This document shows, one piece after another, positions 1 to 64,000 of a stretch of DNA of 64,000 nt. The notes below the pieces were generated by a model. The model did no database searches. It saw nothing but the letters and a program-made list of their open reading frames with translations, and had not been told where the DNA came from. Origin of the DNA: Verrucomicrobiota bacterium JB023 (GTDB lineage: Bacteria; Verrucomicrobiota; Verrucomicrobiia; Verrucomicrobiales; Akkermansiaceae); assembly GCA_030673895.1 (NCBI GenBank), contig JAUTCR010000025.1, forward strand, positions 1 through 64,000, written 5' to 3'. Position numbers and translations under genes: made by a program. How positions within the stretch are numbered: position 1 is the stretch's first letter; the number at the start of each line of letters is the position of its first letter.

Positions 1-411
1 TATCTCGCCGTCGTCATCGACCTCTGCACCCGTAAGATTGTGGGTTGGAAGCTCGACACCCACATGCGGGCCGAACTGGTCACCGAGGCCATCCTCCATG
101 CCGCCCAAAGTCAAACCATCCGCCCCGGGACGATCTTTCACAGTGACCGCGGGCGCCAATACGGCAGCCGTTGCTTCCGGGATTTTTTGAGCGAAAAAAA
201 GCTCCGCCAAAGTATGTCCGGCCGAGCCAATCCCTACGACAACGCTTGGACAGAATCACTCATCGGCACCCTCAAAGCCGAAGTCCTCCAAGGCGGAAAA
301 TTCGCCGATCTGCCCGATGCCTACACCGAACTATTCGACTACATCGAAAGCTATTACAACCACCACCGCAAACACTCATCGATCGGCTACCAAACACCAG
401 TCGAAATCTAG
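1..411 (+). CDS. IS3-family transposase OrfB, 3' part (runs off the window start)
   Basis: This is the C-terminal part of an IS3-family DDE integrase-type transposase (rve domain), which catalyses excision and insertion of the element. The frame is open from base 1 and ends at TAG 409-411. The first Asp lies in the opening YLAVVIDL. The second is in HSDRG, and the Glu is in NAWTESLIGTLKAE. The C-terminal YYNHHRKHSSIGYQTP is the usual tail of these proteins. An ATG at position 40 is an internal Met, not a true start. The upstream orfA, the rest of orfB and the left inverted repeat lie outside the window. The visible part has no stop or frameshift, so the copy may be intact. It points towards arsR, whose 3' end is only 22 bp away. 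Confidence 0.9.
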   Translation, partial: YLAVVIDLCTRKIVGWKLDTHMRAELVTEAILHAAQSQTIRPGTIFHSDRGRQYGSRCFRDFLSEKKLRQSMSGRANPYDNAWTESLIGTLKAEVLQGGKFADLPDAYTELFDYIESYYNHHRKHSSIGYQTPVEI

Positions 412-433
412 ACCAAATTCTACAAAAACTAAA

Positions 434-772
434 CTAACAGTGGTCCAGAATTCCCTTGCACGTCACTCCATCCTTCTTCCTCTGTGGCAAGCCTTGGCAG
501 CACTCGTCTCTGAGGTATTGAATAAGGTCCTCGAAATGAGAGTAGTTGGGACGACAAACAATCCTACGGCCTAACCTTTCCTGAGAAATGAGTCCGACAT
601 GGGACATCCGAGAAAGGTGATGGGATAAGGTGGAGGCAGGCAAATTTAAGTGTTCCTGAATCTCGCCAACCGTGGCTCCTTCGGCGCCCGATTGGACCAA
701 AAGTCGGAAAGCCGCAAGCCGATGATTGTTACCAAGCTCTGCCAAACTCGCTACCGCATTCTCATGATTCAT
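434..772 (-). CDS. ArsR/SmtB-family metalloregulator
   Basis: A winged-helix repressor of 112 residues, predicted to sense As(III)/Sb(III) or organoarsenicals and to repress the divergent permease. The helix-turn-helix covers roughly residues 33-60 (VGEIQEHLNLPASTLSHHL). A CC pair at residues 91-92 with a further Cys at 105 resembles the C-terminal arsenite site of the AfArsR type. The ATG at 772 is preceded by a good purine-rich ribosome site (GGGAG about 12 nt upstream). The last residues (GILDHC) are encoded in DNA lying next to the IS3 element and may come from its end, so the native C-terminus may be altered. The family is certain. The exact inducer is inference from the Cys pattern and the neighbour. 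Confidence 0.9.
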   Translation of the reverse strand: MNHENAVASLAELGNNHRLAAFRLLVQSGAEGATVGEIQEHLNLPASTLSHHLSRMSHVGLISQERLGRRIVCRPNYSHFEDLIQYLRDECCQGLPQRKKDGVTCKGILDHC

Positions 773-802
773 AGTTGATTTAATCTCCCTTCTTTTATTT
801 CG

Positions 803-871
803 AAATTTCTAGAATAATAGTTTGACGGATCTCGGGCGCAAGCATATTCCGTCGTTACCAAATTTCTAGAA
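803..871. promoter_or_regulatory. Divergent arsR/permease promoters with two ArsR-type operators
   Basis: The 12-mer aaatttctagaa occurs twice, at 803-814 and 860-871, with centres (CT|AG) 57 bp apart. Its core TTTCTAGAA(A) is a palindrome. A plus-strand promoter can be read as TTGACG 822-827 and TATTCC 845-850 (17-bp spacer), so initiation would fall on or just before the second operator. A minus-strand promoter can be read as TTGCGC (plus 836-841) and TATTAT (plus 814-819) with a 16-bp spacer, which puts the first operator at the arsR start site. Each operator thus sits at the start site of one gene, as expected for a repressor controlling both directions. The promoter boxes are my reading; the repeats are seen directly. 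Confidence 0.7.
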
Positions 872-873
872 AA

Positions 874-1878
874 ATGGAATTCACAACCGCGCTCTACATA
901 TTCCTGTTTTTGGCGGTTGAACTCTTGGTGCTTTTTTTGGGAATTAGTCTTCTAGTTGGTGCTTCACAGCGCCACATTTCTCCCGAGACCATCGAATCTC
1001 GTCTAAATGCACGAAGTAAAGCCAGTTGCTTCATGGCGGCTGGACTGGGTTCGCTCACCCCCTACTGCAGTTGCTCGACGATTCCGATGCTGAAAGCGCT
1101 CTTACGAGCTCACGCGGGATTCGGACCAATGATGGTGTTTATCTTCTCCTCGCCGTTACTCAATTCAGTCGTAGTTGTTTTGCTAATAGCGACTTTCGGC
1201 TGGCAATTGACCGCTATTTACGTTCTTGCGGCCTTTCTGCCTTCTCTCGGGGCTCGCTGGCTCTTTTGGGGCCTTAAATTCGCACGCTCTATTATCCGCA
1301 AAGAGTCTGAATCGGAGGAAAAAGACATGGCTACGTCGTGCTGTGCAAGTGCAACGGATAAACCGAGGGACGTGCTCCCCAGACCCGAAGAAGATTCTTG
1401 CAGTGAAAGCCGCCGCCTAGAGGATAAGAGAATCTTCGTAGCGAAGAGAAACTCACGCTATGACGGCCTCTGGAAAGAGAGTTGGGTGGATTTTTGCGAT
1501 GTTTTACCCTATCTTCTTCTCGGTATCGCTGTCGGAAGTATCATTTACGGTTTTGTCCCCACGACATTTCTGGAGAAATACACAGGTTCTGACAATGCCC
1601 TAGCCATTCCTTTTGCCGCTATTATCGGTGTTCCCCTTCACCTCCGAGCGGAGGCTGTCAATCCATTGGTGGCTTCTCTCCTCGCAAAAGGATTCGGAAC
1701 CGGCTCGGTGCTAGCCCTTATCATCGGTAGCGCGGGGGCCAGTCTTACTGAGCTCATCCTTTTGCGTGCATTGTTCGACACAAGATTGCTAATCGCCTTG
1801 GCGTTCGTCATCTTTTCCTTGGCTATCATCGAAGGCTATGTGACTCATTTCTTCTATTCAGGATGGAGACATCCTTAA
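874..1878 (+). CDS. YraQ/ArsP-like permease (arsenical or metal efflux)
   Basis: A polytopic inner-membrane permease of 334 residues in the YraQ/SO_0444 (old DUF318) superfamily that includes the organoarsenical exporter ArsP. The signature TPYCSCSTIPML (residues about 62-73) carries the paired Cys characteristic of the family. About eight hydrophobic segments are seen, with a Cys-containing cytoplasmic loop (SCCAS, DSCSE) near residues 150-175. The second-half repeat reads GVPLHLRAEAVNPLVASLL, where many relatives have a Cys, so the second metal motif is degenerate. The ATG at 874 lies 3 bp after the second operator, so the mRNA leader would be very short and no clear Shine-Dalgarno is seen. 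Divergent arsR argues for arsenic or thiol-reactive metal export. The substrate is not proven. Confidence 0.85.
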   Translation: MEFTTALYIFLFLAVELLVLFLGISLLVGASQRHISPETIESRLNARSKASCFMAAGLGSLTPYCSCSTIPMLKALLRAHAGFGPMMVFIFSSPLLNSVVVVLLIATFGWQLTAIYVLAAFLPSLGARWLFWGLKFARSIIRKESESEEKDMATSCCASATDKPRDVLPRPEEDSCSESRRLEDKRIFVAKRNSRYDGLWKESWVDFCDVLPYLLLGIAVGSIIYGFVPTTFLEKYTGSDNALAIPFAAIIGVPLHLRAEAVNPLVASLLAKGFGTGSVLALIIGSAGASLTELILLRALFDTRLLIALAFVIFSLAIIEGYVTHFFYSGWRHP

Positions 1879-1885
1879 TAATACT

Positions 1886-2314
1886 ATGAATATAGACGAA
1901 TCTAGTGGTGATTGTGATTGTTCGGCGACGGGACAAACAAGTGGTCACTCAGAATTGAACGAAACATTCCCTTCTAAGGGAATTTGGCTCAGTTCTGGAG
2001 CGGCTGTTATCGCACTCGTGAGCGTTGTCGGTTGTTGCGGCCTCCATATTCTCAGCGGAGTCCTTGCTGCCTTCGGCTTAGGATGCAACTTTTTCGCCTC
2101 ACTAAGACCCTTTCGGCCTTCTCTTATTACAGCAACCATAGTGCTCCTGGGTGAACTCACTAGCCTCATCCTATATATTGAGTTTCGGTCTAGCAATTCA
2201 CCGACAAAAACATTCTCCCAAAAAACAAACTATTGGCAATATGAAAAAAATAGAAATGCGCTCCCCTTACGACGAAGTTGGTGGTATTGTCTACTTCGGT
2301 CGGATATTGGATAA
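1886..2314 (+). CDS. Small Cys-rich membrane protein of the ars-like module
   Basis: A 142-residue protein starting 7 bp after the permease, so almost certainly co-transcribed. The N-terminus has Cys in GDCDCSATG. Two hydrophobic segments follow (about residues 32-58 and 68-95). The first contains VVGCCGLHILSG, a vicinal Cys pair inside the membrane reminiscent of MerT-type thiol-metal transporters. I cannot assign it to a named family with confidence. Its last 25 codons overlap the next gene (start 2241) in a different frame, so the C-terminal tail after about residue 118 may be non-native. A role in handling a thiol-reactive metal(loid) with the permease is inference from position and Cys content. 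Confidence 0.65.
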   Translation: MNIDESSGDCDCSATGQTSGHSELNETFPSKGIWLSSGAAVIALVSVVGCCGLHILSGVLAAFGLGCNFFASLRPFRPSLITATIVLLGELTSLILYIEFRSSNSPTKTFSQKTNYWQYEKNRNALPLRRSWWYCLLRSDIG

Positions 2315-2675
2315 AATTCGACTCTATCAAGATGAGCGACTTCCCGAGGATTACCACGAAATGTATGGTGGCGGATTTGATGAGAGAACTTGCGACTTTC
2401 TCGAAGTGAGTTTTCCATCCTTGTCTAATCGTGTTTCAGAAGGGGGCACCGATAAAGAAATTCTCAATTGGTGCTTCTCCATAGGGCGACAACCTACTGC
2501 AGACGAAATCGAAATATGGAATGGATTCTTGAGCAAGCGCGGGTGGCGAGATTCAATGGCTGCCATGATTCGAGAGGAGCTTGCCGCAAGGGGCTGGTCT
2601 GCTCGAACCGACATTAAAACTTTGTTTGATTTTTTTGATGCGGATGAAGGACGACCGCTTCGTTTCATGGACTGA
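2241..2675 (+). CDS. DUF5069 domain protein
   Basis: A cytoplasmic protein of 144 residues matching the DUF5069 family as I know it: MRSPYDEVGGIVYFGRILDK at the start, then DYHE, the pattern W-C-F near the middle, and TLFDFFDADEGR at the end. The family is frequent in Verrucomicrobiota and Planctomycetes and has no established function. An open frame extends upstream to 2151, but that part overlaps the preceding gene and has no family similarity, so I chose the ATG at 2241. Its position at the end of an ArsR-permease operon is unusual and may tie this copy to metal stress, which is inference only. Confidence 0.85.
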   Translation: MKKIEMRSPYDEVGGIVYFGRILDKIRLYQDERLPEDYHEMYGGGFDERTCDFLEVSFPSLSNRVSEGGTDKEILNWCFSIGRQPTADEIEIWNGFLSKRGWRDSMAAMIREELAARGWSARTDIKTLFDFFDADEGRPLRFMD

Positions 2676-2849
2676 AATTCTTTCTGGAGCCCTCCGTTTT
2701 CTGAACCGACGTTTATGAGAATTTTCGACGGGGTTTAAGTCGTCACTTTGCTTCGGAGCGACAGCCGGAGGACGAAACTGAGAGGCTCGGCGAATCGCAA
2801 CTCTCGCCGTGGTCAGGTCTCTCAGCTAGGAATGGGTCGTGAGTCGGGT

Positions 2850-3710
2850 TAGTCCGGGTGGACAAATTAAAAGCTGCTAAAAATCAATGAATACCGGCAC
2901 TCTGTCGCTGGTTTGAAAGGTAAAACGACAGAGATGCCGGACGTGCTCTTTGAGCAGGTAAAAAAATTAACTCGAGGCCGAACATCGTCGAACTAACATT
3001 ATGGAAAAGGGTCGTAAACCGGCCGAACTTTTCAAAACGTTGAGTGGAATCTGGTGGATTTTGAAGACCGGAGCCTATTGGAATTAGCTTCCGCTGTGTT
3101 ATGGGAAGTGGAACAGCGTTTATCGTTTCATCTCCGGTGGGCCAAGAAGTGTATCTTCGAAAGAATGATTGAGCAGACCGAGAGAATGAAAAACCGGGAC
3201 CGATTCAAAATCCTAGATGGGTCTCACGTGAAGGCCCCTCAGGATGCTTGCTACGCCCTGAGAAGCCTTACCGAACAAAGGTTCGGCAAGACCCAGGGCG
3301 GCCGAAACACGAAGCTCCACGCCATGACAAACGGCGGAGGGAGACTATTAGGCCTACGGTTGGTTTCTGGAAATGAACACGAGCTGATTAGCGCTCATGA
3401 ACTTTTGGGAGACGTTCTAGATTCAGTTGTTTTGGCAGACCGGGGATACGACTCGGATTCGTTCCGCAAGCAAGTTCTTAACGATGGCGGGTTGGCTCTT
3501 GTGCCACCAAGAAGAAGACGACTCAGAGCGGTACTATACTTTAAGAAAATCGCAAAGGGGCGCTACGTCTTGGAAAACTTCTTTTGTCGTATCAAGAGGT
3601 ATCGCCGAATTGAAACTCAATACGATCGACGGCCAGATACCTACCTACGGTTCGTATTCCTCGCAGCCTTAATGGATTGCCTCAAATAACCATTTTGTCC
3701 ATCAGGACTA
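2850..3710. mobile_element. Decayed IS5-family (IS427-like) insertion sequence with both terminal repeats
   Basis: Imperfect terminal inverted repeats bound the element: tagtccgggtggacaaa at 2850-2866 and its counterpart tttgtccatcaggacta at 3694-3710 (15 of 17 match). Removing the outer TA from each side leaves an 857-bp element flanked by TA, which fits the short TA target duplications of the IS427 group. Inside, a hairpin-forming repeat (2894-2907 with 2926-2940) precedes the transposase remnant. The transposase carries a stop and frameshifts, so this copy cannot move on its own. Confidence 0.8.
2934..3689 (+). pseudogene. IS5-family DDE transposase, broken by stop and frameshifts
   Basis: From about 3136 (frame of 3054) to TAA 3687-3689 the catalytic half reads cleanly: ILDGSHVKAP, VLADRGYDSD, then ENFFCRIKRYRRIETQYDR, the IS5-family DDE signature. 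The N-terminal part is in another frame: from 3001 the reading is MEKGRKPAELFKTLSGIWWI, then LKTGAYWN, followed by TAG at 3085-3087, then LPLCYGKWNSVYRF. This matches the usual GAPWRDLP/YGKWNSVYRRF block of IS5 transposases, so the stop and a shift near 3130 are real lesions. A still earlier piece (MPDVLFEQVKKL from 2934) is in a third frame and ends at 2996. A GTG start at 3054 is an artefact of the shift. Confidence 0.8.
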
Positions 3711-3739
3711 TTTTTCTAAACAGAATCATTCAGATATTT

Positions 3740-4705
3740 TCATGAGAGTTCGAAGGTATTAATTCCTGTTAATTTAGCGGAAAGATCCCAAAGGCGTAAT
3801 GCATCCTGAGGATTTAGTGCATAATCGCGAACTCCAACAAGAGTATCGGTCCCGTTTGTAGCGCGAACAGCTATATCGCAATCCTCGCAATAAAGCCCTC
3901 CCAATCCGTTGAGTTGTTGAGAGGTTGCCGCCCACACTTGCGTCGCGGCTCCCTGTTGGACAGTCTTGAAGGTGGAGTCCGCTAGGTTTCCAGCCTTATC
4001 AATCCATCCCGCTGCTATCATCTCTTCCTTCTGCAAATGTCGCTGCAACGGAGTAAGTATTTTTCCTGGATGGAGTGCGAAGGCACGCACTCCGCGATCT
4101 CGTCCATATTTGTCACATTGGACCGCAAAAAGAATATTTGCGGTCTTCGCCTGTCCATAAGCCAGCCACTTGTCATAACCTCGCGTAAAGTGGGGATCGT
4201 CCCAACGGATTCCAGAAAGGTGGTGCCCTGCTGAAGAAACCGAAATAATCCGAGCACCGCGCCCTGAAAAGGCAGGCCAAAGAAGATTCGTCAAGACGTA
4301 GTGTCCTAGATGGTTTATGGCAAATTGGGCCTCCCAACCCTGACCAACCCGAGTTTCTGGGCAGGCCATAATTCCAGCGTTATTGATCAACATGTCGATG
4401 CTGCGTTGCGAAGACAGAAAGCGCTGACTGAAGCGGTGAACGCTTCCGAGGTCGGCAAGGTCGAGCGCATCCACTTCGACCGAAGCGATGCCAGAAAGCA
4501 CCTCCTTTGCTATAGAGGGCTGCCGAGCAAGAACTATGACATGAGCGCCAGCCTGGGCCAGAGATCGTGTGGTTTCAAGTCCAAGTCCCGAGTAACCACC
4601 AGTCACTATCGCAAGATTTCCTGATAGATCAACTCCGCGCAGAACATCTTCTGCCGTGCTCCTAAAATTGAACTCTGAGTTAAGTTTTTTCTGAAAGGGG
4701 TTCAT
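3740..4705 (-). CDS. Short-chain dehydrogenase/reductase (SDR)
   Basis: An NAD(P)-dependent oxidoreductase of 321 residues with a Rossmann fold. The cofactor motif TGGYSGLG is at residues 35-42, NNAG at 108-111, the catalytic Ser in SVSSAG (about 155-160), and YxxxK as Y183 and K187. The overall sequence resembles the WW-oxidoreductase/retinol-dehydrogenase-like branch of SDRs common in bacteria. The frame stays open upstream to 4834, but that extension overlaps the SemiSWEET gene, so I start at the ATG of MNPFQKK (4705). The gap to the upstream SemiSWEET gene is 20 bp, so the two are probably one transcript. The substrate cannot be told from sequence. Confidence 0.9.
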   Translation of the reverse strand: MNPFQKKLNSEFNFRSTAEDVLRGVDLSGNLAIVTGGYSGLGLETTRSLAQAGAHVIVLARQPSIAKEVLSGIASVEVDALDLADLGSVHRFSQRFLSSQRSIDMLINNAGIMACPETRVGQGWEAQFAINHLGHYVLTNLLWPAFSGRGARIISVSSAGHHLSGIRWDDPHFTRGYDKWLAYGQAKTANILFAVQCDKYGRDRGVRAFALHPGKILTPLQRHLQKEEMIAAGWIDKAGNLADSTFKTVQQGAATQVWAATSQQLNGLGGLYCEDCDIAVRATNGTDTLVGVRDYALNPQDALRLWDLSAKLTGINTFELS

Positions 4706-4725
4706 AAAGTGGGAGCCGTTTGAGG

Positions 4726-5043
4726 TTATCCGTGGCGGAGTTTTAGAATCAGTATGATCACAGCCAGAAGCACGGTAACAGTATTGGCCAACGTCATCGG
4801 CACAGACCCAATCCCGATCGCATAGATGAGCCAAAGCGTTACTCCCGCTGTGAAGATCACGTACATCCCCAAGGAAATTCCTCTAGTTTCCCGAGTGCGG
4901 ATGGTTTTGACAGCTTGGGGAAGAAAGGCCCCCGTACTAAGTAGTGCGGCGACATAGCCCAAGTAATCGAGCCATTCTGCTCGGTTGGAATTGCTTGCCG
5001 CTGCGATAAGGGCCACTAGGTGAAGAAGGTCAACAGGATTCAC
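4726..5043 (-). CDS. SemiSWEET-type sugar transporter (MtN3/PQ-loop)
   Basis: A 105-residue membrane protein with one triple-helix-bundle repeat, the size and layout of bacterial SemiSWEETs, which work as dimers to move sugars down their gradient. The PQ motif is clear: GAFLPQAVKTIRTRETRGIS at about residues 38-57. Three hydrophobic helices lie near residues 25-45, 58-78 and 82-101. The N-terminal 25 residues are longer than usual, and the native start could be a later codon. It is followed by the SDR gene in the same orientation. Confidence 0.88.
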   Translation of the reverse strand: MNPVDLLHLVALIAAASNSNRAEWLDYLGYVAALLSTGAFLPQAVKTIRTRETRGISLGMYVIFTAGVTLWLIYAIGIGSVPMTLANTVTVLLAVIILILKLRHG

Positions 5044-5146
5044 GAAATGACCCTAACTTGAGAATCCTAAGACCTTCTTTTGAGCCTTTGCTCATTCTGT
5101 CGGATTTTTGCGCAGAAATGGTCGAGTAGGCCTATTTACGGCCATA

Positions 5147-6049
5147 TTAGTCGCGATAACGCGTTGGTGAGACTCCGACCTCTCGCCGGAAAGCCTGAGA
5201 AAAATGGCTCGCGCTACTATATCCAACCTCAAGTCCGATATCAATGATGCTAAGGTTGGTCTCGCGCAGCAAGCGACGCGCTTCAACCATTCGCAGGTGG
5301 ATAAAGTAATGGGATGGTGAGAACCCAGTCGCCTTTTTGAACATCCTGGAAAAATGAAAATCGCTCATCTCCGCTACCCGGGCAAAAGCCGCAAGATCAA
5401 ATTTCTCACTTAGCCGACCTTCCATGAGTTCAGTGACCTTCCGAAGTTTGAAAATTGTAAGTCCGGAGTAATGGCTGAGTGTGTCCGCATGAGGATCGGT
5501 ATAAGTTCGCACCAAGTACACAGCCAAACTTTGCACGATGCCCTGGACGAAGAGCTTACTGGGAGGCTTCCGTGTCGTTAACTCGTCGCGAAGTTGGGCC
5601 ATAATTACTGAAACCACCTGATCCTGATGTCCAGAGATTTCTTGCAGTGGCCGAGTTCGAGCGGTTTTCCCGAATACCTCTCGATAAGCACGCTCAAAGA
5701 GGGGCAGGCTCAAATAGAGATGCATCGGCTCGAATGGCTCCGTACCGACTGCCCGCCAACGGAGTTCATAAGGCGTAGGCGACATCGTGAGTAAAAAGTC
5801 TCCAGCAGAGATTCGATTGGTCTCCCATTTACCCCCTATATCACGTTCGTCGAGAATCACTGTTCCAGAAGTGATCCAGACGAGAACCGGCTCGGCCACG
5901 GCGGGAACAATAACGCTGTCCTCGAATAGTTGGCGTGAAAATATCTGTACAAGGACATCCTTCCAAGCCGGTCCACTGCTGGATGCAATGAGTCGGCCCG
6001 GAAGATGCGCTGCGAGTCCTTCAGCTGAAGTTCGTTCGTGAGCGGCCAT
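5147..6049 (-). CDS. AraC-family transcriptional regulator
   Basis: A 300-residue regulator with an N-terminal cupin-like sensing domain (about residues 25-170) and a C-terminal pair of helix-turn-helix motifs (about 205-300). The second HTH contains LSIIDIGLEVGYSSASHFSQ followed by AFRREVGVSPTRYR, the AraC signature. It may control the SemiSWEET/SDR pair just downstream in the same direction (104 bp away), but no operator is visible. The ligand is unknown. Confidence 0.92.
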   Translation of the reverse strand: MAAHERTSAEGLAAHLPGRLIASSSGPAWKDVLVQIFSRQLFEDSVIVPAVAEPVLVWITSGTVILDERDIGGKWETNRISAGDFLLTMSPTPYELRWRAVGTEPFEPMHLYLSLPLFERAYREVFGKTARTRPLQEISGHQDQVVSVIMAQLRDELTTRKPPSKLFVQGIVQSLAVYLVRTYTDPHADTLSHYSGLTIFKLRKVTELMEGRLSEKFDLAAFARVAEMSDFHFSRMFKKATGFSPSHYFIHLRMVEARRLLRETNLSIIDIGLEVGYSSASHFSQAFRREVGVSPTRYRD

Positions 6050-6134
6050 GGAATTCTACTACGAGTGGTTTAGGATGATGTGGAGGGCCCCGCTTTTGAA
6101 GTGGGCCTCAACGTACGGACAGTAGAGAGTCTAG

Positions 6135-6690
6135 CTAAACGGCAGTGAACATGTCCTCAGAGGTAAACTGGCAGCCTCGGTCGGCAGCGGAAAAGGGTTT
6201 CTTAAGCGCTTCCAGACAGAGACGGGTCTCCATGGTGCTGGAGAGCGACCACCACAGGATCCGGCGCAAATACCAGTCCGTGACCGCGCACAAAAAGGCT
6301 TTGCCATGCGGCATGGGGATTTGCGTAAATCGGCGCACCACTCTTGATCGAGGCTCAACACGGTGAGCTCGCGCAACAGGGAGGGGTCGCTGATGTAAAG
6401 TTTATTTAAGTGACGCCTTTTCCGTAAGCGTTCCTCACTTTCCGTCACTTCCTGATAGGTCCCCGTGGAGCGTGCCGCGAACAAGAACTGGCGCTGTCTT
6501 CTCATGATCAATCTGGGATGGTAGGCTACCAAGAGCTCGATACGCTCCCTCAAAGAGCGAGATTTTTTGATTCTTCCGCAAGTATTTAATCTCACTGTCT
6601 TGCAGGCCGATATAGGCTGGTGTTTTTCCTTCTCGGCTTCCCGGGCCTCTTTGGAGGTCTTCTTTCGCCCTTCATTTAGGGGTATGAGTT
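6135..6690 (-). pseudogene. Remnant of an IS3-family transposase (orfA end and orfB)
   Basis: Two minus frames carry pieces of one IS3-type transposase. The upstream part (about 6595-6340) reads RERIELLVAYHPRLIMRRQR and VTESEERLRKRRHLNKLYI, the usual start of orfB. It then jumps to ELTVLSLDQEWCAD without the central helix-turn-helix block, so an internal deletion has occurred. After a frameshift near 6330-6340 the integrase core reads IPMPHGKAFLCAVTDWYLRR and SSTMETRLCLEALKK, then ADRGCQFTSEDMFTAV, and ends. The region past the second catalytic Asp is missing. Degenerate sequence up to about 6690 looks like the end of orfA. Not functional. Confidence 0.75.
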
Positions 6691-6759
6691 TAGCGTCTTT
6701 CCCGGTTCCTCACTACCAAAATTATCGTTTAATCCCTGGTCCAATTTTCGCGGTCCACC

Positions 6760-7647
6760 TCACTCGCGATTCGACATAAATACAGTAAGTTTTTGGGGAT
6801 TCCGAAGGGCAAAGATTTGATCAATTGTATTCCTTGTCACCGAGAGGCAGAGAGCAACTGCAAGCTGGTTGTTTTGATAGATAAGAACTCCCGGTTGTCC
6901 ATTAAACCATCGGTTTTCAATAATAATACTTGCGCGTGAAGGGACATTTGCGCGCCAAATTTTCAGAAGAAATCCGGAGACAACTTCACGGCCACCCAAC
7001 ACCGCAGGTGCTGTTTCCACTCGGCCTCCTCCATCGGCGTGAAGTTCAACAGAATCTGCCAGAAGTGCCTTCAGATTTTCTAAGTCACCGTCATGCACCG
7101 CCTCAAAAAAAGCTTCGAGCAATTGTCGATGGAGGTCAGGACTTGTGTTAAATCGCGGTCGGTTAATACGCAGAGCCCTTCTGGCACGGGAGGCTGACTT
7201 ACGGCAGGTCGCTTCCGGCTTTCCAATGATGCAAGCGATCTCACCAAAACTATAATTAAAGACATCGTGCAGCAAAAAAGTGGCCCGTTCGGAAGGGGTC
7301 AACCTCTCCATTGCAACCATCAATCCCATAGACACGGAATCGTCAATTTCAGCCTGTGCGTCAGGGGAATACTCATGAAGGTCCAGAAAAGGCTCAGGAA
7401 GCCATACGCCTACATACTTCTCCCTACGAACGCGTGCCGATTTCATCACATCCATCGCCAAGCGGCTGCACACCGTGACCAGCCACCCCCGAGGATTTCT
7501 GATCCCGGAACGATCGGCGGAACACCATTTGATGTTAGTCTCCTGCACAATGTCTTGTGCGTCGGCTAATACCCCACACATCCGGTAGGCGAGGCCTACC
7601 AGCATGGTGCGGTGTATTTCGAACTCCTCTTGGGCAGTAGCTTGCAT
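6760..7647 (-). CDS. ECF41-type RNA polymerase sigma factor with SnoaL-like C-terminal domain
   Basis: A 295-residue extracytoplasmic-function sigma factor. The sigma2 region (about 10-80) and sigma4 region (about 115-165, with LTPSERATFLLHDVF) are followed by a SnoaL/NTF2-like domain (about 175-290) that in ECF41 proteins tunes activity in place of an anti-sigma factor. All three group marks are visible: WLPEP in the linker, DGGGR in the C-terminal domain and NPQKL near the end (consensus NPDKL). It starts 18 bp after the azoreductase stop and is translated after it, suggesting one transcript with azoreductase first. ECF41 factors are typically linked to oxidoreductase or carboxymuconolactone-decarboxylase genes, which fits. 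Confidence 0.93.
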   Translation of the reverse strand: MQATAQEEFEIHRTMLVGLAYRMCGVLADAQDIVQETNIKWCSADRSGIRNPRGWLVTVCSRLAMDVMKSARVRREKYVGVWLPEPFLDLHEYSPDAQAEIDDSVSMGLMVAMERLTPSERATFLLHDVFNYSFGEIACIIGKPEATCRKSASRARRALRINRPRFNTSPDLHRQLLEAFFEAVHDGDLENLKALLADSVELHADGGGRVETAPAVLGGREVVSGFLLKIWRANVPSRASIIIENRWFNGQPGVLIYQNNQLAVALCLSVTRNTIDQIFALRNPQKLTVFMSNRE

Positions 7648-7665
7648 TACCCCACGTTCTCAGCT

Positions 7666-8262
7666 TCAAAAAAGATCATCAATCGCGGATCGGGCCTTGC
7701 TGATGCGTGAATCCAATTTGCCATCAGGGATGCGAGTACCTTCCAACGAAATCCAGTCGGTTTTCTGAATCCCGATATACTCAAATACCGCTTTCAAGAT
7801 GGGATATTGATAGTCTGGACTTCTTTCCGGGTTCCCCCCACGTGCCGTCAGGAAACAAGCTCGTTCATTTGAAAGCAATCCCACTGGCCCTCTTTCACCG
7901 GGGGCAATGGTGGATCCGAAGCGGACAATATGATCGATCCATGCTTTCAAGGCGGAAGGCATACCGAAGTTGTATACCGCACTGCTGATCACCACCTCGT
8001 CGGCGTCCTTCAACTCGCGGATCAGCTGATTGGACAGGACGATTCCGGGCGGAATCATCCCTTCTGGCGGTTCACCTCCGGTATAAAGTAACGCAATGGT
8101 GGCCTCATCCAAATGGGGAATCGGCTCACGGACGAGATCGCGCGTGACTACCTTCCCATTCGGGTAATGTTCCTTCCAGCGGAACTCGTAGTAATCTGCT
8201 AGACTGCGTGAGTGAGATTGCATCAACTGGGAACTGGCATCGATTCGTAAAAGCGTTTTCAT
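7666..8262 (-). CDS. azoR: FMN-dependent NADH-azoreductase (flavodoxin-fold)
   Basis: A 198-residue flavoprotein of the AzoR/NQO-like family that reduces azo compounds and quinones with NADH and FMN. The start MKTLLRIDASSQLMQSHSRS gives the flavin phosphate-binding loop. VYNFGMPSALKAWIDHIVRF is the conserved middle block and FLTARGG the later FMN contact. I chose the ATG at 8262 because the family begins there; an open extension to 8334 has no similarity. It lies immediately upstream of the ECF41 sigma factor and is a likely target or partner of that regulon. Confidence 0.9.
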   Translation of the reverse strand: MKTLLRIDASSQLMQSHSRSLADYYEFRWKEHYPNGKVVTRDLVREPIPHLDEATIALLYTGGEPPEGMIPPGIVLSNQLIRELKDADEVVISSAVYNFGMPSALKAWIDHIVRFGSTIAPGERGPVGLLSNERACFLTARGGNPERSPDYQYPILKAVFEYIGIQKTDWISLEGTRIPDGKLDSRISKARSAIDDLF

Positions 8263-8410
8263 GTCAAAGTAAGTGACGAGAGAGGATGAAGGCGTGTGAC
8301 CGCAAATGGACATTTTTTTGAATCCTGAAGCCAAGGGTGCCTTTAAGCGTTACCTCAGTGGGCTCGTCCGCTCCTTATTTTCATGAGTTTACTTCAGACC
8401 ACACGAGAAA

Positions 8411-8444
8411 AATTGAATTGAATTTTGGGGTTCCTACCCAAAAT
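8411..8444 (-). terminator. Hairpin with T-rich tail after the GNAT gene
   Basis: On the minus strand a perfect 8-bp stem (plus arms ATTTTGGG 8422-8429 and CCCAAAAT 8437-8444, 7-nt loop) lies 13 bp past the GNAT stop. It is followed by an AT-rich tract ending in TTTTT. It looks like an intrinsic terminator separating the GNAT gene from the azoreductase/ECF41 unit. Confidence 0.6.
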
Positions 8445-8456
8445 GATGTGGATCGG

Positions 8457-9053
8457 TTAGTTCGGCAACCGCAACATGGGAATCGCCGTAGGCGAAGTCC
8501 CGCTTTGAATTTCCCCAAGAGGCTGAAATCCATAGCGTTGGTAAAGGGCGATATTTCTAGGGTTCGAGGATTCGAGATAGGCCTGGCAGCCTTCATTATC
8601 ACACCTCTGAAGAGCATGGTCCAACAAGGCAGAGCCGAGCCCATGTCCTTGATACATTGGATCAACTCCAAGTAAGGGAAGGTGCCAGTGAGGCTCTTGC
8701 GGATGAAACTCCTCCATCATTTCAAACACTTTGAACAGTTCGTGGTGGCGGGACTCAGGGATGCTGCTTTCAACGAGTGAAATCATTCCTTCTTTATTTG
8801 GATGATTCTCCGGTGGCAGCCATAAGGCCACCCCGCGTGATTTTTTGGTCAGATACGCGCTACCACAAGAAAACGCCTGACCACCAAATGCCTTAATGAA
8901 TCGTGGCATGATAGCCAAATAGTCACTTGGGTCAGGCCATGTCCATCGCACCATTGGATCTGTAGCAAACGCTAAGATCAGGGTATCGATGGCAGCAGCC
9001 TCGTCGGTCATAACAGCCGGACGGATGAAGTGAGATTTTGTCATAGGACGCAT
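8457..9053 (-). CDS. GNAT-family N-acetyltransferase
   Basis: A 198-residue acetyl-CoA-dependent acyltransferase. The acetyl-CoA-binding motif A reads LLGVDPMYQGHGLGSALLDH (about residues 125-144, Q/RxxGxG/A type), and motif B has NPRNIALYQRYGFQPLGE. The long N-terminal half (about 1-115) is typical of GNATs that act on small molecules. A second Met at residue 4 is an alternative start. It directly abuts the 3' end of the broken ArsR-SRPBCC gene and was probably in the same transcript. Substrate unknown. Confidence 0.88.
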   Translation of the reverse strand: MRPMTKSHFIRPAVMTDEAAAIDTLILAFATDPMVRWTWPDPSDYLAIMPRFIKAFGGQAFSCGSAYLTKKSRGVALWLPPENHPNKEGMISLVESSIPESRHHELFKVFEMMEEFHPQEPHWHLPLLGVDPMYQGHGLGSALLDHALQRCDNEGCQAYLESSNPRNIALYQRYGFQPLGEIQSGTSPTAIPMLRLPN

Positions 9054-9810
9054 TCAATCTCCGCAGCAAATATTTATCCCCTTTCCAGTCTCAAGGAACG
9101 ATTTCAAACTTGAAAGCACCATGGGCCATCCCTTGGAGACTTTTTCTGGCATTGCTGAGGTCGCCTTAAAGTTATCGTGGACGACCGTGAGACAGACCGT
9201 TCCGTCGAGGGCTTCAATTTCATAAGAAATGCGCGAAACATCCTCTGGTTCATCAGGCTCGAACCAAGTTAGCGTGAGTTTTTTGTTGGGAATGGACTCT
9301 ACGACTTCTCCCCCGACCCAAGCCTCATCATCTTCAGTGACATGTCTCCATTCAGAACCTTTCTCCCAATCTGAGACATTTGCCATTCCTCCCCATTACT
9401 GACGTGTAAACTTTGGATCCGTGATTGCCTCCCATGTCTTCTCAGGCGTTGATCGGATATACATTTTATAGACTAATTCTGGTGCATTCATGATGTTATC
9501 TTTCTGTTGTTCAAGATCTGTTTTCAGATTGCTCAACGCCTGAAGGTGCGGAACCTCGTATTTGGCAATCCAGCGGTCGTAGATCTCGTGCAATGGCACT
9601 GGATTGAGATAGTGAAGATTTTGGCGCCAGTGCCACCTGATTGCGACCAGATTTGCCGCTTTCAGCAAAGCCAAGTGTTTGGTGGCCGCCTGTCGGGTCA
9701 TGTCAAGAAGCTGACAAAGCTCACCCAAAGTCTATCCGCCTCGCTTGTGCAGTGCGTCGAGCAACGTTCGGCGGTTGGTGTCGGGCTAATGCTTTGAATA
9801 CTTCCTTCAA
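9054..9810 (-). pseudogene. ArsR-SRPBCC fusion regulator inactivated by three lesions
   Basis: Read through its lesions, this locus encodes an ArsR-type helix-turn-helix (KEVFKALA, then TNRRTLLDALHKRGG, then TLGELCQLLDMTRQAATKHL) joined to an SRPBCC/AHSA1 ligand-binding domain. That is a known fusion type whose genes repress themselves. Lesion 1 is an extra base near 9781-9784 that shifts the frame before DTNRR. Lesion 2 is TAG at 9732-9734, where relatives have Gln in GQTLGEL. Lesion 3 is TAA at 9396-9398, where relatives have Tyr in FTRQYWGGM. Reading frames on both sides of lesions 2 and 3 are the same, so these are nonsense changes. Open pieces remain at 9396-9728 and 9054-9386. Sequencing error cannot be excluded but would need three errors. 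Confidence 0.85.
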
Positions 9811-9825
9811 GACTGATCTATTTAT

Positions 9826-9841
9826 GCAACCAAATGGTTGC
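9826..9841. promoter_or_regulatory. Perfect palindrome upstream of the ArsR-SRPBCC pseudogene (likely its operator)
   Basis: GCAACCA-AA-TGGTTGC is a perfect 7-2-7 inverted repeat 16-31 bp upstream of the remnant's first codons. Its size and position fit an ArsR-family operator. The site remains intact although the repressor gene is broken. Confidence 0.55.
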
Positions 9842-9960
9842 GCGACAAGAAAGGTTAAGTGCGCGTAGTAAACAACAGGGCTTTAAATCGTCGGGTTTGG
9901 AGGGAGGGCACGCAAAATCTTCTCAGAAGAAATCTGCTAGATCATCTAAAACGAAGTCAC

Positions 9961-10431
9961 TTATTCATCCCCGCGATAGGCAGCTTCGAGTTTCGCAATA
10001 TCAAGCTTCTTCATCGTCCAGACGGCTTGCAGCACGCGAGCCGCTTTCTCCGGCGTGGTGGGATCGAGGAATTTCGGCAAAGCGGCGGGGACGACTTGCC
10101 AGGAGAGACCGAACTTGTCGGTAACCCATCCACATTCCACCTCTTCTCCCCCTTTGGACAAGGCGGCCCAAAGCCGGTCCAACTCCTCTTGGTCGTCGCA
10201 ACTCACAGATAACGAGAATGCAGTGGTGAATCTCCAGTCCTGCCCGGCATTGAGTGCGGAGACCGGAAGACCACCGAGCTCGAATTGAACGACCAGCGGA
10301 TCGTCCGTTCCAGGATTTTTGGTGATACTGAGAATTCGGGAATTCGGGATGATGGAGGTGTAATAGCGAGCCGCTTCCTCCGCCTGATCGTTGAAGCCCA
10401 ACCAGGGCGTGACTTTGGTTTCTAGTTTCAT
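9961..10431 (-). CDS. VOC-family protein (PhnB/3-demethylubiquinone-9-like)
   Basis: A 156-residue vicinal-oxygen-chelate fold protein. The start MKLETKVTPWLGFNDQAEEA, then YYTSIIPNSRILSI and GWVTDKFGLSWQVVPAALPK, are typical of the PhnB-like branch often found with DGPF/YciI and ECF42 genes. The ATG at 10431 overlaps the stop of the upstream DoxX gene (TAATG), implying translational coupling; the longer open frame to 10521 is therefore not used. It is the last intact gene of the ECF42 operon. Enzymatic role unknown. Confidence 0.88.
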   Translation of the reverse strand: MKLETKVTPWLGFNDQAEEAARYYTSIIPNSRILSITKNPGTDDPLVVQFELGGLPVSALNAGQDWRFTTAFSLSVSCDDQEELDRLWAALSKGGEEVECGWVTDKFGLSWQVVPAALPKFLDPTTPEKAARVLQAVWTMKKLDIAKLEAAYRGDE

Positions 10432-10832
10432 TATTCTAAGGTTCTTGTTTGCGAGATTTCTGGGTGGGTCCCATGATAGCGCGATAGACCGAGGGGGTTG
10501 CGAAGTGCCAGAGCGGTCCAAACCAAGGCGCCGAGCACAATCGGGAAGTAAAAAGCATCGCCAATCCGGACATGCGTCGCAGTGGCACCTCCCAAGTAAG
10601 CCGTCACGAGAATAGCTCCAATGACGCTGAGGCGCGGGATGAGAAACAGGATGCCAATCAGAACTTCAACCATTCCAATGGTCATCATGACATTGATGTC
10701 CCACCCCATCTTCGTAAACATTTCTTCTTGGCCCTCCCAGTCGGTAAATTTGCCGCTGGCGCTAAAAATCAAGAAGGCGACAAGGACTCCACTGAGACCC
10801 CATCCTGTGATTTTTGTCTTCGATTTTCTCAT
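10431..10832 (-). CDS. DoxX-family membrane protein
   Basis: A 133-residue inner-membrane protein with four hydrophobic helices (about residues 10-28, 48-66, 70-88 and 95-113). The motif FSASGKFTDW after the first helix and MVEVLIGILFLIPR in the second are typical of DoxX/DoxD-like proteins. These are often found in redox or stress operons, and in some bacteria they form oxidoreductase complexes. It overlaps the next gene by one base at the stop/start. Its function here is not known. Confidence 0.88.
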   Translation of the reverse strand: MRKSKTKITGWGLSGVLVAFLIFSASGKFTDWEGQEEMFTKMGWDINVMMTIGMVEVLIGILFLIPRLSVIGAILVTAYLGGATATHVRIGDAFYFPIVLGALVWTALALRNPLGLSRYHGTHPEISQTRTLE

Positions 10833-10894
10833 TGTCTTGGAGGTCTATTTTTTCCGTCGGTGACCTTGCCATGTGCCAATCTCATCTCTCAAAA

Positions 10895-11275
10895 TCAACG
10901 GTCAGCAGCAGACCGCGAGACGAAATTTTGGAAGCCGCCATAGAGCATACGTTTGGAGTCAAAGGGCATTTGCTCCGGTTGGCTCATGCCTTCGATCCGG
11001 GGGTCTTTCATGACCTTGGCATTCACGATATCGCGGTGCTCACGCGACTCGTAGCTAATCCAGGCGAAGACAACAACTTCATCAGGGGCTACTGCTAGCG
11101 AGCCAGTAAAGGACGCGCCGCAGTCATCATTTTCAAGATCGTCACCAAGGCATTCCTGATAATCGAGGGCTCCGTATTCAATCCAGACCTCGCTGGCGAG
11201 TTCGGCCATTTCTTGATAGTCGTCCCAATTCTTTTTCGGAACGATGATCACAAATCCATCTGTGTAAGCTGACAT
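10895..11275 (-). CDS. DUF1428-family protein
   Basis: A 126-residue cytoplasmic protein with a dimeric alpha-beta-barrel-like fold expected for DUF1428. Family marks are YTDGFVIIVPKKNWDDYQEM at the start, ECLGDD, WISYESREHRDIVNAKVMKD and FDSKRMLYGGF. The function of the family is not established. It lies between YciI (gap 9 bp) and DoxX genes and is part of the operon controlled, by inference, by the ECF42 sigma factor. Confidence 0.92.
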   Translation of the reverse strand: MSAYTDGFVIIVPKKNWDDYQEMAELASEVWIEYGALDYQECLGDDLENDDCGASFTGSLAVAPDEVVVFAWISYESREHRDIVNAKVMKDPRIEGMSQPEQMPFDSKRMLYGGFQNFVSRSAADR

Positions 11276-11284
11276 AGCTGGTAC

Positions 11285-11680
11285 TTAGTTTGGTGTGTCT
11301 TCAGTTCTGTTTGCGGACTTGTCGCCGACTTTATCCCGCTCTGGTAGCGGAAAAACAGGCCGAATTTCTACCGTTCCTTTCTTCGCTGGGGGCAGCCGTT
11401 TGGCGATGCTAATCGCCTCGTCAAGATCCTCGACCTCAATGATAAAATATCCTCCGAGCTGCTCGGTGGTTTCCGCGAAGGGGCCATCGGTGACCTCTAC
11501 TCTTCTATCGCGCAGGCGCAAGCTGGTAGCGGTGGACACGGGGTGCAGGGGTGAGGCCGCCACATATTTCCCTTGCGCTTCGAGGTCGTCGCAGATGGCC
11601 ATGGACTCGAGCATGCAATCTTCTTGTTCTTGCTCCGTCCAAGCATCTTCGGCTCCGTAGATTAGTAACATGTATTTCAT
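11285..11680 (-). CDS. YciI-like (DGPF) protein
   Basis: A 131-residue ferredoxin-like-fold protein with the name-giving motif VTDGPFAETTEQLGGYF (about residues 63-79) and MKYMLLIYG at the start. YciI/DGPF proteins are the hallmark neighbours of ECF42 sigma factors. The enzymatic activity is unknown, although His/Asp pairs in relatives suggest catalysis. The C-terminal 25 residues are polar and probably disordered. The spacing to the upstream fusion gene is 22 bp. Confidence 0.92.
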   Translation of the reverse strand: MKYMLLIYGAEDAWTEQEQEDCMLESMAICDDLEAQGKYVAASPLHPVSTATSLRLRDRRVEVTDGPFAETTEQLGGYFIIEVEDLDEAISIAKRLPPAKKGTVEIRPVFPLPERDKVGDKSANRTEDTPN

Positions 11681-11702
11681 AAGAATTTTCTCGGGTTTGG
11701 GT

Positions 11703-12548
11703 TCAACATCCTGCTTGCTGAGGATCCGGCACCATCACCATCCAGCCGACGCCGAATTTGTCAGTTACAATACCGAAACAGGGCGACCAAAAGGTCTTCT
11801 CGAGGGGCATGATCACCTGACCCTCTTCCTCCAAAGCCGCGAAAACCCGGCAGGCTTCCTCATCGCTGGGCAGGGTGAGAGCCAGTTGGTAACTGTCTCC
11901 ACTCGTTTCTGCAGAGGCACCGCATCTGTCGGAGGCCATGATCTTGGCTGGGCCCACCGTGAACTCCGCGTGCATGATTTTGTCCGCAAAGCCCTCCGGT
12001 GCGGGTTCGGGACTTTCCGAGTAAGGCATGACGACCCCGACCTTGGCGTGTAGAACCTCTTTATAAAATGTAAGAGCTTCTTCACATCGCCCTCCGAAAA
12101 ACAGGTATGGTTCGACCTTGGCCGATTGCATCGAAATTTCTTCCCGCAGGGAGGCCTCGTGTTGACGCATCTCGCCGGTTGGATCGATTTCAGCGAAATC
12201 GGAAAGCTCATACAGCGGTCGAATCTCAATATCGGAATCTTCGATCATCGGGTTCGGACAATGCTTGACCCAGCCGATGGCCTCCTCCATGGAGTCGACC
12301 TCCCAAAGCCAGTAACCGGCGATCAACTCCTTGGTCTCAGCAAAGGGACCATCCGTGACGATCCGTTCTTCACCGCTAAAACGAACGCGCACGCCCTCGG
12401 TGCTGGGCTTGAGACCGTTCCCCGCACGCATAATTCCTTCGGCAACGAGCTCTTGATTGAATTTCCCCATCGCCTCCATTAACTCCGGTTGAGGCATCAC
12501 TCCTTCTTCCGAACTCGGAGTAGCTTTGACCATGACCATGACTTTCAT
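11703..12548 (-). CDS. YciI-VOC two-domain fusion protein
   Basis: A 281-residue protein. Residues about 1-115 are a YciI/DGPF domain (MKVMVMVKATPSSEEG, then VTDGPFAETKELIAGYWLW). Residues about 140-280 are a PhnB-type VOC domain (EPYLFFGGRCEEALTFYKEV, then GIVTDKFGVGWMVMVPD). The two domain types also occur as separate genes further down the same operon, so this looks like a fusion of partners that work together. It is the first gene after the sigma factor. No frameshift is seen at the junction. The function is unknown. Confidence 0.9.
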   Translation of the reverse strand: MKVMVMVKATPSSEEGVMPQPELMEAMGKFNQELVAEGIMRAGNGLKPSTEGVRVRFSGEERIVTDGPFAETKELIAGYWLWEVDSMEEAIGWVKHCPNPMIEDSDIEIRPLYELSDFAEIDPTGEMRQHEASLREEISMQSAKVEPYLFFGGRCEEALTFYKEVLHAKVGVVMPYSESPEPAPEGFADKIMHAEFTVGPAKIMASDRCGASAETSGDSYQLALTLPSDEEACRVFAALEEEGQVIMPLEKTFWSPCFGIVTDKFGVGWMVMVPDPQQAGC

Positions 12549-12676
12549 TAAAAATCTCTATTTTGCTGTTTTTGTCAGATTCACTCGACGCTGAAACCGT
12601 CGAGCGAGATCCTCTTTCACCTCCTAGTCGTTTACTCAGCCTCCCGTTCGACACGATAGGCCAATTTTTTTGGCAA

Positions 12677-13915
12677 TCAGGTGAGCGATGCGATGCGGCG
12701 CTCCAAGAGACGGCGCTCGGGAGCTTGTTTGGCCAATGTCAAAGCGTGTTGGAAAGCCTCCCGGGCTTCGCTCACCCTTCCCAGCCGTCGCAACAACTCC
12801 CCTCGCGCCGAATACGCCAAATGGTAATTTTCTAAACCTCCTTCACGCAGCAGCCGATCCACTAGATCCAGTCCAATTGTGATCCCATCAGACATCGCGA
12901 TAGCAATAGCGCGATTCAACCTAATCACCGATGTGGGCTGAATCTGAACCAGTACATTATAAAGGGCCACAATTTGCGCCCAGTCCGTCTCCTCCGGCGT
13001 CTGTGCCTCAGCATGAACGGCTGCAATGGCCGCTTGTACCGAATAGAAACCAATTTCCCGCATCTCTAGCCCCTCCGAAACAAGTCGGCGGCCTTCCCCA
13101 ATCAAAGCCTGATCCCAGAGCTGGCGATCCTGGTCTTCCAACAACACAATATCGCCCTGCGCATCCGTCCGCGCCAATCTCCTCGATTCGTGAAGCAACA
13201 TGAGCGCGAGCAAACCTTTCACCTCAGAATTTGAAATGAGACCAGCGAGAATTCTGGCCAGCCGAATCGCTTCCTGAGACAGCTCCGCTCGCAGCGCTGA
13301 ATCGCCTGTCGAGGTAGAATAACCCTCGTTGAAGACAAGATAGATCACAGATAGAACGGCATCCAAGCGCTCGGGAAGGGCCTCGGCATTAGGAATGACG
13401 AAAGGGATTTTTGCCGCCAGAATCTTCGCTTTCCCACGCACAATGCGCTGAGCCATGGTCGCCGTAGGCACCAAGAAGGCACTGGCAATCTCTTCCGTAG
13501 TCAGGCCACAGACCTCGCGCAGCGTAAGCGGTACCTGCACTTTCCGGTCAATCGCCGGATGACAGCAGGTGAAAATCAGCCTCAATTGATCGTCTTCGAT
13601 GTCCCGCTTCGCAAAGGAAAGGTTAGCGGACTGGATGTCATCGATGCGACGCTGCACCTCTGGTTCCAGCTCATCACGCCGCGCACGCTTGCGAATGGCA
13701 TCAATCGCCTTGAATCGTCCCGTGGATATGAGCCATGCCACTGGATTTTGCGGAATTCCATTGCGCTCCCATGAGGTGACCGCTGCCACAAAAGCCTCCT
13801 GCGTCGCTTCCTCTGCCAGATCGAGGTCCCCTAATATCCGCACCAAGGTGGCGAGAACCTTCCCCGACTCCTCCCGATAGATCTGGTCGATTTGAGTGTT
13901 GGTCCCTGACGACAT
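12677..13915 (-). CDS. ECF42-type RNA polymerase sigma factor with TPR-like C-terminal extension
   Basis: A 412-residue sigma-70-family protein of the DUF6596/ECF42 group. The sigma2 domain (about 10-80) includes LDLAEEATQEAFVAA. The sigma4 domain (about 115-180) includes LTLREVCGLTTEEIASAFLV. The long helical extension (about 185-410) has VIYLVFNEGYS, RAIAIA and a C-terminal tetratricopeptide-like ARGELLRRLGRVSEAREAFQ. This extension is required for activity in studied ECF42 proteins, which lack an anti-sigma factor. The ATG of MSSGTNTQ (13915) matches family starts; the frame extends to 14017 without similarity. It heads the YciI/VOC/DoxX operon. Confidence 0.93.
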   Translation of the reverse strand: MSSGTNTQIDQIYREESGKVLATLVRILGDLDLAEEATQEAFVAAVTSWERNGIPQNPVAWLISTGRFKAIDAIRKRARRDELEPEVQRRIDDIQSANLSFAKRDIEDDQLRLIFTCCHPAIDRKVQVPLTLREVCGLTTEEIASAFLVPTATMAQRIVRGKAKILAAKIPFVIPNAEALPERLDAVLSVIYLVFNEGYSTSTGDSALRAELSQEAIRLARILAGLISNSEVKGLLALMLLHESRRLARTDAQGDIVLLEDQDRQLWDQALIGEGRRLVSEGLEMREIGFYSVQAAIAAVHAEAQTPEETDWAQIVALYNVLVQIQPTSVIRLNRAIAIAMSDGITIGLDLVDRLLREGGLENYHLAYSARGELLRRLGRVSEAREAFQHALTLAKQAPERRLLERRIASLT

Positions 13916-14444
13916 GGAATTGACATTGCTAACGGGAGAAACTCGCATCGAGAAAATTGTCAACCGGTGGATTCCTGTCCTTGGTTCAACGATATGACAG
14001 CGTTGTATGGCGCTCATTTAAGCCCCTATTTCACTGAAATTGAATGACGAAATGCCGACCGAGGTCCGATTGTAATTCGTGACGAAAACACCCTAGGAAG
14101 TGCGATAATTACTTGGACCAAGCCTTAAGCAAATGAAGACTGAAGCCATGAAAGGCCGTAAGCGCTATACCGAGCGTGGCGGAGCCCGCTCCCTTTCTCA
14201 AACAATTGCTTCCTTCTGTTCGAGTTCGAGAGGAGTAATCTGGATATCGAAGAAATTCACAGGATCTACTCTCCTTGAGCTCGTCTGAGCACCCAAAGCC
14301 GTCTTCAAGCAGCAAATCTAGTATTATGGCTGAGTGGTGTCCGTATTTGAAGAACAGCAAGTGAGTTACAACTGGGGTTACAAGCTGCAGATCCTAAGCT
14401 TGCCAAATCTCTGTAAGTCGCTAATATAGAATACCTGAGAGAGA
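13916..14444. other. Gap between the ECF42 operon and tRNA-Cys
   Basis: About 530 bp of AT-richer sequence. It must hold the ECF42 promoter. An open frame on the minus strand (14109-14360) has no recognisable motif and a composition like non-coding DNA. No transposase or integrase fragment was recognised. Confidence 0.5.
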
Positions 14445-14521
14445 TGGAGGCGGCGGGCGGATTCGAACCGCCGAATACAGGTTTTGCAAACCCGCGCCTT
14501 AGACCACTTGGCCACGCCGCC
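14445..14521 (-). tRNA. tRNA-Cys (anticodon GCA), CCA encoded
   Basis: On the minus strand the gene folds as a standard cloverleaf. The acceptor arms GGCGGCG and CGCCGCC pair fully and the D-stem is GCC/GGC. The anticodon stem CGGGT/ACCTG closes the loop TTGCAAA, giving anticodon GCA. The T-stem GGCGG/CCGCC closes TTCGAAT. The discriminator base is U, the identity base for tRNA-Cys, followed by a genomic CCA at plus positions 14445-14447. The 3' end faces the accessory region. Confidence 0.95.
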
Positions 14522-14783
14522 GTTGTTTCTTTGCGAAACTTCCCTCGCTTGCGCGCGGGGCGGGATGATTACTGGTCGTGGGGTGTCCTGTCAATGCTGC
14601 TTCGAGACAGATTGTCACAAATCGAGCATTTTGAGGAGGCAGCTTGCTTGAGGTCGCTTTTGCTCTCGGCAATGGCCGGAAATTGTCTGAAGGCCGAGCG
14701 CGCTGGTTTTCGCCCAATACACGATGATTCGCGGCAAACAAAACTCGTGCGCGTGAGGCGGGCCACGTTAAGGTGCGCGCGGA

Positions 14784-16331
14784 ATGGATTCTCCCACGTC
14801 AGACTCACCTCCTCCCTCCCCCGCTCTGGGGGCTTCGATGCATATCGGCGCGTCTTCGGTCTCGATGTTGATGACGGATTTGTCCTCCGGGTCTCCGCAG
14901 CCCATGGAGTTTCTCGAGCAGCCCCTGCCTTGTGCGCGGGATATTTTTTCCACCGGCAAGGTGAAACAGTCCACGACGGAGCGGGCAGTCGAGATTCTGC
15001 TCGGGTATCTTGATTCCCTTAACGAGCTCGGAGCCGGCCCGAAGCAGCTCACCAGGGTCGTGGCGACCAATATCCTCAATGAGGCCGCCAATCGTGATGT
15101 GGTGATGAATCGTCTCACCATTGGGACAGGGCTGCCTATCGAGATTCTCGACGACGGAGAAATGACCCGATTGGTCTACATGAAGACCCAGCGGCGTTTG
15201 CAAGAGATCCCCGCGCTGCAAAAGAAGCAAACGCTCGTGGTGCATGTGGGCCCGGGTAACACCCGCGCTCTTCTTTTCAATAAAGGGAAAATCCTTTTCT
15301 ACGCCTCCTATCGACTGGGCACCCACCGCACGGCGGAGGCAATCGACGGCAGCCTGGCTGAGGGTGAGGCCGAGTTGAGATTGATTCGCGAGAATGCTTC
15401 CGGCCCCATCTCCCGCATCATCCATGATTTGCGGGGCCACCAGGTTGATGAGCTGGTTCTCATCGGTTACGAAATTCAGTTGATGGCCCCCTTCTTGCTG
15501 AAGTCCGGCAAGCGTTCCTTCTCTCTCAGGACGTTGAAGTCCCTCTGCCGCGAAGCTGCGGAGATGCCAGAAGACCAGCGTCCGGTCTCCTATCAGATCG
15601 ACTTCAATGCGGCTGAAGCCCTTCTGCCCGCGCTGGAAATTAATGCGGCGATTGCCGAGGAACTCGGGCTCAAGGCTGCGAATCTGGCCACCTCGGATTA
15701 TGAGCGTGGTCTGCTTTATGATTTGCCGGCGACGGCGCAGTTAACCCGCGATTTCGAGGCGGAGGTGATTCGTTCCGCCCAAGCATTGGCCGATAAGTTC
15801 CAGACGCACACCGTCCACGGTAAGCAGGTGGCCTATCTCGCGGGTCGTCTCTTCGAGGAGACCCGCTCTCTCCATAAGTTGAATGAGAAGGACGCCTTGC
15901 TGCTGCAAGTCGCGGCCATCCTGCACGAGTGCGGTGGATTCGTCTCTCCGCACATGCACCACAAGCATTCCCAGTATCTCATTCTTCATTCGGAGGTCTT
16001 CGGTCTCTCTCTGTCGGAGCGCACAGTGGTCGCCCTGGTAGCTCGCTACCACCGCATGTCACCGCCCAAGCCCTTGCATGAGCCTTATGCGAATCTCGGA
16101 CATGACGTCCAGATCCGGGTGAACAAGCTGGCTGCCATTCTGCGGGTGGCTGATGCATTGGAGCGCACCCATTCCGCCCGGGTACGCGATCTCTCAGCGC
16201 AAATTGGTAGGAATAAGTTGCGGCTCAAGCTGGAGGGGATTTCCGATGCCACCGCCGAGCGTCTTGCTCTCCAAGGCAAGGCCGATCTCTTCCAAGATAT
16301 CTTCGGGCTGGAAGTCGTTATCCAAGAATAA
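14784..16331 (+). CDS. Ppx/GppA-family phosphatase with HD domain
   Basis: A 515-residue protein of the exopolyphosphatase/guanosine pentaphosphatase family. The N-terminal actin-like half (about 15-310) keeps the family layout (HIGASSVSMLM, RVVATNILNEAANR, HVGPGNTRALLF). The second Gly-rich loop is degenerate compared with classic Ppx. The C-terminal half (about 320-515) is an HD-type domain: VHGKQVAYLAGRLFEETRSL, LLQVAAILHECGGFVSPHMH and LRVADALERTHS. Expected role: polyphosphate or (p)ppGpp turnover. The long Ser/Pro-rich start is atypical, and an internal Met at residue 19 is an alternative. It stands alone, 262 bp from the tRNA. Confidence 0.85.
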   Translation: MDSPTSDSPPPSPALGASMHIGASSVSMLMTDLSSGSPQPMEFLEQPLPCARDIFSTGKVKQSTTERAVEILLGYLDSLNELGAGPKQLTRVVATNILNEAANRDVVMNRLTIGTGLPIEILDDGEMTRLVYMKTQRRLQEIPALQKKQTLVVHVGPGNTRALLFNKGKILFYASYRLGTHRTAEAIDGSLAEGEAELRLIRENASGPISRIIHDLRGHQVDELVLIGYEIQLMAPFLLKSGKRSFSLRTLKSLCREAAEMPEDQRPVSYQIDFNAAEALLPALEINAAIAEELGLKAANLATSDYERGLLYDLPATAQLTRDFEAEVIRSAQALADKFQTHTVHGKQVAYLAGRLFEETRSLHKLNEKDALLLQVAAILHECGGFVSPHMHHKHSQYLILHSEVFGLSLSERTVVALVARYHRMSPPKPLHEPYANLGHDVQIRVNKLAAILRVADALERTHSARVRDLSAQIGRNKLRLKLEGISDATAERLALQGKADLFQDIFGLEVVIQE

Positions 16332-16392
16332 TCGAATAAGCTTCAAGACTTTGCCGTCTTCTCTAAGGGCCTTTCAATTCCCCTGACCTCAA

Positions 16393-17061
16393 ATGAAAAC
16401 GATCTCGCTCCTCTCAATTTTCTTCCTCGGTTCTCTCCTCGCGGCATCAGCCCAACGGCTGCCGCGAGAAGCCCAGTCTCTTGTTAATCGCAAGGAGGCC
16501 GAAATCTATCGCATCAATGCCGAGTTCGTCTCGGACCTTCAGAAGCTCGAGGATCAATACCGCCGCAGGGGACAGCGCGAGCAAGCTCGCCAAGTGCGCA
16601 AGCTGATTGAGGAGACGCCCCTTGGCTACGCTGGCTATGAAAACCTGCGCGACGATTTGGCGAATGGGCGGCTCGACGAGAGAATTACCACAGGCTTCCC
16701 CGTCGTCGGCATGGCCTACCGCCTGCCGATTAAGAAACAGAAACTCGCGATCAATCGCGAGCACGGCCGCCGCCACATTGTGCCTATCGCGACCAGAGGG
16801 CTGCGGCGGATCGAGCTGACTTTTTGGAATGCCGATGACAACAGCGGAGACAAGGGGCTGCATTGGCGGATTGAGGATGCGCTCACCTCGCGCATCATTG
16901 CCCGGGGCTTTGCCTCCAAGGAGAAGGCCCAATCATGGAGCGTGGAAGGCTTGCACACTCATCAGGTCAATCTGATTATCGAAGACCATGACAGCGACTT
17001 CTCCGGCCACCTCTCGGGCAATGGATTCATGCTCGAGGTCAAGCCAGGGCGTTCCCGCTAA
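16393..17061 (+). CDS. Secreted protein with N-terminal coiled coil (unknown)
   Basis: A 222-residue exported protein: signal peptide MKTISLLSIFFLGSLLAASA with likely cleavage after ASA, then a charged helical stretch (about residues 25-75) rich in Glu, Arg and Gln that can form a coiled coil. A beta-rich C-terminal half follows (about 95-215) with the repeated pattern of short hydrophobic strands. No domain is recognised. It follows the Ppx/GppA gene by 61 bp and precedes hemC by 27 bp, and may be part of the hemC transcript. Confidence 0.75.
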   Translation: MKTISLLSIFFLGSLLAASAQRLPREAQSLVNRKEAEIYRINAEFVSDLQKLEDQYRRRGQREQARQVRKLIEETPLGYAGYENLRDDLANGRLDERITTGFPVVGMAYRLPIKKQKLAINREHGRRHIVPIATRGLRRIELTFWNADDNSGDKGLHWRIEDALTSRIIARGFASKEKAQSWSVEGLHTHQVNLIIEDHDSDFSGHLSGNGFMLEVKPGRSR

Positions 17062-17088
17062 CAACCCTATATTCTCTTCCGAACAAGC

Positions 17089-17997
17089 ATGCATCATCTG
17101 ACTCTTGGCACCCGAGGTAGTGCCCTCGCCCTTCATCAGGCGGAAATGACGGAGGCCGCCCTCGCCGGCCATTGCCAACTGACGCGCGAAGTGATCCTGA
17201 CCACTGGTGATCAACGCACGGACGTTCCCCTTGCGCAAGTGGCCGCTGCCGCCGGAGTCGTTGACAAAGGAGTCTTCATCAAAGAACTCGAGCTGGCCCT
17301 GCTTGATCAAAGCATCGACTTCGCCGTGCATTCCCTCAAGGACGTGCCGACGATCTTGGAGCCTGAGTTCGAGGTCTGTGCGGTGCTCCCCCGGGCGGCG
17401 ACGGGAGACATCCTCATCACCAATGGCCCATCTCTCGCCGAGCTTCCGGAGGGAGCAGTCATCGGGACCTCCTCGGTCCGCCGCAAGCTCCAGCTGCTGC
17501 GTCTCCGGCCCGACCTCCGGGTCGTTGATATTCGGGGCAACGTCCCCACTCGCTTAAAGAAGGTTGCGGAGGATGGCGATCTCGATGGCACGATTTTGGC
17601 CGAAGCCGGACTTCTCCGTTTGGGCGGAGGCAGGGTGGAGACCCTGCCTGAGGCCGCCGGATTGAGTGCTCATCTCCTCGACCGCAAGGAATTTCTGCCG
17701 GCCGCCGGACAAGGCGCGGTCGCCCTCGAAATTTTGAAAGCTAATGGCCAAGCACGTGAGATTCTCACCCGGATCAATGACGATGAGACGATGGCCCGGG
17801 TGACTGCGGAGCGCCACTTCCTCGCCCTCCTGCAAGCTGGTTGCGATACCCCCGTGGGGGTGGATAGCGTGCGACGCGACGGGGAGCTTCATTTGGTGGC
17901 CCGAGTCTTCGAGGACAATGGCGAGGTCAAGTCCGCGCAGGCAAGCCATGAGGATCCGCAGGAGGCGGCACGGTTGCTCTTTGAAGGGCTTGCGTGA
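17089..17997 (+). CDS. hemC: Hydroxymethylbilane synthase (porphobilinogen deaminase)
   Basis: Polymerises four porphobilinogens to hydroxymethylbilane, the third step from ALA in tetrapyrrole synthesis; cytoplasmic. The 302 residues match the family length. LGTRGSALALHQAE is at the start, and the catalytic Asp lies in HSLKDVPT (D85). The substrate-binding Arg are in TSSVRRKLQLLRLRPDL, and the dipyrromethane-cofactor Cys is C252 in LQAGCDTPVG. It is followed 73 bp later by the cobA-hemD fusion, the next steps of the pathway, so an operon is likely. Confidence 0.97.
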   Translation: MHHLTLGTRGSALALHQAEMTEAALAGHCQLTREVILTTGDQRTDVPLAQVAAAAGVVDKGVFIKELELALLDQSIDFAVHSLKDVPTILEPEFEVCAVLPRAATGDILITNGPSLAELPEGAVIGTSSVRRKLQLLRLRPDLRVVDIRGNVPTRLKKVAEDGDLDGTILAEAGLLRLGGGRVETLPEAAGLSAHLLDRKEFLPAAGQGAVALEILKANGQAREILTRINDDETMARVTAERHFLALLQAGCDTPVGVDSVRRDGELHLVARVFEDNGEVKSAQASHEDPQEAARLLFEGLA

Positions 17998-18070
17998 TGG
18001 AAGCACGAATTGGTCACTGAAAACCTTTGCGTCCGACCGCGTCTTGGCGGTCAATCCCTCCCGAACACGA

Positions 18071-19567
18071 ATGAAAGGAATTTGCTATCTTGTCGGCGCC
18101 GGGCCCGGAGACCCGGGCCTGATCACGCTTAAGGGGAAGGAGGCCATCGCAACTTGCGATGTCCTCGTTTATGACGCCCTGAGCAGCCCGGAATTTCTGG
18201 GCTGGACCAAGCCAGGTTGCGAAAAAATCTATGCCGGCAAGCGAGCGAAGGATCACGCCATCCCGCAGGAAGGTATTAATGCGCTCATCGTCGAAAAGTC
18301 TCTCGAGGGCAAGGCCGTCTGCCGTCTCAAGGGAGGCGACCCGATGATTTTCGGCCGTGGCGGTGAGGAAGCCGCTGAGCTTGCGGCTGCCGGGGTTCCT
18401 TTCGAGATCGTTCCGGGCATTTCTTCCACCATCGGAGGACCTGCCTATGCGGGCATCCCGGTCACCCATCGGGACCATTGCTCCCAGCTCACCATCTTCA
18501 CCGGACACGAGGATCCGTCGAAGCCCGACACGTCACTCGACTACTCCCAGTTGGCGACAGCTCCCGGAACCAAGGTCTTCGTGATGGGCATCGCCCGGCT
18601 ACGGGAAATTACGACAAATCTAGTCGGTCACGGAGCGGACCCGGCGACCCCAATCGCCCTGACCCGCTGGGCCACCACGGGACAGCATCGCACTATTTCG
18701 GGAACCCTCGCCGACATCGCCTCAATCGCCGAGAGCCAGAACTTTCAGTCGCCCGCCGTCGCCGTCATCGGGAACGTCGTGAAGGAGAGGGAGAAAATCA
18801 ATTGGTTTGAGACCAAGCCCTTGTTCGGAAAGCGCGTCGTCGTCACCCGCACCCGTGAGCAGGCAGGTAAGCTATCCGTCGAGCTGAAGAAATTGGGAGC
18901 GGATGTGATCGAACTACCGACTATCCGCATCGACCCTCCGGAGGAGAAGAGAGAGTTTGCCGAGCTTGTGCGTGATGCCCACCGCTACGATTGGCTCGTC
19001 TTCACCTCGCCGAATGGCGTGGAGAAGTTTTTTGAAGGCTTTTACTCCATCTACGAGGATGCTCGTAGCTTAGGAGGACCAAAGATTGCAGCGATTGGTC
19101 CCGCCACGGTGGCCAAGATAAAGGAGTATCGCTTCACCGTCGATCTCGTCCCGGAGAAGCATGTCGCGGAGGGGTTATTGGAAGCCTTCAAGTCCCAGGA
19201 CGTCGATTCCCAAACTGTGCTCTGGGTCAAGGCGGAGGAGACGCGCATGGTCATCGCTGACGGCTTGCACGAGATGAAGGCGATCGTCGATGTTTGCCTC
19301 GCCTACAAGACGGTCCCTGAGACCGGGGACCCGACGGGAGCGCGGGAAATCTTGGCCAAAGAAGGGTCGGACATCATCACCTTCACTTCCGGCAGCACTG
19401 CCGAGCATTTTTTCAATCTCGGCATTGAGTTACCCGAGGGGTGCCAGTTGGCCAGTATCGGCCCCATCACCAGCAGCGTATTGAAAAAGCTGGGTCACCC
19501 ACCCCAGATCGAGGCGACGAGACACGATATCCCGGGCTTGGTCGAGGCCATCAAACGTAGCTTTTGA
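18071..19567 (+). CDS. cobA-hemD: Bifunctional uroporphyrinogen-III C-methyltransferase/uroporphyrinogen-III synthase
   Basis: A 498-residue fusion. Residues about 1-245 are a SAM-dependent SUMT: YLVGAGPGDPGLITLKG, KGGDPMIFGRGGEE, then IVPGISS. It makes precorrin-2 for siroheme and cobalamin. Residues about 255-498 are HemD: KRVVVTRTREQAGKL, VFTSPNGVEKFF and ITFTSGSTAEHFF. It closes and inverts ring D to give uroporphyrinogen III. I chose the ATG of MKGICYL (18071); the frame is open to 17918, but that stretch overlaps hemC. This fusion is known in several phyla, including Verrucomicrobiota and Firmicutes. Confidence 0.95.
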   Translation: MKGICYLVGAGPGDPGLITLKGKEAIATCDVLVYDALSSPEFLGWTKPGCEKIYAGKRAKDHAIPQEGINALIVEKSLEGKAVCRLKGGDPMIFGRGGEEAAELAAAGVPFEIVPGISSTIGGPAYAGIPVTHRDHCSQLTIFTGHEDPSKPDTSLDYSQLATAPGTKVFVMGIARLREITTNLVGHGADPATPIALTRWATTGQHRTISGTLADIASIAESQNFQSPAVAVIGNVVKEREKINWFETKPLFGKRVVVTRTREQAGKLSVELKKLGADVIELPTIRIDPPEEKREFAELVRDAHRYDWLVFTSPNGVEKFFEGFYSIYEDARSLGGPKIAAIGPATVAKIKEYRFTVDLVPEKHVAEGLLEAFKSQDVDSQTVLWVKAEETRMVIADGLHEMKAIVDVCLAYKTVPETGDPTGAREILAKEGSDIITFTSGSTAEHFFNLGIELPEGCQLASIGPITSSVLKKLGHPPQIEATRHDIPGLVEAIKRSF

Positions 19568-19586
19568 ACGCCTCTTCTTCGCAGAG

Positions 19587-19608
19587 AGGTCAGATGAAAA
19601 TCTGACCT
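19587..19608. terminator. Perfect GAAA-tetraloop hairpin between convergent genes
   Basis: AGGTCAGAT-GAAA-ATCTGACCT forms a perfect 9-bp stem closed by a GNRA-type tetraloop, 19 bp after the cobA-hemD stop and before the convergent lipoprotein gene. There is no T-run after it. A second weaker hairpin (GGTGG/CCACC) lies at about 19641-19660. It may act as a transcript-end stabiliser or a rho-dependent end rather than a classic intrinsic terminator. Confidence 0.5.
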
Positions 19609-19671
19609 ATCCGGCTCGCCGGCAAGGGCGAACCGAAGCTTGGTGGATCGAGGTGACCACCGGATGCTTAC

Positions 19672-19827
19672 TTAATCTTTTTCGACGGGTGATTGAACCT
19701 CATAGCCCTCGTCTCTCAGCATGTAGCCACCGGCCGCGCCAGCTGCGAGTGGCACGCAAGAGGTCGACAGACCAGCGAGAAGAAGGAGAGAAGCGAGAGT
19801 GAGTTTGTGCAATCGGTAATTTTTCAT
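19672..19827 (-). CDS. Small lipoprotein, 51 residues
   Basis: A signal peptide (MKNYRLHKLTLASLLLLAGL) followed by the lipobox STSC predicts a lipidated outer-membrane protein with only about 28 mature residues: a Gly/Ala segment LAAGAAGGYMLRDEGY and an acidic tail. Small Gly-Ala lipoproteins with GGYMLRDEGY endings recur in Gram-negatives beside envelope genes, but I know no function. The frame continues upstream to 20283, but the part before 19827 overlaps the opposing gene and lacks coding character, so I start at the ATG at 19827. Confidence 0.65.
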   Translation of the reverse strand: MKNYRLHKLTLASLLLLAGLSTSCVPLAAGAAGGYMLRDEGYEVQSPVEKD

Positions 19828-20136
19828 CGCCTCATCTTTTGCACCCTTTGGGCCAAGATGCTCGTTGCCAATGCGAGAGCGGGAGCGAAGGAGGGTTAAC
19901 CACACAGCTCGCTTTCTAGCCTTATGAAATCTAGGAAAATTGGCTCTGCCTCCGTCGTCTTCAGCTGGAGGAATAGATTTGCCAGACTGCTCCGCGAGGA
20001 GAATGGTCATGCAAGTCGGGCAATGGCCGAAAGTAGTCATCATGCAAATGGCATGAACCCATTCCTGCCTCAGAGATTGGAAAAACTGACAAACTGTCAA
20101 ACTCCCCCGACACGCTCGCCTTGCTTCAATGCTTCC

Positions 20137-22302
20137 GTGCGTTGGCTCTTGTTCATCCTCCTCCTGCTCTTGCCATCCTGCCAAGAACGCGATCCTTGGG
20201 AGGGTGATGCGAGCTTGCCGAGTGAGATCTCGTTCAATCACCACATCCGCCCCATCATCGCGACCAAATGCCTGGACTGCCATGGGCCGGAGGAACAGTT
20301 CGGCGGCCTCCGGCTTGACAAGTCATCCCAAGTTGCAGCCATCACCACCGAAAATAGCCCCCGCAAGTCCTTGCTTTGGGAACGCATTGAGGAAGGCCAC
20401 CCCGCCCCATTGCCGGATCGGGAGAAGGCGCTTCTCTGGCGATGGATCAAGCAGGGGCTTCCGGAGGAAGGGCATTGGGCGACCTTGCCTATCGCTGGAG
20501 AAGCGCGTTTTCCCGCCCTCGATCCGCGCGTCCCGGCTTCATTGGAGGAAATTCAGCAGTTCGCCCGCAGCCTGATCGGGCAAGAGCTTCCTGTGGAGGA
20601 AGCGCTCGAATTAACCAACCGCCACGCCACCCGGGATGAGGTGCTTGACCACTTGATGAGTGCCAAGGCCTTCGCCCGCTCGCTGGAAACGCGCTTGCTG
20701 CTGCTCTCTGGCATCCGGCCTCCCAGTCCAGACTCTCTCTTCGCCCCCTATCTACGCTGGCTCGATAGTCAGGTGGCCGCTCTCGACTTCTCTCTGGCGA
20801 CCTTCTATCGACAGTCCCTCGCCGGGGACCTCATTCCCGATGCCGGGCAAGAGGGAGCCTTGGCGACGGCTTGGCTACGCATGCCTTTGGCGGAGAAAAA
20901 GCGGAGCCTTGCCGAACAAATTGGGCGCACCTTCCTGGCCCTTGATCTGACAGAGGAACATCCGGCTCTATGGCCGGATGCACCAGCGGTCGTCCCCCGC
21001 TTCTTTCCCGATCATTTGCCTGCCCGGAGCGGTCCCTACCCCGTTCCACCCTTCACCGCGATCCAGACTCCACAACAGATCACCAAACTAAAGGAGCTTG
21101 AGACAGGACTTCGGCAGAACGAACTGCAGCTGGAAGCTTACCGTCGGAATGGGAGCGACAGCTTCCAAGCTTGGATCCGCAGCCCAGAACCTGCGACTCC
21201 AATTAGTGACCTCGCAGCCTCCTTTTCATTTGATCAAGCTCCGGTCGCCAATCTCGCGCTGAACCCCACTGGCTCGCTCGCCAAGCCGCCGATCTTGGTC
21301 GAGGGAGCCCGCCAACTGGCCGCCTTGGCACCGGCGCAGTTCACTGGCCTTACCCTCTCCCTGGCGACGCCCTATACGGTGAGCTTCTTTCTCCGAATTG
21401 ATAAGCTTCGGGCGGGCGAAACCACTTTACTGGCATCAACACCGCCGGGGAAAGCTCCTCTTGGCTTCAGGCTTTCACTCTCCAGCAAGGGAATGACCAT
21501 TGGCCACTATGCTGGCAGTAGCCCGAATTCTCTCTCGATCGCGGCCCCCGTGATTCCTTCTCCCCGTTCCTGGCACCACATCGCGGTGAGCTATGATGGC
21601 ACACGGCAGGCCAGAGGGATCCGCCTCTTCATTGATGGACAGAGGATCGGGACGACGGTCCTCAATGATGAGGTCTATGGCGAAGGGAGCGAGCAAGACG
21701 GACGCCTCTTTCTTTTGGAGCCCGGTTCTGCCATCGATGAACTCACCATTCATCAGCGAGCCCTCCATCCCCTCGAGATCGCGCATCTCCGGGACGGCCG
21801 TTCGCTTGTGGAAGCGGCCAACCAAGAGTTTCCTCGTGAGGATCTCCTGGAGAGCTACTATCTCTCCAGTATTGACTCCACCTGTCGCGCCTTCCTTGCC
21901 AATCGAAGCCATCTCACAAGCGTGATTTGCCGCATTGAAGACGCTTCGCTCAAGGTTCCCATTGCCCGGCAGCATCCTGAATTGGAGCCGCGCCCCGCGC
22001 TTCCTTTCGTCCCCCTCTCCTTGGAGAGCGGAGCCAATCGCTTGGGCTTCGCTGACTGGCTTTTCTCACCCGAGAATCCCGTCACGGCGCGGGTTCTAGC
22101 CAATCGGCTCTACCTCTCCATCCACGGCTATTCGCTCATTCCGGATCCGAACAATATTGCGGACCCTTGGAAAGTTCCTACCGAACCCGTTCTGCTTGAT
22201 GTCTTGGCTCGGGACCTCTTGCACAACAACTGGGAGGTCCGGCGAATCCTGAAAACGATCATCCTCAATCCACCTTCCTCGTGGGAAGGCCAGATTGGCT
22301 GA
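20137..22302 (+). CDS. Planctomycete-type cytochrome c lipoprotein with DUF1549/LamG/DUF1553-like parts
   Basis: A lipoprotein with one haem c motif, CLDCH, inside HIRPIIATKCLDCHGPEEQF, the planctomycete cytochrome c domain (PSD1-type). A DUF1549-like helical region follows, then a LamG/concanavalin-like lectin domain (about residues 330-520 of the mature protein, SWHHIAVSYDG and GTRQARGIRLFIDG). A short DUF1553-like end has FADWLFSPENPVTARVLANR and DLLHNNWEVRRILKTIILNP. DUF1553 normally continues for about 200 more residues, so the C-terminus is truncated. I prefer the GTG at 20137, which gives MRWLLFILLLLLPSC, an ideal lipoprotein signal; the frame is open from 19924. Such proteins accompany sulfatases and glycan use in this phylum. 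Confidence 0.75.
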   Translation: MRWLLFILLLLLPSCQERDPWEGDASLPSEISFNHHIRPIIATKCLDCHGPEEQFGGLRLDKSSQVAAITTENSPRKSLLWERIEEGHPAPLPDREKALLWRWIKQGLPEEGHWATLPIAGEARFPALDPRVPASLEEIQQFARSLIGQELPVEEALELTNRHATRDEVLDHLMSAKAFARSLETRLLLLSGIRPPSPDSLFAPYLRWLDSQVAALDFSLATFYRQSLAGDLIPDAGQEGALATAWLRMPLAEKKRSLAEQIGRTFLALDLTEEHPALWPDAPAVVPRFFPDHLPARSGPYPVPPFTAIQTPQQITKLKELETGLRQNELQLEAYRRNGSDSFQAWIRSPEPATPISDLAASFSFDQAPVANLALNPTGSLAKPPILVEGARQLAALAPAQFTGLTLSLATPYTVSFFLRIDKLRAGETTLLASTPPGKAPLGFRLSLSSKGMTIGHYAGSSPNSLSIAAPVIPSPRSWHHIAVSYDGTRQARGIRLFIDGQRIGTTVLNDEVYGEGSEQDGRLFLLEPGSAIDELTIHQRALHPLEIAHLRDGRSLVEAANQEFPREDLLESYYLSSIDSTCRAFLANRSHLTSVICRIEDASLKVPIARQHPELEPRPALPFVPLSLESGANRLGFADWLFSPENPVTARVLANRLYLSIHGYSLIPDPNNIADPWKVPTEPVLLDVLARDLLHNNWEVRRILKTIILNPPSSWEGQIG

Positions 22303-22330
22303 AGTGGCCGGGAGAGCAATTTCGAGGCTC

Positions 22331-23218
22331 CTATCGAGACGAGAGCAACGCTTCCGCCATCCTGAGCGCATCGAGATTCTCCTTCACCTGATGCACGCGA
22401 TGGACGCGGGCCCCGAGCCCTCTCGTCCAAGCGGTCAGGCCCACCGTGGGCCAATCTCTTGCGGCGAGTTCGGTTTCACCCAGGAGCTTCCCGATGAAGC
22501 TTTTGCGAGAGATGCCCATCATGATCGGGCGGTCACCGACGGACAATTGCCTGCCCCCCCGGATGAGCGCCGCATTGTCTTCCAGTCTTTTTCCAAAGCC
22601 AATGCCCGGGTCCCAGCAGAGGCGCTCTGGTGAGATGCCAGCAGCCGAAAGAGTTTGCAGACGCTCGGCGAAGAAATCGGTCACCTCCCGGACCGGATCC
22701 TCGTAGCCAGGATCGACTTGCATCGTCTTCGGGGTGCCTCGCATGTGCATCACCACGACGCCACAATCACTGGCCGCGCAGACCCTGACCATCTCGCCAT
22801 CGCGTAAGCCGCTGACGTCGTTGACAACCGAGGCTCCCAGAGAGAGAGCCTCACGCGCGACTTCCGCCTTGGAGGTATCCACGGAGATGGGACCGTTCCA
22901 GCGATTGGCGAGCGCTTCAATGACAGGGAGAACTCGCCGTTTCTCCTCATCCAGAGCCACCGCTTCAGCTCCCGGGCGGGTGGATTCCCCGCCAATGTCG
23001 ATCAGTGTTGCGCCCTCTTCGATCATCTCCATGGCCCTGCCGAGAGCCGCTTCCTGCATCGCATAGCGCCCGCCATCCGAGAAGGAATCCGGTGTCACAT
23101 TGAGGATGCCGGCAATGATCCCTTTCTCGCTCAGATCCAACTCATGGGAACCGCATCTCCAGACCATTTTTCCCCTGCCTTGCGTCATTCCGTCCACCAT
23201 CTTCTCGCTCAATTCCAT
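22331..23218 (-). CDS. folP: Dihydropteroate synthase
   Basis: Condenses p-aminobenzoate with hydroxymethyldihydropterin pyrophosphate in folate synthesis; cytoplasmic TIM barrel of about 295 residues. Signatures: GILNVTPDSFSDGG, IDIGGESTRPGA, VVNDVSGLRDGEM, WDPGIGFGK and ISRKSFIG. The first 17 residues may not be native; MVWRCGSHEL is an alternative start. It begins 6 bp after the upstream ABC permease stop, so it lies at the end of the same transcript. Confidence 0.97.
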   Translation of the reverse strand: MELSEKMVDGMTQGRGKMVWRCGSHELDLSEKGIIAGILNVTPDSFSDGGRYAMQEAALGRAMEMIEEGATLIDIGGESTRPGAEAVALDEEKRRVLPVIEALANRWNGPISVDTSKAEVAREALSLGASVVNDVSGLRDGEMVRVCAASDCGVVVMHMRGTPKTMQVDPGYEDPVREVTDFFAERLQTLSAAGISPERLCWDPGIGFGKRLEDNAALIRGGRQLSVGDRPIMMGISRKSFIGKLLGETELAARDWPTVGLTAWTRGLGARVHRVHQVKENLDALRMAEALLSSR

Positions 23219-23224
23219 TCGCTC

Positions 23225-24244
23225 TTAGAAATCCCGTCTCTGAAATATCCAACAGGCCCCACCGAGGCAGACTGCCTGAAAGAGGATGGAGGGCAGGAAG
23301 ATCTCACTTCCCTCCATCCGGCTTTCCCCGGCAGCTTGCGCTTTCTTAATTAATCGGTCCGGCCTCTGCCCCGTCATGAGGGAGAGGAGGTCGATGCCGG
23401 CGATCTCGTCGAGCTCGTCCTCGTATAGCAGCAGCTGCTTGAGATAGAGAGTCGCTTTGCGGGGCTTGGGCAGGAGCCAAGTGGTCTTCCGCAGACCGTC
23501 GTAAAAGGCCACCAATCCTCCCACCGGGTCCAGAGGTTCATCATGATAGATGGGCTCCGGCTCGCCCAAATTGACCTCTTGGCCCGCGGCGGGCGCTTGA
23601 ATGGCCAAGGCATAGAAAAGGCTCTCGGTGAAGTGGACCAGGTAGCAGGTGCCGTAGAGAAGCACCGCACTCAGAAGGGCAAAGAGCGTGGAGCGCGTCC
23701 AGACCCCCACCAGGACCGCGAAGGAGTATAAAATGCTGAAGACAAAGGTCAGCAACGGGACGGCAAGGAAGATCCGTGGACTCCACACACCCACTCGCAG
23801 TCCCATTGCGAAGAAGACGATGAGACAAAACAAGGTTAGAGGCAGCGCCATGAACCCGAGAATGCCGATGTATTTAACGATAAAAATTTTCCAACGCGGA
23901 ATCGGCTTGGACAGGATGTTTTCAATCGAGCCCTCCCTCATCAGCTCGGGAAAGACCGAGCAACTGGCAATCAGGGAGAGCAGAACCGCGAAAAACCCCA
24001 ACCACCAGGGTGAGATGAAGTTAGTGAAAAGCAGCAGGTAAGTCAGCCGTTGCAAGCTAGGGTCCGCCATGAGGGGATTTTCGAAACTTGAGATCCCGAA
24101 AAGCATGCTGATCCCGTCTTGGTCGAAACCAATCGACGCATAGAGAAGCCCCACGAGCACGGAGATCCAGATCACCACCCAGAAGAGCATTCTCGCCCTC
24201 AGCAACTGGAGAGAATCCCAGAGAATTGTCAGAACCGCTCTCAT
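23225..24244 (-). CDS. ABC-2-type transporter permease
   Basis: A 339-residue membrane protein with about six hydrophobic spans. There is a large cytoplasmic or periplasmic insertion between spans five and six (about residues 225-310) containing acidic and charged sequence. It overlaps the ATP-binding subunit by four bases (ATGA), so the two are translationally coupled and form one exporter. This layout resembles the ABC-2 exporters with large extra domains seen in Planctomycetes/Verrucomicrobiota. The cargo is unknown. Confidence 0.85.
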   Translation of the reverse strand: MRAVLTILWDSLQLLRARMLFWVVIWISVLVGLLYASIGFDQDGISMLFGISSFENPLMADPSLQRLTYLLLFTNFISPWWLGFFAVLLSLIASCSVFPELMREGSIENILSKPIPRWKIFIVKYIGILGFMALPLTLFCLIVFFAMGLRVGVWSPRIFLAVPLLTFVFSILYSFAVLVGVWTRSTLFALLSAVLLYGTCYLVHFTESLFYALAIQAPAAGQEVNLGEPEPIYHDEPLDPVGGLVAFYDGLRKTTWLLPKPRKATLYLKQLLLYEDELDEIAGIDLLSLMTGQRPDRLIKKAQAAGESRMEGSEIFLPSILFQAVCLGGACWIFQRRDF

Positions 24245-25185
24245 GATTGCCCTCCTTTTCCAGCGACCGCCCCACCCGGCCCATCATGGCCGACGGCTTC
24301 GAGAAACAGGTCCTCCAGACTGATCGCCTCTTTTCTCATCCCTTCCAAGATGACCCCCCGCTCCCTCAGCTTATCAACGATGGGCATGACCGCCGTCGCC
24401 GAAGCCTCTTCCACGATAAGCTCGTTCTCCTGCCACCTTCTACCCTCCCCTTCCACTAAAGCTTTCGTCGCAGGCTCCACGGACTGACAAGTGAGCCGGT
24501 AGCTCACCTTTCGACCAGTTAGGTCCTTAAGGCTGCCACTCATCTTGACCTCCCCTTTGGAAAGGATTGCCACGGAATCGCAAAATGACTCCAACTCGCT
24601 CAGGAGGTGGCTGTTCACGAAGATGGTCTTGCCCTCCCGGCTGAGCTCCTGCAGGAGAAGCCGGATCTCCCGTCGACCGGCTGGGTCGACTCCATCAGTC
24701 GGCTCATCAAGAAAGATGAGGTCCGGGTCATTGACAAGGGCTTGGGCGAGCCCGATTCGCTGCTTCATCCCCTTGGAGTAGCTGCGCAGACGCTTAGTCT
24801 TCCATTGGCTGAGCCCCACCCGCTCCAGCAGGGTGCCCGTGCGCTCGCGAGTCGCCTTCGCTGGCACGCCCGCGAGACCGGCCATCATCTTGACGACCTG
24901 CTCACCAGTCAAATAATCCGGAAAGCGGGCATGCTCCGGTAAGTAACCCACCCGGGCCAAGGTGGCTTTGTGACCCACCTGTTCACCGAGCAGCAATCCT
25001 TCCCCCGAAGTCTTGCGAATCAGGGTCATCAGGATCTTCACCAAGGTGCTTTTGCCCGCTCCATTGGGTCCCAAGAGGCCGAACACGCTGCCCCGGGGCA
25101 CCTGCAAGTCCACCCCGCGGAGTGCCTCGACGCGCCCCGAATAAACCTTCCGCAATCCGCGCAGATCCACAGCCCAGTCGCTCAC
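24241..25185 (-). CDS. ABC transporter ATP-binding protein
   Basis: A 314-residue ATPase of the CcmA/DrrA-like export branch. Walker A is GPNGAGKST, the signature is YSKGMKQRI, Walker B is LIFLDEPTDGVDP and the switch His lies in VNSHLLSELE. The C-terminal 90 residues form the accessory domain typical of drug/polysaccharide-type ABC-2 ATPases. It is the first gene of a tight set with its permease and folP. Confidence 0.95.
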   Translation of the reverse strand: MSDWAVDLRGLRKVYSGRVEALRGVDLQVPRGSVFGLLGPNGAGKSTLVKILMTLIRKTSGEGLLLGEQVGHKATLARVGYLPEHARFPDYLTGEQVVKMMAGLAGVPAKATRERTGTLLERVGLSQWKTKRLRSYSKGMKQRIGLAQALVNDPDLIFLDEPTDGVDPAGRREIRLLLQELSREGKTIFVNSHLLSELESFCDSVAILSKGEVKMSGSLKDLTGRKVSYRLTCQSVEPATKALVEGEGRRWQENELIVEEASATAVMPIVDKLRERGVILEGMRKEAISLEDLFLEAVGHDGPGGAVAGKGGQS

Positions 25186-25215
25186 GAGCCCATCATCCTC
25201 GTCTGACGCTCCACA

Positions 25216-26136
25216 TCAAGCCCGGAACCAAAACCAGAAAATGGGCAACGGAAGCAAAAGAGCAACGTCTGCCAGCACCCGCAGCAAATTCTTTGAAAGT
25301 CGATTACGGTATCGGTCCAGCATGAGCAGTGCTGCGGAAGCGACCAGGATCGAGTAGAAGAAGGGCTTGCGGTAGGCATCCCAAAAGTGGGCCGCCAGCA
25401 GCGAAAGAAATCCAATGACCAACAGGGGCAAGGTGAGGGCAAAGTCCCTCACACCAATTCCCTCTTCCTGATAGCCATCCTCTTCCTCCCAAATGTCAAT
25501 CGCGTTGAGATTGAGAAGGCAGACGAAAGCGAAGGCCAGAACCTCAAAGGAATAGAGCATGGGGAGAGGCCCGTGGAGCTGGTAGAAATGAGCTCCCGAT
25601 GCGGTCCCAAAGGCAAAGGTTAGGGCCGCGAAGACGTTCTTGATCACTGCGTTCTCGACCCCTTCTTCCGAGTTTTTGCCGACCAGAAAGAATGCGGCGG
25701 TGAAGAGCAGCACGATTCCGCCATGAGTCACCAGAGAGATGAAAATCGCGATCAATAGTTGGAGCCCCTGCGGATTCATCCCGTCCCCGGGATAGCCGCG
25801 CGGCCAGTTCCAGACCATCGTGGTTGGTATTCCAGTCAGGAAACCGAATACGCAGCCGATGAAGACAAGCGCGACGAGGAACAGAAGAATCTTCCGATGC
25901 CGCCAATGAAACTCGTGCCGCAGCTCGCCCTTGCCGCCCTTTTTCCAAGCGTCGCGGATGCGATCAACGACGTAGATCATCCACACCGAGCCGAACAGGA
26001 CCCAATAGACAGCCGGGTCAATCACCCGGATGTACCAGAATTTCGTAAACATCCACAGCCACGCTACCGCGATGAGCGGTGCGTCGAGACTGAGGAGGTT
26101 CGGCCAAAGCCACCAAGGTGTCCGGCTACGGTTCAC
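25216..26136 (-). CDS. Polytopic membrane protein, possibly UbiA-like
   Basis: A 306-residue integral membrane protein with about eight hydrophobic helices. The motif YVVDRIRDAW after helix two resembles the Asp-rich motif of UbiA prenyltransferases (NDxxDxxxD), and NLNAIDIWEEEDGY later on could be the second acidic motif. The match is loose, so a UbiA-fold role is only suggested. It lies 30 bp upstream of the ABC ATPase gene, reads the same way, and is likely co-transcribed. Confidence 0.7.
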   Translation of the reverse strand: MNRSRTPWWLWPNLLSLDAPLIAVAWLWMFTKFWYIRVIDPAVYWVLFGSVWMIYVVDRIRDAWKKGGKGELRHEFHWRHRKILLFLVALVFIGCVFGFLTGIPTTMVWNWPRGYPGDGMNPQGLQLLIAIFISLVTHGGIVLLFTAAFFLVGKNSEEGVENAVIKNVFAALTFAFGTASGAHFYQLHGPLPMLYSFEVLAFAFVCLLNLNAIDIWEEEDGYQEEGIGVRDFALTLPLLVIGFLSLLAAHFWDAYRKPFFYSILVASAALLMLDRYRNRLSKNLLRVLADVALLLPLPIFWFWFRA

Positions 26137-26192
26137 GCAACCAATGTTGCAAGGGTCACTAACATGACAAGTCCGGAGTCACATCTTGGCCG

Positions 26193-27095
26193 TCACAATC
26201 CTCTGAGCTGGGCCGCCCTCTGTCGTGCGGAGAGGATGAATTTCTCCGCGACGGGTTTGAGATTCCCTTGCCACATCGCACCCAGCTGGAGAGGTGAGAA
26301 ATCATCCAAGACCAGACTGCGCACTCCGTCGGGAATCGCGTCATAAGGAACCGAGATCCCCAGCCCTATCCCGAAACCCCGCGCCACGTATTCCTTCACC
26401 GCGTCCAGCGTGCTCACCTCGACACTGACCGGCCAATGGATGTTCCGGCGATCAAACTCGTCCTGGACGCGCGTGCACAAGAGCTCATGTGCGGGTAGCC
26501 CCACCAGAGGTAGCCGGCCCACTTTTCCCTTCTTCCAGGCATCATCGTCCAAGAGATCATCCAGGGTAGTGGCCTCGCATCCTGGAGGCAGATGGAGCGC
26601 GAGAGGCAGACTGAGAAATTCCTCCCAACGCAAGCCCTCCGCAAGTCGACCAGCCAGGATGGTGACCGCGATATCCACCTTTTGTCCCACGATGAGAGCC
26701 GGGACATCGGATGGCTCAGCTTCTTGCAGCGTCAGCCGCATCCCGGGTATTGTATCGCGAAGCTCCCCCAGCACATCAGGTAAGTGATTGCGGAGAACGC
26801 TCGCCGAGGCCGCGACACGCAGATGACGGCTTTCCTCACCTTTGAGGCTCTCCTCTACCTCGCTAAGACGGGAAAAAAATGGATAGGCAAAATCGTAGAG
26901 TTTCTCTCCCTCTGGAGTGAGCGCAAACGGTCGGCGATTGAATAACTTCACTCCAAGTTGTTGTTCCAATTGGAGAATCTGTCCGCTCACCGCTGGCTGC
27001 TGGATGCCATAAGGCATCTTTCTCACCGCTGCAGTTATCCCTTCATACTTGGCGACAAAGTAGAAGAGCTCGAGGTGGTGGACATTCATGAGCAA
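26193..27095 (-). CDS. LysR-family transcriptional regulator
   Basis: A 300-residue LTTR. The N-terminal winged helix-turn-helix (about 3-62) has ELFYFVAKYEGITAAVRKM and GIQQPAVSGQILQLEQQLG, followed by KLFNRRPFALTPEG. The effector-binding domain (about 90-300) is of type 2 periplasmic-binding fold. A second Met at residue 3 is an equally good start. It ends 56 bp before the polytopic membrane gene. Its targets are unknown. Confidence 0.92.
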   Translation of the reverse strand: MLMNVHHLELFYFVAKYEGITAAVRKMPYGIQQPAVSGQILQLEQQLGVKLFNRRPFALTPEGEKLYDFAYPFFSRLSEVEESLKGEESRHLRVAASASVLRNHLPDVLGELRDTIPGMRLTLQEAEPSDVPALIVGQKVDIAVTILAGRLAEGLRWEEFLSLPLALHLPPGCEATTLDDLLDDDAWKKGKVGRLPLVGLPAHELLCTRVQDEFDRRNIHWPVSVEVSTLDAVKEYVARGFGIGLGISVPYDAIPDGVRSLVLDDFSPLQLGAMWQGNLKPVAEKFILSARQRAAQLRGL

Positions 27096-27527
27096 ATTGT
27101 TTCTATAAAATCAAAAAGCTCAAGTCGCATTTTGCACGACATCTATTTTATTTATTTTTTCGACAGCTCGAAATCTATCTCCCTATTCAAAACTTCCTCG
27201 CCCTCAATGATATCGTCAGCAACTTATAAAATAACAGGATAATATGAGAGATTAGCACGATGTCCCACCTTCTCTTAGCCGATGCAAACGCCGCTCTATT
27301 ACTGAAAAAATGTACCAGCCGCTATCACGAACAAGGCGGAGTCATCTCATCGATAAAGATGTCCCACAGAAGTGATTCGTTAGACCACAGCACGTCGTCC
27401 AATCCTTCGGCCAAGACCCCGGCGTCTTGCTGTTGCTTCTTGCCGCATCCGGTCCCATGATATCCCTCCCCTTGGCCAGCAAGGGTGACTCGCAGGCTCC
27501 CGCTCCTGACGGCACCTCACAACGACC
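27096..27527. other. Divergent regulatory gap between the LysR gene and the secreted phosphoesterase
   Basis: The 150 bp next to lysR are distinctly AT-rich (runs such as tctattttatttattttttcg) and probably hold divergent promoters. LysR sites of T-N11-A type can be imagined but none stands out. A 66-codon plus-strand frame at 27260 lacks coding character and a ribosome site. Confidence 0.45.
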
Positions 27528-30500
27528 ATGAATCCCGACAATCGACTTCCCCTCCTCACCTCATTATTCATCGCTGTCGCTTCGGCAAACCAGATTGCCG
27601 CGGATGAAGTCATCTTGGCTGGATGGCATGATTTCTCGAGTGCTCACCAAGCCCACCGATATCAAAATTCGGCCAAAGAGCCCGACGATGCCTATCCAGC
27701 GGTGGGAGGAACGCTCTGGGGAGGCAACGGAAGTCGGAACGCAAACCAAGGGAGTAACGACGGAACTTATGGAGGAACTTTCGCGCACGGGTCGAGCAGT
27801 CTGGATGGCGCAATGAGCGTGCGGACCGATAGCGCGGGCATCACCTTCACGATCACCAATCAAGGCGTCCGGGCCATCGGCCTGCATCGTATCTTATTCG
27901 ATTTCGCGAGCATCAACGGCAATTCTCCCGCAAATCTGCAACTCGTCTATCAGCAAGGCGACTTGGACGATAATGGAGGAACCATCGTGTGGTCCGCGCA
28001 AGGGATCCACAACGGCATTGGCGCGGCGGCTGACTACGAAGATGTGGAAATTCCCCTCACGGCGCTGAGTGACCGCTCTTTGGCAAGAGGAGAGACTGCC
28101 CGTTTTCTCCTCACCGGAGATGCGGCAAGCAATCCGACTCAAGCCCTCTTCTTGGATAATGTGGCCATCACCGGAGTGGTCAACGAGCTGGCCGTTCTCA
28201 CTTACAATATCCATGGCGGGTATGGACCCAGCAACGAGGGCAATCCCAACGACAACCTGACCGCCTTTCGCGACAACTTCATGCAGGGCCAGGACGTCCT
28301 CGGTCTGCAGGAGGTGGGTCAAGGCTCTACCGCAGCCGACGAATACCAAGCCGCACAAGACGTCTTCTCCGCCGAATATCCCTATTCATTCCAGACGATT
28401 TATGAGGCGACAGACCGGAGTTGGTTTCAGTCTCCACTGGAGAGTTCTCTTGCTATCTTCTCGAGGTATCCCTTTGTATCAACCCACAGTCAGCTTATCC
28501 AGATTGATCCCGGAGGTGATGAGTGGTCGCGTTACGCGCAGCATGTGGTCATCGAAGTGGCCGGAGAGGCCATCAACATTTTCAATTTTCACAATACCTA
28601 CAACTTTTTTGATAATGATTACGAGTGGGAGAAAGCCGGTCTAGCGAAGTTCAAAGACTATGTTTATGAACGGCTTGGCATCTCAGACTGGTCGGAGGCG
28701 GATGCCTCCAATGTCATCATGCTTGGGGACTTCAATCTTCGCAACGGGTCGAATTTTTTGGATGTGACCGAGGTTCTTGCCCCGCCCGTTATCGTTAGCA
28801 ATTCCTTGGACCATATTGCTTCGGTGGAGGACTACTCAAGCAGTGGCTCTTATGCGACCGTGGCCGCCGACCTCTCGGACCATCCCTCCGTCTGGGCGAG
28901 CTACGATTTCACTCCGCCGAGCGCCTTGCCGATGACGTGGGCAGCTTCCCCTGCGGAGTCGGCTCTCTGCGAAGTCAGCATGCAGGCCGATTTTGTCTCG
29001 GATTCCAATAACGTGGAATACTACTTCACGAACAAGACGGTCGCCGATGGCTCCCACGATAGCGGCTGGCAAAGGGATAGAAGCTATACTGACACCGGGC
29101 TCGAGCCGGAGACAACCTACGAATACACCGTCAAGGTCCGGGACCTCTCTCCCAACCTGAATGAAGGGACTGAGTCTGCGATCGCCTCAGTCACGACTGC
29201 GCCGCTTGTCGCACAGACCCTGCCCTACACGGAAGGCTTCGAAACAGGGATGGGAGCTTGGAAACAATCCGCGGACGACGACTGGAATTGGAGCCTGCAG
29301 AGCGGAGGCACCCCAACCGGCAATACCGGCCCGTCCGGAGCCTCCGAGGGAGCCCACTATCTTTATGTGGAGAATCACGGCTCAGGCGCTCAATACAAAA
29401 CCTCCTCCATCGAAGCGCTGTTCAACCTCGCTGATACCTGGCAGCCAATTCTTGCCTTCGACTATCACATGCATGGCCCCTACATCGATTTCTTGGCCGT
29501 CGATATTCATGATGGGACCACCTGGAGTGAAGCCGTCTGGCTTCGGGAGGGGCAACAGCAGGCGAGCAGTGAAGCGCCTTGGCTAAGAGCCACGGTGGAC
29601 CTGACGCCCTTCGCCGGTTTGGAGACCGTTACGGTTCGATTCCGCTCGAAGCAGGAACAATGGCACGCGGCCGATACCGCCATTGATCAGCTGACGGTGA
29701 CCGACACCAATCAAGCACCGCAAGCAGAAGAGCAAAGCCTCATCATCAATGGGGAAACCTCCCTCACCTTGGCCGGCAGCGATCCCGATGACGATGCCCT
29801 CACCTTCTCTCTCGAGTCGATGCCCGCGCACGGCTCCCTGACGGGCACGCCACCTCAGCTAACCTACTCGCCGGAGAATGGCTACACGGGTCCAGATGAA
29901 TTCAGCTTCAAGGTTAATGATGGAAGGTTGGACAGCGATGAGGTGAAGGTCACTCTCTTCGTCGGCAACGTCTTGGTGAGTTACGCGCACCCGGGCGGGG
30001 CGACGACTCCCAGCTATCAGCTCGATATTCTCGACTCCACCGCCTCATTGGGCGGTGTGCTATCCGGCGGAGCGATTGCCTCGACGGTTGATCAACTTTC
30101 CGCTGCAGAGGGCACGGGCCTGCCTGCGGATATCGACACGGATGACTTCAGCTCCTACTTCTCTTACCTCGTCACTCCGAACGAAGTTACGATTGGCTAC
30201 GAGAGCTTGTTCGTCGACGCTTTCGCCAAGGCTGACTCACGGCTTTATCAGGTGAGTTATTTGGTCGATGGCAGCGAGGAAGTCTTTCTTTCCCCAGCTC
30301 CGGTGCCTGCGGGCACACCTGATGAGGAAGGGAATTTCGATAGCTACCCCATTCCGGATCTCGTCACGGATGCCGAGGTAGAGTTTCGTATCTATTGGCA
30401 AGGTGGCCCGGCGAGCACCTCCCAGGCTCGCGTCTATGTGGACGACTGTGTGTTGACCGGGCAAGTTGTCTCGCCCCTCGAGCGTTGGCGTCTTTCCCAT

Positions 30501-30857
30501 TTTGGCACCAGTCCGAGCGCGGAAACGGCAGCTGACACTGGCAACCCCGATGGCGACTCCATGGATAATTATTCCGAATTCATCTTGGGCACCGACCCTC
30601 TGAGAGCCGATTCTCCCCTGAGCCTTCTATCGTCTAACAATGGCAACATGACGGTCGCCTACTCGCGGCGAAAAGACGCCGAGGCTCGGGTCTATGCGGA
30701 ATGGTCGCCCGACCTGCAGTCCCCTTGGGTGACTGACGGACTTCTCGCCAACTTAAGCTCCGAGGAGGGTGAGTTCGAGCACTGGACCGTCACCGTTCCC
30801 GTGGATGCGTCATCACCACGGAAATTTGTCCGGCTCGTTGTTGAAATGGAGGAATAA
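27528..30857 (+). CDS. Secreted multidomain endonuclease/exonuclease/phosphatase-fold protein
   Basis: A 1109-residue exported protein: signal peptide (SLFIAVASANQIAA), a beta-sandwich N-terminal region (about 30-215), then an endonuclease/exonuclease/phosphatase domain (about 222-455). The latter has LTYNIHGGYG, VLGLQEVGQG, MLGDFNLRNG and SDHPSVWASY (metal-binding Asp, Glu, Asn and His present). After it come an FN3-like stretch (about 460-560), a MAM-like lectin fold (about 568-725, EGFETGMGAWKQ) and a cadherin-like Ig domain (about 728-810, GYTGPDEFSFKVNDG). The C-terminal module (about 985-1109) is of the kind common on large Verrucomicrobiota surface proteins, with GNPDGDSMDNYSEFILGTDP. 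Likely an extracellular nuclease or phosphodiesterase. Confidence 0.85.
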   Translation: MNPDNRLPLLTSLFIAVASANQIAADEVILAGWHDFSSAHQAHRYQNSAKEPDDAYPAVGGTLWGGNGSRNANQGSNDGTYGGTFAHGSSSLDGAMSVRTDSAGITFTITNQGVRAIGLHRILFDFASINGNSPANLQLVYQQGDLDDNGGTIVWSAQGIHNGIGAAADYEDVEIPLTALSDRSLARGETARFLLTGDAASNPTQALFLDNVAITGVVNELAVLTYNIHGGYGPSNEGNPNDNLTAFRDNFMQGQDVLGLQEVGQGSTAADEYQAAQDVFSAEYPYSFQTIYEATDRSWFQSPLESSLAIFSRYPFVSTHSQLIQIDPGGDEWSRYAQHVVIEVAGEAINIFNFHNTYNFFDNDYEWEKAGLAKFKDYVYERLGISDWSEADASNVIMLGDFNLRNGSNFLDVTEVLAPPVIVSNSLDHIASVEDYSSSGSYATVAADLSDHPSVWASYDFTPPSALPMTWAASPAESALCEVSMQADFVSDSNNVEYYFTNKTVADGSHDSGWQRDRSYTDTGLEPETTYEYTVKVRDLSPNLNEGTESAIASVTTAPLVAQTLPYTEGFETGMGAWKQSADDDWNWSLQSGGTPTGNTGPSGASEGAHYLYVENHGSGAQYKTSSIEALFNLADTWQPILAFDYHMHGPYIDFLAVDIHDGTTWSEAVWLREGQQQASSEAPWLRATVDLTPFAGLETVTVRFRSKQEQWHAADTAIDQLTVTDTNQAPQAEEQSLIINGETSLTLAGSDPDDDALTFSLESMPAHGSLTGTPPQLTYSPENGYTGPDEFSFKVNDGRLDSDEVKVTLFVGNVLVSYAHPGGATTPSYQLDILDSTASLGGVLSGGAIASTVDQLSAAEGTGLPADIDTDDFSSYFSYLVTPNEVTIGYESLFVDAFAKADSRLYQVSYLVDGSEEVFLSPAPVPAGTPDEEGNFDSYPIPDLVTDAEVEFRIYWQGGPASTSQARVYVDDCVLTGQVVSPLERWRLSHFGTSPSAETAADTGNPDGDSMDNYSEFILGTDPLRADSPLSLLSSNNGNMTVAYSRRKDAEARVYAEWSPDLQSPWVTDGLLANLSSEEGEFEHWTVTVPVDASSPRKFVRLVVEMEE

Positions 30858-31029
30858 ACCGCCAACGCGTTCCTCTCAGGGTAATGTCCCGTCCATCCCT
30901 GGAGAACCGCCTGTCGCTTGACGACCGCCATCGTCGCCGCTCAGACCATCTCGCTTTCGCTAGAATCGGAGGAAGATGGAGGAGAAAAGACTTACCAAGT
31001 CGCCCAGTTCACGCTTGAAGTGAGACTCA

Positions 31030-32436
31030 GTGAACGTTGCGCTAGTCCATTATCATCTGCGAACCGGAGGGGTGAGCCGGGTGATCAAGAGCCAGTCGGC
31101 GGCGCTCACCCGGGCCGGCATCGACCATCTCGTTCTTTCGGCCGGCCCGCTGGATGATGAAATCCCGGGCGCGATCATTCCTGGACTCGATTATTCGCGA
31201 GAGGCATTTTTGCCCAGCCGCAACCTCTATCAGCAGCTACTCAGCTGCTGTGAAATGCACTTCGGAGGACCGCCGGACTTATGGCATTTTCACAACCCGA
31301 CCCTGGGAAAAAGCGTTCACTATCCAGAGATCGTCGCGGCTCTAGCCAAGGAGGACGCCCCTCTCATTCTCCAACTACACGATTTGGCCGAAGACAATCG
31401 CCCGGAAAATTACTCTTTGCTGAAAGACGATCTGACTTACCCAATTGCCCCGCAGATCCATTATGCCTTCATCAACCAAAGGGACAGGCGCCTCCTTACG
31501 GAAGCCGGAGTAGAGAACGCCCATCTGCTACCTAACGAGGTTTCGCTTCCTTCCATGGGGCAAGCCCTGCAGCGAGACGGAGAGAATCTGGTCTTCTATC
31601 CGGTGAGGGCGATACGACGTAAGAACATCGGCGAGGTGCTTCTCCTTGCCGCTCTCGCGCCCGCCCAAACCACTTTTGCCATTGCCCTGGCTCCGGAGAA
31701 TCCGGAGTGGCGCAAGGTTCATCAGGATTGGGTAGAGCTGGCCCGCAAGCTGGAGCTTCCAGTCCATTTCGATGTGGTCGACCGCCTGGCCCCCGCGCAA
31801 GGCGCCGCCAAGGATTATGCAAGTTGGCTGAGCCACGCCAGTCACTTGGTTAGCACGTCCATCGCCGAGGGCTTCGGCATGACCTTTCTCGAACCAGCTC
31901 TCATCGGCAAGCCGCTGTTAGGACGTGATCTTCCCGAAATCACTTCAGACTTCAGCTCGAATGGAATCCAGCCCGGTCGACTCTATCAGGCGATTCCCGT
32001 TCCGATCAACCGCTTGGACCTTCCCGAATTGCGTCGGCAATGGGTCACCGGTTTGGCCACCGCATTCCAATCCTACGGGCAGCCTCTGTCGCCCGAGGCT
32101 TGTGAGGAAGCTTGGCAGAAGTTCATTGCCGATGACGTGGTGGACTTCGGCGAACTCCCGGAGAGCTTCCAAGCCCAGCTCATCTCGCAGGCAAGCGAGG
32201 ATGCGAGCTTATTCCATGAACTTCGCCAATGGCTTGAGCAAACACTGGCGGAGAAGGAGCCAACCGCTTTCCCCAGCCAACTCGAGTCCCATACCCCGGC
32301 AGCCAATGAGGAGCGGCTTCTCGCGCTCTACGACCAAGCCCGCTCCTCTGTCCCGGCGCCTCCGACATGGCTATCGGGGAAGAAGATATTGGCTCAATAC
32401 CTGAAGCCCTCGCGCTTTCATTTCCTCCGTAGCTAG
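31030..32436 (+). CDS. Glycosyltransferase (GT4-like)
   Basis: A 468-residue GT-B-fold protein starting with GTG at 31030 (MNVALVHYHLRTGGVSRVIK, the nucleotide-sugar transferase N-terminal loop of group 1 glycosyltransferases). The C-terminal domain carries FYPVRAIRRKNIGEVLLLA and STSIAEGFGMTFLEPALIGK, the E-x7-E motif region that binds the sugar-nucleotide. It probably acts in the cytoplasm on a polysaccharide or glycolipid. The last 100 residues are extra helical sequence. It stands 172 bp after the secreted protein and is not clearly in an operon. Confidence 0.88.
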   Translation: MNVALVHYHLRTGGVSRVIKSQSAALTRAGIDHLVLSAGPLDDEIPGAIIPGLDYSREAFLPSRNLYQQLLSCCEMHFGGPPDLWHFHNPTLGKSVHYPEIVAALAKEDAPLILQLHDLAEDNRPENYSLLKDDLTYPIAPQIHYAFINQRDRRLLTEAGVENAHLLPNEVSLPSMGQALQRDGENLVFYPVRAIRRKNIGEVLLLAALAPAQTTFAIALAPENPEWRKVHQDWVELARKLELPVHFDVVDRLAPAQGAAKDYASWLSHASHLVSTSIAEGFGMTFLEPALIGKPLLGRDLPEITSDFSSNGIQPGRLYQAIPVPINRLDLPELRRQWVTGLATAFQSYGQPLSPEACEEAWQKFIADDVVDFGELPESFQAQLISQASEDASLFHELRQWLEQTLAEKEPTAFPSQLESHTPAANEERLLALYDQARSSVPAPPTWLSGKKILAQYLKPSRFHFLRS

Positions 32437-32689
32437 CGTGCTCCTCGCATCGACTTTCGTTGGCTGCTTCATCGATCGACCTCGTCTCGAGCCTACGGGC
32501 ATCGCCGGCTATTGGATCCCGCGCGGGAACCGAACAAGGCGAATCATGCAAACTCACTCGAGTCGCTCGCGCCTGAGGCGAACTTCCTGCACGGCGCCAT
32601 TGCCGGTGAGCCCATGTGGGGTAACCCAGTTTACCCCCCGAGATTTTCCGTGATTTCTCTCTCCCCCGTGGTTCAATTTCAGACATCCC
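32437..32689. other. Leader region of metY
   Basis: The 253 bp upstream of metY hold short GC-rich inverted repeats, such as the 12-bp palindrome TCCCGCGCGGGA at 32517-32528. I checked for SAM-I, SAM-II, SAH and cobalamin riboswitch landmarks and found none convincing. Confidence 0.4.
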
Positions 32690-33979
32690 ATGAAACTTGA
32701 TACGATTTGCCTTCACGGCGGCCATCAACCAGACAGCGACACCAACTCCCGGGCGGTGCCAATCTACCGCACCGCCTCCTATGTTTTTAATTCAACGGAA
32801 CACGCGGCGAACCTCTTCGCACTGCGAGAGCTGGGCAACATCTACACGCGCTTGATGAATCCGACCACGGATGTGCTGGAGAAGCGTCTCTGCCTTCTGG
32901 AGGGTGCCCCCGAGATGGGCGGTCTGGCCCATGCTTCCGGCACTGCCGCCATCTTCAATACCATCATCAATCTCGCGGAAAGCGGGGACAACATCGTCTC
33001 GGCGCGTAACCTCTACGGCGGCTCCTACACCCAGTTCAATGACATCTTACCCAAGATGGGCATCGAGGTCCGCTTCGTTGACTCTCAGGATCCGTCTGCC
33101 TTCACCGCAGCGGCTGACGAAAAGACGCGCGCCTTCTTCGTGGAAACCGTTTCCAATCCCGCGCTGGAAGTCTCCGATCTCGAAGCGATCGCCACGGAAG
33201 CTCATGCCCTAGGCCTGCCATTCATTGTCGATTCCACCTTCTCCACCCCGGCCCTAACGCGACCAATCGAGCATGGTGCGGATATCGTCATCCACTCCCT
33301 CACCAAGTGGCTGGGCGGCCATGGCACCAGCATCGGCGGTCTCGTGATCGACGCCGGAAAGTTCAACTGGGCCGGAGGAAAGCATCCTCTCTTTGACGAG
33401 CCAGACAGCTCATACCATGGCCTTCGCTGGGGTCATGACTTACCCGAGCCGTTGGCCCCGCTCGCCTTCATTCTTCGGATGCGCACCGTGCCTTTGCGCA
33501 ATCTGGGGGCCTGCATTTCTCCTGACAATTCATGGGCCGCTCTGCAAGGCATCGAGACCTTGCCCTTGCGAATGGAGCGCCATTGCGAGAACGCAGCCGC
33601 TGTCGCCCGTTATCTGGCCGATAGCGAGCTGGTGGAGTGGGTCCGCTTCCCCGGGCTCGAGGGTGATCCCGAGTATGCCAAGAGTCAGAAGTATCTGGCC
33701 GGAAAAGGCGGTCCCATGGTCGTCTTCGGCATCAAAGGTGGGGCCGACGCGGGGAGAAAATTCATCGAATCGCTTCAGCTCTTCTCACACTTGGCCAATG
33801 TCGGTGATGCGAAAAGCCTGGCCATCCATCCCGCGACGACGACACACAGCCAATTGAACGAAGAGCAACAATCCGCAGGCGGGATCACACCCGAACTCAT
33901 TCGCTTATCAGTCGGCATCGAGCACATCGAGGACATCATCGCCGACCTTGAGCAAGCGTTGGCAGCAGCGACTCGTTAG
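32690..33979 (+). CDS. metY: O-acetylhomoserine sulfhydrylase (aminocarboxypropyltransferase)
   Basis: A PLP enzyme of 429 residues that makes homocysteine from O-acetylhomoserine and sulfide. Family marks are LDTICLHGGH at the start, YTRLMNPTTDVLEKR, SGTAAIFNTI, the PLP Lys in IHSLTKWLGGHG (about residue 205) and HPATTTHSQL near the end. The length is that of MetY rather than the shorter MetB/MetC. It stands alone with its own leader. Cytoplasmic. Confidence 0.96.
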   Translation: MKLDTICLHGGHQPDSDTNSRAVPIYRTASYVFNSTEHAANLFALRELGNIYTRLMNPTTDVLEKRLCLLEGAPEMGGLAHASGTAAIFNTIINLAESGDNIVSARNLYGGSYTQFNDILPKMGIEVRFVDSQDPSAFTAAADEKTRAFFVETVSNPALEVSDLEAIATEAHALGLPFIVDSTFSTPALTRPIEHGADIVIHSLTKWLGGHGTSIGGLVIDAGKFNWAGGKHPLFDEPDSSYHGLRWGHDLPEPLAPLAFILRMRTVPLRNLGACISPDNSWAALQGIETLPLRMERHCENAAAVARYLADSELVEWVRFPGLEGDPEYAKSQKYLAGKGGPMVVFGIKGGADAGRKFIESLQLFSHLANVGDAKSLAIHPATTTHSQLNEEQQSAGGITPELIRLSVGIEHIEDIIADLEQALAAATR

Positions 33980-34056
33980 ACGTCCTTCTTTCAGGAACGT
34001 CATTGGCTGGCGTTCCTGTGCTGACTTATCGGCAGGCCGTGATCGGTCTGCCGGGC

Positions 34057-34647
34057 TTAATCAATCAAGCGCTCGCTCGAGGAGTCCTCTTCCGGCTCGT
34101 CAAAGAGGCCTCCGCCCTCTTCTTGATAGAGCATCTTGGTCAAGGCATCGAGGACGTCCTTCTTCTTTTCGACAACCTCTCGCTGGGCAGCGATTTCAGC
34201 CTCCAGTCGTTGTAGTTCGGCCTCCGCCTCAGCCACCTGTTGGGCGTTGCGCAGAGTGAGATAAGTATCCGCCAGAGTGGCTGCGATGCGTTGTGTGAGA
34301 GCCGAGTCGTTCTCCCGCACAGAGAGGATGAGCAAATCGTTACCCCACTCGGCGGTCATTGCCGCTTGCAAGCGGGTGCGGGCCTCCTCCCGCGACGAAG
34401 ACCACTGCTCCTCCAAGGCCAGCTTTTCGATCGCCACATCGAGAACCTCGGGAGACTCCAAATATAGCTCCTCCCCCTTTCTCCACTGCTCTCGCTCATC
34501 ATCCTCACCCTGATAGGACACATCCAGCACGGCCGAGCTTTCCCAGACCTTGGGCTCTTGGAGTTTGGCCTGAATGAAGACGACCCCTCCCGCGCCGAGA
34601 AGAAGGGCAAGCCCTGCGAGCAGAAGATAGGGCGGACGGTTCATCAT
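34057..34647 (-). CDS. Wzz/chain-length-determinant-like membrane protein
   Basis: A 196-residue protein with an N-terminal membrane helix (about 7-27), a periplasmic part and a long C-terminal coiled coil (about residues 135-170, ELQRLEAEIAAQREVVEKKK). The N-terminal third after the helix (residues about 35-130) has the pattern of Wzz/GumC-like polysaccharide co-polymerase domains (SSAVLDVSYQ, ESPEVLDVAIEKL, ILSVRENDSALTQRIAATLA). It lacks the second membrane helix, which is unusual for Wzz. It may organise envelope polysaccharide, which is tentative. Its 3' end faces metY with a 77-bp gap. Confidence 0.65.
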   Translation of the reverse strand: MMNRPPYLLLAGLALLLGAGGVVFIQAKLQEPKVWESSAVLDVSYQGEDDEREQWRKGEELYLESPEVLDVAIEKLALEEQWSSSREEARTRLQAAMTAEWGNDLLILSVRENDSALTQRIAATLADTYLTLRNAQQVAEAEAELQRLEAEIAAQREVVEKKKDVLDALTKMLYQEEGGGLFDEPEEDSSSERLID

Positions 34648-34693
34648 GAAAAAGAGTTCGACGCTGGGGAGAGAATACTAGAATCGTCTTCGC

Positions 34694-35176
34694 CTAAATC
34701 TCGAGCCAACTACGACAACCGCCGTACTTCCCCTTCGTGTAAGTGAGCTCAAGTGGTTCAGCCAGCTCCCGGGTCTCCACGAACGCGGCGTGGATGCTCT
34801 GCCCTTTCATTCCTTTCATCTGCCAATCGAAGCGTTCCCGAACCGTCTCTTTTGTCCAAATATGCTGAGGTTCGAGCGCTTCAACCTCACTCCAATCCTC
34901 CAAGGTCACTGCCCGTGTGACGACACACTCCCATCGCACGGGGACCAGGTCGCCCTCGCTCCATTCCGTGAGACCGTCTTCCCCGAAGCGAGACCAGTCC
35001 TCAGCGCGGACACCATCGCTCTGGGCATGAAAGCGGGTCGGGAAGAGCGCGAATCGCTCATGGGCCCAAGCAAAACCTTCCCGCCCCTCATGGATCCCTC
35101 CTTTTCGTAAGATTACGGTCTGTCTCCCCGCTGCGAGAGCCTCGCAGACCACCTGCCATTCTTTAAACGCGATCAT
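34694..35176 (-). CDS. DUF1802-family protein
   Basis: A 160-residue cytoplasmic protein whose opening FKEWQVVCEALAAGRQTVIL and RKGGIHEGREGF are the marks of DUF1802, a family of unknown role found in cyanobacteria and others. The middle FALFPTRFHAQ fits too. It is co-directional with ubiE upstream (gap 3 bp), so probably co-transcribed. Confidence 0.85.
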   Translation of the reverse strand: MIAFKEWQVVCEALAAGRQTVILRKGGIHEGREGFAWAHERFALFPTRFHAQSDGVRAEDWSRFGEDGLTEWSEGDLVPVRWECVVTRAVTLEDWSEVEALEPQHIWTKETVRERFDWQMKGMKGQSIHAAFVETRELAEPLELTYTKGKYGGCRSWLEI

Positions 35177-35179
35177 CTT

Positions 35180-35893
35180 TTAAGAAACTGTCTGGGAACT
35201 TCGTCCCGTGTAGATGGAGGCAATTCCCCCACTCAACGGAATCCAACGGGTATCGACCAGACCGTTCTCCTCGAACAGTTCCTGCATCGCCGCCCCGCTG
35301 GGAAACTTCTCAATGGAGCCAGCCAAGTATTCGTAGGCTGGCCCCTGCCCTGTCAAAGCCCCCGCAATCTTGGGGAGCACCTTGTTGAGATAAAAGCAAT
35401 AAGGCTTCTCCAGCGGACCTTGCGGCGTGGAGAAATCGAGAACCAATACCTGTTTGGCCACCCGGGCCATCTCCCTCAATCCCTTTCCCCAGTCCGCCAT
35501 ATTACGCAAGCCGAAGGCGACCGTCACGACATCGAATTCCTGGTCTTCAAAGGGAAGCGCCGTGCCATCCGCGACCATCGTCCGGCTGACTCCTCGACGA
35601 GTGGCATGGGCCAACATTTCCTCACAGAAGTCGGTTCCGATCACCTCGGCATTCGGGCAAGCCTTCTGGATCTCCAGCGCCAGGTCACCCGTCCCTGTTG
35701 CCACGTCGAGCACTCGCTTCGGTTCCCACTCGGAAACAATGCGGCCTACCTTCTTCCGCCAAAGGATATCCGTACCCGCGCTCAATACGTGATTCGTCAC
35801 CACGTAGCGGTCGGCTATCTTGGCAAAGGCCTCCTTCACGAAGCCCGCGTCCTGGCCTCCACTTCCCGCTTTCTCACGTCCACTCATCGTCAT
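35180..35893 (-). CDS. ubiE/menG: Demethylmenaquinone/ubiquinone methyltransferase
   Basis: A SAM-dependent class I methyltransferase of 237 residues for the last C-methylation of menaquinone (or ubiquinone). Motifs: VLDVATGTGDLALEI (SAM loop), VTVAFGLRNMADWGKGLREM and LVLDFSTPQGPLEKPYCFYL, then PKIAGALTGQGPAYEYLAGSI, all typical of UbiE/MenG. A Verrucomicrobiota host would use menaquinone, so MenG is the more likely activity. It overlaps the upstream GNAT gene by 4 bases (ATGA). Confidence 0.95.
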   Translation of the reverse strand: MTMSGREKAGSGGQDAGFVKEAFAKIADRYVVTNHVLSAGTDILWRKKVGRIVSEWEPKRVLDVATGTGDLALEIQKACPNAEVIGTDFCEEMLAHATRRGVSRTMVADGTALPFEDQEFDVVTVAFGLRNMADWGKGLREMARVAKQVLVLDFSTPQGPLEKPYCFYLNKVLPKIAGALTGQGPAYEYLAGSIEKFPSGAAMQELFEENGLVDTRWIPLSGGIASIYTGRSSQTVS

Positions 35894-36369
35894 ACTGGCT
35901 CAGGCAGAATATCCACGTAGATGCCCGGATCGCTACCGGGAATTTCCACCGCGCCACAGGCCTTGGCATAAAATTCCTTGGGACCCACCCCGCCGATGAA
36001 ACCGTAGGCATAGCCTGAATCCCGCAAGCCCTCGAGCGCCTTGTAGAGCAAAGCCTTCCCCACCCCCTTGCCGCGGGCGGCCTCCCCGACCCCGGTCGGT
36101 CCGAAGTAGCCCTTGCAGGTGGTATCATAACAGGCGAAGCCGATGATCTCTTTATCCAAGGTCGCGATGAAACAGCAGACTGGCTGCCGGGTCATCGCCA
36201 CCTCGACCTCACTGACCCATTTGGGAGAAAAGTGCTCTCCCACCCACTTCGCCACCAAATGCTTCTCGAAAACGTTGGGCCGCCGCAAGATGATCCCGGC
36301 TTCAGCCACCTTCTCATAGGTTGGCTCGACCTCAGGCAAGTCATAGAGCCTGACCAGCATGTCAATCAT
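35890..36369 (-). CDS. GNAT-family acetyltransferase
   Basis: A 159-residue acetyltransferase. The acetyl-CoA loop is GPTGVGEAARGKGVGKALLY (about residues 92-111), followed by LEGLRDSGYAYGFIGGVGPK. The N-terminus contains VKWVGEHFSPKW-like segments common to single-domain GNATs. It overlaps ubiE by 4 bases and leads that transcript. Substrate unknown. Confidence 0.88.
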   Translation of the reverse strand: MIDMLVRLYDLPEVEPTYEKVAEAGIILRRPNVFEKHLVAKWVGEHFSPKWVSEVEVAMTRQPVCCFIATLDKEIIGFACYDTTCKGYFGPTGVGEAARGKGVGKALLYKALEGLRDSGYAYGFIGGVGPKEFYAKACGAVEIPGSDPGIYVDILPEPV

Positions 36370-36466
36370 GCCCCCAGCCTAGCCATCCCCCTGCCCGCCG
36401 CAACGCCATTCCCCGCCATCTCCACCAGCTTGCTTTTGCCGCTACCGCTCGTATGATTCACCCAAC

Positions 36467-36781
36467 ATGCAGGAGGAGGACTTTCAAGAGGAACCGTTGG
36501 ATCCCGCCGTGGATCGGGCCACCCGCACCCTTGTTCTCCTCATCCTACTCTTCGGCGGAGGTTACGCCCTGTTGGAATTTGCCCACTGGCTCACACACGG
36601 TGGTTTCAGACCCTTCATCGTCGGCAGTGCCTTCGCGGCAGCTCTCATCTTCTTCCTCGTTCTCTGGGCCAAGTTGTTGTCGCGAGGGGTCGAAGTTCTT
36701 CGTTCCAAGCCTTTTGTGATTTCCCTCTGTGGCTTGGGAACTGCGCTGGGAATCCTCGTCCATCATTTCCTCATCGCGTGA
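36467..36781 (+). CDS. Small membrane protein (three helices), unknown
   Basis: A 104-residue membrane protein with an acidic start (MQEEDFQEEPLDPAVDRA) and three predicted helices: about 22-42 (TLVLLILLFGGGYALLEFAH), 51-72 and 83-103. No family is recognised. It is divergent from the GNAT/ubiE transcript and 146 bp upstream of the first FadL-type gene. A short palindrome AGTCT-TGTC-AGACT follows the stop but has no T-run. Confidence 0.7.
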   Translation: MQEEDFQEEPLDPAVDRATRTLVLLILLFGGGYALLEFAHWLTHGGFRPFIVGSAFAAALIFFLVLWAKLLSRGVEVLRSKPFVISLCGLGTALGILVHHFLIA

Positions 36782-36927
36782 AGTCTTGTCAGACTAACAA
36801 TCGAGAGGTGTTCAAGCCTTCTCAGCGTGACAAATCCGCCACCTTGTCTTCTTGACCTTTCCTTATTTTTAAAGGCAGAGTCTCCATCCTGCTCGATTTT
36901 TTCCATCCCCCGCGAGCGTTTCAACCC

Positions 36928-38253
36928 ATGAATACGAAACACACGTCTAGCGTTGGGGCGAAGTTGATTTGCTGCGCCCTTATGTCCCCAAGCCTCGAAG
37001 GTGCCGGCTTCCAACTTGCCGAGCGATCCGCAAGCGGTCTAGGCCGCGCATTTTCCGGTGAAGCCGCCATCGCCGACGATGCCTCAGTCATCGCTTCGAA
37101 TCCTGCTGCCATGATCCTCTTGGGAGGCGGATGGGATTATTCCATCAGTGCCTCCTACATCCGCCCTTCCGTTGACGTGAGCGGGGTGGCTACAGCCCCC
37201 GCCAGTGCGGGTGGGGTCGCGCTTTCCCCAGCCAAAGACAAGAGCGTCATCGATCAAGCCGTCGTCCCTTCCGTTTACTTGAGCAAGCGCTTGAGCGATG
37301 ACTGGGTCGCGGGCCTTGGAGTCTATACGACCTATGGTCTCAAGACGGATTACAGCGACAACTTCGCCAATCTGGCGGCCACCGATCATAGCGAACTTCT
37401 CTCCTTCAATATCAACCCAGCGGTCGCTTGGCGCATGAATGACCAATTCAGCTTTGGCGGCGGCATCGATTTCTTCTACGGCGAAGGCACCCTCAATTCC
37501 GCTGGCCCGCTGGCCCTCCGCCTTCCGCCCTCTCCCCTGCCTGTGGGGAACTTTCTCAATTTGGAGGGTGATGATTGGGCGGTTGGTTTCAATGTCGGGC
37601 TTCTCTGGGAAGTCACCGATAGGACGAGAATCGGCGTTCATTACCGCTCGCCGATTGAGTTAAACCTTGAAGGCCATGCGGACGTCGGAGGAGCCTTCAG
37701 CGTCATCGGTGCGAGTTTGCCCACCCCTGTTTCGGTCGCTCCGGGGCGTTACGATGCCTCACTGGATGTCAAGTTGCCGGATACGGTGGAGGTGAGTCTC
37801 TATCATGAGCTGAGTGACACCTTCGCGGTCCACGCCGACGTGCTTTGGACGAACTGGAGCCAGTTTGATTCCCTCGCGCCGCAGGTGCAGGGCACGGGGG
37901 CGGACGCCTTTGTGAATGCAACGTCGCTCACCAATGAGGATTGGGAGGACACCTTCCGCTACTCCATCGGAGCGACCTGGAAGGCGCGGGAAGACCTCAC
38001 CCTCCGGGCTGGCCTTGCTTATGACGAGTCGCCAGTAGGAGACGAGAACCGGACCCTGCGGATCCCGGATGGCGACCGCTTCTGGGTCTCCCTTGGCTTC
38101 ACCTATCATCTCAGTGAGAGCTACAATCTGGACTTTGGCTACACCCACATCTTCGCGGATCCGAATCAAATCGACGCAAACGAATCGTTCTTCACCGGAG
38201 AGGCTGAGGGTGACGTGGACCTCGTCTCCATTGGTCTGAGCGGCTCGTTTTAA
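36928..38253 (+). CDS. OmpP1/FadL-family outer-membrane protein 1
   Basis: A 441-residue beta-barrel transporter for hydrophobic compounds. The N-terminus is unusual but has the family hallmark AGFQLAERSASGLGRAFSGE, the hatch-type start of FadL proteins (N-terminal plug). The end YNLDFGYTHIF and the terminal Phe (GLSGSF) fit outer-membrane insertion. The signal peptide is weakly hydrophobic (MNTKHTSSVGAKLICCALMSP). A second FadL-type gene follows. Confidence 0.88.
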   Translation: MNTKHTSSVGAKLICCALMSPSLEGAGFQLAERSASGLGRAFSGEAAIADDASVIASNPAAMILLGGGWDYSISASYIRPSVDVSGVATAPASAGGVALSPAKDKSVIDQAVVPSVYLSKRLSDDWVAGLGVYTTYGLKTDYSDNFANLAATDHSELLSFNINPAVAWRMNDQFSFGGGIDFFYGEGTLNSAGPLALRLPPSPLPVGNFLNLEGDDWAVGFNVGLLWEVTDRTRIGVHYRSPIELNLEGHADVGGAFSVIGASLPTPVSVAPGRYDASLDVKLPDTVEVSLYHELSDTFAVHADVLWTNWSQFDSLAPQVQGTGADAFVNATSLTNEDWEDTFRYSIGATWKAREDLTLRAGLAYDESPVGDENRTLRIPDGDRFWVSLGFTYHLSESYNLDFGYTHIFADPNQIDANESFFTGEAEGDVDLVSIGLSGSF

Positions 38254-38267
38254 ACAGTCTGTCAAGG

Positions 38268-38285
38268 TGTGCGGACACATTTTTT
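38268..38285 (+). terminator. Weak hairpin with T-run after the first fadL-like gene
   Basis: TGTG-CGGA-CACA (38268-38279) followed by TTTTTT (38280-38285) is a short stem with a T-tract directly after the first FadL-type gene. The stem is only 4-5 bp, so termination would be partial. Confidence 0.4.
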
Positions 38286-38319
38286 CATTTTCTCAAGCAA
38301 TTAAGGAGTCTTAACTGTT

Positions 38320-38385
38320 ATGCCTCAGAGCGACGGCGACGAGTCCGCTACAGGGCCCGTCCGCCGGAGCCAGACCTTCGAGTAA
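38320..38385 (+). CDS. Candidate 21-residue leader peptide before the second fadL-like gene
   Basis: A strong ribosome site AAGGAG (38303-38308) stands 11 nt before ATG 38320, which opens a 21-codon frame (MPQSDGDESATGPVRRSQTF and one more residue) ending with TAA at 38383. Inside it CGGCGACG (38334-38341) can pair with CGTCCGCCG (38358-38366). The next true start is 38410. It could be a translated leader that affects the porin gene, or a chance frame. I know of no homologue. Confidence 0.35.
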   Translation: MPQSDGDESATGPVRRSQTFE

Positions 38386-38409
38386 TAGCATCACGCGCCT
38401 TCGATTCTC

Positions 38410-39570
38410 ATGAAAATGTCACCTATCCGCATCCTTGGTTTGTCGCTTCTGCTTCCTCATGCTGTGGAAGCGAACGGCTTCTTCGTCACTAGCCAGAGCA
38501 CGGAAGCGACGGCCCGGGGGGGAGCCTTCGTCGCGACAGCGGACAACGCCTCGGCCGTCTACTACAACCCGGCCGGCCTCACCCAGCTCTCCGCCCCGCA
38601 AGCTCAGGTGGGCGTCTATTCGATTCAGCTTGGCAACACCTACACCAATGGCTCGACCACGCTGGATGCCGACCAGGATCTCCAAGCGATTCCACATCTT
38701 TACTACGCCACCCCGGTCACCGATCGCCTCGCTGTCGGCATGGGCCTCAATGTCCCCTTCGGTCTCGCCACGGATTGGGGATCGGGTGCCAACAATCCCT
38801 TCCGCCAAGTAGCCACCACGAGCAAATTCAGCTATCTAACAGCCAGTGCGGTGGCAGCCTACGAGGTCACAGACCAGCTCTCCATTGGCATGGGAGCGAC
38901 GGTGAGCTTCGCCAATGCCGAGCTATCTCAATACAGTCCCTTGACGATGAGCGAGTCCACCTTGGAGGGAGATGGAGTCAATGCCGGAGCAATCTTCGGC
39001 CTTCGTTATCAACCGCATGAGCAGCACTCCTTCGGCGCGGTCCTGCGCACCGGCGGTCGATTCGAGCTTGATGGCTCAATCTCTGTTCTCGGTTCAGCTA
39101 GTCTCGCCTTTGATATCCCGACCACAGCGGCGATCGGCTATGCCTATCGCCCGACTGACAAGCTCATCATCGAGGCAAACGTTGAATGGGCCGATTGGGA
39201 TTCGCTCAACACTTACGACCTCAAGGCCAATACCCCGTTTCCCCTCCCTTCGCTTGCTTTCGATTGGCGCTCAGCCTTTATCTACGAGATTGGTTTCACC
39301 TATCAGCTCACCGATTCCTTCGCAGTCCATGCCGGTTACGATTACAATGAAGGAGCGATGACCGATACCTACTACAATCCGGGAATCGCCGACGCCGACC
39401 GCCATTGGCTGAACCTCGGCTTCACGCACACCCTCGATGACTTCGAATGGAGCGTGGGCTACCAATTCGGATTCTCCGACCACACCGTGACCGAGTCCGT
39501 CATTGGCACCAATGGGGATTATGAAGCGCGTCACCACGCCTTCTTCCTCAGCTTGCAGAAAACCTTTTAA
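38410..39570 (+). CDS. OmpP1/FadL-family outer-membrane protein 2
   Basis: A 386-residue porin-like transporter of the FadL family. After a signal peptide ending near AVEA it reads NGFFVTSQSTEATARGGAFV and ADNASAVYYNPAGLTQL, the classic FadL plug start. The barrel follows, with the C-terminal FLSLQKTF ending in Phe as in other outer-membrane barrels. It resembles the preceding FadL-type gene in layout but is more canonical. hprK starts 15 bp downstream and is likely on the same message. Confidence 0.93.
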   Translation: MKMSPIRILGLSLLLPHAVEANGFFVTSQSTEATARGGAFVATADNASAVYYNPAGLTQLSAPQAQVGVYSIQLGNTYTNGSTTLDADQDLQAIPHLYYATPVTDRLAVGMGLNVPFGLATDWGSGANNPFRQVATTSKFSYLTASAVAAYEVTDQLSIGMGATVSFANAELSQYSPLTMSESTLEGDGVNAGAIFGLRYQPHEQHSFGAVLRTGGRFELDGSISVLGSASLAFDIPTTAAIGYAYRPTDKLIIEANVEWADWDSLNTYDLKANTPFPLPSLAFDWRSAFIYEIGFTYQLTDSFAVHAGYDYNEGAMTDTYYNPGIADADRHWLNLGFTHTLDDFEWSVGYQFGFSDHTVTESVIGTNGDYEARHHAFFLSLQKTF

Positions 39571-39585
39571 GCTCACGAATTCCCG

Positions 39586-40536
39586 ATGAAACGCCAGGAA
39601 ACGAACTCCATCACCGTGGCTCAATTCCTGCAGAATCATCAGGAAGAGCTTCAGCTCCAACCCTTTGGCGAGCCCATTGGCTTGGATCGAGAAATCCGGG
39701 AGCCCGCGCCGAACCGACCTGGGTTGGCCCTCGCGGGCTTCTTTACTTATTTTGCCAAGAAGCGCATCCAGGTCCTAGGCAACTCAGAGATTTCCTATCT
39801 CAAGAAGCTTGACGACAAGACGCGGGCCAAGCGCTTTGAGGCTCTCTGCGAGCAGGAGCCTCCTTGCCTGGTCATTGCCCGATCGCACGGGCTCTCGACT
39901 GACCTGGCCCAGATCACCGCGCAACAGGGCATTCCGATTTTCAGCACGCCCATGGTCACGATGAGTTTCTGTAATGCAGCCACCCGCTGCTTGGAGCGCG
40001 ACTTTGCCCCCCGCACCACCATCCACGGCTGCATGCTGGATTACCGGGGCATCGGCGTCCTGATCATGGGGAAATCTGGAACCGGAAAAAGCGAGACGGC
40101 CATTGGTATGCTGGACCGGGGAGCCGCGCTCGTTGCCGATGACATGGTGCGCGTGAAGCTTCTGGGGGACGAGCTGATTGCCAAATCGAACGAGCTATCA
40201 CAGGGCTACATCGAGATGAGGGGCATTGGCATCATCAACGTCGCCAATCTCTATGGACTCTCCGCCATCCGTCCTCGCAAGAGACTGGACCTCGTCGTCA
40301 CTCTGAGACCCCAATCTGACCTAAACAACGTGGATCGCACGGGCATTAAACAAAAGAACATCGAGATCCTCGGTCAGAGTATCGCCAATGTGGAGATCCC
40401 CGTCGCCCCTGGTCGCGACACCGCGCGGTTGGTCTCGGTGGCCGCTCTCGATTTGCAATTGCGCAAGCTAGGCTACGATATGGCGGATGAATTCAATCAA
40501 CGTCTTCTCGCCAAGATGAACCCTAATGGGTTCTGA
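39586..40536 (+). CDS. hprK: HPr kinase/phosphorylase
   Basis: A 316-residue bifunctional enzyme that phosphorylates and dephosphorylates the Ser of HPr in carbon-catabolite control. The N-terminal domain (about 1-130) and the C-terminal kinase domain (about 135-310) are both present. The P-loop is MGKSGTGKSETAIGML, then VADDMVRV, and the HPrK signature IEMRGIGIINVANLYG follows. No PTS or HPr gene is in the window, as often seen in Gram-negatives where HprK acts with a small HPr-like protein elsewhere. Its place after two FadL porins is notable. Confidence 0.96.
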   Translation: MKRQETNSITVAQFLQNHQEELQLQPFGEPIGLDREIREPAPNRPGLALAGFFTYFAKKRIQVLGNSEISYLKKLDDKTRAKRFEALCEQEPPCLVIARSHGLSTDLAQITAQQGIPIFSTPMVTMSFCNAATRCLERDFAPRTTIHGCMLDYRGIGVLIMGKSGTGKSETAIGMLDRGAALVADDMVRVKLLGDELIAKSNELSQGYIEMRGIGIINVANLYGLSAIRPRKRLDLVVTLRPQSDLNNVDRTGIKQKNIEILGQSIANVEIPVAPGRDTARLVSVAALDLQLRKLGYDMADEFNQRLLAKMNPNGF

Positions 40537-40572
40537 ATTGTCTTGGACGGATTCCAAAGGCGGCACCAACAT

Positions 40573-42339
40573 TCACCGGTGGCGACTGCTTCGTCTTTCC
40601 CTCAGGAAAAACCAAGCGGACCACCCCGCCGCCACCATGAGACCGAGAGCGGGAAACCAATCGCCAAACCGTGCGTAGATGGTGCGCCCGCCCTCTTCTG
40701 GGACACGGACGGTGGCGTGAAGACTCCCTCTGGCAAAGGGTTTGCCCTCGTCATCAAAGAGAGCCTGCACTCGGCCCGTTTGGTAATCGACCAAGCTTCC
40801 GGTTGCGGAAACGACTCCAGTCACTCCCCGATTGGCCGAGCGCATCATCGGGCGCCTCAATTCAATCGAACGAAAGAGCGCGTTCGCAAAATGCTGGGCC
40901 GAACCTTCACTCGTCCCGAACCAGCCATCATTGGTAATGTTCACAATCACCTCGCGAGTCTCCTTGCTGAACTTCCGCGTGACCCGGGGAACGGTATCTT
41001 CGAAGCAAATGGACGGAATCACCGCGACATCCCCCCCAGCTCCTCCGAGCTCGAATCCTTCCGCGCCGACTCCCCGCCCCATGTTCCCCGGCCAGGCGAT
41101 ACCGGCAACTAGCTCGTAGATCTTCCCCGGGATCGGCGATGACTCGCTGAAGGGAATGAACTCACCGTAGATGACGAGATGCTGCTTCCGGTAAGAGGAG
41201 AACTCATCGCCCTCGAAGGCTGCCATCGTATTATACTGCTTCCCGCCTTCTATCGGCACCGGCTGCCCATCCCTCACCTCCGCATCCCACTCATTCAATC
41301 CTGCGATGAAGGTGCGCACACCGAGCGCGTTCAATCTCGTGACGACCTCCTCGGTCGGGATCGTCAACCAGCTGCGTTCGTCATTGGCTGTTAGAATCGG
41401 ATAGAGGACCACCTCGGGCCATATCACCCAATCGACGGACTCCAGCTCGACCTCTTGTTCCACCTGGGCGATGCGCTCCTCGTTGAGTTTCTCCACCGCC
41501 GCGAGTCCGGCCACGGTCTCCTCCTCTAACGCCTCAATGATCTCGTCCGGAGTCATCGCGGGATTGAAGGCGCTCTGGGGGACATCAGCCTGCACCAGTA
41601 GCACCTGCAGGGGCGAAGTCTCCGCCTTGTTGATGCTGCCGATCCGCAGCATTCCCAAGACAAAAATAATGGCGAGAGAGACCACGGTAACGAGGAAATC
41701 CCAATGCCGTTCGGTCCTTCCTTCTTTAGCCGTCCGCCAGACTCTCTTCCCGGCCTGCACGAGCACGGCCCCCAGAAAAACGGGGAGAAAGGACAGACCA
41801 TAGACGCCCACCAATTCGGCCCCTTGGGCCATCGGCAACTTGTTGTGGAAGGCCACCCCCAGACCATTCCAACCAAAACCAGTGAAAAGCCATCCCCGGA
41901 GCCATTCCAGCCCGGACCAGACACCCGCGTTCAAGGCCGCGAATCCGAGGGACCGCAAGGCCTTTGCCGCGGGCGAAAGCTCGTCCGGCTTGTTCGGGCT
42001 ACCGGCCCGCCTCGCGAAGGGGTTCCCTACCGTTCCCGCAAAGAGACTGAACAAGGCAAAATAGACCGAGAGATAAACACACAAGACGAGATAGCCAGCC
42101 CCGGCGACCGTCGCGATCCACTTCAAATTCAGGCTCCAGAAAACCATCCCAGACAGGAAGCCCAAGGCGAGAAGCTGACGCTTGCGCGATGGCCGACGCT
42201 CGCTCCAGAGAGGAGCGAGAAGGAGCACCGGAGCAACCCAGACGAAATCACTGAGCTGAAAGGGCGGAAAACAAAGAACCATGGCCAACCCGGCAAGAAT
42301 GCAGGACAGCCATGGCCAAAATCGCGTGAGAAAGGTCAT
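40573..42339 (-). CDS. lnt: Apolipoprotein N-acyltransferase
   Basis: A 588-residue inner-membrane enzyme that adds the third acyl chain to lipoproteins. The first half has about eight hydrophobic helices (residues about 10-235) and the C-terminal half is the periplasmic nitrilase-like domain (about 265-545). The catalytic triad is visible as Glu in VIWPEVVLYP, Lys in YRKQHLVIYGEF and Cys in PSICFEDTVPRV. A last helix follows at about 555-580. It is longer than the E. coli enzyme (512) by extra loop sequence. Confidence 0.94.
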   Translation of the reverse strand: MTFLTRFWPWLSCILAGLAMVLCFPPFQLSDFVWVAPVLLLAPLWSERRPSRKRQLLALGFLSGMVFWSLNLKWIATVAGAGYLVLCVYLSVYFALFSLFAGTVGNPFARRAGSPNKPDELSPAAKALRSLGFAALNAGVWSGLEWLRGWLFTGFGWNGLGVAFHNKLPMAQGAELVGVYGLSFLPVFLGAVLVQAGKRVWRTAKEGRTERHWDFLVTVVSLAIIFVLGMLRIGSINKAETSPLQVLLVQADVPQSAFNPAMTPDEIIEALEEETVAGLAAVEKLNEERIAQVEQEVELESVDWVIWPEVVLYPILTANDERSWLTIPTEEVVTRLNALGVRTFIAGLNEWDAEVRDGQPVPIEGGKQYNTMAAFEGDEFSSYRKQHLVIYGEFIPFSESSPIPGKIYELVAGIAWPGNMGRGVGAEGFELGGAGGDVAVIPSICFEDTVPRVTRKFSKETREVIVNITNDGWFGTSEGSAQHFANALFRSIELRRPMMRSANRGVTGVVSATGSLVDYQTGRVQALFDDEGKPFARGSLHATVRVPEEGGRTIYARFGDWFPALGLMVAAGWSAWFFLRERRSSRHR

Positions 42340-42431
42340 TGGGAAACGAGGTCGACGGCCATCCTAGCCCCCTTACCTGCCCTTGTCGTCTCTTAATCGA
42401 GCCGGCTCGGTGGCGGGCTCTTTCTACCCTT

Positions 42432-42611
42432 TTAGCTGAAGAACGATTTGCCTAAGAGCAGGCCTCCCAAGGCTGTGAGAAGACAGCCTCCGAGCGTGCC
42501 AAGGGTGAGCGCGGCAACCCCGCTGCTCCCCTCCCAGTCGATGAATCCTGCCGCAGCGAGCAGCAGGATTCCCACCGAAAGGAGAATGATGGAGATAACC
42601 CGTTGGGTCAT
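42432..42611 (-). CDS. 59-residue two-helix membrane protein after gspD
   Basis: ATG at 42611 to TAA 42432-42434 encodes 59 residues: helix one MTQRVISIILLSVGILLLAA, a short loop GFIDWEGSSG, then helix two in VAALTLGTLGGCLLTALGGL and a short end LLGKSFFS. It starts 21 bp after the gspD stop on the same strand. The hairpin-of-helices layout and clean codon use argue for a real gene. No family recognised; it may be a subunit of or accessory to the secretion system. Confidence 0.65.
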   Translation of the reverse strand: MTQRVISIILLSVGILLLAAAGFIDWEGSSGVAALTLGTLGGCLLTALGGLLLGKSFFS

Positions 42612-42632
42612 GATTTCTCTTCGCGCACCATC

Positions 42633-45092
42633 TTAACGCTTGTGCTTCCTCGCGAAGGAGGTGCGTTTCTTCTCCTGCTTCTCAATGGCCAGCTTCTCAT
42701 TCTCAACCGATTGTTGGATAGCGCGGCTTGATGGCGTCAGGGCATTGAAATGGGGATGTTGATTGACCCCCGACTTGGCAGAAGGCGCGGGAACGACAGC
42801 CCGTTTTTCCAAGGGGAAGTTCCTGGACTCATAAGGACCTGCCGAGAATTGGGCGCGCACCTCGGGACTGAAGTTGCTACCATAATCGTAGTAGCGCTGA
42901 TATTGATTCACCGCATCTTGTCCGGAGACGAGAGTTGGCCGAATCATGATCACCAGTTCACTCCGTCCGGCAGAGTCGCCCGTGTTCTTGAAGAGATTAC
43001 CAAGGAGCGGAATTGAACGGAGGACGGGGACACCGGAGTCATCCAAATTCTCAGAGTCCTCAATCAAGCCGCCTAGCAGAACAGCTGATCCATTGGGAAT
43101 GGTAACGATGGTATCGAGCTGATCCGAGAAGAGATCGGGAATGCTAATATCCGTCTGCTGGACGCTGCTCTCGTTCCCCACCGCATCGCGGACGAGGGAA
43201 ATCTCGAGGGTGATCTCATTGCCGTCATTCACGAGAGGGCGAACGAGTAGCTCGAGGGCGACGTCGCGGTATTCGATATTGGTCGACAAGCTGTCACTGA
43301 GAGAGCTCTGGTAAGTATTGGTCGGAATCGCAATCTGACGACCGGAGGAAATGCGGGCTTCCTTGTTATTCGTCGTGAAGATGGTCGGCCGCGCGAAGGT
43401 CCGCAGTGACGAGACGGACTCAAGGGCATTGATGAAGACCCCGAAGTCTCCCGCATAACCTTGAATCGAGAGTCCCGCAGGGGCTGCGAGGTTGGCAAAG
43501 CTCGAGATGGTCTCCGGCTCGATGATGCCATTGCCATTGAAGCTCTGGAAGGCCACTCCGTTGCTGCTCATGATGCGTGCCAAGTCGACTCCGAAGGTGA
43601 GGCCTTCGCTGACCTGATAGCGCCCGAATACTGCGGTGATGGCGACTTGATCATTCTTCACGTCAAGCTCGCCGATGAGGTTCTCGACCAGCTCGATGTG
43701 GTGAGGTGGCCCCTGCACGATGATGCTGTTGGAGACGTTATCGCTAACAAGCAGAGTGTTACCAACCTGAAAGGCCTGTGGCTCCGTGGGGCGATCGCTT
43801 CCTGCAAGGGATGCGGTTCCCGAGCTGCTTCCGGAGGTGGTTGAGCCCGTGTTGCCGAAGCTGTTGCTGCTTTGTGAGCTGGTCGTTCCTCCGGCGTTGC
43901 CAAAGCGGCTGCTTGAGCCAGTCGTGTTTGTGGTGCTCCGTGCCGTTGAGCCAGTGCCTCCCGATGCAGAGGCTGCATCACCGAGCGTTCTCGCAATAGC
44001 GGCTTCCGCAACCGGGACGAACTCATAGACAGGGAGGTAGCGCAGCTTGACGCGGAGGAAATTCCGCTGGTCGCTGGGCACGTCCCATTTGGAGACGAGC
44101 TGCTTGATAAAGACGATATCCTGCGGACGCCCCATCATGAAGATTCGGTTGGTCCGGCTGTCCGGAGTGATGGTTGGTGGCGTCTCTTCCCCTACGGAAC
44201 CAGCCTGCTGACCGGCCGCGTTCGTCAGCCCCGGGATAGGTGGCGTATTGCCTGCCGGAGTGGTCTGCTGAGCGCGCTGGACGCGGGCTGATTGGTTGCT
44301 TGAGCTCTGGGTATTGAACATTTCGTTCAAAATCTCCGCCAGCTCGACGACATCGGCGTATTGGACCTCGACGAAGTCATGAGCCACCTGAGCCGAGGGA
44401 ACATCGATTTTTTCCTTCAGCTCGACCATTTTCTCAATCAGTTCAGCCTTCTCCGTGATGATGAGGGAGGACGCATTGCGCACTTCCGCGATGGTTCCGC
44501 CGGGCCGGAGTTGGGAGAAAATCTGGGTGAAAGCCCGTTGGGCTTCCTCCGGCTTCAGGTATTGGAAGGTCATCACATAGGACACCACCCCATCGTGCAG
44601 CGAGAGCGAGGCCGGATTATCCACAACAGGTGTCGGCGCCACTACGCTGGCCGCACCACCCGGCTGGGTTGCCGCCACCAATTTGACGATGTCGCCATCC
44701 CGGGTCGAGGGAGTGATCTCGTATCCTTCCATCAAGAAGGTCTCTTCGAGGAGGCGGGCGGCCTCGGCATTGGTCAAGCCGGGAGCTTGCACGAAGGCAA
44801 ACTGGGCTTGCGCGGCCGCAGAGCTGAGCAACACACGCTTCCCTGTGAGAGCCTGATAAATGCTCGCGGCGGAAAATCCGTCCATGTTGAGGAAATTAAG
44901 CTCCATCTCCACTTGAGCATCCGGATCGGGTGCGGAGATCGCCTGCGTGAGATTAGCTGGGCCAGGGTTTTCATTCTCAGGAGTCCCTCCTTGCACCCCC
45001 GGAAGCCCCGGAATGGGTGGCGGAGGGTTTTGACCGTAAAGGAGACCAGGCAGGACGAGCGCCATGCAAATCGAATTGAATGTGTGGGACAT
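42633..45092 (-). CDS. gspD: Type II secretion secretin
   Basis: An 819-residue outer-membrane channel. The order is a signal peptide and a Pro-rich start, then an N0-like region (about 60-130), N1-N3 repeats (about 160-440) and the C-terminal secretin domain (about 500-740). The N repeats carry VSYVMTFQYLKPEEAQRAFT and VAHDFVEVQYADVVELAEIL. The secretin domain has VAITAVFGRYQVSEG, ISSGRQIAIPT and IPNGSAVLLGGLIEDSENLD, then RSIPLLGNLFKNT. A Ser/Thr/Gly/Asn-rich linker (about 385-435) lies in the N3 region. The last 60 residues are basic and not part of the barrel. Confidence 0.93.
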   Translation of the reverse strand: MSHTFNSICMALVLPGLLYGQNPPPPIPGLPGVQGGTPENENPGPANLTQAISAPDPDAQVEMELNFLNMDGFSAASIYQALTGKRVLLSSAAAQAQFAFVQAPGLTNAEAARLLEETFLMEGYEITPSTRDGDIVKLVAATQPGGAASVVAPTPVVDNPASLSLHDGVVSYVMTFQYLKPEEAQRAFTQIFSQLRPGGTIAEVRNASSLIITEKAELIEKMVELKEKIDVPSAQVAHDFVEVQYADVVELAEILNEMFNTQSSSNQSARVQRAQQTTPAGNTPPIPGLTNAAGQQAGSVGEETPPTITPDSRTNRIFMMGRPQDIVFIKQLVSKWDVPSDQRNFLRVKLRYLPVYEFVPVAEAAIARTLGDAASASGGTGSTARSTTNTTGSSSRFGNAGGTTSSQSSNSFGNTGSTTSGSSSGTASLAGSDRPTEPQAFQVGNTLLVSDNVSNSIIVQGPPHHIELVENLIGELDVKNDQVAITAVFGRYQVSEGLTFGVDLARIMSSNGVAFQSFNGNGIIEPETISSFANLAAPAGLSIQGYAGDFGVFINALESVSSLRTFARPTIFTTNNKEARISSGRQIAIPTNTYQSSLSDSLSTNIEYRDVALELLVRPLVNDGNEITLEISLVRDAVGNESSVQQTDISIPDLFSDQLDTIVTIPNGSAVLLGGLIEDSENLDDSGVPVLRSIPLLGNLFKNTGDSAGRSELVIMIRPTLVSGQDAVNQYQRYYDYGSNFSPEVRAQFSAGPYESRNFPLEKRAVVPAPSAKSGVNQHPHFNALTPSSRAIQQSVENEKLAIEKQEKKRTSFARKHKR

Positions 45093-45098
45093 GGTAAA

Positions 45099-45701
45099 TT
45101 AGCGGGTGGGAGGAGTTGGGACGCGGCGGACGCGAGGCTGGCGTTGAGTGTTGTTGTTGTTCCGGTTCGTATTGTTCCGATTGGTGTTGGTCCGGATGGT
45201 AGTCGGCGTCGGGTTGTTCGTCTGACGGGTGGTGTTTCTGTTCTGTTGCTGCCTAGGCTGCGCGGCGGGCTTTTGGAGAACGAGGAACTTTTCGTCGTAG
45301 CCAATCCATTTTTTCTGGGAGCCGACTTGGACGAGCACTTCCCCACTACGGAAGTTCATCGGATTACTGCGCACATCAAGGACCTGGAAGTTCGCATGCT
45401 CAAGCTCCTTGGGCGCGATGACCTGTTGGGGTGAGATGATGATGCGCTGATTGCGATCCTTGGTATTCATCAGGCTGACGATGTAGCCTTGCTGAGTCTT
45501 GGTCCAGCCACCGAGGGTGTAGTCGTCGAGAGGCGTCACCACGGGAGCTGCTTCGACGGACTCAGCAACTGGCTTGTCGGTCACGATGGAGTCGGTCCAA
45601 AGCTGCCGATATTTATTGAGCGATTCCTTCTGGGGAGCGTCCGCGTGCAGCGACGCTCCGAAGCAGGCGGAGAGCAGAATGGGAATTAAGATTTTCATCA
45701 C
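45099..45701 (-). CDS. Periplasmic protein with Asn/Thr/Arg-rich tail, in the T2SS operon
   Basis: A 200-residue exported protein (signal peptide MMKILIPILLSACFGASLHA). The middle (about residues 60-140) contains LGGWTKTQQGYIVSLMNTKD and VLVQVGSQKKWIGYDEKFLV, a small beta-rich module. It sits where other systems have a GspC- or PilP-like linker to the secretin, but no clear match is seen. The last 55 residues are an Asn/Thr/Arg-rich low-complexity tail (TNRNNTNRNNNNTQRQ). It stands 6 bp upstream of gspD. Confidence 0.75.
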   Translation of the reverse strand: MMKILIPILLSACFGASLHADAPQKESLNKYRQLWTDSIVTDKPVAESVEAAPVVTPLDDYTLGGWTKTQQGYIVSLMNTKDRNQRIIISPQQVIAPKELEHANFQVLDVRSNPMNFRSGEVLVQVGSQKKWIGYDEKFLVLQKPAAQPRQQQNRNTTRQTNNPTPTTIRTNTNRNNTNRNNNNTQRQPRVRRVPTPPTR

Positions 45702-45704
45702 GTT

Positions 45705-46235
45705 TTAAGCTTCGGGCACGAACCACTGATCAATGTAAATTTCCGCATCCGCCTTGGTTCCGTCATCGCGGTTCGCGTTGAGACGGACGTAGGTCACCGC
45801 ACGGAATTCGGCTGGATTGTGAAGGCGGTCAATCCACTGGAAGATCGAGCTTTCCACACCATTGACCTCGATCTGATAGCGAGCCCGGTGATAATTGTAA
45901 CCCGGCTCCACCATGGTGGAGCCAAAGTCTTTTCGCTTAATGGTCAGGCCACGGCGGCGGGCTTCGTTCTCCGCCAATTGCTGAATCTGCGTTTGGGCGG
46001 AGCCCACCGTGGTTGGCTCCGGCTCATTGCGAGCCAACCAGTCACGCTGGTCTTGCAGGAACTCGGCATCAGCGGCCGCAATTTCGTTTTGCTCCACCTG
46101 CAGTGACAAGGAGCGCTGGGTGCGCTCCATCTTCTGCATCTGGGGCTCATACCAGACCTTGTAGCCTAGCAGATTGACCGCCAGGAAGGCCATCGCTGCG
46201 AGGATGATCAGGAGATTACGTTCGCGGGAACTCAT
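45705..46235 (-). CDS. GspM/PilO-like pseudopilus assembly protein
   Basis: A 176-residue protein with a single N-terminal membrane helix (about 5-27), a coiled coil (about 32-70) and a ferredoxin-like periplasmic domain (about 100-176, YHRARYQIEVNGVESSIFQW). That is the layout of GspM/PilO, which bridges inner-membrane platform parts. It overlaps the upstream GspL-like gene by four bases. Assignment is by architecture and position. Confidence 0.8.
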   Translation of the reverse strand: MSSRERNLLIILAAMAFLAVNLLGYKVWYEPQMQKMERTQRSLSLQVEQNEIAAADAEFLQDQRDWLARNEPEPTTVGSAQTQIQQLAENEARRRGLTIKRKDFGSTMVEPGYNYHRARYQIEVNGVESSIFQWIDRLHNPAEFRAVTYVRLNANRDDGTKADAEIYIDQWFVPEA

Positions 46236-47509
46236 TGGGTTGCGGTATAGTTAAAGCTCCAGCGGTCATTATTTGTCGGATTCGGACTCGGAATATCCTT
46301 ATTAAATCCGTCAAAGTAATTGCTCCGCTGCAAATTCTCTCCAAAGACGACCGCCTGTGAGGCTTGTACGGACTCTCCCGTGAGCTGAATATTGCGCCGT
46401 AGCATCTGCCCCCCGGACTGGACTTGATACTGATTGTTCATCTCCGCGCGAAGGATCTTGAGGCCCTCCTTGGGTGCTGCCTGGTAGGCATTGAAGAACA
46501 TCTCGATAGGATAATATTCGTTCTCGACCAAGGGCTCGAGCTCACCCCACTTGGCCATATGCTCCTGCACTGCCAAGGCCTCGGGAGAACTGTTGGCCAG
46601 CTTGGCCTCCAATGCCGCGACCACCTTCTTCTCCTGCATATACTGGTAGCCGAGGAAGCCAATCCCAGCCAAGTAGGCCACCAGAGCGGCCGCGATACCA
46701 ATCTGAACCTGACGGGCTTTCTGCTTGGCCACCCGCTCGGCGCGCACGTCCGCTGGAAGAAGACTGCTCAGCGCCGAGGGCAAGACCGGGGAAGGCTTGC
46801 GAGACAATGTTCCCTGAGCCCCCAGGAATGCGGCCACGCCCTCGACCGCCTCGGGAGCGGGAGGAATCTCCCCCTCTTCGCTCCAGACGATGAGATGTTC
46901 AGGTGATTCGACAAGAATTCCCTGCATCGCAAGTTGCGCAATCCCCAGCTTGATCTCGCGAGCCAATTGCTCGTCGATCATCGCCCCGGGCAGAGCTTGA
47001 AAGTAGACCATCTGACCACTGCGATCCGTGATTGCAAACACCCACCGCCCAAACTCCCGCCAGAGAATGGTGGCCGATGCCGGCATGGGTAGACATCGAG
47101 CGGAGATGTCGAAGCCCTTGGGTGATTTTCTGGGCAATTCCCCTTCCTCCGGCTGAGCCAGCAGAACGGGGAGGAGCAGGGCCTCTTCCTCTTCCTTGCG
47201 TAGCGTGAAGCAGTCGGTAAGGCTCCCCGCGTCTTCCCCGCCTCGTAAGCCACAACGCTCCAAATGCAGGTCCGCGAGATCGCTGAACATGCCCGCGTCG
47301 CCAGTCGCCGCGATAAAAGGGGCAGCCGAAACATCCCGCACGGGGAAGGCCATGATCAGCTCCCCTCCCGGGATGCCATCAACTGAGAGAGCCTCCCTCT
47401 CATTCGTGCCTTTGACCAAGCGCATCTCGCCCGATCCAGACCATATCTCCCATCCCGCCGACCCCGGCATGAACAGGACCTGCTCGTTCTTCTTCGATTT
47501 TTGACTCAC
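46232..47509 (-). CDS. GspL/PilM-N-like assembly protein
   Basis: A 425-residue protein with a cytoplasmic N-terminal part (about 1-265, degenerate actin-like fold) and one membrane helix (about 270-292, QIGIAAALVAYLAGIGFLGY). A periplasmic part follows, with a coiled coil and a ferredoxin-like domain (about 300-425). This is the GspL layout, the ATPase-docking platform subunit. The N-terminal domain is divergent and could not be matched motif by motif. It overlaps gspM by 4 bases (ATGA). Confidence 0.8.
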   Translation of the reverse strand: MSQKSKKNEQVLFMPGSAGWEIWSGSGEMRLVKGTNEREALSVDGIPGGELIMAFPVRDVSAAPFIAATGDAGMFSDLADLHLERCGLRGGEDAGSLTDCFTLRKEEEEALLLPVLLAQPEEGELPRKSPKGFDISARCLPMPASATILWREFGRWVFAITDRSGQMVYFQALPGAMIDEQLAREIKLGIAQLAMQGILVESPEHLIVWSEEGEIPPAPEAVEGVAAFLGAQGTLSRKPSPVLPSALSSLLPADVRAERVAKQKARQVQIGIAAALVAYLAGIGFLGYQYMQEKKVVAALEAKLANSSPEALAVQEHMAKWGELEPLVENEYYPIEMFFNAYQAAPKEGLKILRAEMNNQYQVQSGGQMLRRNIQLTGESVQASQAVVFGENLQRSNYFDGFNKDIPSPNPTNNDRWSFNYTATQ

Positions 47510-47528
47510 TCCTTCTCTCCCCTTGATT

Positions 47529-48500
47529 CTACTGCACGATTCGCTCGAAACGCTCTAACAAAGTCGGGTTTCCTTCACGATTCCTAATAATCAAAACTAT
47601 CTGCCTTTTAACATCTCCTGACCATCCCGTGCTCTCCAGCCGAACGGTGCTGCCATTGGCAGAAACACGATGCTGGACCTGCGCGAGCTGCTCCTCAGGT
47701 AGGTAAAGCAGGCTTAGGGCATCATCGACGGATTGGAAGGGGACGTCATCTTCCGTGCCCCGGATGCCATCAGGACCTCGCACCGTCTCCGTGATGATGT
47801 CCGCATCTTCGATAGAGATGTTCAGTGCCAAACTCAGGATGTCCGCATCGGCCTCATTGACATCGACGCCGCTCTGCGTCCACACCGTGAACCAGTCCTG
47901 CCAATTGGGATTAACTTGCTCCAAGAGATTCATGCCCCGCACCAGACGCATCTCGTCCAAGCTGTAGAAGGGGCGGTTGAAGGGGCGGTCGATGTAACCA
48001 ATCGACTCGTAATACTCGGTCTCAGCCCCATTCATCTCCTCAAGGTCATTGGTATCCACCCAGTCGACGAGGGCATCGGCCAAATCCTGAGCGTCCTCAA
48101 GCTCCATTCCCCAATCAAAAAACAGCTCACGCAGCCATCCCTTGTCATCCGCGATAGGGTCCTGATTGCTCAACAGCAGATTGATATCGAATTTGTCGGC
48201 TTCACTTTTGATCCGACACATGAAACCGCCGCGACCTTCATCAAAAACCTGCTGGAGAATGGGATCATCCCTCTCCACTACCGGATTGGCTCCCACCGCG
48301 ATGCCCATCTCGGCATAATGACGGGCGCGCGTGCCCTGAGTCTGCGAGATGGTCATGTCACTCTCGAACTTCAGCAAAGTGATGGCGGAAAAGAGCGCCA
48401 TCCCCAGAATCGACATCAGCCAGAAGACAGCGACCAAGGTCGACCCCCGGCGCCAACCCCGTGCCCCGTTAGTTCCTCGCATTAGGCTCCCCCTCTTCAT
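47529..48500 (-). CDS. gspK: Type II secretion minor pseudopilin K
   Basis: A 323-residue pseudopilin of the large K type. The N-terminal helix (about 18-40, GSTLVAVFWLMSILGMALFS) follows a short basic leader, and a long alpha-helical insertion (about 100-230) has the K-type layout, with LADALVDWVDTNDLEEMNGA and SLDEMRLVRGM (SAM-like helical domain). K caps the tip of the pseudopilus with I and J. It overlaps gspJ by four bases. Confidence 0.9.
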   Translation of the reverse strand: MKRGSLMRGTNGARGWRRGSTLVAVFWLMSILGMALFSAITLLKFESDMTISQTQGTRARHYAEMGIAVGANPVVERDDPILQQVFDEGRGGFMCRIKSEADKFDINLLLSNQDPIADDKGWLRELFFDWGMELEDAQDLADALVDWVDTNDLEEMNGAETEYYESIGYIDRPFNRPFYSLDEMRLVRGMNLLEQVNPNWQDWFTVWTQSGVDVNEADADILSLALNISIEDADIITETVRGPDGIRGTEDDVPFQSVDDALSLLYLPEEQLAQVQHRVSANGSTVRLESTGWSGDVKRQIVLIIRNREGNPTLLERFERIVQ

Positions 48501-49309
48501 TGTCCCACCTCCGGTGCCTCGTTGTCATTATCCTCGCCCTGATTGCGTCGGCCCCGCTCCGCGCTCTGCTCACTGAGATTACGCATCAGGTTCGCCGGAT
48601 TGGTTTTGGGCGGGATCCAAAAGAAGTGCACAATCTCTTCGCCATCCGAATCAAAAACAGCATTGAGTTCAAACTGCAGGGGCAGACGACCACGAATGTC
48701 CCAATCGCTCACCCACTCCATCGTCCGTGAATCCAAGGCCCGAAGCTCGAAGCGCCAGATATCGCGATAGAGGATGATGGAACCAACTGGCTCCGGACGG
48801 ACCGCAGCCACATTGTCCTGATCATCCAGAAGAGCCTCCTCATAGTATTCCAGCACGACGTTCACCCCTCCGCTGGGGGAAGGGACGGTCGTGAGCACAA
48901 TGGCCTTGGCCGACACCGTCTGGCCAGCAAAGGAGAAAGCCGTGGGAGCATTTTGGATGGTGAGCGTGGGAATGAAGCGGGCTCCTGTGTCCCGGGTGAT
49001 CAATTCCACCTCAGCGTTACCAGGCAACGCCTCAAAATTACGCTCGAAAAAATTCAAAAAACCCTCCCGCCGGGCGTCCATGCGCCCCTCAGTGACTACC
49101 GTATTCGCCAAGCTCAGGGAGCCATTGGCGATCATGAAGACGCCCGAGAGCACCGCCGCCGCGATCCCCATGGCCAACACGACCTCCATGAGGAGGTATC
49201 CCGGAAGGAAGCCTCCCTCACCTCTCTTACCCAATGCCGGAGCGAAAGCCGGATTAGGGGAGTTACTGACGGTAGAGATTCGCATAGCGCCAAGTTTCGG
49301 TGGATTCAC
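48497..49309 (-). CDS. gspJ: Minor pseudopilin J
   Basis: A 270-residue prepilin-like protein. The prepilin peptidase site is G^YLLMEVVLAMG (about residues 37-48, after the long leader ending GFLPG), followed by the hydrophobic helix. The C-terminal beta domain is typical of GspJ. The first Met overlaps gspI by 47 bp; the Met at residue 9 (49285) would shorten that overlap. The unusually long leader before the cleavage site is notable. Confidence 0.85.
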   Translation of the reverse strand: MNPPKLGAMRISTVSNSPNPAFAPALGKRGEGGFLPGYLLMEVVLAMGIAAAVLSGVFMIANGSLSLANTVVTEGRMDARREGFLNFFERNFEALPGNAEVELITRDTGARFIPTLTIQNAPTAFSFAGQTVSAKAIVLTTVPSPSGGVNVVLEYYEEALLDDQDNVAAVRPEPVGSIILYRDIWRFELRALDSRTMEWVSDWDIRGRLPLQFELNAVFDSDGEEIVHFFWIPPKTNPANLMRNLSEQSAERGRRNQGEDNDNEAPEVGQ

Positions 49310-49682
49310 TCTGCCAGGCTCCGTCCGCCCACCAGACAGCAGAAACCCGGATCAAAAACATATTCTGCAGGACCTGCCCGTCCTGATTTTCCATCTCCTC
49401 AATCGCTTGGATCAAGGTCTCGATTTCAACCCCCAGCTCGTCCAAAGGTCGCGTATTTTTTCCCTCTTCGAGAGTCGGCAGCGACATCACCTGCCTCAAC
49501 TCGCTATCAAGGATTCGGGCCAAACGGCGATCACGGTTGAGCTCGAAGGTCACATTGCCCACCTCATTGAGGGCAACCACCAGAGCGGTGCCTGCGGAGG
49601 CAAAGAGAGCCAGGGCGATCAAAACCTCCAGCATCACAAAACCTTGGCGGGGCTTAGTCATAGATTTCACTCCTCTCTTCAT
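49263..49682 (-). CDS. gspI: Minor pseudopilin I
   Basis: A 139-residue prepilin. The cleavage motif RQG^FVMLEVLIALALFAS is at about residues 12-28, with a short basic leader (MTKPRQG if the Met at residue 8, 49661, is the start). The following region (EVGNVTFELNRDRRLARILD) is the usual helix-to-globular join. It overlaps gspH by 29 bp with the first Met and by 8 bp with the second. It interacts with J and K in the tip complex. Confidence 0.85.
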   Translation of the reverse strand: MKRGVKSMTKPRQGFVMLEVLIALALFASAGTALVVALNEVGNVTFELNRDRRLARILDSELRQVMSLPTLEEGKNTRPLDELGVEIETLIQAIEEMENQDGQVLQNMFLIRVSAVWWADGAWQSESTETWRYANLYRQ

Positions 49683-50274
49683 TAATGCGACCAGTCAGCG
49701 GGTCCATGTCGATCTCGGTCCAGCTCTCATCCCGCTCAAGGCGGATCGAAATTGGCTCGCAAAGCCCGGTGGACTCAAAAGGCCAAGTGATGACAGGAGC
49801 CTTACTATCTTCTGGATAATACCAAGCGGTCACCTTCGCCCCCCAGCGTCTCACGAACAGCTTGAGATCATTGGGAGGACGATACTCACCGTATTCCTCG
49901 ATGTTCGAAGGAGTCATCAGGATCTCCCCCTCCATTTGCTCCTCAAGCCATTGCTCCTCCTCCAACGTGTTCAAGCCTACGCTCTCCAGAGTCGCGCCTC
50001 GCAGCACCACCCGGTCAGCCTCGAAAGACAGCCAGAAGGGCTTCTGGTGGAGCACTGACATGGCATGCCCGCGAGCAGCCAATGCCTCCAGCTCCACCGT
50101 GGCCTCCTGCAAGACAGGGCCAGCCCCGTCCGGCTTGAAGGAAACAAAGACCATCGTCAGCAGCAGCCCAATCAGGCCGATGGCGAACATGATCTCCAGC
50201 AGGGTGAACCCCGCTTTTCGCTTAGGTGCGTGGATCCTGACTGCTGATGTCGTCATCGGTGCCAAACTCCCCAT
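49654..50274 (-). CDS. gspH: Minor pseudopilin H
   Basis: A 206-residue prepilin. The cleavage site is KAG^FTLLEIMFAIGLIGLLL (about residues 21-39). After the helix the beta-rich domain has AAR/HAMSVLHQKPFWLSFEAD, which matches the GspH pattern. The Met at residue 7 (50256) is an alternative start nearer the leader. It overlaps gspG by up to 53 bp. Confidence 0.85.
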   Translation of the reverse strand: MGSLAPMTTSAVRIHAPKRKAGFTLLEIMFAIGLIGLLLTMVFVSFKPDGAGPVLQEATVELEALAARGHAMSVLHQKPFWLSFEADRVVLRGATLESVGLNTLEEEQWLEEQMEGEILMTPSNIEEYGEYRPPNDLKLFVRRWGAKVTAWYYPEDSKAPVITWPFESTGLCEPISIRLERDESWTEIDMDPLTGRINEERSEIYD

Positions 50275-50671
50275 CGGTGCCTGCGGAAATCACCTCGGGG
50301 CGGTTCTTATCCTGGCTACCTGGATACTTGTATTGAAATTCATTGCCCCAGGCGTCTTTCGGCACATTGTCATAAGCCTTCGTCCAGCGCCGGGGGATCG
50401 GCGCGGTGGAGGGCTTGTTCACGAGAGCATTAAGCCCTTGGGAATCAGAAGGATAATTTCCACCCAAACGACGGTATTCCATCAGCTTGGTCTCAATGCC
50501 TTGCACCATGGCCTCCGTCGTCGAAATGGCAGCACCTTCGCCTGACCTTCCTACCACGACTGCGGCCGCCCCCAGAATCAGGGCAATGATGCCCAAAACC
50601 GCGATCATCTCCAGCAACGAGAATCCCCGCGCGGTTCCAGGTAACGTCTTCCGTGTCTCGATTCCTTTCAT
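50222..50671 (-). CDS. gspG: Major pseudopilin G
   Basis: A 149-residue major pseudopilin. The cleavage site is ARG^FSLLEMIAVLGIIALIL (about residues 15-33). The C-terminal part has the GspG calcium-site pattern GNYPSDSQGLNALV, DAWGNEFQYKYPGSQ and SAGTDGEFGTDDDI. It is the first gene of the operon and matches the type II secretion major pilin. The operon reads G-H-I-J-K-L-M-x-D in one direction with overlaps or short gaps. Confidence 0.93.
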   Translation of the reverse strand: MKGIETRKTLPGTARGFSLLEMIAVLGIIALILGAAAVVVGRSGEGAAISTTEAMVQGIETKLMEYRRLGGNYPSDSQGLNALVNKPSTAPIPRRWTKAYDNVPKDAWGNEFQYKYPGSQDKNRPEVISAGTDGEFGTDDDISSQDPRT

Positions 50672-50996
50672 TGTCTTCTTCTTCGTTTTCGGCTCGCAGC
50701 GAGCTTACTGAGGAGGAAACGCGGAAAGAAAGAAAACTTGTCGGGAAAACTCGCCCAAATCTCTCCCGAGCCCGTCAGCAGGCTCTCCCGCTTTGATGTT
50801 CTAGTGCACTTACCCCATTCGGTCCACACCAACACCGCGAGGACCGCCTTCGCTGAAGCTAAATGGCCGAAATATGAAAAAACACAAGCACCTTACCGAT
50901 ACCAACATCGAAACCTCTAACAGTTAGTCTAATTCGTGACGCATCCGTTGACAACCCGACCAACATAATCAAATTACTACATCCCACGACAACGCG

Positions 50997-51116
50997 ATGC
51001 TTGAAACACTCCATGTTGAGCAAAATGATTTTGTCTTTGCCGTCATTGTGGCGAAGACAGCCTTTATCACGTGCCTTTGCTCTCTTCTTCTCTACCTGCG
51101 TAGGCAACGGAAGTAA
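50997..51116 (+). CDS. Candidate 39-residue single-helix membrane protein
   Basis: ATG 50997 to TAA 51114-51116 encodes 39 residues: MLETLHVEQNDF, one hydrophobic helix VFAVIVAKTAFITCLCSLLL, then YLRRQRK, a basic end that would keep the C-terminus in the cytoplasm. A TTGACA box lies 44 bp upstream. There is no clear Shine-Dalgarno, and no homologue known to me, so the gene is only a candidate. The layout (one helix, positive-inside end) is that of many real small membrane proteins. Confidence 0.4.
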   Translation: MLETLHVEQNDFVFAVIVAKTAFITCLCSLLLYLRRQRK

Positions 51117-51351
51117 AAATGCCTCCTGAACTGCTTGCCTAGGCTACAACCATTCCAGTCAGGTTAAGCACCGATAGGAGCCGTTTTTTTGATAACACGG
51201 CCTCGCTATTTCACCGACCCGCTGGCTGTCTCACATCTGAAACATCTCCTCCATTCCGGCCCCATCGACCGGTCCAGTCACCTTTCGAATAGACCGCCTC
51301 AGCGAGAATGGCAAAAAGCGCGTTCCGTCTTCGCTAGCAGCATGGTCGATT

Positions 51352-51388
51352 GACGAGAAGGAGAACGTCTCCCTCTCGTCGATTTTTT
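51352..51388 (+). terminator. Strong intrinsic terminator pointing plus
   Basis: GACGAGAAGGAGA (51352-51364), loop ACG, TCTCCCTCTCGTC (51368-51380; one mismatch) then GATTTTTT (to 51388). On the minus strand no T-run follows the stem, so it points plus. The genes on both sides of this gap, gspG and the 434-residue protein, are minus-strand, so it serves an unannotated plus transcript or acts only as a road-block. Confidence 0.75.
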
Positions 51389-51405
51389 AAACCAATGATG
51401 AAAAT

Positions 51406-52710
51406 TTATTCGCCCTCGCTGGAGCTGCCCAAGGCGGCTGCCCGATCGGCCTCTGGCAAGGAGTTTAACCATTGGTTGGCAGCCTCCTCGTCCTGGCCTT
51501 TCCAGGTCTCGTAGAGGCCTTCATAGTTGGATTGTCTTTGTGAGTCGTCCAAGACCTGACCATACCATTCCGCCGCTCTTTCCGGCTGGCTATTAAGGAG
51601 CTGTGACCCGGCCTGCTCGTAGACCGCATCGGTATGAAACTCGTCCCCCTGATTGCGCAACCAGTCCGAGGCTTGGGCTTCGTCGTTGCCAACCCATCGG
51701 GCGAAGGTTCCGGCAATTTCATCTCCCGCGTTCTCCTGACCTTGCAAGGTCTCGCTTTGCCACTCCAACGCGGCAGCCGGATCGTGGCGGCCCCAAGAGC
51801 TGCCGAGTTGTTCTTCCAGTTCAGCCCGGCGTTCCGCTGCTGGATTGAACTCGTCCAGCAGGGCAACGGCCTGCTCCGGATCTTGCCAGACCAAGCTTCG
51901 GACCATGGTGTCCTGTGCCTCGTGGAGCGTCTCCGTATTCTTTCCTTGCAGATAGGAGATTAGCTGGGCGCGCTTTTCTCCGTCAGACGCGTAGTTCTGG
52001 GCCAATTGTTCAATCACGGTCGATTGGGTGCTTTCGTCGAGACCCTCAATCTTCGCCATGGTGCCGTCAAAATCGGTGCGAGCCTTAACCGCATAATACA
52101 TGGCCTCGAATCGTTCCTTACCCATGCCAAAGCCACCCGCCAGCTTGTCGCCGTTCTCCTCGATCCAATTGTAGGCATCATCCGGGGCATTGCGCATCCA
52201 CCCCATCATCGCGCCCATGAGTCCGGACATCTTGAGCATCGGTTGCTCAATGCCCATCGCGACCTCGACGGCCGCAGGCCCATCCTTGGCAGCGAGACGA
52301 TTCAGCAGGATCATCCGAACCGCCATCATCTCTTGTCCCCCGCCCGCTTCCTCAAGCGACGCGAGAAGACCTTCGATCTCGTAAGCATCCAGATACTGGA
52401 CCATGTCCCAGATATTGAACATCGACTCGAAGTCCATCATCGCCATGGGAGAGCGTTTGAGCTCTTCAATCAGCTCTTCCAGTCCTCGCTCGGGATCGCG
52501 TGATAATTCGTAGCCTCGCGTATTGACGCCAGAGGATGTTGCCGTGAGTTCGGCTGACTGGCGGCGCTCCATCTCTGCCTTGAGCGCGGCCAGCTCCCGT
52601 TTCGCGGACTCTGCCGCTGCATCGTCAGCGCCGGAGCTGCCTGCAAAAAAACCGAGCATACCGGTGATCACCCCAAAGGCGATCATGATCCCCATTTCCT
52701 TACTTTTCAT
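51406..52710 (-). CDS. Membrane-anchored repeat protein of unknown function
   Basis: A 434-residue protein with an N-terminal membrane helix (about 7-26), a charged coiled coil (about 32-55) and helical repeats. In the C-terminal half four repeats of about 35-40 residues share the pattern W-x4-D/E-x-x-A-A-x-W: SSWGRHDPAAALEWQ, FARWVGNDEAQASDWL, LLNSQPERAAEWYGQ and ETWKGQDEEAANQWLNSLP. Such repeat proteins are numerous in Verrucomicrobiota genomes (known pattern, no function). It may work as a scaffold in the periplasm. It is 45 bp from the cobalamin adenosyltransferase gene upstream. Confidence 0.75.
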   Translation of the reverse strand: MKSKEMGIMIAFGVITGMLGFFAGSSGADDAAAESAKRELAALKAEMERRQSAELTATSSGVNTRGYELSRDPERGLEELIEELKRSPMAMMDFESMFNIWDMVQYLDAYEIEGLLASLEEAGGGQEMMAVRMILLNRLAAKDGPAAVEVAMGIEQPMLKMSGLMGAMMGWMRNAPDDAYNWIEENGDKLAGGFGMGKERFEAMYYAVKARTDFDGTMAKIEGLDESTQSTVIEQLAQNYASDGEKRAQLISYLQGKNTETLHEAQDTMVRSLVWQDPEQAVALLDEFNPAAERRAELEEQLGSSWGRHDPAAALEWQSETLQGQENAGDEIAGTFARWVGNDEAQASDWLRNQGDEFHTDAVYEQAGSQLLNSQPERAAEWYGQVLDDSQRQSNYEGLYETWKGQDEEAANQWLNSLPEADRAAALGSSSEGE

Positions 52711-52755
52711 CGTTCTCCAAGGTGGAACATCTGCTGATTTTCGCCAATCGGAAAA

Positions 52756-53289
52756 TCACGCACCTCGGTCAGTTTCCTCCCAGCGAGCAGAAAGCCAGAG
52801 GAAATCGGATAAGCGATTGAGGAACAGACGCACCTCAATCTGCGAGGCTTCTTTGCCCAATTCCAAGACCCGTCGCTCCGCCCGACGGCAAATGGTCCGG
52901 GCTTGATCCAGAAATGCCGCAGCCAAGCTCCCCGAAGCACCGGGACGTGCCCAGCCCTCGAAGCGGACTCCTGCCTTTTCAATATCCCTTCCCCAATTTT
53001 CCAAAGCCAAGACGTCGTCCTGGGAGACGATGGGCATGCCATCTTCCTGATATCGCGTCCAATCCGCAGGCAGCACGGCCAGCTCTCCCATCAATCCCAC
53101 CAAGCGCCCTTGGATCCAGTCGATGCGCTTGACGAGCTCTTGACCGGAATGACACCGCACGAGGCCAAGCCCCGTGTTGAGCTCGTCAATTGCGCCCAGT
53201 GCCTCGACCCGGGGAGAGGCCTTCGCGACCCGGCGTCCGTATAGCAAATCGGTCTCTCCGGAATCACCCCGGCCAGTCATCACACTCAT
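52756..53289 (-). CDS. PduO-type cob(I)alamin adenosyltransferase
   Basis: Adenosylates reduced cobalamin with ATP to give coenzyme B12. Marks: TGRGDSGETDLLYGRRVAK and SPRVEALGAIDELN at the start, QARTICRRAERRVLELG and LNRLSDFLWLSARWEE at the end, all standard for the PduO/MMAB family. The 177 residues match the family length. Cytoplasmic trimer. The next gene downstream (repeat protein) is 45 bp away in the same direction. Confidence 0.95.
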   Translation of the reverse strand: MSVMTGRGDSGETDLLYGRRVAKASPRVEALGAIDELNTGLGLVRCHSGQELVKRIDWIQGRLVGLMGELAVLPADWTRYQEDGMPIVSQDDVLALENWGRDIEKAGVRFEGWARPGASGSLAAAFLDQARTICRRAERRVLELGKEASQIEVRLFLNRLSDFLWLSARWEETDRGA

Positions 53290-53386
53290 CGCCGGAGCCT
53301 AGCCTCCCCGTTCAGCGACGTCCACCCGCGCTTGCCAATTCCGCCCTCGACATCATCAAGGCGGCCCGCCAGCCTCTCGCGCGGAC

Positions 53387-54229
53387 ATGAAAAACACATT
53401 CCTTCGCCTGTTCGCAGGCATTGTCGTCGCCAGCCCGCTCTTTGCGCAAGACGCTCCCGTCGCTCCTGAAGAGCCTGTCGCTCCCGCGGAGCCTGTTGCA
53501 GAAACTGACCCTGCCGTCATCAAATCCGATTCCTCCTACGGATTCGGTTACAACAACGGCCAGCAGTTCAAGCGCATGATGAGCCAGTTCGGCCTGACCG
53601 CCGAAGACATTGACACCGATCGCTTCATCGCGGGATTCATGGATGCCATCGCGGAGAAGGAAGCTGAAGGCGGCCAAGAAAAGCTGAATGCAGCCATGCT
53701 GGGCCTGCGCAACATCCTCCAAGAACGTGAGCAGAAGGTAGCCGCTGAGAACCTCGAGAAGGCCAAAGCCTTTCTCGCGGAGAACAAAGAACGCGAAGGC
53801 ATCAAGACCACCGAATCCGGCTTGCAATATGAGGTGCTCGAAGAGGGCGAGGGCGACGTCTATGATGGCACGCAGAACGCCCGTTTCCTCGTGAACTACA
53901 AGGGCACCTTGATTGACGGGACTGAGTTCGATGCCTCTCCCGAAGGACAGCCGGTTCCCATGACTCTCAGCGTGGTGCCTGGTTTCAAGGAAGCTCTCAC
54001 CACCATGCCGGTCGGTGCCAAGTGGAAGATCTACCTCTCGCCCGAACTCGCTTACGGCGAGCAACGTCGCAGCGATTTGATCGAGCCAAACTCCGTGCTC
54101 ATCTTCGAACTTGAGCTCGTCGAGATTCAAAAGCCTGCTCCCAAGCCGAAGGCAGTCTCACCTCCCATCCAGATCCCACCAGCACCTGAAAAGGCTCCCG
54201 AAAACGCCACTGAAAAAGCGGCCGAATAA
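53387..54229 (+). CDS. FKBP-type peptidyl-prolyl cis-trans isomerase (Mip-like)
   Basis: A 280-residue exported isomerase. A signal peptide (to about residue 18) is followed by a Pro/Glu/Ala-rich segment (about 20-43), the Mip-type helical dimerisation domain (about 50-135, with YGFGYNNGQQFKRMMSQFG) and the FKBP domain (about 140-245). FKBP marks are VNYKGTLIDGTEFDASPEGQ, VVPGFKEALTTMPVGAKWKI, YLSPELAYGEQ and IEPNSVLIFELELVEI. A Pro/Ala/Lys-rich tail ends the protein. It is followed by a clear terminator. It folds periplasmic proteins. Confidence 0.95.
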   Translation: MKNTFLRLFAGIVVASPLFAQDAPVAPEEPVAPAEPVAETDPAVIKSDSSYGFGYNNGQQFKRMMSQFGLTAEDIDTDRFIAGFMDAIAEKEAEGGQEKLNAAMLGLRNILQEREQKVAAENLEKAKAFLAENKEREGIKTTESGLQYEVLEEGEGDVYDGTQNARFLVNYKGTLIDGTEFDASPEGQPVPMTLSVVPGFKEALTTMPVGAKWKIYLSPELAYGEQRRSDLIEPNSVLIFELELVEIQKPAPKPKAVSPPIQIPPAPEKAPENATEKAAE

Positions 54230-54254
54230 TCAGGCAGCAAATTAGGAACGTCAG

Positions 54255-54282
54255 AGGCCCGGAATGACTCCGGGCCTTTTTT
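54255..54282 (+). terminator. Intrinsic terminator of the FKBP gene
   Basis: GGCCCGGA (54256-54263), 5-nt loop, TCCGGGCC (54269-54276), then TTTTTT (54277-54282). A perfect GC-rich 8-bp stem with T-run, 26 bp after the FKBP stop. Confidence 0.9.
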
Positions 54283-54311
54283 GTGCCAGCGAGGAGACGC
54301 TAGCGAAGGCC

Positions 54312-54809
54312 TTAGAGTTCGACCTCAAAGAAGTCACGCATCACCTTGCGATAGACCTCTTGCTTGAAGCCCGGCAGCCAGTCCAACTGAAACTCCGCCG
54401 GATCAATCCACTTGTAGGTGCGGAACTCACGCGGTTGCTGATTCACATCGATGACCGCCTCTTTGTCCGTCAGCCGGCAGAGATAATAGGTCTGCTCTTG
54501 TCCGTCGAACCAGCCGCGACGTTTCTTCTTCTGCTTAATCTCAGGCGGATAGAGGTAACGGTAGCCACCCTTCATCTCGACGACCTCGTAACTCTCGGGC
54601 GTGAGGCCGACTTCTTCCCTGACTTCGCGCAGGAGAGCCTCTTCCAGAGTCTCTCCGCGGTCGACTCCTCCTTGGGGAAACTGCCAGGCTCCCTTCACCT
54701 TCATCCGCTCGCAAATGAGCAATTTGCCGTCATCACGGACTAGCAGGATCGCTACATTGGGTCGGTATTCGAGCATCTCCGCGTCAATTTGGCAGAATTG
54801 CGCAGCCAC
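54312..54809 (-). CDS. rppH: RNA pyrophosphohydrolase-like Nudix hydrolase
   Basis: A 165-residue Nudix enzyme that removes pyrophosphate from 5' ends of mRNA or hydrolyses Ap4A. The Nudix box reads [20 protein letters not shown] and then VGL (GX5EX7REUXEEXGU). The start [20 protein letters not shown] and WQFPQGG, plus EQTYYLCRL and [12 protein letters not shown], are the RppH/YgdP pattern. The Met at residue 12 (54776) is the more usual start. Confidence 0.92.
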
Positions 54810-54922
54810 TCAACCCTGTGGCTAAAATTTAACGTCATTCACGGAAAAGGAAGGCAGCACAATCCCCTGCCCGAGCCCGGTTTTTTCTTTCGCGCCGGAT
54901 CAGGCACCCTTAGCTTGCAGGC

Positions 54923-55477
54923 ATGAAATCACTTCCCGTCATCTTGTGGCTGCTGGCCCTTCCCTGCCTTTCGCTTGCACAAACGACCGGCGACACCTCG
55001 GCAACAGAGGATGAGGACCTTCCGGAGGAAACCCAGAACGCGACCGATGAGGAGGATCTGCGCCGCTTTTGGCAGCTCGCTTTGCCGGAAGGCAATTTCC
55101 TAGTGAGCCTCGACCGTATCGCCTCAATCTCCAAGCACAGCTACCTACTCGATGGAGGCCTTGTCGTCACCGAGGTGACCATCGACACCATCGGAAATGC
55201 GCTGTGCCGGATCTATCAGATCACTCCCGCAGGAGAAGACTCCCAGCTGAATATCGCTCAGCAGGCGACGCAGCGGGCCCGTGAGCTGACCAGCCGGGGC
55301 GAGAGTCTCACCGGAGCCGATATCAATACAATGGTGCAAAAAACTTACCCCCACACCACGCACGCCAAAACCATCGAGTATCGAGTGAAAGAGAAAGCCA
55401 CCTTGAATGCACTTTATTCCTCCCTCACGACCGCTTTGGTGCAGGGCAAGGGTCGAACCTTCACCATTGCCCAATAG
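54923..55477 (+). CDS. Secreted protein of unknown function
   Basis: A 184-residue exported protein: signal peptide MKSLPVILWLLALPCLSLAQ, an acidic disordered start (residues about 21-47), then a compact domain (about 48-184) with WQLALPEGNFLVSLDRIASI and SRGESLTGADINTMVQKTYP, then YRVKEKATLNALYSSL. No family recognised. It stands alone between rppH and pgsA. Confidence 0.75.
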   Translation: MKSLPVILWLLALPCLSLAQTTGDTSATEDEDLPEETQNATDEEDLRRFWQLALPEGNFLVSLDRIASISKHSYLLDGGLVVTEVTIDTIGNALCRIYQITPAGEDSQLNIAQQATQRARELTSRGESLTGADINTMVQKTYPHTTHAKTIEYRVKEKATLNALYSSLTTALVQGKGRTFTIAQ

Positions 55478-55643
55478 TGTTCCATCGGGGCTCCGTTGGG
55501 GTCTCCCTGTCGGAGAGGCCTTCCTTCAGCACAACTCGGCGGGATGACAGAAGGATCACCGGATTTATTGTCAGATCTTGCTTAGGTCGTTGGTCCCCAA
55601 GCTGGCCCGGCCTTCGTGCTTCCCTCCCCTTTCTATATTTCTC

Positions 55644-56210
55644 ATGAATCTACCAAATTCCATCACCGTCGCCCGCTTGGTTCTCACCGCGGTCTTTGTG
55701 GCCGCTGCCTCGGCCAATACAACGACGGGCAACTGGATTGCACTTGTTGCTTTCATCATTGCGGCCATCTCCGATTTCCTCGATGGCTATCTGGCGAGGA
55801 AGATGAATCTCGTCACTTCGCTGGGGAAGCTTCTCGATCCATTGGCGGACAAGATATTGGTGGCATCCGCATTCGTTCTGCTCTCTGCCAAGGGCCTCTG
55901 CCCGGTCTGGGTCACCTCCGTCATCATCGCCCGGGAGTTTTTGGTGACCGGTCTGCGCCAGATCGCGGTGGAACAGGGCGAGGTCATCGCGGCCGACAAT
56001 CTGGGTAAATGGAAGACGACCTTTCAGCTCACCTTCTGCATCGCCGGCCTTGTCTGGTTGCTCGTGGCCGCAGCTCCAGAGAATCCCCTCCATCAACTCA
56101 CCGCGCCAGGCGGGTGGCTACAGATCATCAGCCTTTGGGGAGCCTTCGCGCTCACCGCTCTTTCCGGCTTCAATTACACTTGGAAGGGACGTCATCTCCT
56201 CAAGGGTTGA
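55644..56210 (+). CDS. pgsA: CDP-diacylglycerol--glycerol-3-phosphate 3-phosphatidyltransferase
   Basis: Makes phosphatidylglycerol phosphate in the inner membrane. The 188 residues start with MNLPNSITVARLVLTAVFVA (ATG 55644; the frame is open from 55578 but unlike the family). The CDP-alcohol phosphotransferase motif DG-x2-AR-x8-G-x3-D-x3-D reads DFLDGYLARKMNLVTSLGKL followed by LDPLADKIL. About five hydrophobic helices are present. Confidence 0.95.
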   Translation: MNLPNSITVARLVLTAVFVAAASANTTTGNWIALVAFIIAAISDFLDGYLARKMNLVTSLGKLLDPLADKILVASAFVLLSAKGLCPVWVTSVIIAREFLVTGLRQIAVEQGEVIAADNLGKWKTTFQLTFCIAGLVWLLVAAAPENPLHQLTAPGGWLQIISLWGAFALTALSGFNYTWKGRHLLKG

Positions 56211-56221
56211 GGTGTCGGCTT

Positions 56222-56617
56222 TCATGGCTTGGCGAGACCGAGCAAGGCCTCCGGCACACCATATTCTTCTGCCCAGACGAGGTAGAAGACATCACTGTGC
56301 CCCGCACTCCAGTCCACGAGGATCCAGCCCTTTCTGGTCTCTAGCCAGAGGGCGCAAGTATCGTCATTCCCCATTGGCTCGAAGCTGATAGAGGTCGCCC
56401 CCTCCAGGGAACGACCAGAGAAAAATGCCCACTTCCCCTCTCGTTTCAAACTGCCTTGGAACTTGACTGCGCTCGCAGCTTTGCCGGCCTGGGTCGCAAT
56501 TTCCGGACGGAGAAGGTCGAACATCACCTTCCGCAAACCTGATTCCGCCGAAACCTCCCGTACCTCGCCCTGCACGATAGCTGCCAATCCGAGCAGCATG
56601 AGTATCACTTGTTTCAT
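56222..56617 (-). CDS. Secreted protein, 131 residues (unknown)
   Basis: An exported protein with signal peptide MKQVILMLLGLAAIVQGEVR. The C-terminal half reads ALWLETRKGWILVDWSAGHS and DVFYLVWAEEYGVPEALLGL, a pattern seen in uncharacterised proteins of Bacteroidota/Verrucomicrobiota. The body has a beta-rich look. It stands 9 bp after trpE in the same direction, so it may be co-transcribed. Function unknown. Confidence 0.75.
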   Translation of the reverse strand: MKQVILMLLGLAAIVQGEVREVSAESGLRKVMFDLLRPEIATQAGKAASAVKFQGSLKREGKWAFFSGRSLEGATSISFEPMGNDDTCALWLETRKGWILVDWSAGHSDVFYLVWAEEYGVPEALLGLAKP

Positions 56618-56626
56618 CGACTCTTT

Positions 56627-58129
56627 CTACTGCTTCCCGCCGAGCGTTTTTGCCAAGCCGATGGCGCGCATCATTCCAGCTGCCTTATTGCGCGTCTCCT
56701 CATACTCGGAGGCGGGCACACTGTCCGCGACCACTCCGGCACCGGCTTGCACGTAGGCCTTGCCATCCTTGAGCAAGACGGTCCGCAGGGCGATGCAGGA
56801 GTCGTGGCTGCCATCCCAGCCAAAGTAACCGACGGCTCCCGAGTAGGCACCGCGCTTGGTCGTCTCCAGCTCATTGATGATTTGCATGGCCCGGATCTTG
56901 GGCGCTCCGCTCACCGTCCCCGCAGGGAAGGTCGCTCGCAAGACATCATAACTACTATGACTCCCGTCGAGGCGTCCGCTCACATTGGAAACAATATGCA
57001 TCACGTGGCTGTAACGCTCGATGATCATGAAATCATCCACCGAGACGCTGCCATGCTCAGCGATGCGGCCAACGTCATTGCGGGCCAAATCAACAAGCAT
57101 GAGGTGCTCGGCTCTCTCTTTCTCATCGTTAAGAAGGTCCTCGGCCAAGGCATCGTCTTCCTCCGGGGTTTTCCCTCTCCACCGCGTCCCTGCGATGGGT
57201 CTGATATCGATACGACCATTGATGGCACGCACGTGGACTTCAGGAGAGCTGCCCACCAGGGAGAAGTCACCTAGCTCGAGAATGAAAAGATAGGGCGAGG
57301 GATTAACGTGCCGAAGAGCCCGATAGAGATCAGTCGCCGCGCCGGGGAATTCGGTCTCGAAACGTTGGCTGGGAACCACCTGGAAGGCATCGCCTGCTGC
57401 AATGTATTCCTTGGCCGCGGCCACATTGGCCTCGTAGCGCTCGCGGGTGACATTGCTCTGCGGTTCCGGCGAATCAAATTCTACCAAACCATTGAGGGCT
57501 CGAATCTCGAGAGGTCGTTCCAACATTTCCTCCATCGCCGCGATCCGGCCCCGCGCATCCGCGAAAGCCTCTTCCGCCGACTCATGTTCGTCGATGAATG
57601 CATTAGCCACGACCAACAACCGGCGCAGCTTGTGATCAAAGACTAGCACCTCTCCCGCGAGCATGAAAAGAGCCTCCGGCAGGCCGAGATCGTCCTCTGG
57701 AACCTGCTTGATACTAGGCTCGAACACCCGCACGGCATCATAGCCGAGGAAGCCCACCGCGCCTCCATAGAACGGAGGCGCATCACCATGCTCAACAACC
57801 TCGAAACGCCCCATGATGCGCTCAAGAATCGCCAAGGGATCACCCTCTTCTTCTTCCACTCGACCATCGGCCCAGCGCATGACCGAGCGCGTCCCCCGCG
57901 CCTCCAAAATTCCTCGTGGATTGGTGCCGACCAGCGACCATCGCCCACTCGCATCCGTGCTCTCGGCACTTTCTAACAAAAAGCCGAACTTCCCATCCCG
58001 TATTTTCAGATAAGCGGCCAACGGAGTTTCAAAATCCGCCGCCAACTGGGCATAAACGGGCACGACATTCCCCTGCTCCGCCAATTGACGAAACTCTTCC
58101 AACTGAGGTCTTACCGCTACTTCGCGCAC
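56627..58129 (-). CDS. trpE: Anthranilate synthase component I
   Basis: Converts chorismate and ammonia (from the TrpG subunit) to anthranilate, first step of tryptophan synthesis. The 500 residues fit TrpE. The N-terminal domain (LLESAESTDASGRWSLVGTN) carries the Trp-binding ESxxxxGRxS pattern of feedback inhibition, and the catalytic domain follows: YLFILELGDFSLVGSSPEVH, RPIAGTRWRGKTPEED, HLMLVDLARNDVGRIA, ATFPAGTVSGAPKIRAM and VQAGAGVVADSVPASEYEET. No trpG is next to it. Confidence 0.95.
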   Translation of the reverse strand: MREVAVRPQLEEFRQLAEQGNVVPVYAQLAADFETPLAAYLKIRDGKFGFLLESAESTDASGRWSLVGTNPRGILEARGTRSVMRWADGRVEEEEGDPLAILERIMGRFEVVEHGDAPPFYGGAVGFLGYDAVRVFEPSIKQVPEDDLGLPEALFMLAGEVLVFDHKLRRLLVVANAFIDEHESAEEAFADARGRIAAMEEMLERPLEIRALNGLVEFDSPEPQSNVTRERYEANVAAAKEYIAAGDAFQVVPSQRFETEFPGAATDLYRALRHVNPSPYLFILELGDFSLVGSSPEVHVRAINGRIDIRPIAGTRWRGKTPEEDDALAEDLLNDEKERAEHLMLVDLARNDVGRIAEHGSVSVDDFMIIERYSHVMHIVSNVSGRLDGSHSSYDVLRATFPAGTVSGAPKIRAMQIINELETTKRGAYSGAVGYFGWDGSHDSCIALRTVLLKDGKAYVQAGAGVVADSVPASEYEETRNKAAGMMRAIGLAKTLGGKQ

Positions 58130-58181
58130 CCCGCGACCCTAGCTTTCCCGCTCCATAGCGCAAGGCTGCTGTCGGACCGTC

Positions 58182-58772
58182 TCACGAAGCCGATCGGCGC
58201 CCGATTCCTAGCTTCGCAACCAGATCGAAAAACAACGCCACCGAAGCCAGCCCGAGAAAGGCCCCGGCCACGGTCATCATCTCGACTTGCCCGGTGGTGC
58301 CCGTGAGCCCATGGCGTATCCGCTCCATCATTTCATCGGGAGTGAGGGCCTCATCCCGTGCGGCTCGCCTGGCCATCTCAATGCCCGCCTGCGCGTAGCT
58401 CCCGCAAACCAGCGAAAAGAAATAGCCCATCCCTCCCAAAACGATCAGTGCTGGCACATAGAGTAGACTGCCAACCGCCTCCCGGATCCGGGCATTCGGA
58501 AACTGGACACAACTGCGGGCGATGATACCAAGAATCAGAGCAACGGAGAGACACGCGAAACCGCCCACATTCCAGCGAGCCAACTCGACGAGCCACGAAA
58601 TCGTCGAGAGGCTCGTAAGATCTTCCCCGAAACCTGATCGCCCAACCGCCGCGTCCATCAACTCGAGAAGCTTATCAACCTGCAAACGAATCTGAAAACG
58701 GGTCCAATAAGCCGCGCCAAGATTCACCGCCAAGGCAATCAGCCCAACAAATAGCAGATGACGGCGTTTCAC
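58182..58772 (-). CDS. Membrane protein, unknown (three to four helices)
   Basis: A 196-residue protein with about three to four hydrophobic helices (residues about 5-25, 65-88, 98-125 and 165-187) and a polar segment between. Its last helix (MMTVAGAFLGLASVALFFDL) is weakly like TolQ/MotA-type end helices, not enough to assign. It is 52 bp upstream of trpE and may be co-transcribed. Confidence 0.65.
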   Translation of the reverse strand: MKRRHLLFVGLIALAVNLGAAYWTRFQIRLQVDKLLELMDAAVGRSGFGEDLTSLSTISWLVELARWNVGGFACLSVALILGIIARSCVQFPNARIREAVGSLLYVPALIVLGGMGYFFSLVCGSYAQAGIEMARRAARDEALTPDEMMERIRHGLTGTTGQVEMMTVAGAFLGLASVALFFDLVAKLGIGRRSAS

Positions 58773-58913
58773 GTTAAGGCTCCTGATTTAGGACGTGAGA
58801 TCTAATTGGAAGCCACTCAAAATCAGTTGATTTTAGCGCTCTGCCGCTGCTTTGGAGGAACATAGTCAGGCGACAATCCGAGTGAAAAGTCCTTGCGCGG
58901 AGTTAAGCCGAAC

Positions 58914-60290
58914 TCAGCCCAGCTTCTCCAAGAGAACCTGGCAAAGTTCGATGCCTTTCTCGAAGTTCTCGACGGTGAAGTTTTCGTTGGGCGAATGAAT
59001 CTGACAATCCGGGAGAGCCAACCCTAGCATCAAGGTGTCGACACCGAGGATCTCCTTCATCGATTGGATGATGGGAATGCTTCCTCCTTCGCGGATCAAG
59101 ACAGGCTCCTTGCCAAAGACATCCTTCAAGGCATCTTGGGCGGCCTTGCCTTCCTCGGAATGAGGGTCGCAGACGTAAGCCTTGCCGGAATGCCCCATTT
59201 CGATCTCGACGCGCACTCCTTCGGGAGCTTGCGCCATCAAGTGGGCTTCAACCCGTTGCAAAATTGTCGCCGGCTCCTGATCGGGCACGAGGCGGCAGGA
59301 CAACTTGAAACCCGCTTCAGCTGGCAGAACGGTCTTGGAGCCTTCTCCCTGGTAGCCGCCCCACATGCCATTCACCTCACAAGTGGGTCGCCCCCAGATA
59401 CGCTCCGCCGGGCTGTATCCTTCTTCACCCGAGAGGGCCGGAGAGCCGGTGACTGCTAACAAGTCGGCATCATCCATCCCGGGAACAGATTGCCACATCT
59501 CCCGCTCCCAATCCTCCAGAGGCACGACCTCATCGTAGAATCCAGGCACGGCTACCCGGCCCTGTTCGTCATGCAGGCTCGCCATCAAGCGAGCGGCCAC
59601 GGTTGCGGGATTGGCCACCGAACCACCGTAAACACCCGAATGAAGATCCTTGTCAGGTCCATAGACCTTCACCTCGCAACAAGCGATTCCCCGCAAGCCG
59701 TAGCCCAAGGTCGGCTCGCCCTCCGCGACCATGCCGGTGTCACTGACCACAATCACGTCGCAAGCCAGCTCTTCCTTCCGCTCTTCCAGAAAGGCGGGCA
59801 GATTGGGACTGCCGATCTCCTCTTCTCCTTCTAACAAGAAGATCAGATTCACAGGCAATTCGCCCTTTTCCTTTAACATCGCTTCCACTCCTAACAGGTG
59901 GGCCATGTGCTGCCCCTTGTTATCGGTCGCGCCGCGCGCCCAGATTTTTCCGTCCTTGATGACGGGCTCGAAGGGCTCGCTATCCCAGAGATTGAGTGGG
60001 TCCACCGGTTGCACATCATAGTGGCCGTAGATGAGGACCGTTTTCCGGCCTTCTTTGCGTTCATTACGGGCGATGACGACCGGGTGCTTCGCAGTTTCAT
60101 GCAACTGGGCCTCCAGACCCATGCCCTTGAATTTTTCAACATACCACTCGCCGCAGGCTCGCACATCGCCAGCATGCTTCGAGTCCGTGGAAATGCTGGG
60201 GAAGCGCAGCACCGAAAAGAGATCCTCCATCGCTTGAGACATGGCGGGAGACTGGGCGGTAGAGGCTTCGGGCTCAATGCGAATTTGCAC
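58914..60290 (-). CDS. M20-family dipeptidase
   Basis: A 458-residue zinc peptidase of the PepV/CNDP-like M20 branch. The metal His/Asp are in YGHYDVQPVDPLNLW, the bridging Asp in GATDNKGQHMAHLLG, the catalytic Glu in FLLEGEEEIGSPNL, and Asp/His later in VVSDTGMVAEGEPTLGYGLR. The lid/dimerisation domain covers about residues 205-350. It degrades small peptides in the cytoplasm. The gene ends 141 bp before the membrane-protein gene upstream of trpE. Confidence 0.93.
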   Translation of the reverse strand: MQIRIEPEASTAQSPAMSQAMEDLFSVLRFPSISTDSKHAGDVRACGEWYVEKFKGMGLEAQLHETAKHPVVIARNERKEGRKTVLIYGHYDVQPVDPLNLWDSEPFEPVIKDGKIWARGATDNKGQHMAHLLGVEAMLKEKGELPVNLIFLLEGEEEIGSPNLPAFLEERKEELACDVIVVSDTGMVAEGEPTLGYGLRGIACCEVKVYGPDKDLHSGVYGGSVANPATVAARLMASLHDEQGRVAVPGFYDEVVPLEDWEREMWQSVPGMDDADLLAVTGSPALSGEEGYSPAERIWGRPTCEVNGMWGGYQGEGSKTVLPAEAGFKLSCRLVPDQEPATILQRVEAHLMAQAPEGVRVEIEMGHSGKAYVCDPHSEEGKAAQDALKDVFGKEPVLIREGGSIPIIQSMKEILGVDTLMLGLALPDCQIHSPNENFTVENFEKGIELCQVLLEKLG

Positions 60291-60318
60291 CAGCTTGCCG
60301 AGGGAGCTTCGTCACTCC

Positions 60319-60606
60319 TTACTTCCAGTCTTCCTCTTCCATGATCTCCCGCCGCACCCGCGATGCGTCATAGACTGCGAGTAGGAGCATCCAGATGGTG
60401 AGAAAGGCGGCCATCCCCCACCAGGCGAGGAATCGAAGCGGCGTCTCCCCCACCCACTCGCGGAGCGGCCAATTGCCAAGAACGAGCAAGACGAGGATGC
60501 CAATCAGAAGCTGGGCCAAGAAGCGGCGCCGTGAAGGACGGTCATGCAGAAGAGCCTTGGAGAACATCCAAACATCGACCAGGAAACTCTGCTTCTTCTC
60601 GCCCAT
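60319..60606 (-). CDS. Small membrane protein, 95 residues (unknown)
   Basis: A membrane protein with two helices (about residues 31-50 and 60-80) and a charged C-terminus (SRVRREIMEEEDWK). I take the ATG at 60606; the frame continues upstream to 60978 but that part overlaps the start of the kinase gene and lacks coding character. It ends 28 bp upstream of the M20 gene start and is probably co-transcribed with it. No family recognised. Confidence 0.65.
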   Translation of the reverse strand: MGEKKQSFLVDVWMFSKALLHDRPSRRRFLAQLLIGILVLLVLGNWPLREWVGETPLRFLAWWGMAAFLTIWMLLLAVYDASRVRREIMEEEDWK

Positions 60607-60750
60607 CGCGGGCAAACTCCCCCAAAGCGCGCCGGATTTCAAAGGAGAAATTCGGCGGAGCTGCCCCCTGCGCCGAATTGGTGGAGCGGAAATGTCGCCC
60701 TTTCTCGAACTTCGTCTCCATCTCGCGCGATTCGTGGGTAAAATCCCGGC

Positions 60751-61959
60751 ATGAAGTCCTCGTTCATTGAGAAGCTCCTCTCCCGCCTCGACCGGCTCTC
60801 CCCGCGTCAGGTCCAGAGCCTTGTGGACCGGTTGCTTCGCGACAAAGGCTTTCTTGAATCTGTCTTTGAGGCCCTCCACGAAGGGGTGCTTATTCTCGAC
60901 CCAGAGGGTAGCATCACCTTCCTCAATACGGCCGCTGCCCGCCTTTTCGGACTCGATGCCGATGCCTCCATCGGCCAATCACTCTCCAAGCTGATCCGCG
61001 GGCTGGACTGGCAATCGCTCACCCGCACCCAGCCCTCGACGCTCTCGCGGGATCTCGAGATTTTCTACCCCGAGCATCGCTTTGTGAACTTTTACCTCTC
61101 GCCCATCGCGGAGGAAATCGATGGAACCAACCGAGTCCTCGGGACCGTTCTGCTTGTCCGCGACATCACTGAGGATAAGAAGTCGACGGCGGAGACTCTC
61201 GAGTCGGAGAAGCTCAATGCCCTCACCCTTCTCGCCGCCGGGGTCGCGCACGAGATTGGCAATCCGCTCAATTCCCTAGGCATCCACCTGCAGCTTCTCG
61301 AGAGGAAGATCCGAAAACTCCCTCCCGGCGACGTCGACCCGCTGATGGAACATCTCACCACGGCTCGCTCGGAGATCGCCCGCCTGGATACCTTACTGCA
61401 GGACTTCCTCCATGCCATTCGCCCGGCCCGGGCCGACCTCCGCCCAACGAAACTCAATGAGCTCGTCCGCGAGACGCTCAAAACCCTGGAGCCCGAACTC
61501 ACCGGCCGCACGATCACCATTCACCTCAATCTGCATGAGCATCTCCCCAGTCTCCCGCTCGACCCCGACCAGATTCGCCAGGCTCTCTTCAATCTCATCA
61601 AGAACGCCTACCAGGCGGTGCCCGCTTCGGGTGGCGAGATTACGGTAGCGACCACCTTCAATGAGCATGAGATCCTCGTGCGCATTGCCGATACCGGAAG
61701 CGGCATCCCACCCGAAGTGCTCGGCTCCCTCTTCGAACCCTATTCGACCACGAAGTCCTCGGGAACCGGACTCGGCTTGCTCATCGTCCGGCGCATCCTC
61801 CGCGAACACGGCGGCGAGATCGAAATCCAATCCGTGGCCAGCGAGATGGCAGAAGATGACAAGCAATCCGGCACCACCATCACGCTTCACTTTCCCCGCA
61901 CCGACAAGCGGGCCCGCTTGCTTCCCGCGCCCGATAATGATGGGGTCATCGAAATTTGA
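60751..61959 (+). CDS. PAS-domain sensor histidine kinase (NtrB-like)
   Basis: A 402-residue kinase without membrane helices, hence cytoplasmic. A PAS domain (about residues 33-145) is followed by the dimerisation/phosphoacceptor domain with H in AAGVAHEIGNPLNSLGIHLQ (about residue 170). The ATPase domain has LFNLIKNAYQAVP, DTGSGIPPEVLGSLFEPYST and SGTGLGLLIVRRILREHGGE. The gene order and PAS type resemble NtrB-like kinases that pair with sigma-54 activators. No response regulator lies in the window, though one may be elsewhere. Confidence 0.92.
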   Translation: MKSSFIEKLLSRLDRLSPRQVQSLVDRLLRDKGFLESVFEALHEGVLILDPEGSITFLNTAAARLFGLDADASIGQSLSKLIRGLDWQSLTRTQPSTLSRDLEIFYPEHRFVNFYLSPIAEEIDGTNRVLGTVLLVRDITEDKKSTAETLESEKLNALTLLAAGVAHEIGNPLNSLGIHLQLLERKIRKLPPGDVDPLMEHLTTARSEIARLDTLLQDFLHAIRPARADLRPTKLNELVRETLKTLEPELTGRTITIHLNLHEHLPSLPLDPDQIRQALFNLIKNAYQAVPASGGEITVATTFNEHEILVRIADTGSGIPPEVLGSLFEPYSTTKSSGTGLGLLIVRRILREHGGEIEIQSVASEMAEDDKQSGTTITLHFPRTDKRARLLPAPDNDGVIEI

Positions 61960-61961
61960 AT

Positions 61962-62318
61962 ATGTCTCCCTCACTCGATGAACTGGCGGGTCGCATCCGG
62001 AAGCTGAGGACGAGCTTCTACGTCTTACTTGCCGTGTTCGCCGCCTTCCTGCTAGCCCCCGGCTTCGGTCTACTGGGCAAAGCTCTTGACCTCATCCGGC
62101 ACCTCATGGAACTGACGAACTTCGGGCAAGCCGTTCCGACGAGGATGGCAAACGAGCTGTCCCAGCTCATCTTATCGACGGTGTGGGGTGTTGCACTTTC
62201 TTTTCCCATCCTGCTTGCTCTCATCGTCGTCGCCTTCCGCTGGCAGAAACGCCAGAAACAATTCTATCAATTGGAAAAATCCATCCGTGCCGAGAAAGGC
62301 CCGACCTTCCGTCTCTAA
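61962..62318 (+). CDS. Small membrane protein, 118 residues (unknown)
   Basis: A two-helix membrane protein: MSPSLDELAGRIRKLRTSFY, helix one (VLLAVFAAFLLAPGFGLLGK), a loop with RHLMELTNFGQAVPTRMANE, helix two (WGVALSFPILLALIVVAFRW), then a charged end. ATG at 61962, 2 bp after the kinase stop, so one transcript. It might couple the kinase to the membrane, which is inference. No family recognised. Confidence 0.65.
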   Translation: MSPSLDELAGRIRKLRTSFYVLLAVFAAFLLAPGFGLLGKALDLIRHLMELTNFGQAVPTRMANELSQLILSTVWGVALSFPILLALIVVAFRWQKRQKQFYQLEKSIRAEKGPTFRL

Positions 62319-62324
62319 TCCATC

Positions 62325-63089
62325 ATGTACACTTCTCTCGAAGCCGAGCTGCACGACCTGTTCTGGGATGCCGAGGGGCCTCCCGCCGAATTGCCTCTTA
62401 TCCGCGACTTCTTGGGCCAGCATCCCGGGCGGTCGCTCGAGTTCGGCTGTGGCTCGGGGAGGCTTCTCCTGCCGCTCCTCAAGGAAGGTTTCGACATCGA
62501 AGGCCTCGACAATGCGCCGGAGATGCTCTCCCTCTGTCGTCGCCATGCCGCCAAGCAATTTCTCAATCCCACGCTGCATGGCGCCGAGGTTGAAGAATTT
62601 CAGCCGAGTCAGCCCTATCAGGCCATTGCGGTTCCGGCCTTCACGCTGCAATTGCTGCCGGATCCTCCCGCAGCGCTCACGCATCTCCGGCAGTGGCTGA
62701 GTGATGGAGGAGGGCTCTACCTCACCGTCTTCGAGCCCTTGGCTGAGCTTGAAGGCGATTTGCCGGAAAACGAAAGCTACCTTGATCATCAGCTCACGCT
62801 GCCTGATGGAACCGACGCCAGCATCCACACCCGCCACGAACTGGACCGGGCTAATCGCATCCTGACCCGGCATCACCATTATGAACTCAAGCGAGATGGC
62901 GAGAGCCTCCGCGCCCACGATTCCACCCAAGTGATGCACTACTTTGAGGAAGGTGAACTCGAGAGCGCCCTCGTGCTCGCGGGATTCGAGCTCAAGCGCT
63001 ACTTGATCGATTTCGGAATGAACGAAGAAGAGGATGAGACGGCAGGCATCACCACCTACCATGCCGTCGCCAAAGAGGGAGCGGCCTGA
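62325..63089 (+). CDS. Class I SAM-dependent methyltransferase
   Basis: A 254-residue Rossmann-fold methyltransferase. The SAM loop is LEFGCGSGRLLLPLLKEGF (motif I, about residues 37-55), then IEGLDNAPEMLSLC (motif II acid), and FTLQLLPDPPAALTHLRQWL (motif III/IV region). The C-terminal 90 residues form a beta extension. The gene is 6 bp after the small membrane gene and is likely on the kinase transcript. Its substrate is unknown. Confidence 0.9.
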   Translation: MYTSLEAELHDLFWDAEGPPAELPLIRDFLGQHPGRSLEFGCGSGRLLLPLLKEGFDIEGLDNAPEMLSLCRRHAAKQFLNPTLHGAEVEEFQPSQPYQAIAVPAFTLQLLPDPPAALTHLRQWLSDGGGLYLTVFEPLAELEGDLPENESYLDHQLTLPDGTDASIHTRHELDRANRILTRHHHYELKRDGESLRAHDSTQVMHYFEEGELESALVLAGFELKRYLIDFGMNEEEDETAGITTYHAVAKEGAA

Positions 63090-63148
63090 CCGCTGACCGA
63101 ATATCGATTTTTCATTCATCCAATTCCCTCTAGGCTGAGGCCGCGACT

Positions 63149-63775
63149 TTGAATCCCGACCGCGACAAACCCAGTTGGCTCCGGGCCGTGACGAATGCCA
63201 CCATCGTCGTGGTCGGCTCCATTCTCGTTCTCTTTCCCTCCTGGCTTCCCAGGGCCACGCCGATTGGGGTCGATCTCGAGAACTCGGCGGTGGAGCTTCT
63301 CCAGCTAGCCCTCTTGCTGGTCTCCATGGCGCTCTGCCTGGCCGCCTCCTCGCACGCCGGTCGCTTCCGCCCCATTTATCAAACCCTCTCGTTGGGGTGT
63401 CTGGCGGCAGCCATTGGAGAATCGACCGATTGGTTGCGTCTCATCATTCCCTTCAATCCCGACCTGACGCTCATCCCCGTCTTCGGGATGATGATTATCC
63501 TCTTGGTCAACAATCCTCGCGAGACTCTCCGTTTCGTCGCTCTCTCCGCCCGCCATCCGGCCTCGGGCTTCCTCGCCGCGGCCCTTATCATCATTTACGT
63601 TTTTGCCCGGTTTTTTGGCTCTAAAACGTTTTGGCAGAACACTTTGGAGGGAGATGTGCCTGCCAATCTCCCCAAGATTTGCTCGGCCTACTTGGAGCTC
63701 TTGGCTTGTTATTTCTTTTTTGTCGGCGCGGTCGGTTTCACCTTCACCCTCCGTCGCAATCGCGAGGATCTCTGA
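63149..63775 (+). CDS. Membrane protein, 208 residues (unknown)
   Basis: A polytopic membrane protein with about six hydrophobic helices and charged ends (MNPDRDKPSWLRAVTNA at the start, RRNREDL at the end). The start is TTG at 63149, since no ATG is available near it in this frame (a stop lies at 63131-63133); a GTG at the VTNATIVVV position is an alternative. It stands 6 bp before the acyltransferase gene that runs off the window. No family recognised. Confidence 0.65.
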   Translation: MNPDRDKPSWLRAVTNATIVVVGSILVLFPSWLPRATPIGVDLENSAVELLQLALLLVSMALCLAASSHAGRFRPIYQTLSLGCLAAAIGESTDWLRLIIPFNPDLTLIPVFGMMIILLVNNPRETLRFVALSARHPASGFLAAALIIIYVFARFFGSKTFWQNTLEGDVPANLPKICSAYLELLACYFFFVGAVGFTFTLRRNREDL

Positions 63776-63781
63776 GTATTG

Positions 63782-64000
63782 ATGGCCAAGAAAAAGCGAA
63801 AGAAAAAGCCGGTGGCTTGGGGCTTGGAATATCTCGGCTACCGCGTCTTTGAAGCCATCCTCCGGCCCTTGCCGAGCGGCTTGGTTTCACTATTGGGCTC
63901 TGGCGTCGGGATGCTCGTTTACGCGCTCTCCCCGCATTATCGCCGGCTTGTCTTACGGAATCTGCGCATCGCGCTCGGAGGGGAACGCTCGCTGACTGAA
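63782..64000 (+). CDS. Lipid A biosynthesis (HtrB/LpxL-like) acyltransferase, 5' part
   Basis: ATG 63782 opens a frame that stays open to the window end (73 codons). After a basic start (MAKKKRKKKPVAWGLEYLGY) comes RVFEAILRPLPSGLVSLLGS, a membrane helix, then YRRLVLRNLRIALGGERSLT, the N-terminal pattern of HtrB/LpxL acyltransferases, in which NLRIALG is typical. These add a secondary acyl chain to lipid A or a similar envelope lipid. The catalytic HX4D lies beyond the window, so this is inferred from the first third only. Confidence 0.75.
   Translation, partial: MAKKKRKKKPVAWGLEYLGYRVFEAILRPLPSGLVSLLGSGVGMLVYALSPHYRRLVLRNLRIALGGERSLTE

Follow-up and report, generated by a model that had tools for sequence, protein, structure and literature searches.

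A plus-facing terminator-like hairpin between gspG and a tandem minus-strand gene of Verrucomicrobiota bacterium JB023 as a candidate 3'-end element

The gap at positions 50672-51405 of the 64,000-nucleotide stretch of DNA analyzed herein (the window) contains a strong hairpin followed by six T residues on the plus strand. The initial annotation had taken this gene-less terminator as direct evidence for a hidden transcript, a claim that fails since the same stem fits the 3' end of the neighboring minus-strand gene, and an ordinary gene-end element is the more likely interpretation than proof of a hidden gene. The likeliest reading, which we hold with moderate confidence, is that the element is the 3'-end hairpin of the minus-strand gene and is also able to stop plus-strand RNA. 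The confidence attached to this and the other readings reflects our judgement and was not computed.

Results

The gap separates two tandem genes, and, as the initial annotation had stated, only minus-strand genes border it. On one side lies gspG (50222-50671, minus), the first gene of a minus-strand pseudopilin cluster, which encodes the major pseudopilin of type II secretion (TIGR01710, 97.8 bits; Pfam T2SSG), and on the other side lies a gene for a 434-aa protein (51406-52710, minus) that was assigned to no Pfam family and has homologues in related genomes. The 434-aa protein also showed seven matches within its own genome, and several copies occur in many relatives. The source genome is of the Roseibacillus/Akkermansiaceae type, and among named relatives the best match to its gspG came from a Roseibacillus MAG. 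The gene order around the gap differed in the three genus mates compared, in which unrelated genes stand upstream of gspG; homologues of the 434-aa gene were located elsewhere. Conservation of the gap DNA against 38 relatives was at chance level only. An origin from a mobile element or repeat was rejected, as both the hairpin sequence and the gap were single-copy in the genome, and a known RNA family was also rejected, as the gap gave no match at the gathering score in Rfam 15.

Read on the plus strand, the hairpin has the core GACGAGAAGGAGA-ACG-TCTCCCTCTCGTC (51352-51380), in which the arms at 51352-51364 and 51368-51380 form a 13-bp stem with one A-C mismatch. Wobble pairs lengthen this hairpin to 51348-51384, and the T6 run occupies 51383-51388, so that the plus-pointing stem with one mismatch and six T described in the initial annotation is indeed present. 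The element (51348-51388, plus) had an MFE of -22.2 kcal/mol and a z-score of -4.05, and among 2000 dinucleotide-shuffled copies of the gap, a hairpin with at least six T on either strand reached -18 kcal/mol or lower in 4 cases and -21 kcal/mol or lower in 1 case. As a hairpin this strong with such a T run is rare in the shuffled gap, it is not a product of chance. A stable stem-loop with a U tract directly after it is what characterizes an intrinsic terminator, and judging from the sequence the element could work as such in the plus direction. A strict bidirectional terminator with an A tract and a U tract was rejected, because on the plus strand the stem is not preceded by an A tract.

On the minus strand, the stem (51352-51380) is paired over all 13 bp, the A-C mismatch of the plus strand becoming one G-U pair (z = -4.32), and it begins 21-25 nt past the stop codon of gene 51406-52710, which is the usual stop distance in this genome and had been overlooked in the initial annotation. 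The plus fold including the wobble pairs was approximately as stable as the minus fold. The minus stem is preceded by A6 and followed by AATCGACCATGC in place of a U tract, and thus it is not a canonical terminator of the 434-aa gene; owing to the A6 ahead of it, the plus strand reads the stem followed by T6 and could therefore also stop plus transcripts. In comparison with known intrinsic and bidirectional terminators, the hairpin shares the GC-containing stem, the short loop, the T6 on the plus side and a location on the minus strand shortly behind a stop codon, whereas it differs in that its U tract is confined to the strand that carries no known gene and in that, on the strand of the minus gene, the A tract comes before the stem and no U tract comes after it. 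Based on the full minus pairing and the genome-typical stop distance, we regard the element as being mainly the probable 3'-end hairpin of the minus gene.

This assignment was considered against a survey of approximately 1.1 Mb of sampled stretches of the same genome, for which genes were called with a simple home-made caller. U-tract hairpins of -18 kcal/mol or lower were found behind a same-strand gene (43), within genes (17) and, as orphans, behind an opposite-strand gene (7, the gap hairpin included), counts that depend on the home-made gene calls and comprise few orphan cases. Among the 43 strong same-strand terminators, 27 start 12-41 nt after the stop codon. In the four orphans of -18 kcal/mol or lower that lie in tandem gaps and lack an A tract, the T run and the stop codon of the faced gene were 7, 17, 17 and 18 nt apart, the distance for the gap hairpin being 17 nt; the orphan sample is small because the case in L111 lies in a tiny gap and that in L144 precedes a larger ordinary terminator. 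Furthermore, five hairpins of -20 kcal/mol or lower without a stem-adjacent U tract (the gap hairpin included) were found after tandem genes versus 0.1 expected from shuffles, and in two of the five the stem itself or the sequence immediately behind it is T-rich. The stop distances and the count of U-tract-less hairpins thus indicated that the gap hairpin is part of the minus gene's 3' end. Against this stand the missing U tract after the minus stem, the rarity of A6 before in-line terminators and the homologues of the 434-aa gene, at which no matching hairpin was found except for one bidirectional terminator-like hairpin in L028. Speaking for the assignment, A tracts have been reported in Zymomonas mobilis before in-line terminators for which a bidirectional function is not expected (PMC7566282), and in the present genome at least six A precede 2 of 40 in-line terminators (5%) versus 1% of background sites.

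The opposite end of the gap was found to hold a conserved minus-strand element. When the 109 bases upstream of gspG were aligned with four Roseibacillus-type loci (L022, L023, L024 and L069), 18 invariant columns fell within 50702-50742 (minus; GACAA-TTTT ... CGTTT ... TA), which makes this stretch the control region of gspG and not of a plus transcript; the element itself is probably the gspG promoter or a control site. In several Roseibacillus-type genomes it reads GACAACTTTT-ATTTC ... GCGTTTC ... TAGACT approximately 75 nt before the start codon, with a spacing that is not that of a plain sigma-70 promoter.

The 39-codon frame with one helix and a basic end that the initial annotation had named is located at 50997-51116 (plus), and its candidate product MLETLHVEQNDFVFAVIVAKTAFITCLCSLLLYLRRQRK was predicted by AlphaFold2 to form a single helix over residues 2-38, with a hydrophobic helix and a basic C-terminus. 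An ATG frame of at least 39 codons occurred in 93% of shuffled gaps and is thus trivial, whereas a frame as hydrophobic as this one occurred in approximately 1% of them; 4 such cases were found in 38 kb of real intergenic DNA. With an in-frame hexamer score of 1.9, the frame ranks at approximately the 5th percentile of real 39-codon segments, whose mean is 12.1 (sd 5.6), and it is outscored by 59% of antisense segments. The conservation check proposed for the frame turned out negative, as no homologue of the peptide was found in the 38 relatives or in 260 family genomes, in which the best non-self match (E = 0.028) lay inside long unrelated frames. Since the genus mates do not share the same gene order, this non-conservation is weak evidence against a species-specific gene. 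A phage origin of the peptide was rejected as it had no match among phages, and known protein families for the 39-mer or the other frames were rejected as only weak FtsW/RodA membrane-helix matches were obtained. In the sampled stretches, a 4-base Shine-Dalgarno match preceded 20% of genes (with starts from the simple caller) versus 18% of random positions; the genome thus has no general Shine-Dalgarno signal, and its absence before the 39-codon frame is uninformative.

As for a promoter, the TTGACA hexamer claimed as a promoter box does exist at 50948-50953 (plus), but a good -10 box is lacking, as the hexamers 16-18 nt downstream match TATAAT at 3 of 6 positions at best, and the consensus promoter scan did not list the site. 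The scan gave a sigma-70-like site matching 9 of 12 positions at 51001-51029 (plus), which lies inside the 39-codon frame, and it gave no minus promoter-like site in the gap downstream of the frame. The suggestion that 51117-51351 might hold a structured 3' part found a counterpart in a second fold at 51115-51190 (plus), which starts at the stop codon of the frame, ends in T7 (51184-51190) and has A5 pairing towards this T7. Its free energy on the plus strand was -24.4 kcal/mol (z = -2.85), with 1 of 200 shuffles as good, and the z-score on the minus strand was -0.45, so that the unusual stability is confined to plus; its significance is modest because the segment was chosen after inspection of the gap. 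Two T runs of at least six on one strand occurred in 16% of shuffles, and any run of seven A or seven T in 28%.

Discussion

All the features of the gap named in the initial annotation were confirmed to be present in the sequence, and their interpretation as a hidden transcript was partly supported. In the explanation that we favor, the gap would be ordinary intergenic DNA separating two tandem minus-strand transcription units. The minus mRNA of gene 51406-52710 would form the hairpin shortly past its stop codon, where it may mark or protect the 3' end of this mRNA, and the same hairpin may halt antisense plus-strand transcription before it enters the gene; the far end of the gap would serve gspG through its conserved control element.

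A plus-strand transcript, in the form of a small RNA or of a short mRNA that encodes a 39-residue membrane peptide, is possible but doubtful. Such a transcript would start within 50900-51040 and end at T7 (51190) or T6 (51388), and it would account for the T6 on the plus side of a hairpin rarely matched among shuffles, for the plus-only stability of the fold that begins at the stop codon of the frame, and for a hydrophobicity seldom reached in shuffled gaps; moreover, the sigma-70-like site at 51001-51029 would yield an RNA of approximately 150 nt up to T7. That site nevertheless lies within the frame, the TTGACA has no good -10 partner, T runs are not rare in the shuffled gap, the gap has no Rfam match, and the peptide combines a low coding score with the lack of homologues in the family genomes. 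Translation of the frame would give a peptide that spans the membrane once and has a basic end, akin to stress or type I toxin peptides.

In layout only, the region resembles the Fst/Ldr type I toxins, which it matches in having a short peptide with one hydrophobic helix and a charged C-terminus and in having structured RNA after the 39-codon frame. The Fst/Ldr signature includes a conserved Trp that separates the helix from the charged tail and is replaced by Val in Fst of pAD1, and the majority of members carry a P/D/S/TxxxG(C) motif in the helix (PMC7472228). In contrast, the 39-residue peptide contains neither Trp nor Gly, and none of its P, D, S or T residues is followed by a Cys at the fourth position; the motif is thus absent, and no homologue was found. 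Nor was an antitoxin RNA seen, the promoter scan having given no minus-strand site downstream of the frame from which such an antisense RNA might start. Similarly, the gap shares a terminator-like end and a possible promoter with intergenic small RNAs that have intrinsic terminators, and differs from them in its lack of an Rfam family and of conservation. A lineage-specific plus unit, in which a toxin- or stress-like membrane peptide or a small RNA is closed by the 51115-51190 fold together with the 51348-51388 terminator, is something that we consider unlikely.

We also considered that the hairpin might be a purely plus-facing insulator by the 3' end of the minus gene, with no plus gene and no role in the minus mRNA, whose job would be to stop spurious antisense transcription. 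An orphan hairpin at L060:11103-11137, likewise strong, shares this layout in that its T6 points to the 3' end of a short gene for a 67-residue hydrophobic protein (10872-11075) at 18 nt from the stop codon; very few such cases exist, and the sequence cannot separate an insulator from a 3'-end hairpin, so we judge this explanation quite improbable. Another strong hairpin of the same locus, at L060:10693-10723 (T5, -23.7 kcal/mol), belongs to a divergent gap of 624 bp, where it lies 142 nt upstream of a short plus gene, and is possibly a leader attenuator or the end of a hidden RNA.

To our knowledge, little mapping of small RNAs and small proteins exists for the phylum Verrucomicrobiota, and our literature search found no paper that describes type I toxins or end-mapped small RNAs of Verrucomicrobia. 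A terminator that faces the apparently wrong way should not be taken as proof of a hidden gene; in this genome such hairpins also sit at the 3' ends of the genes that they face. If a plus-strand RNA were found in the gap, it would be among the few small transcripts of this lineage with a mapped end.
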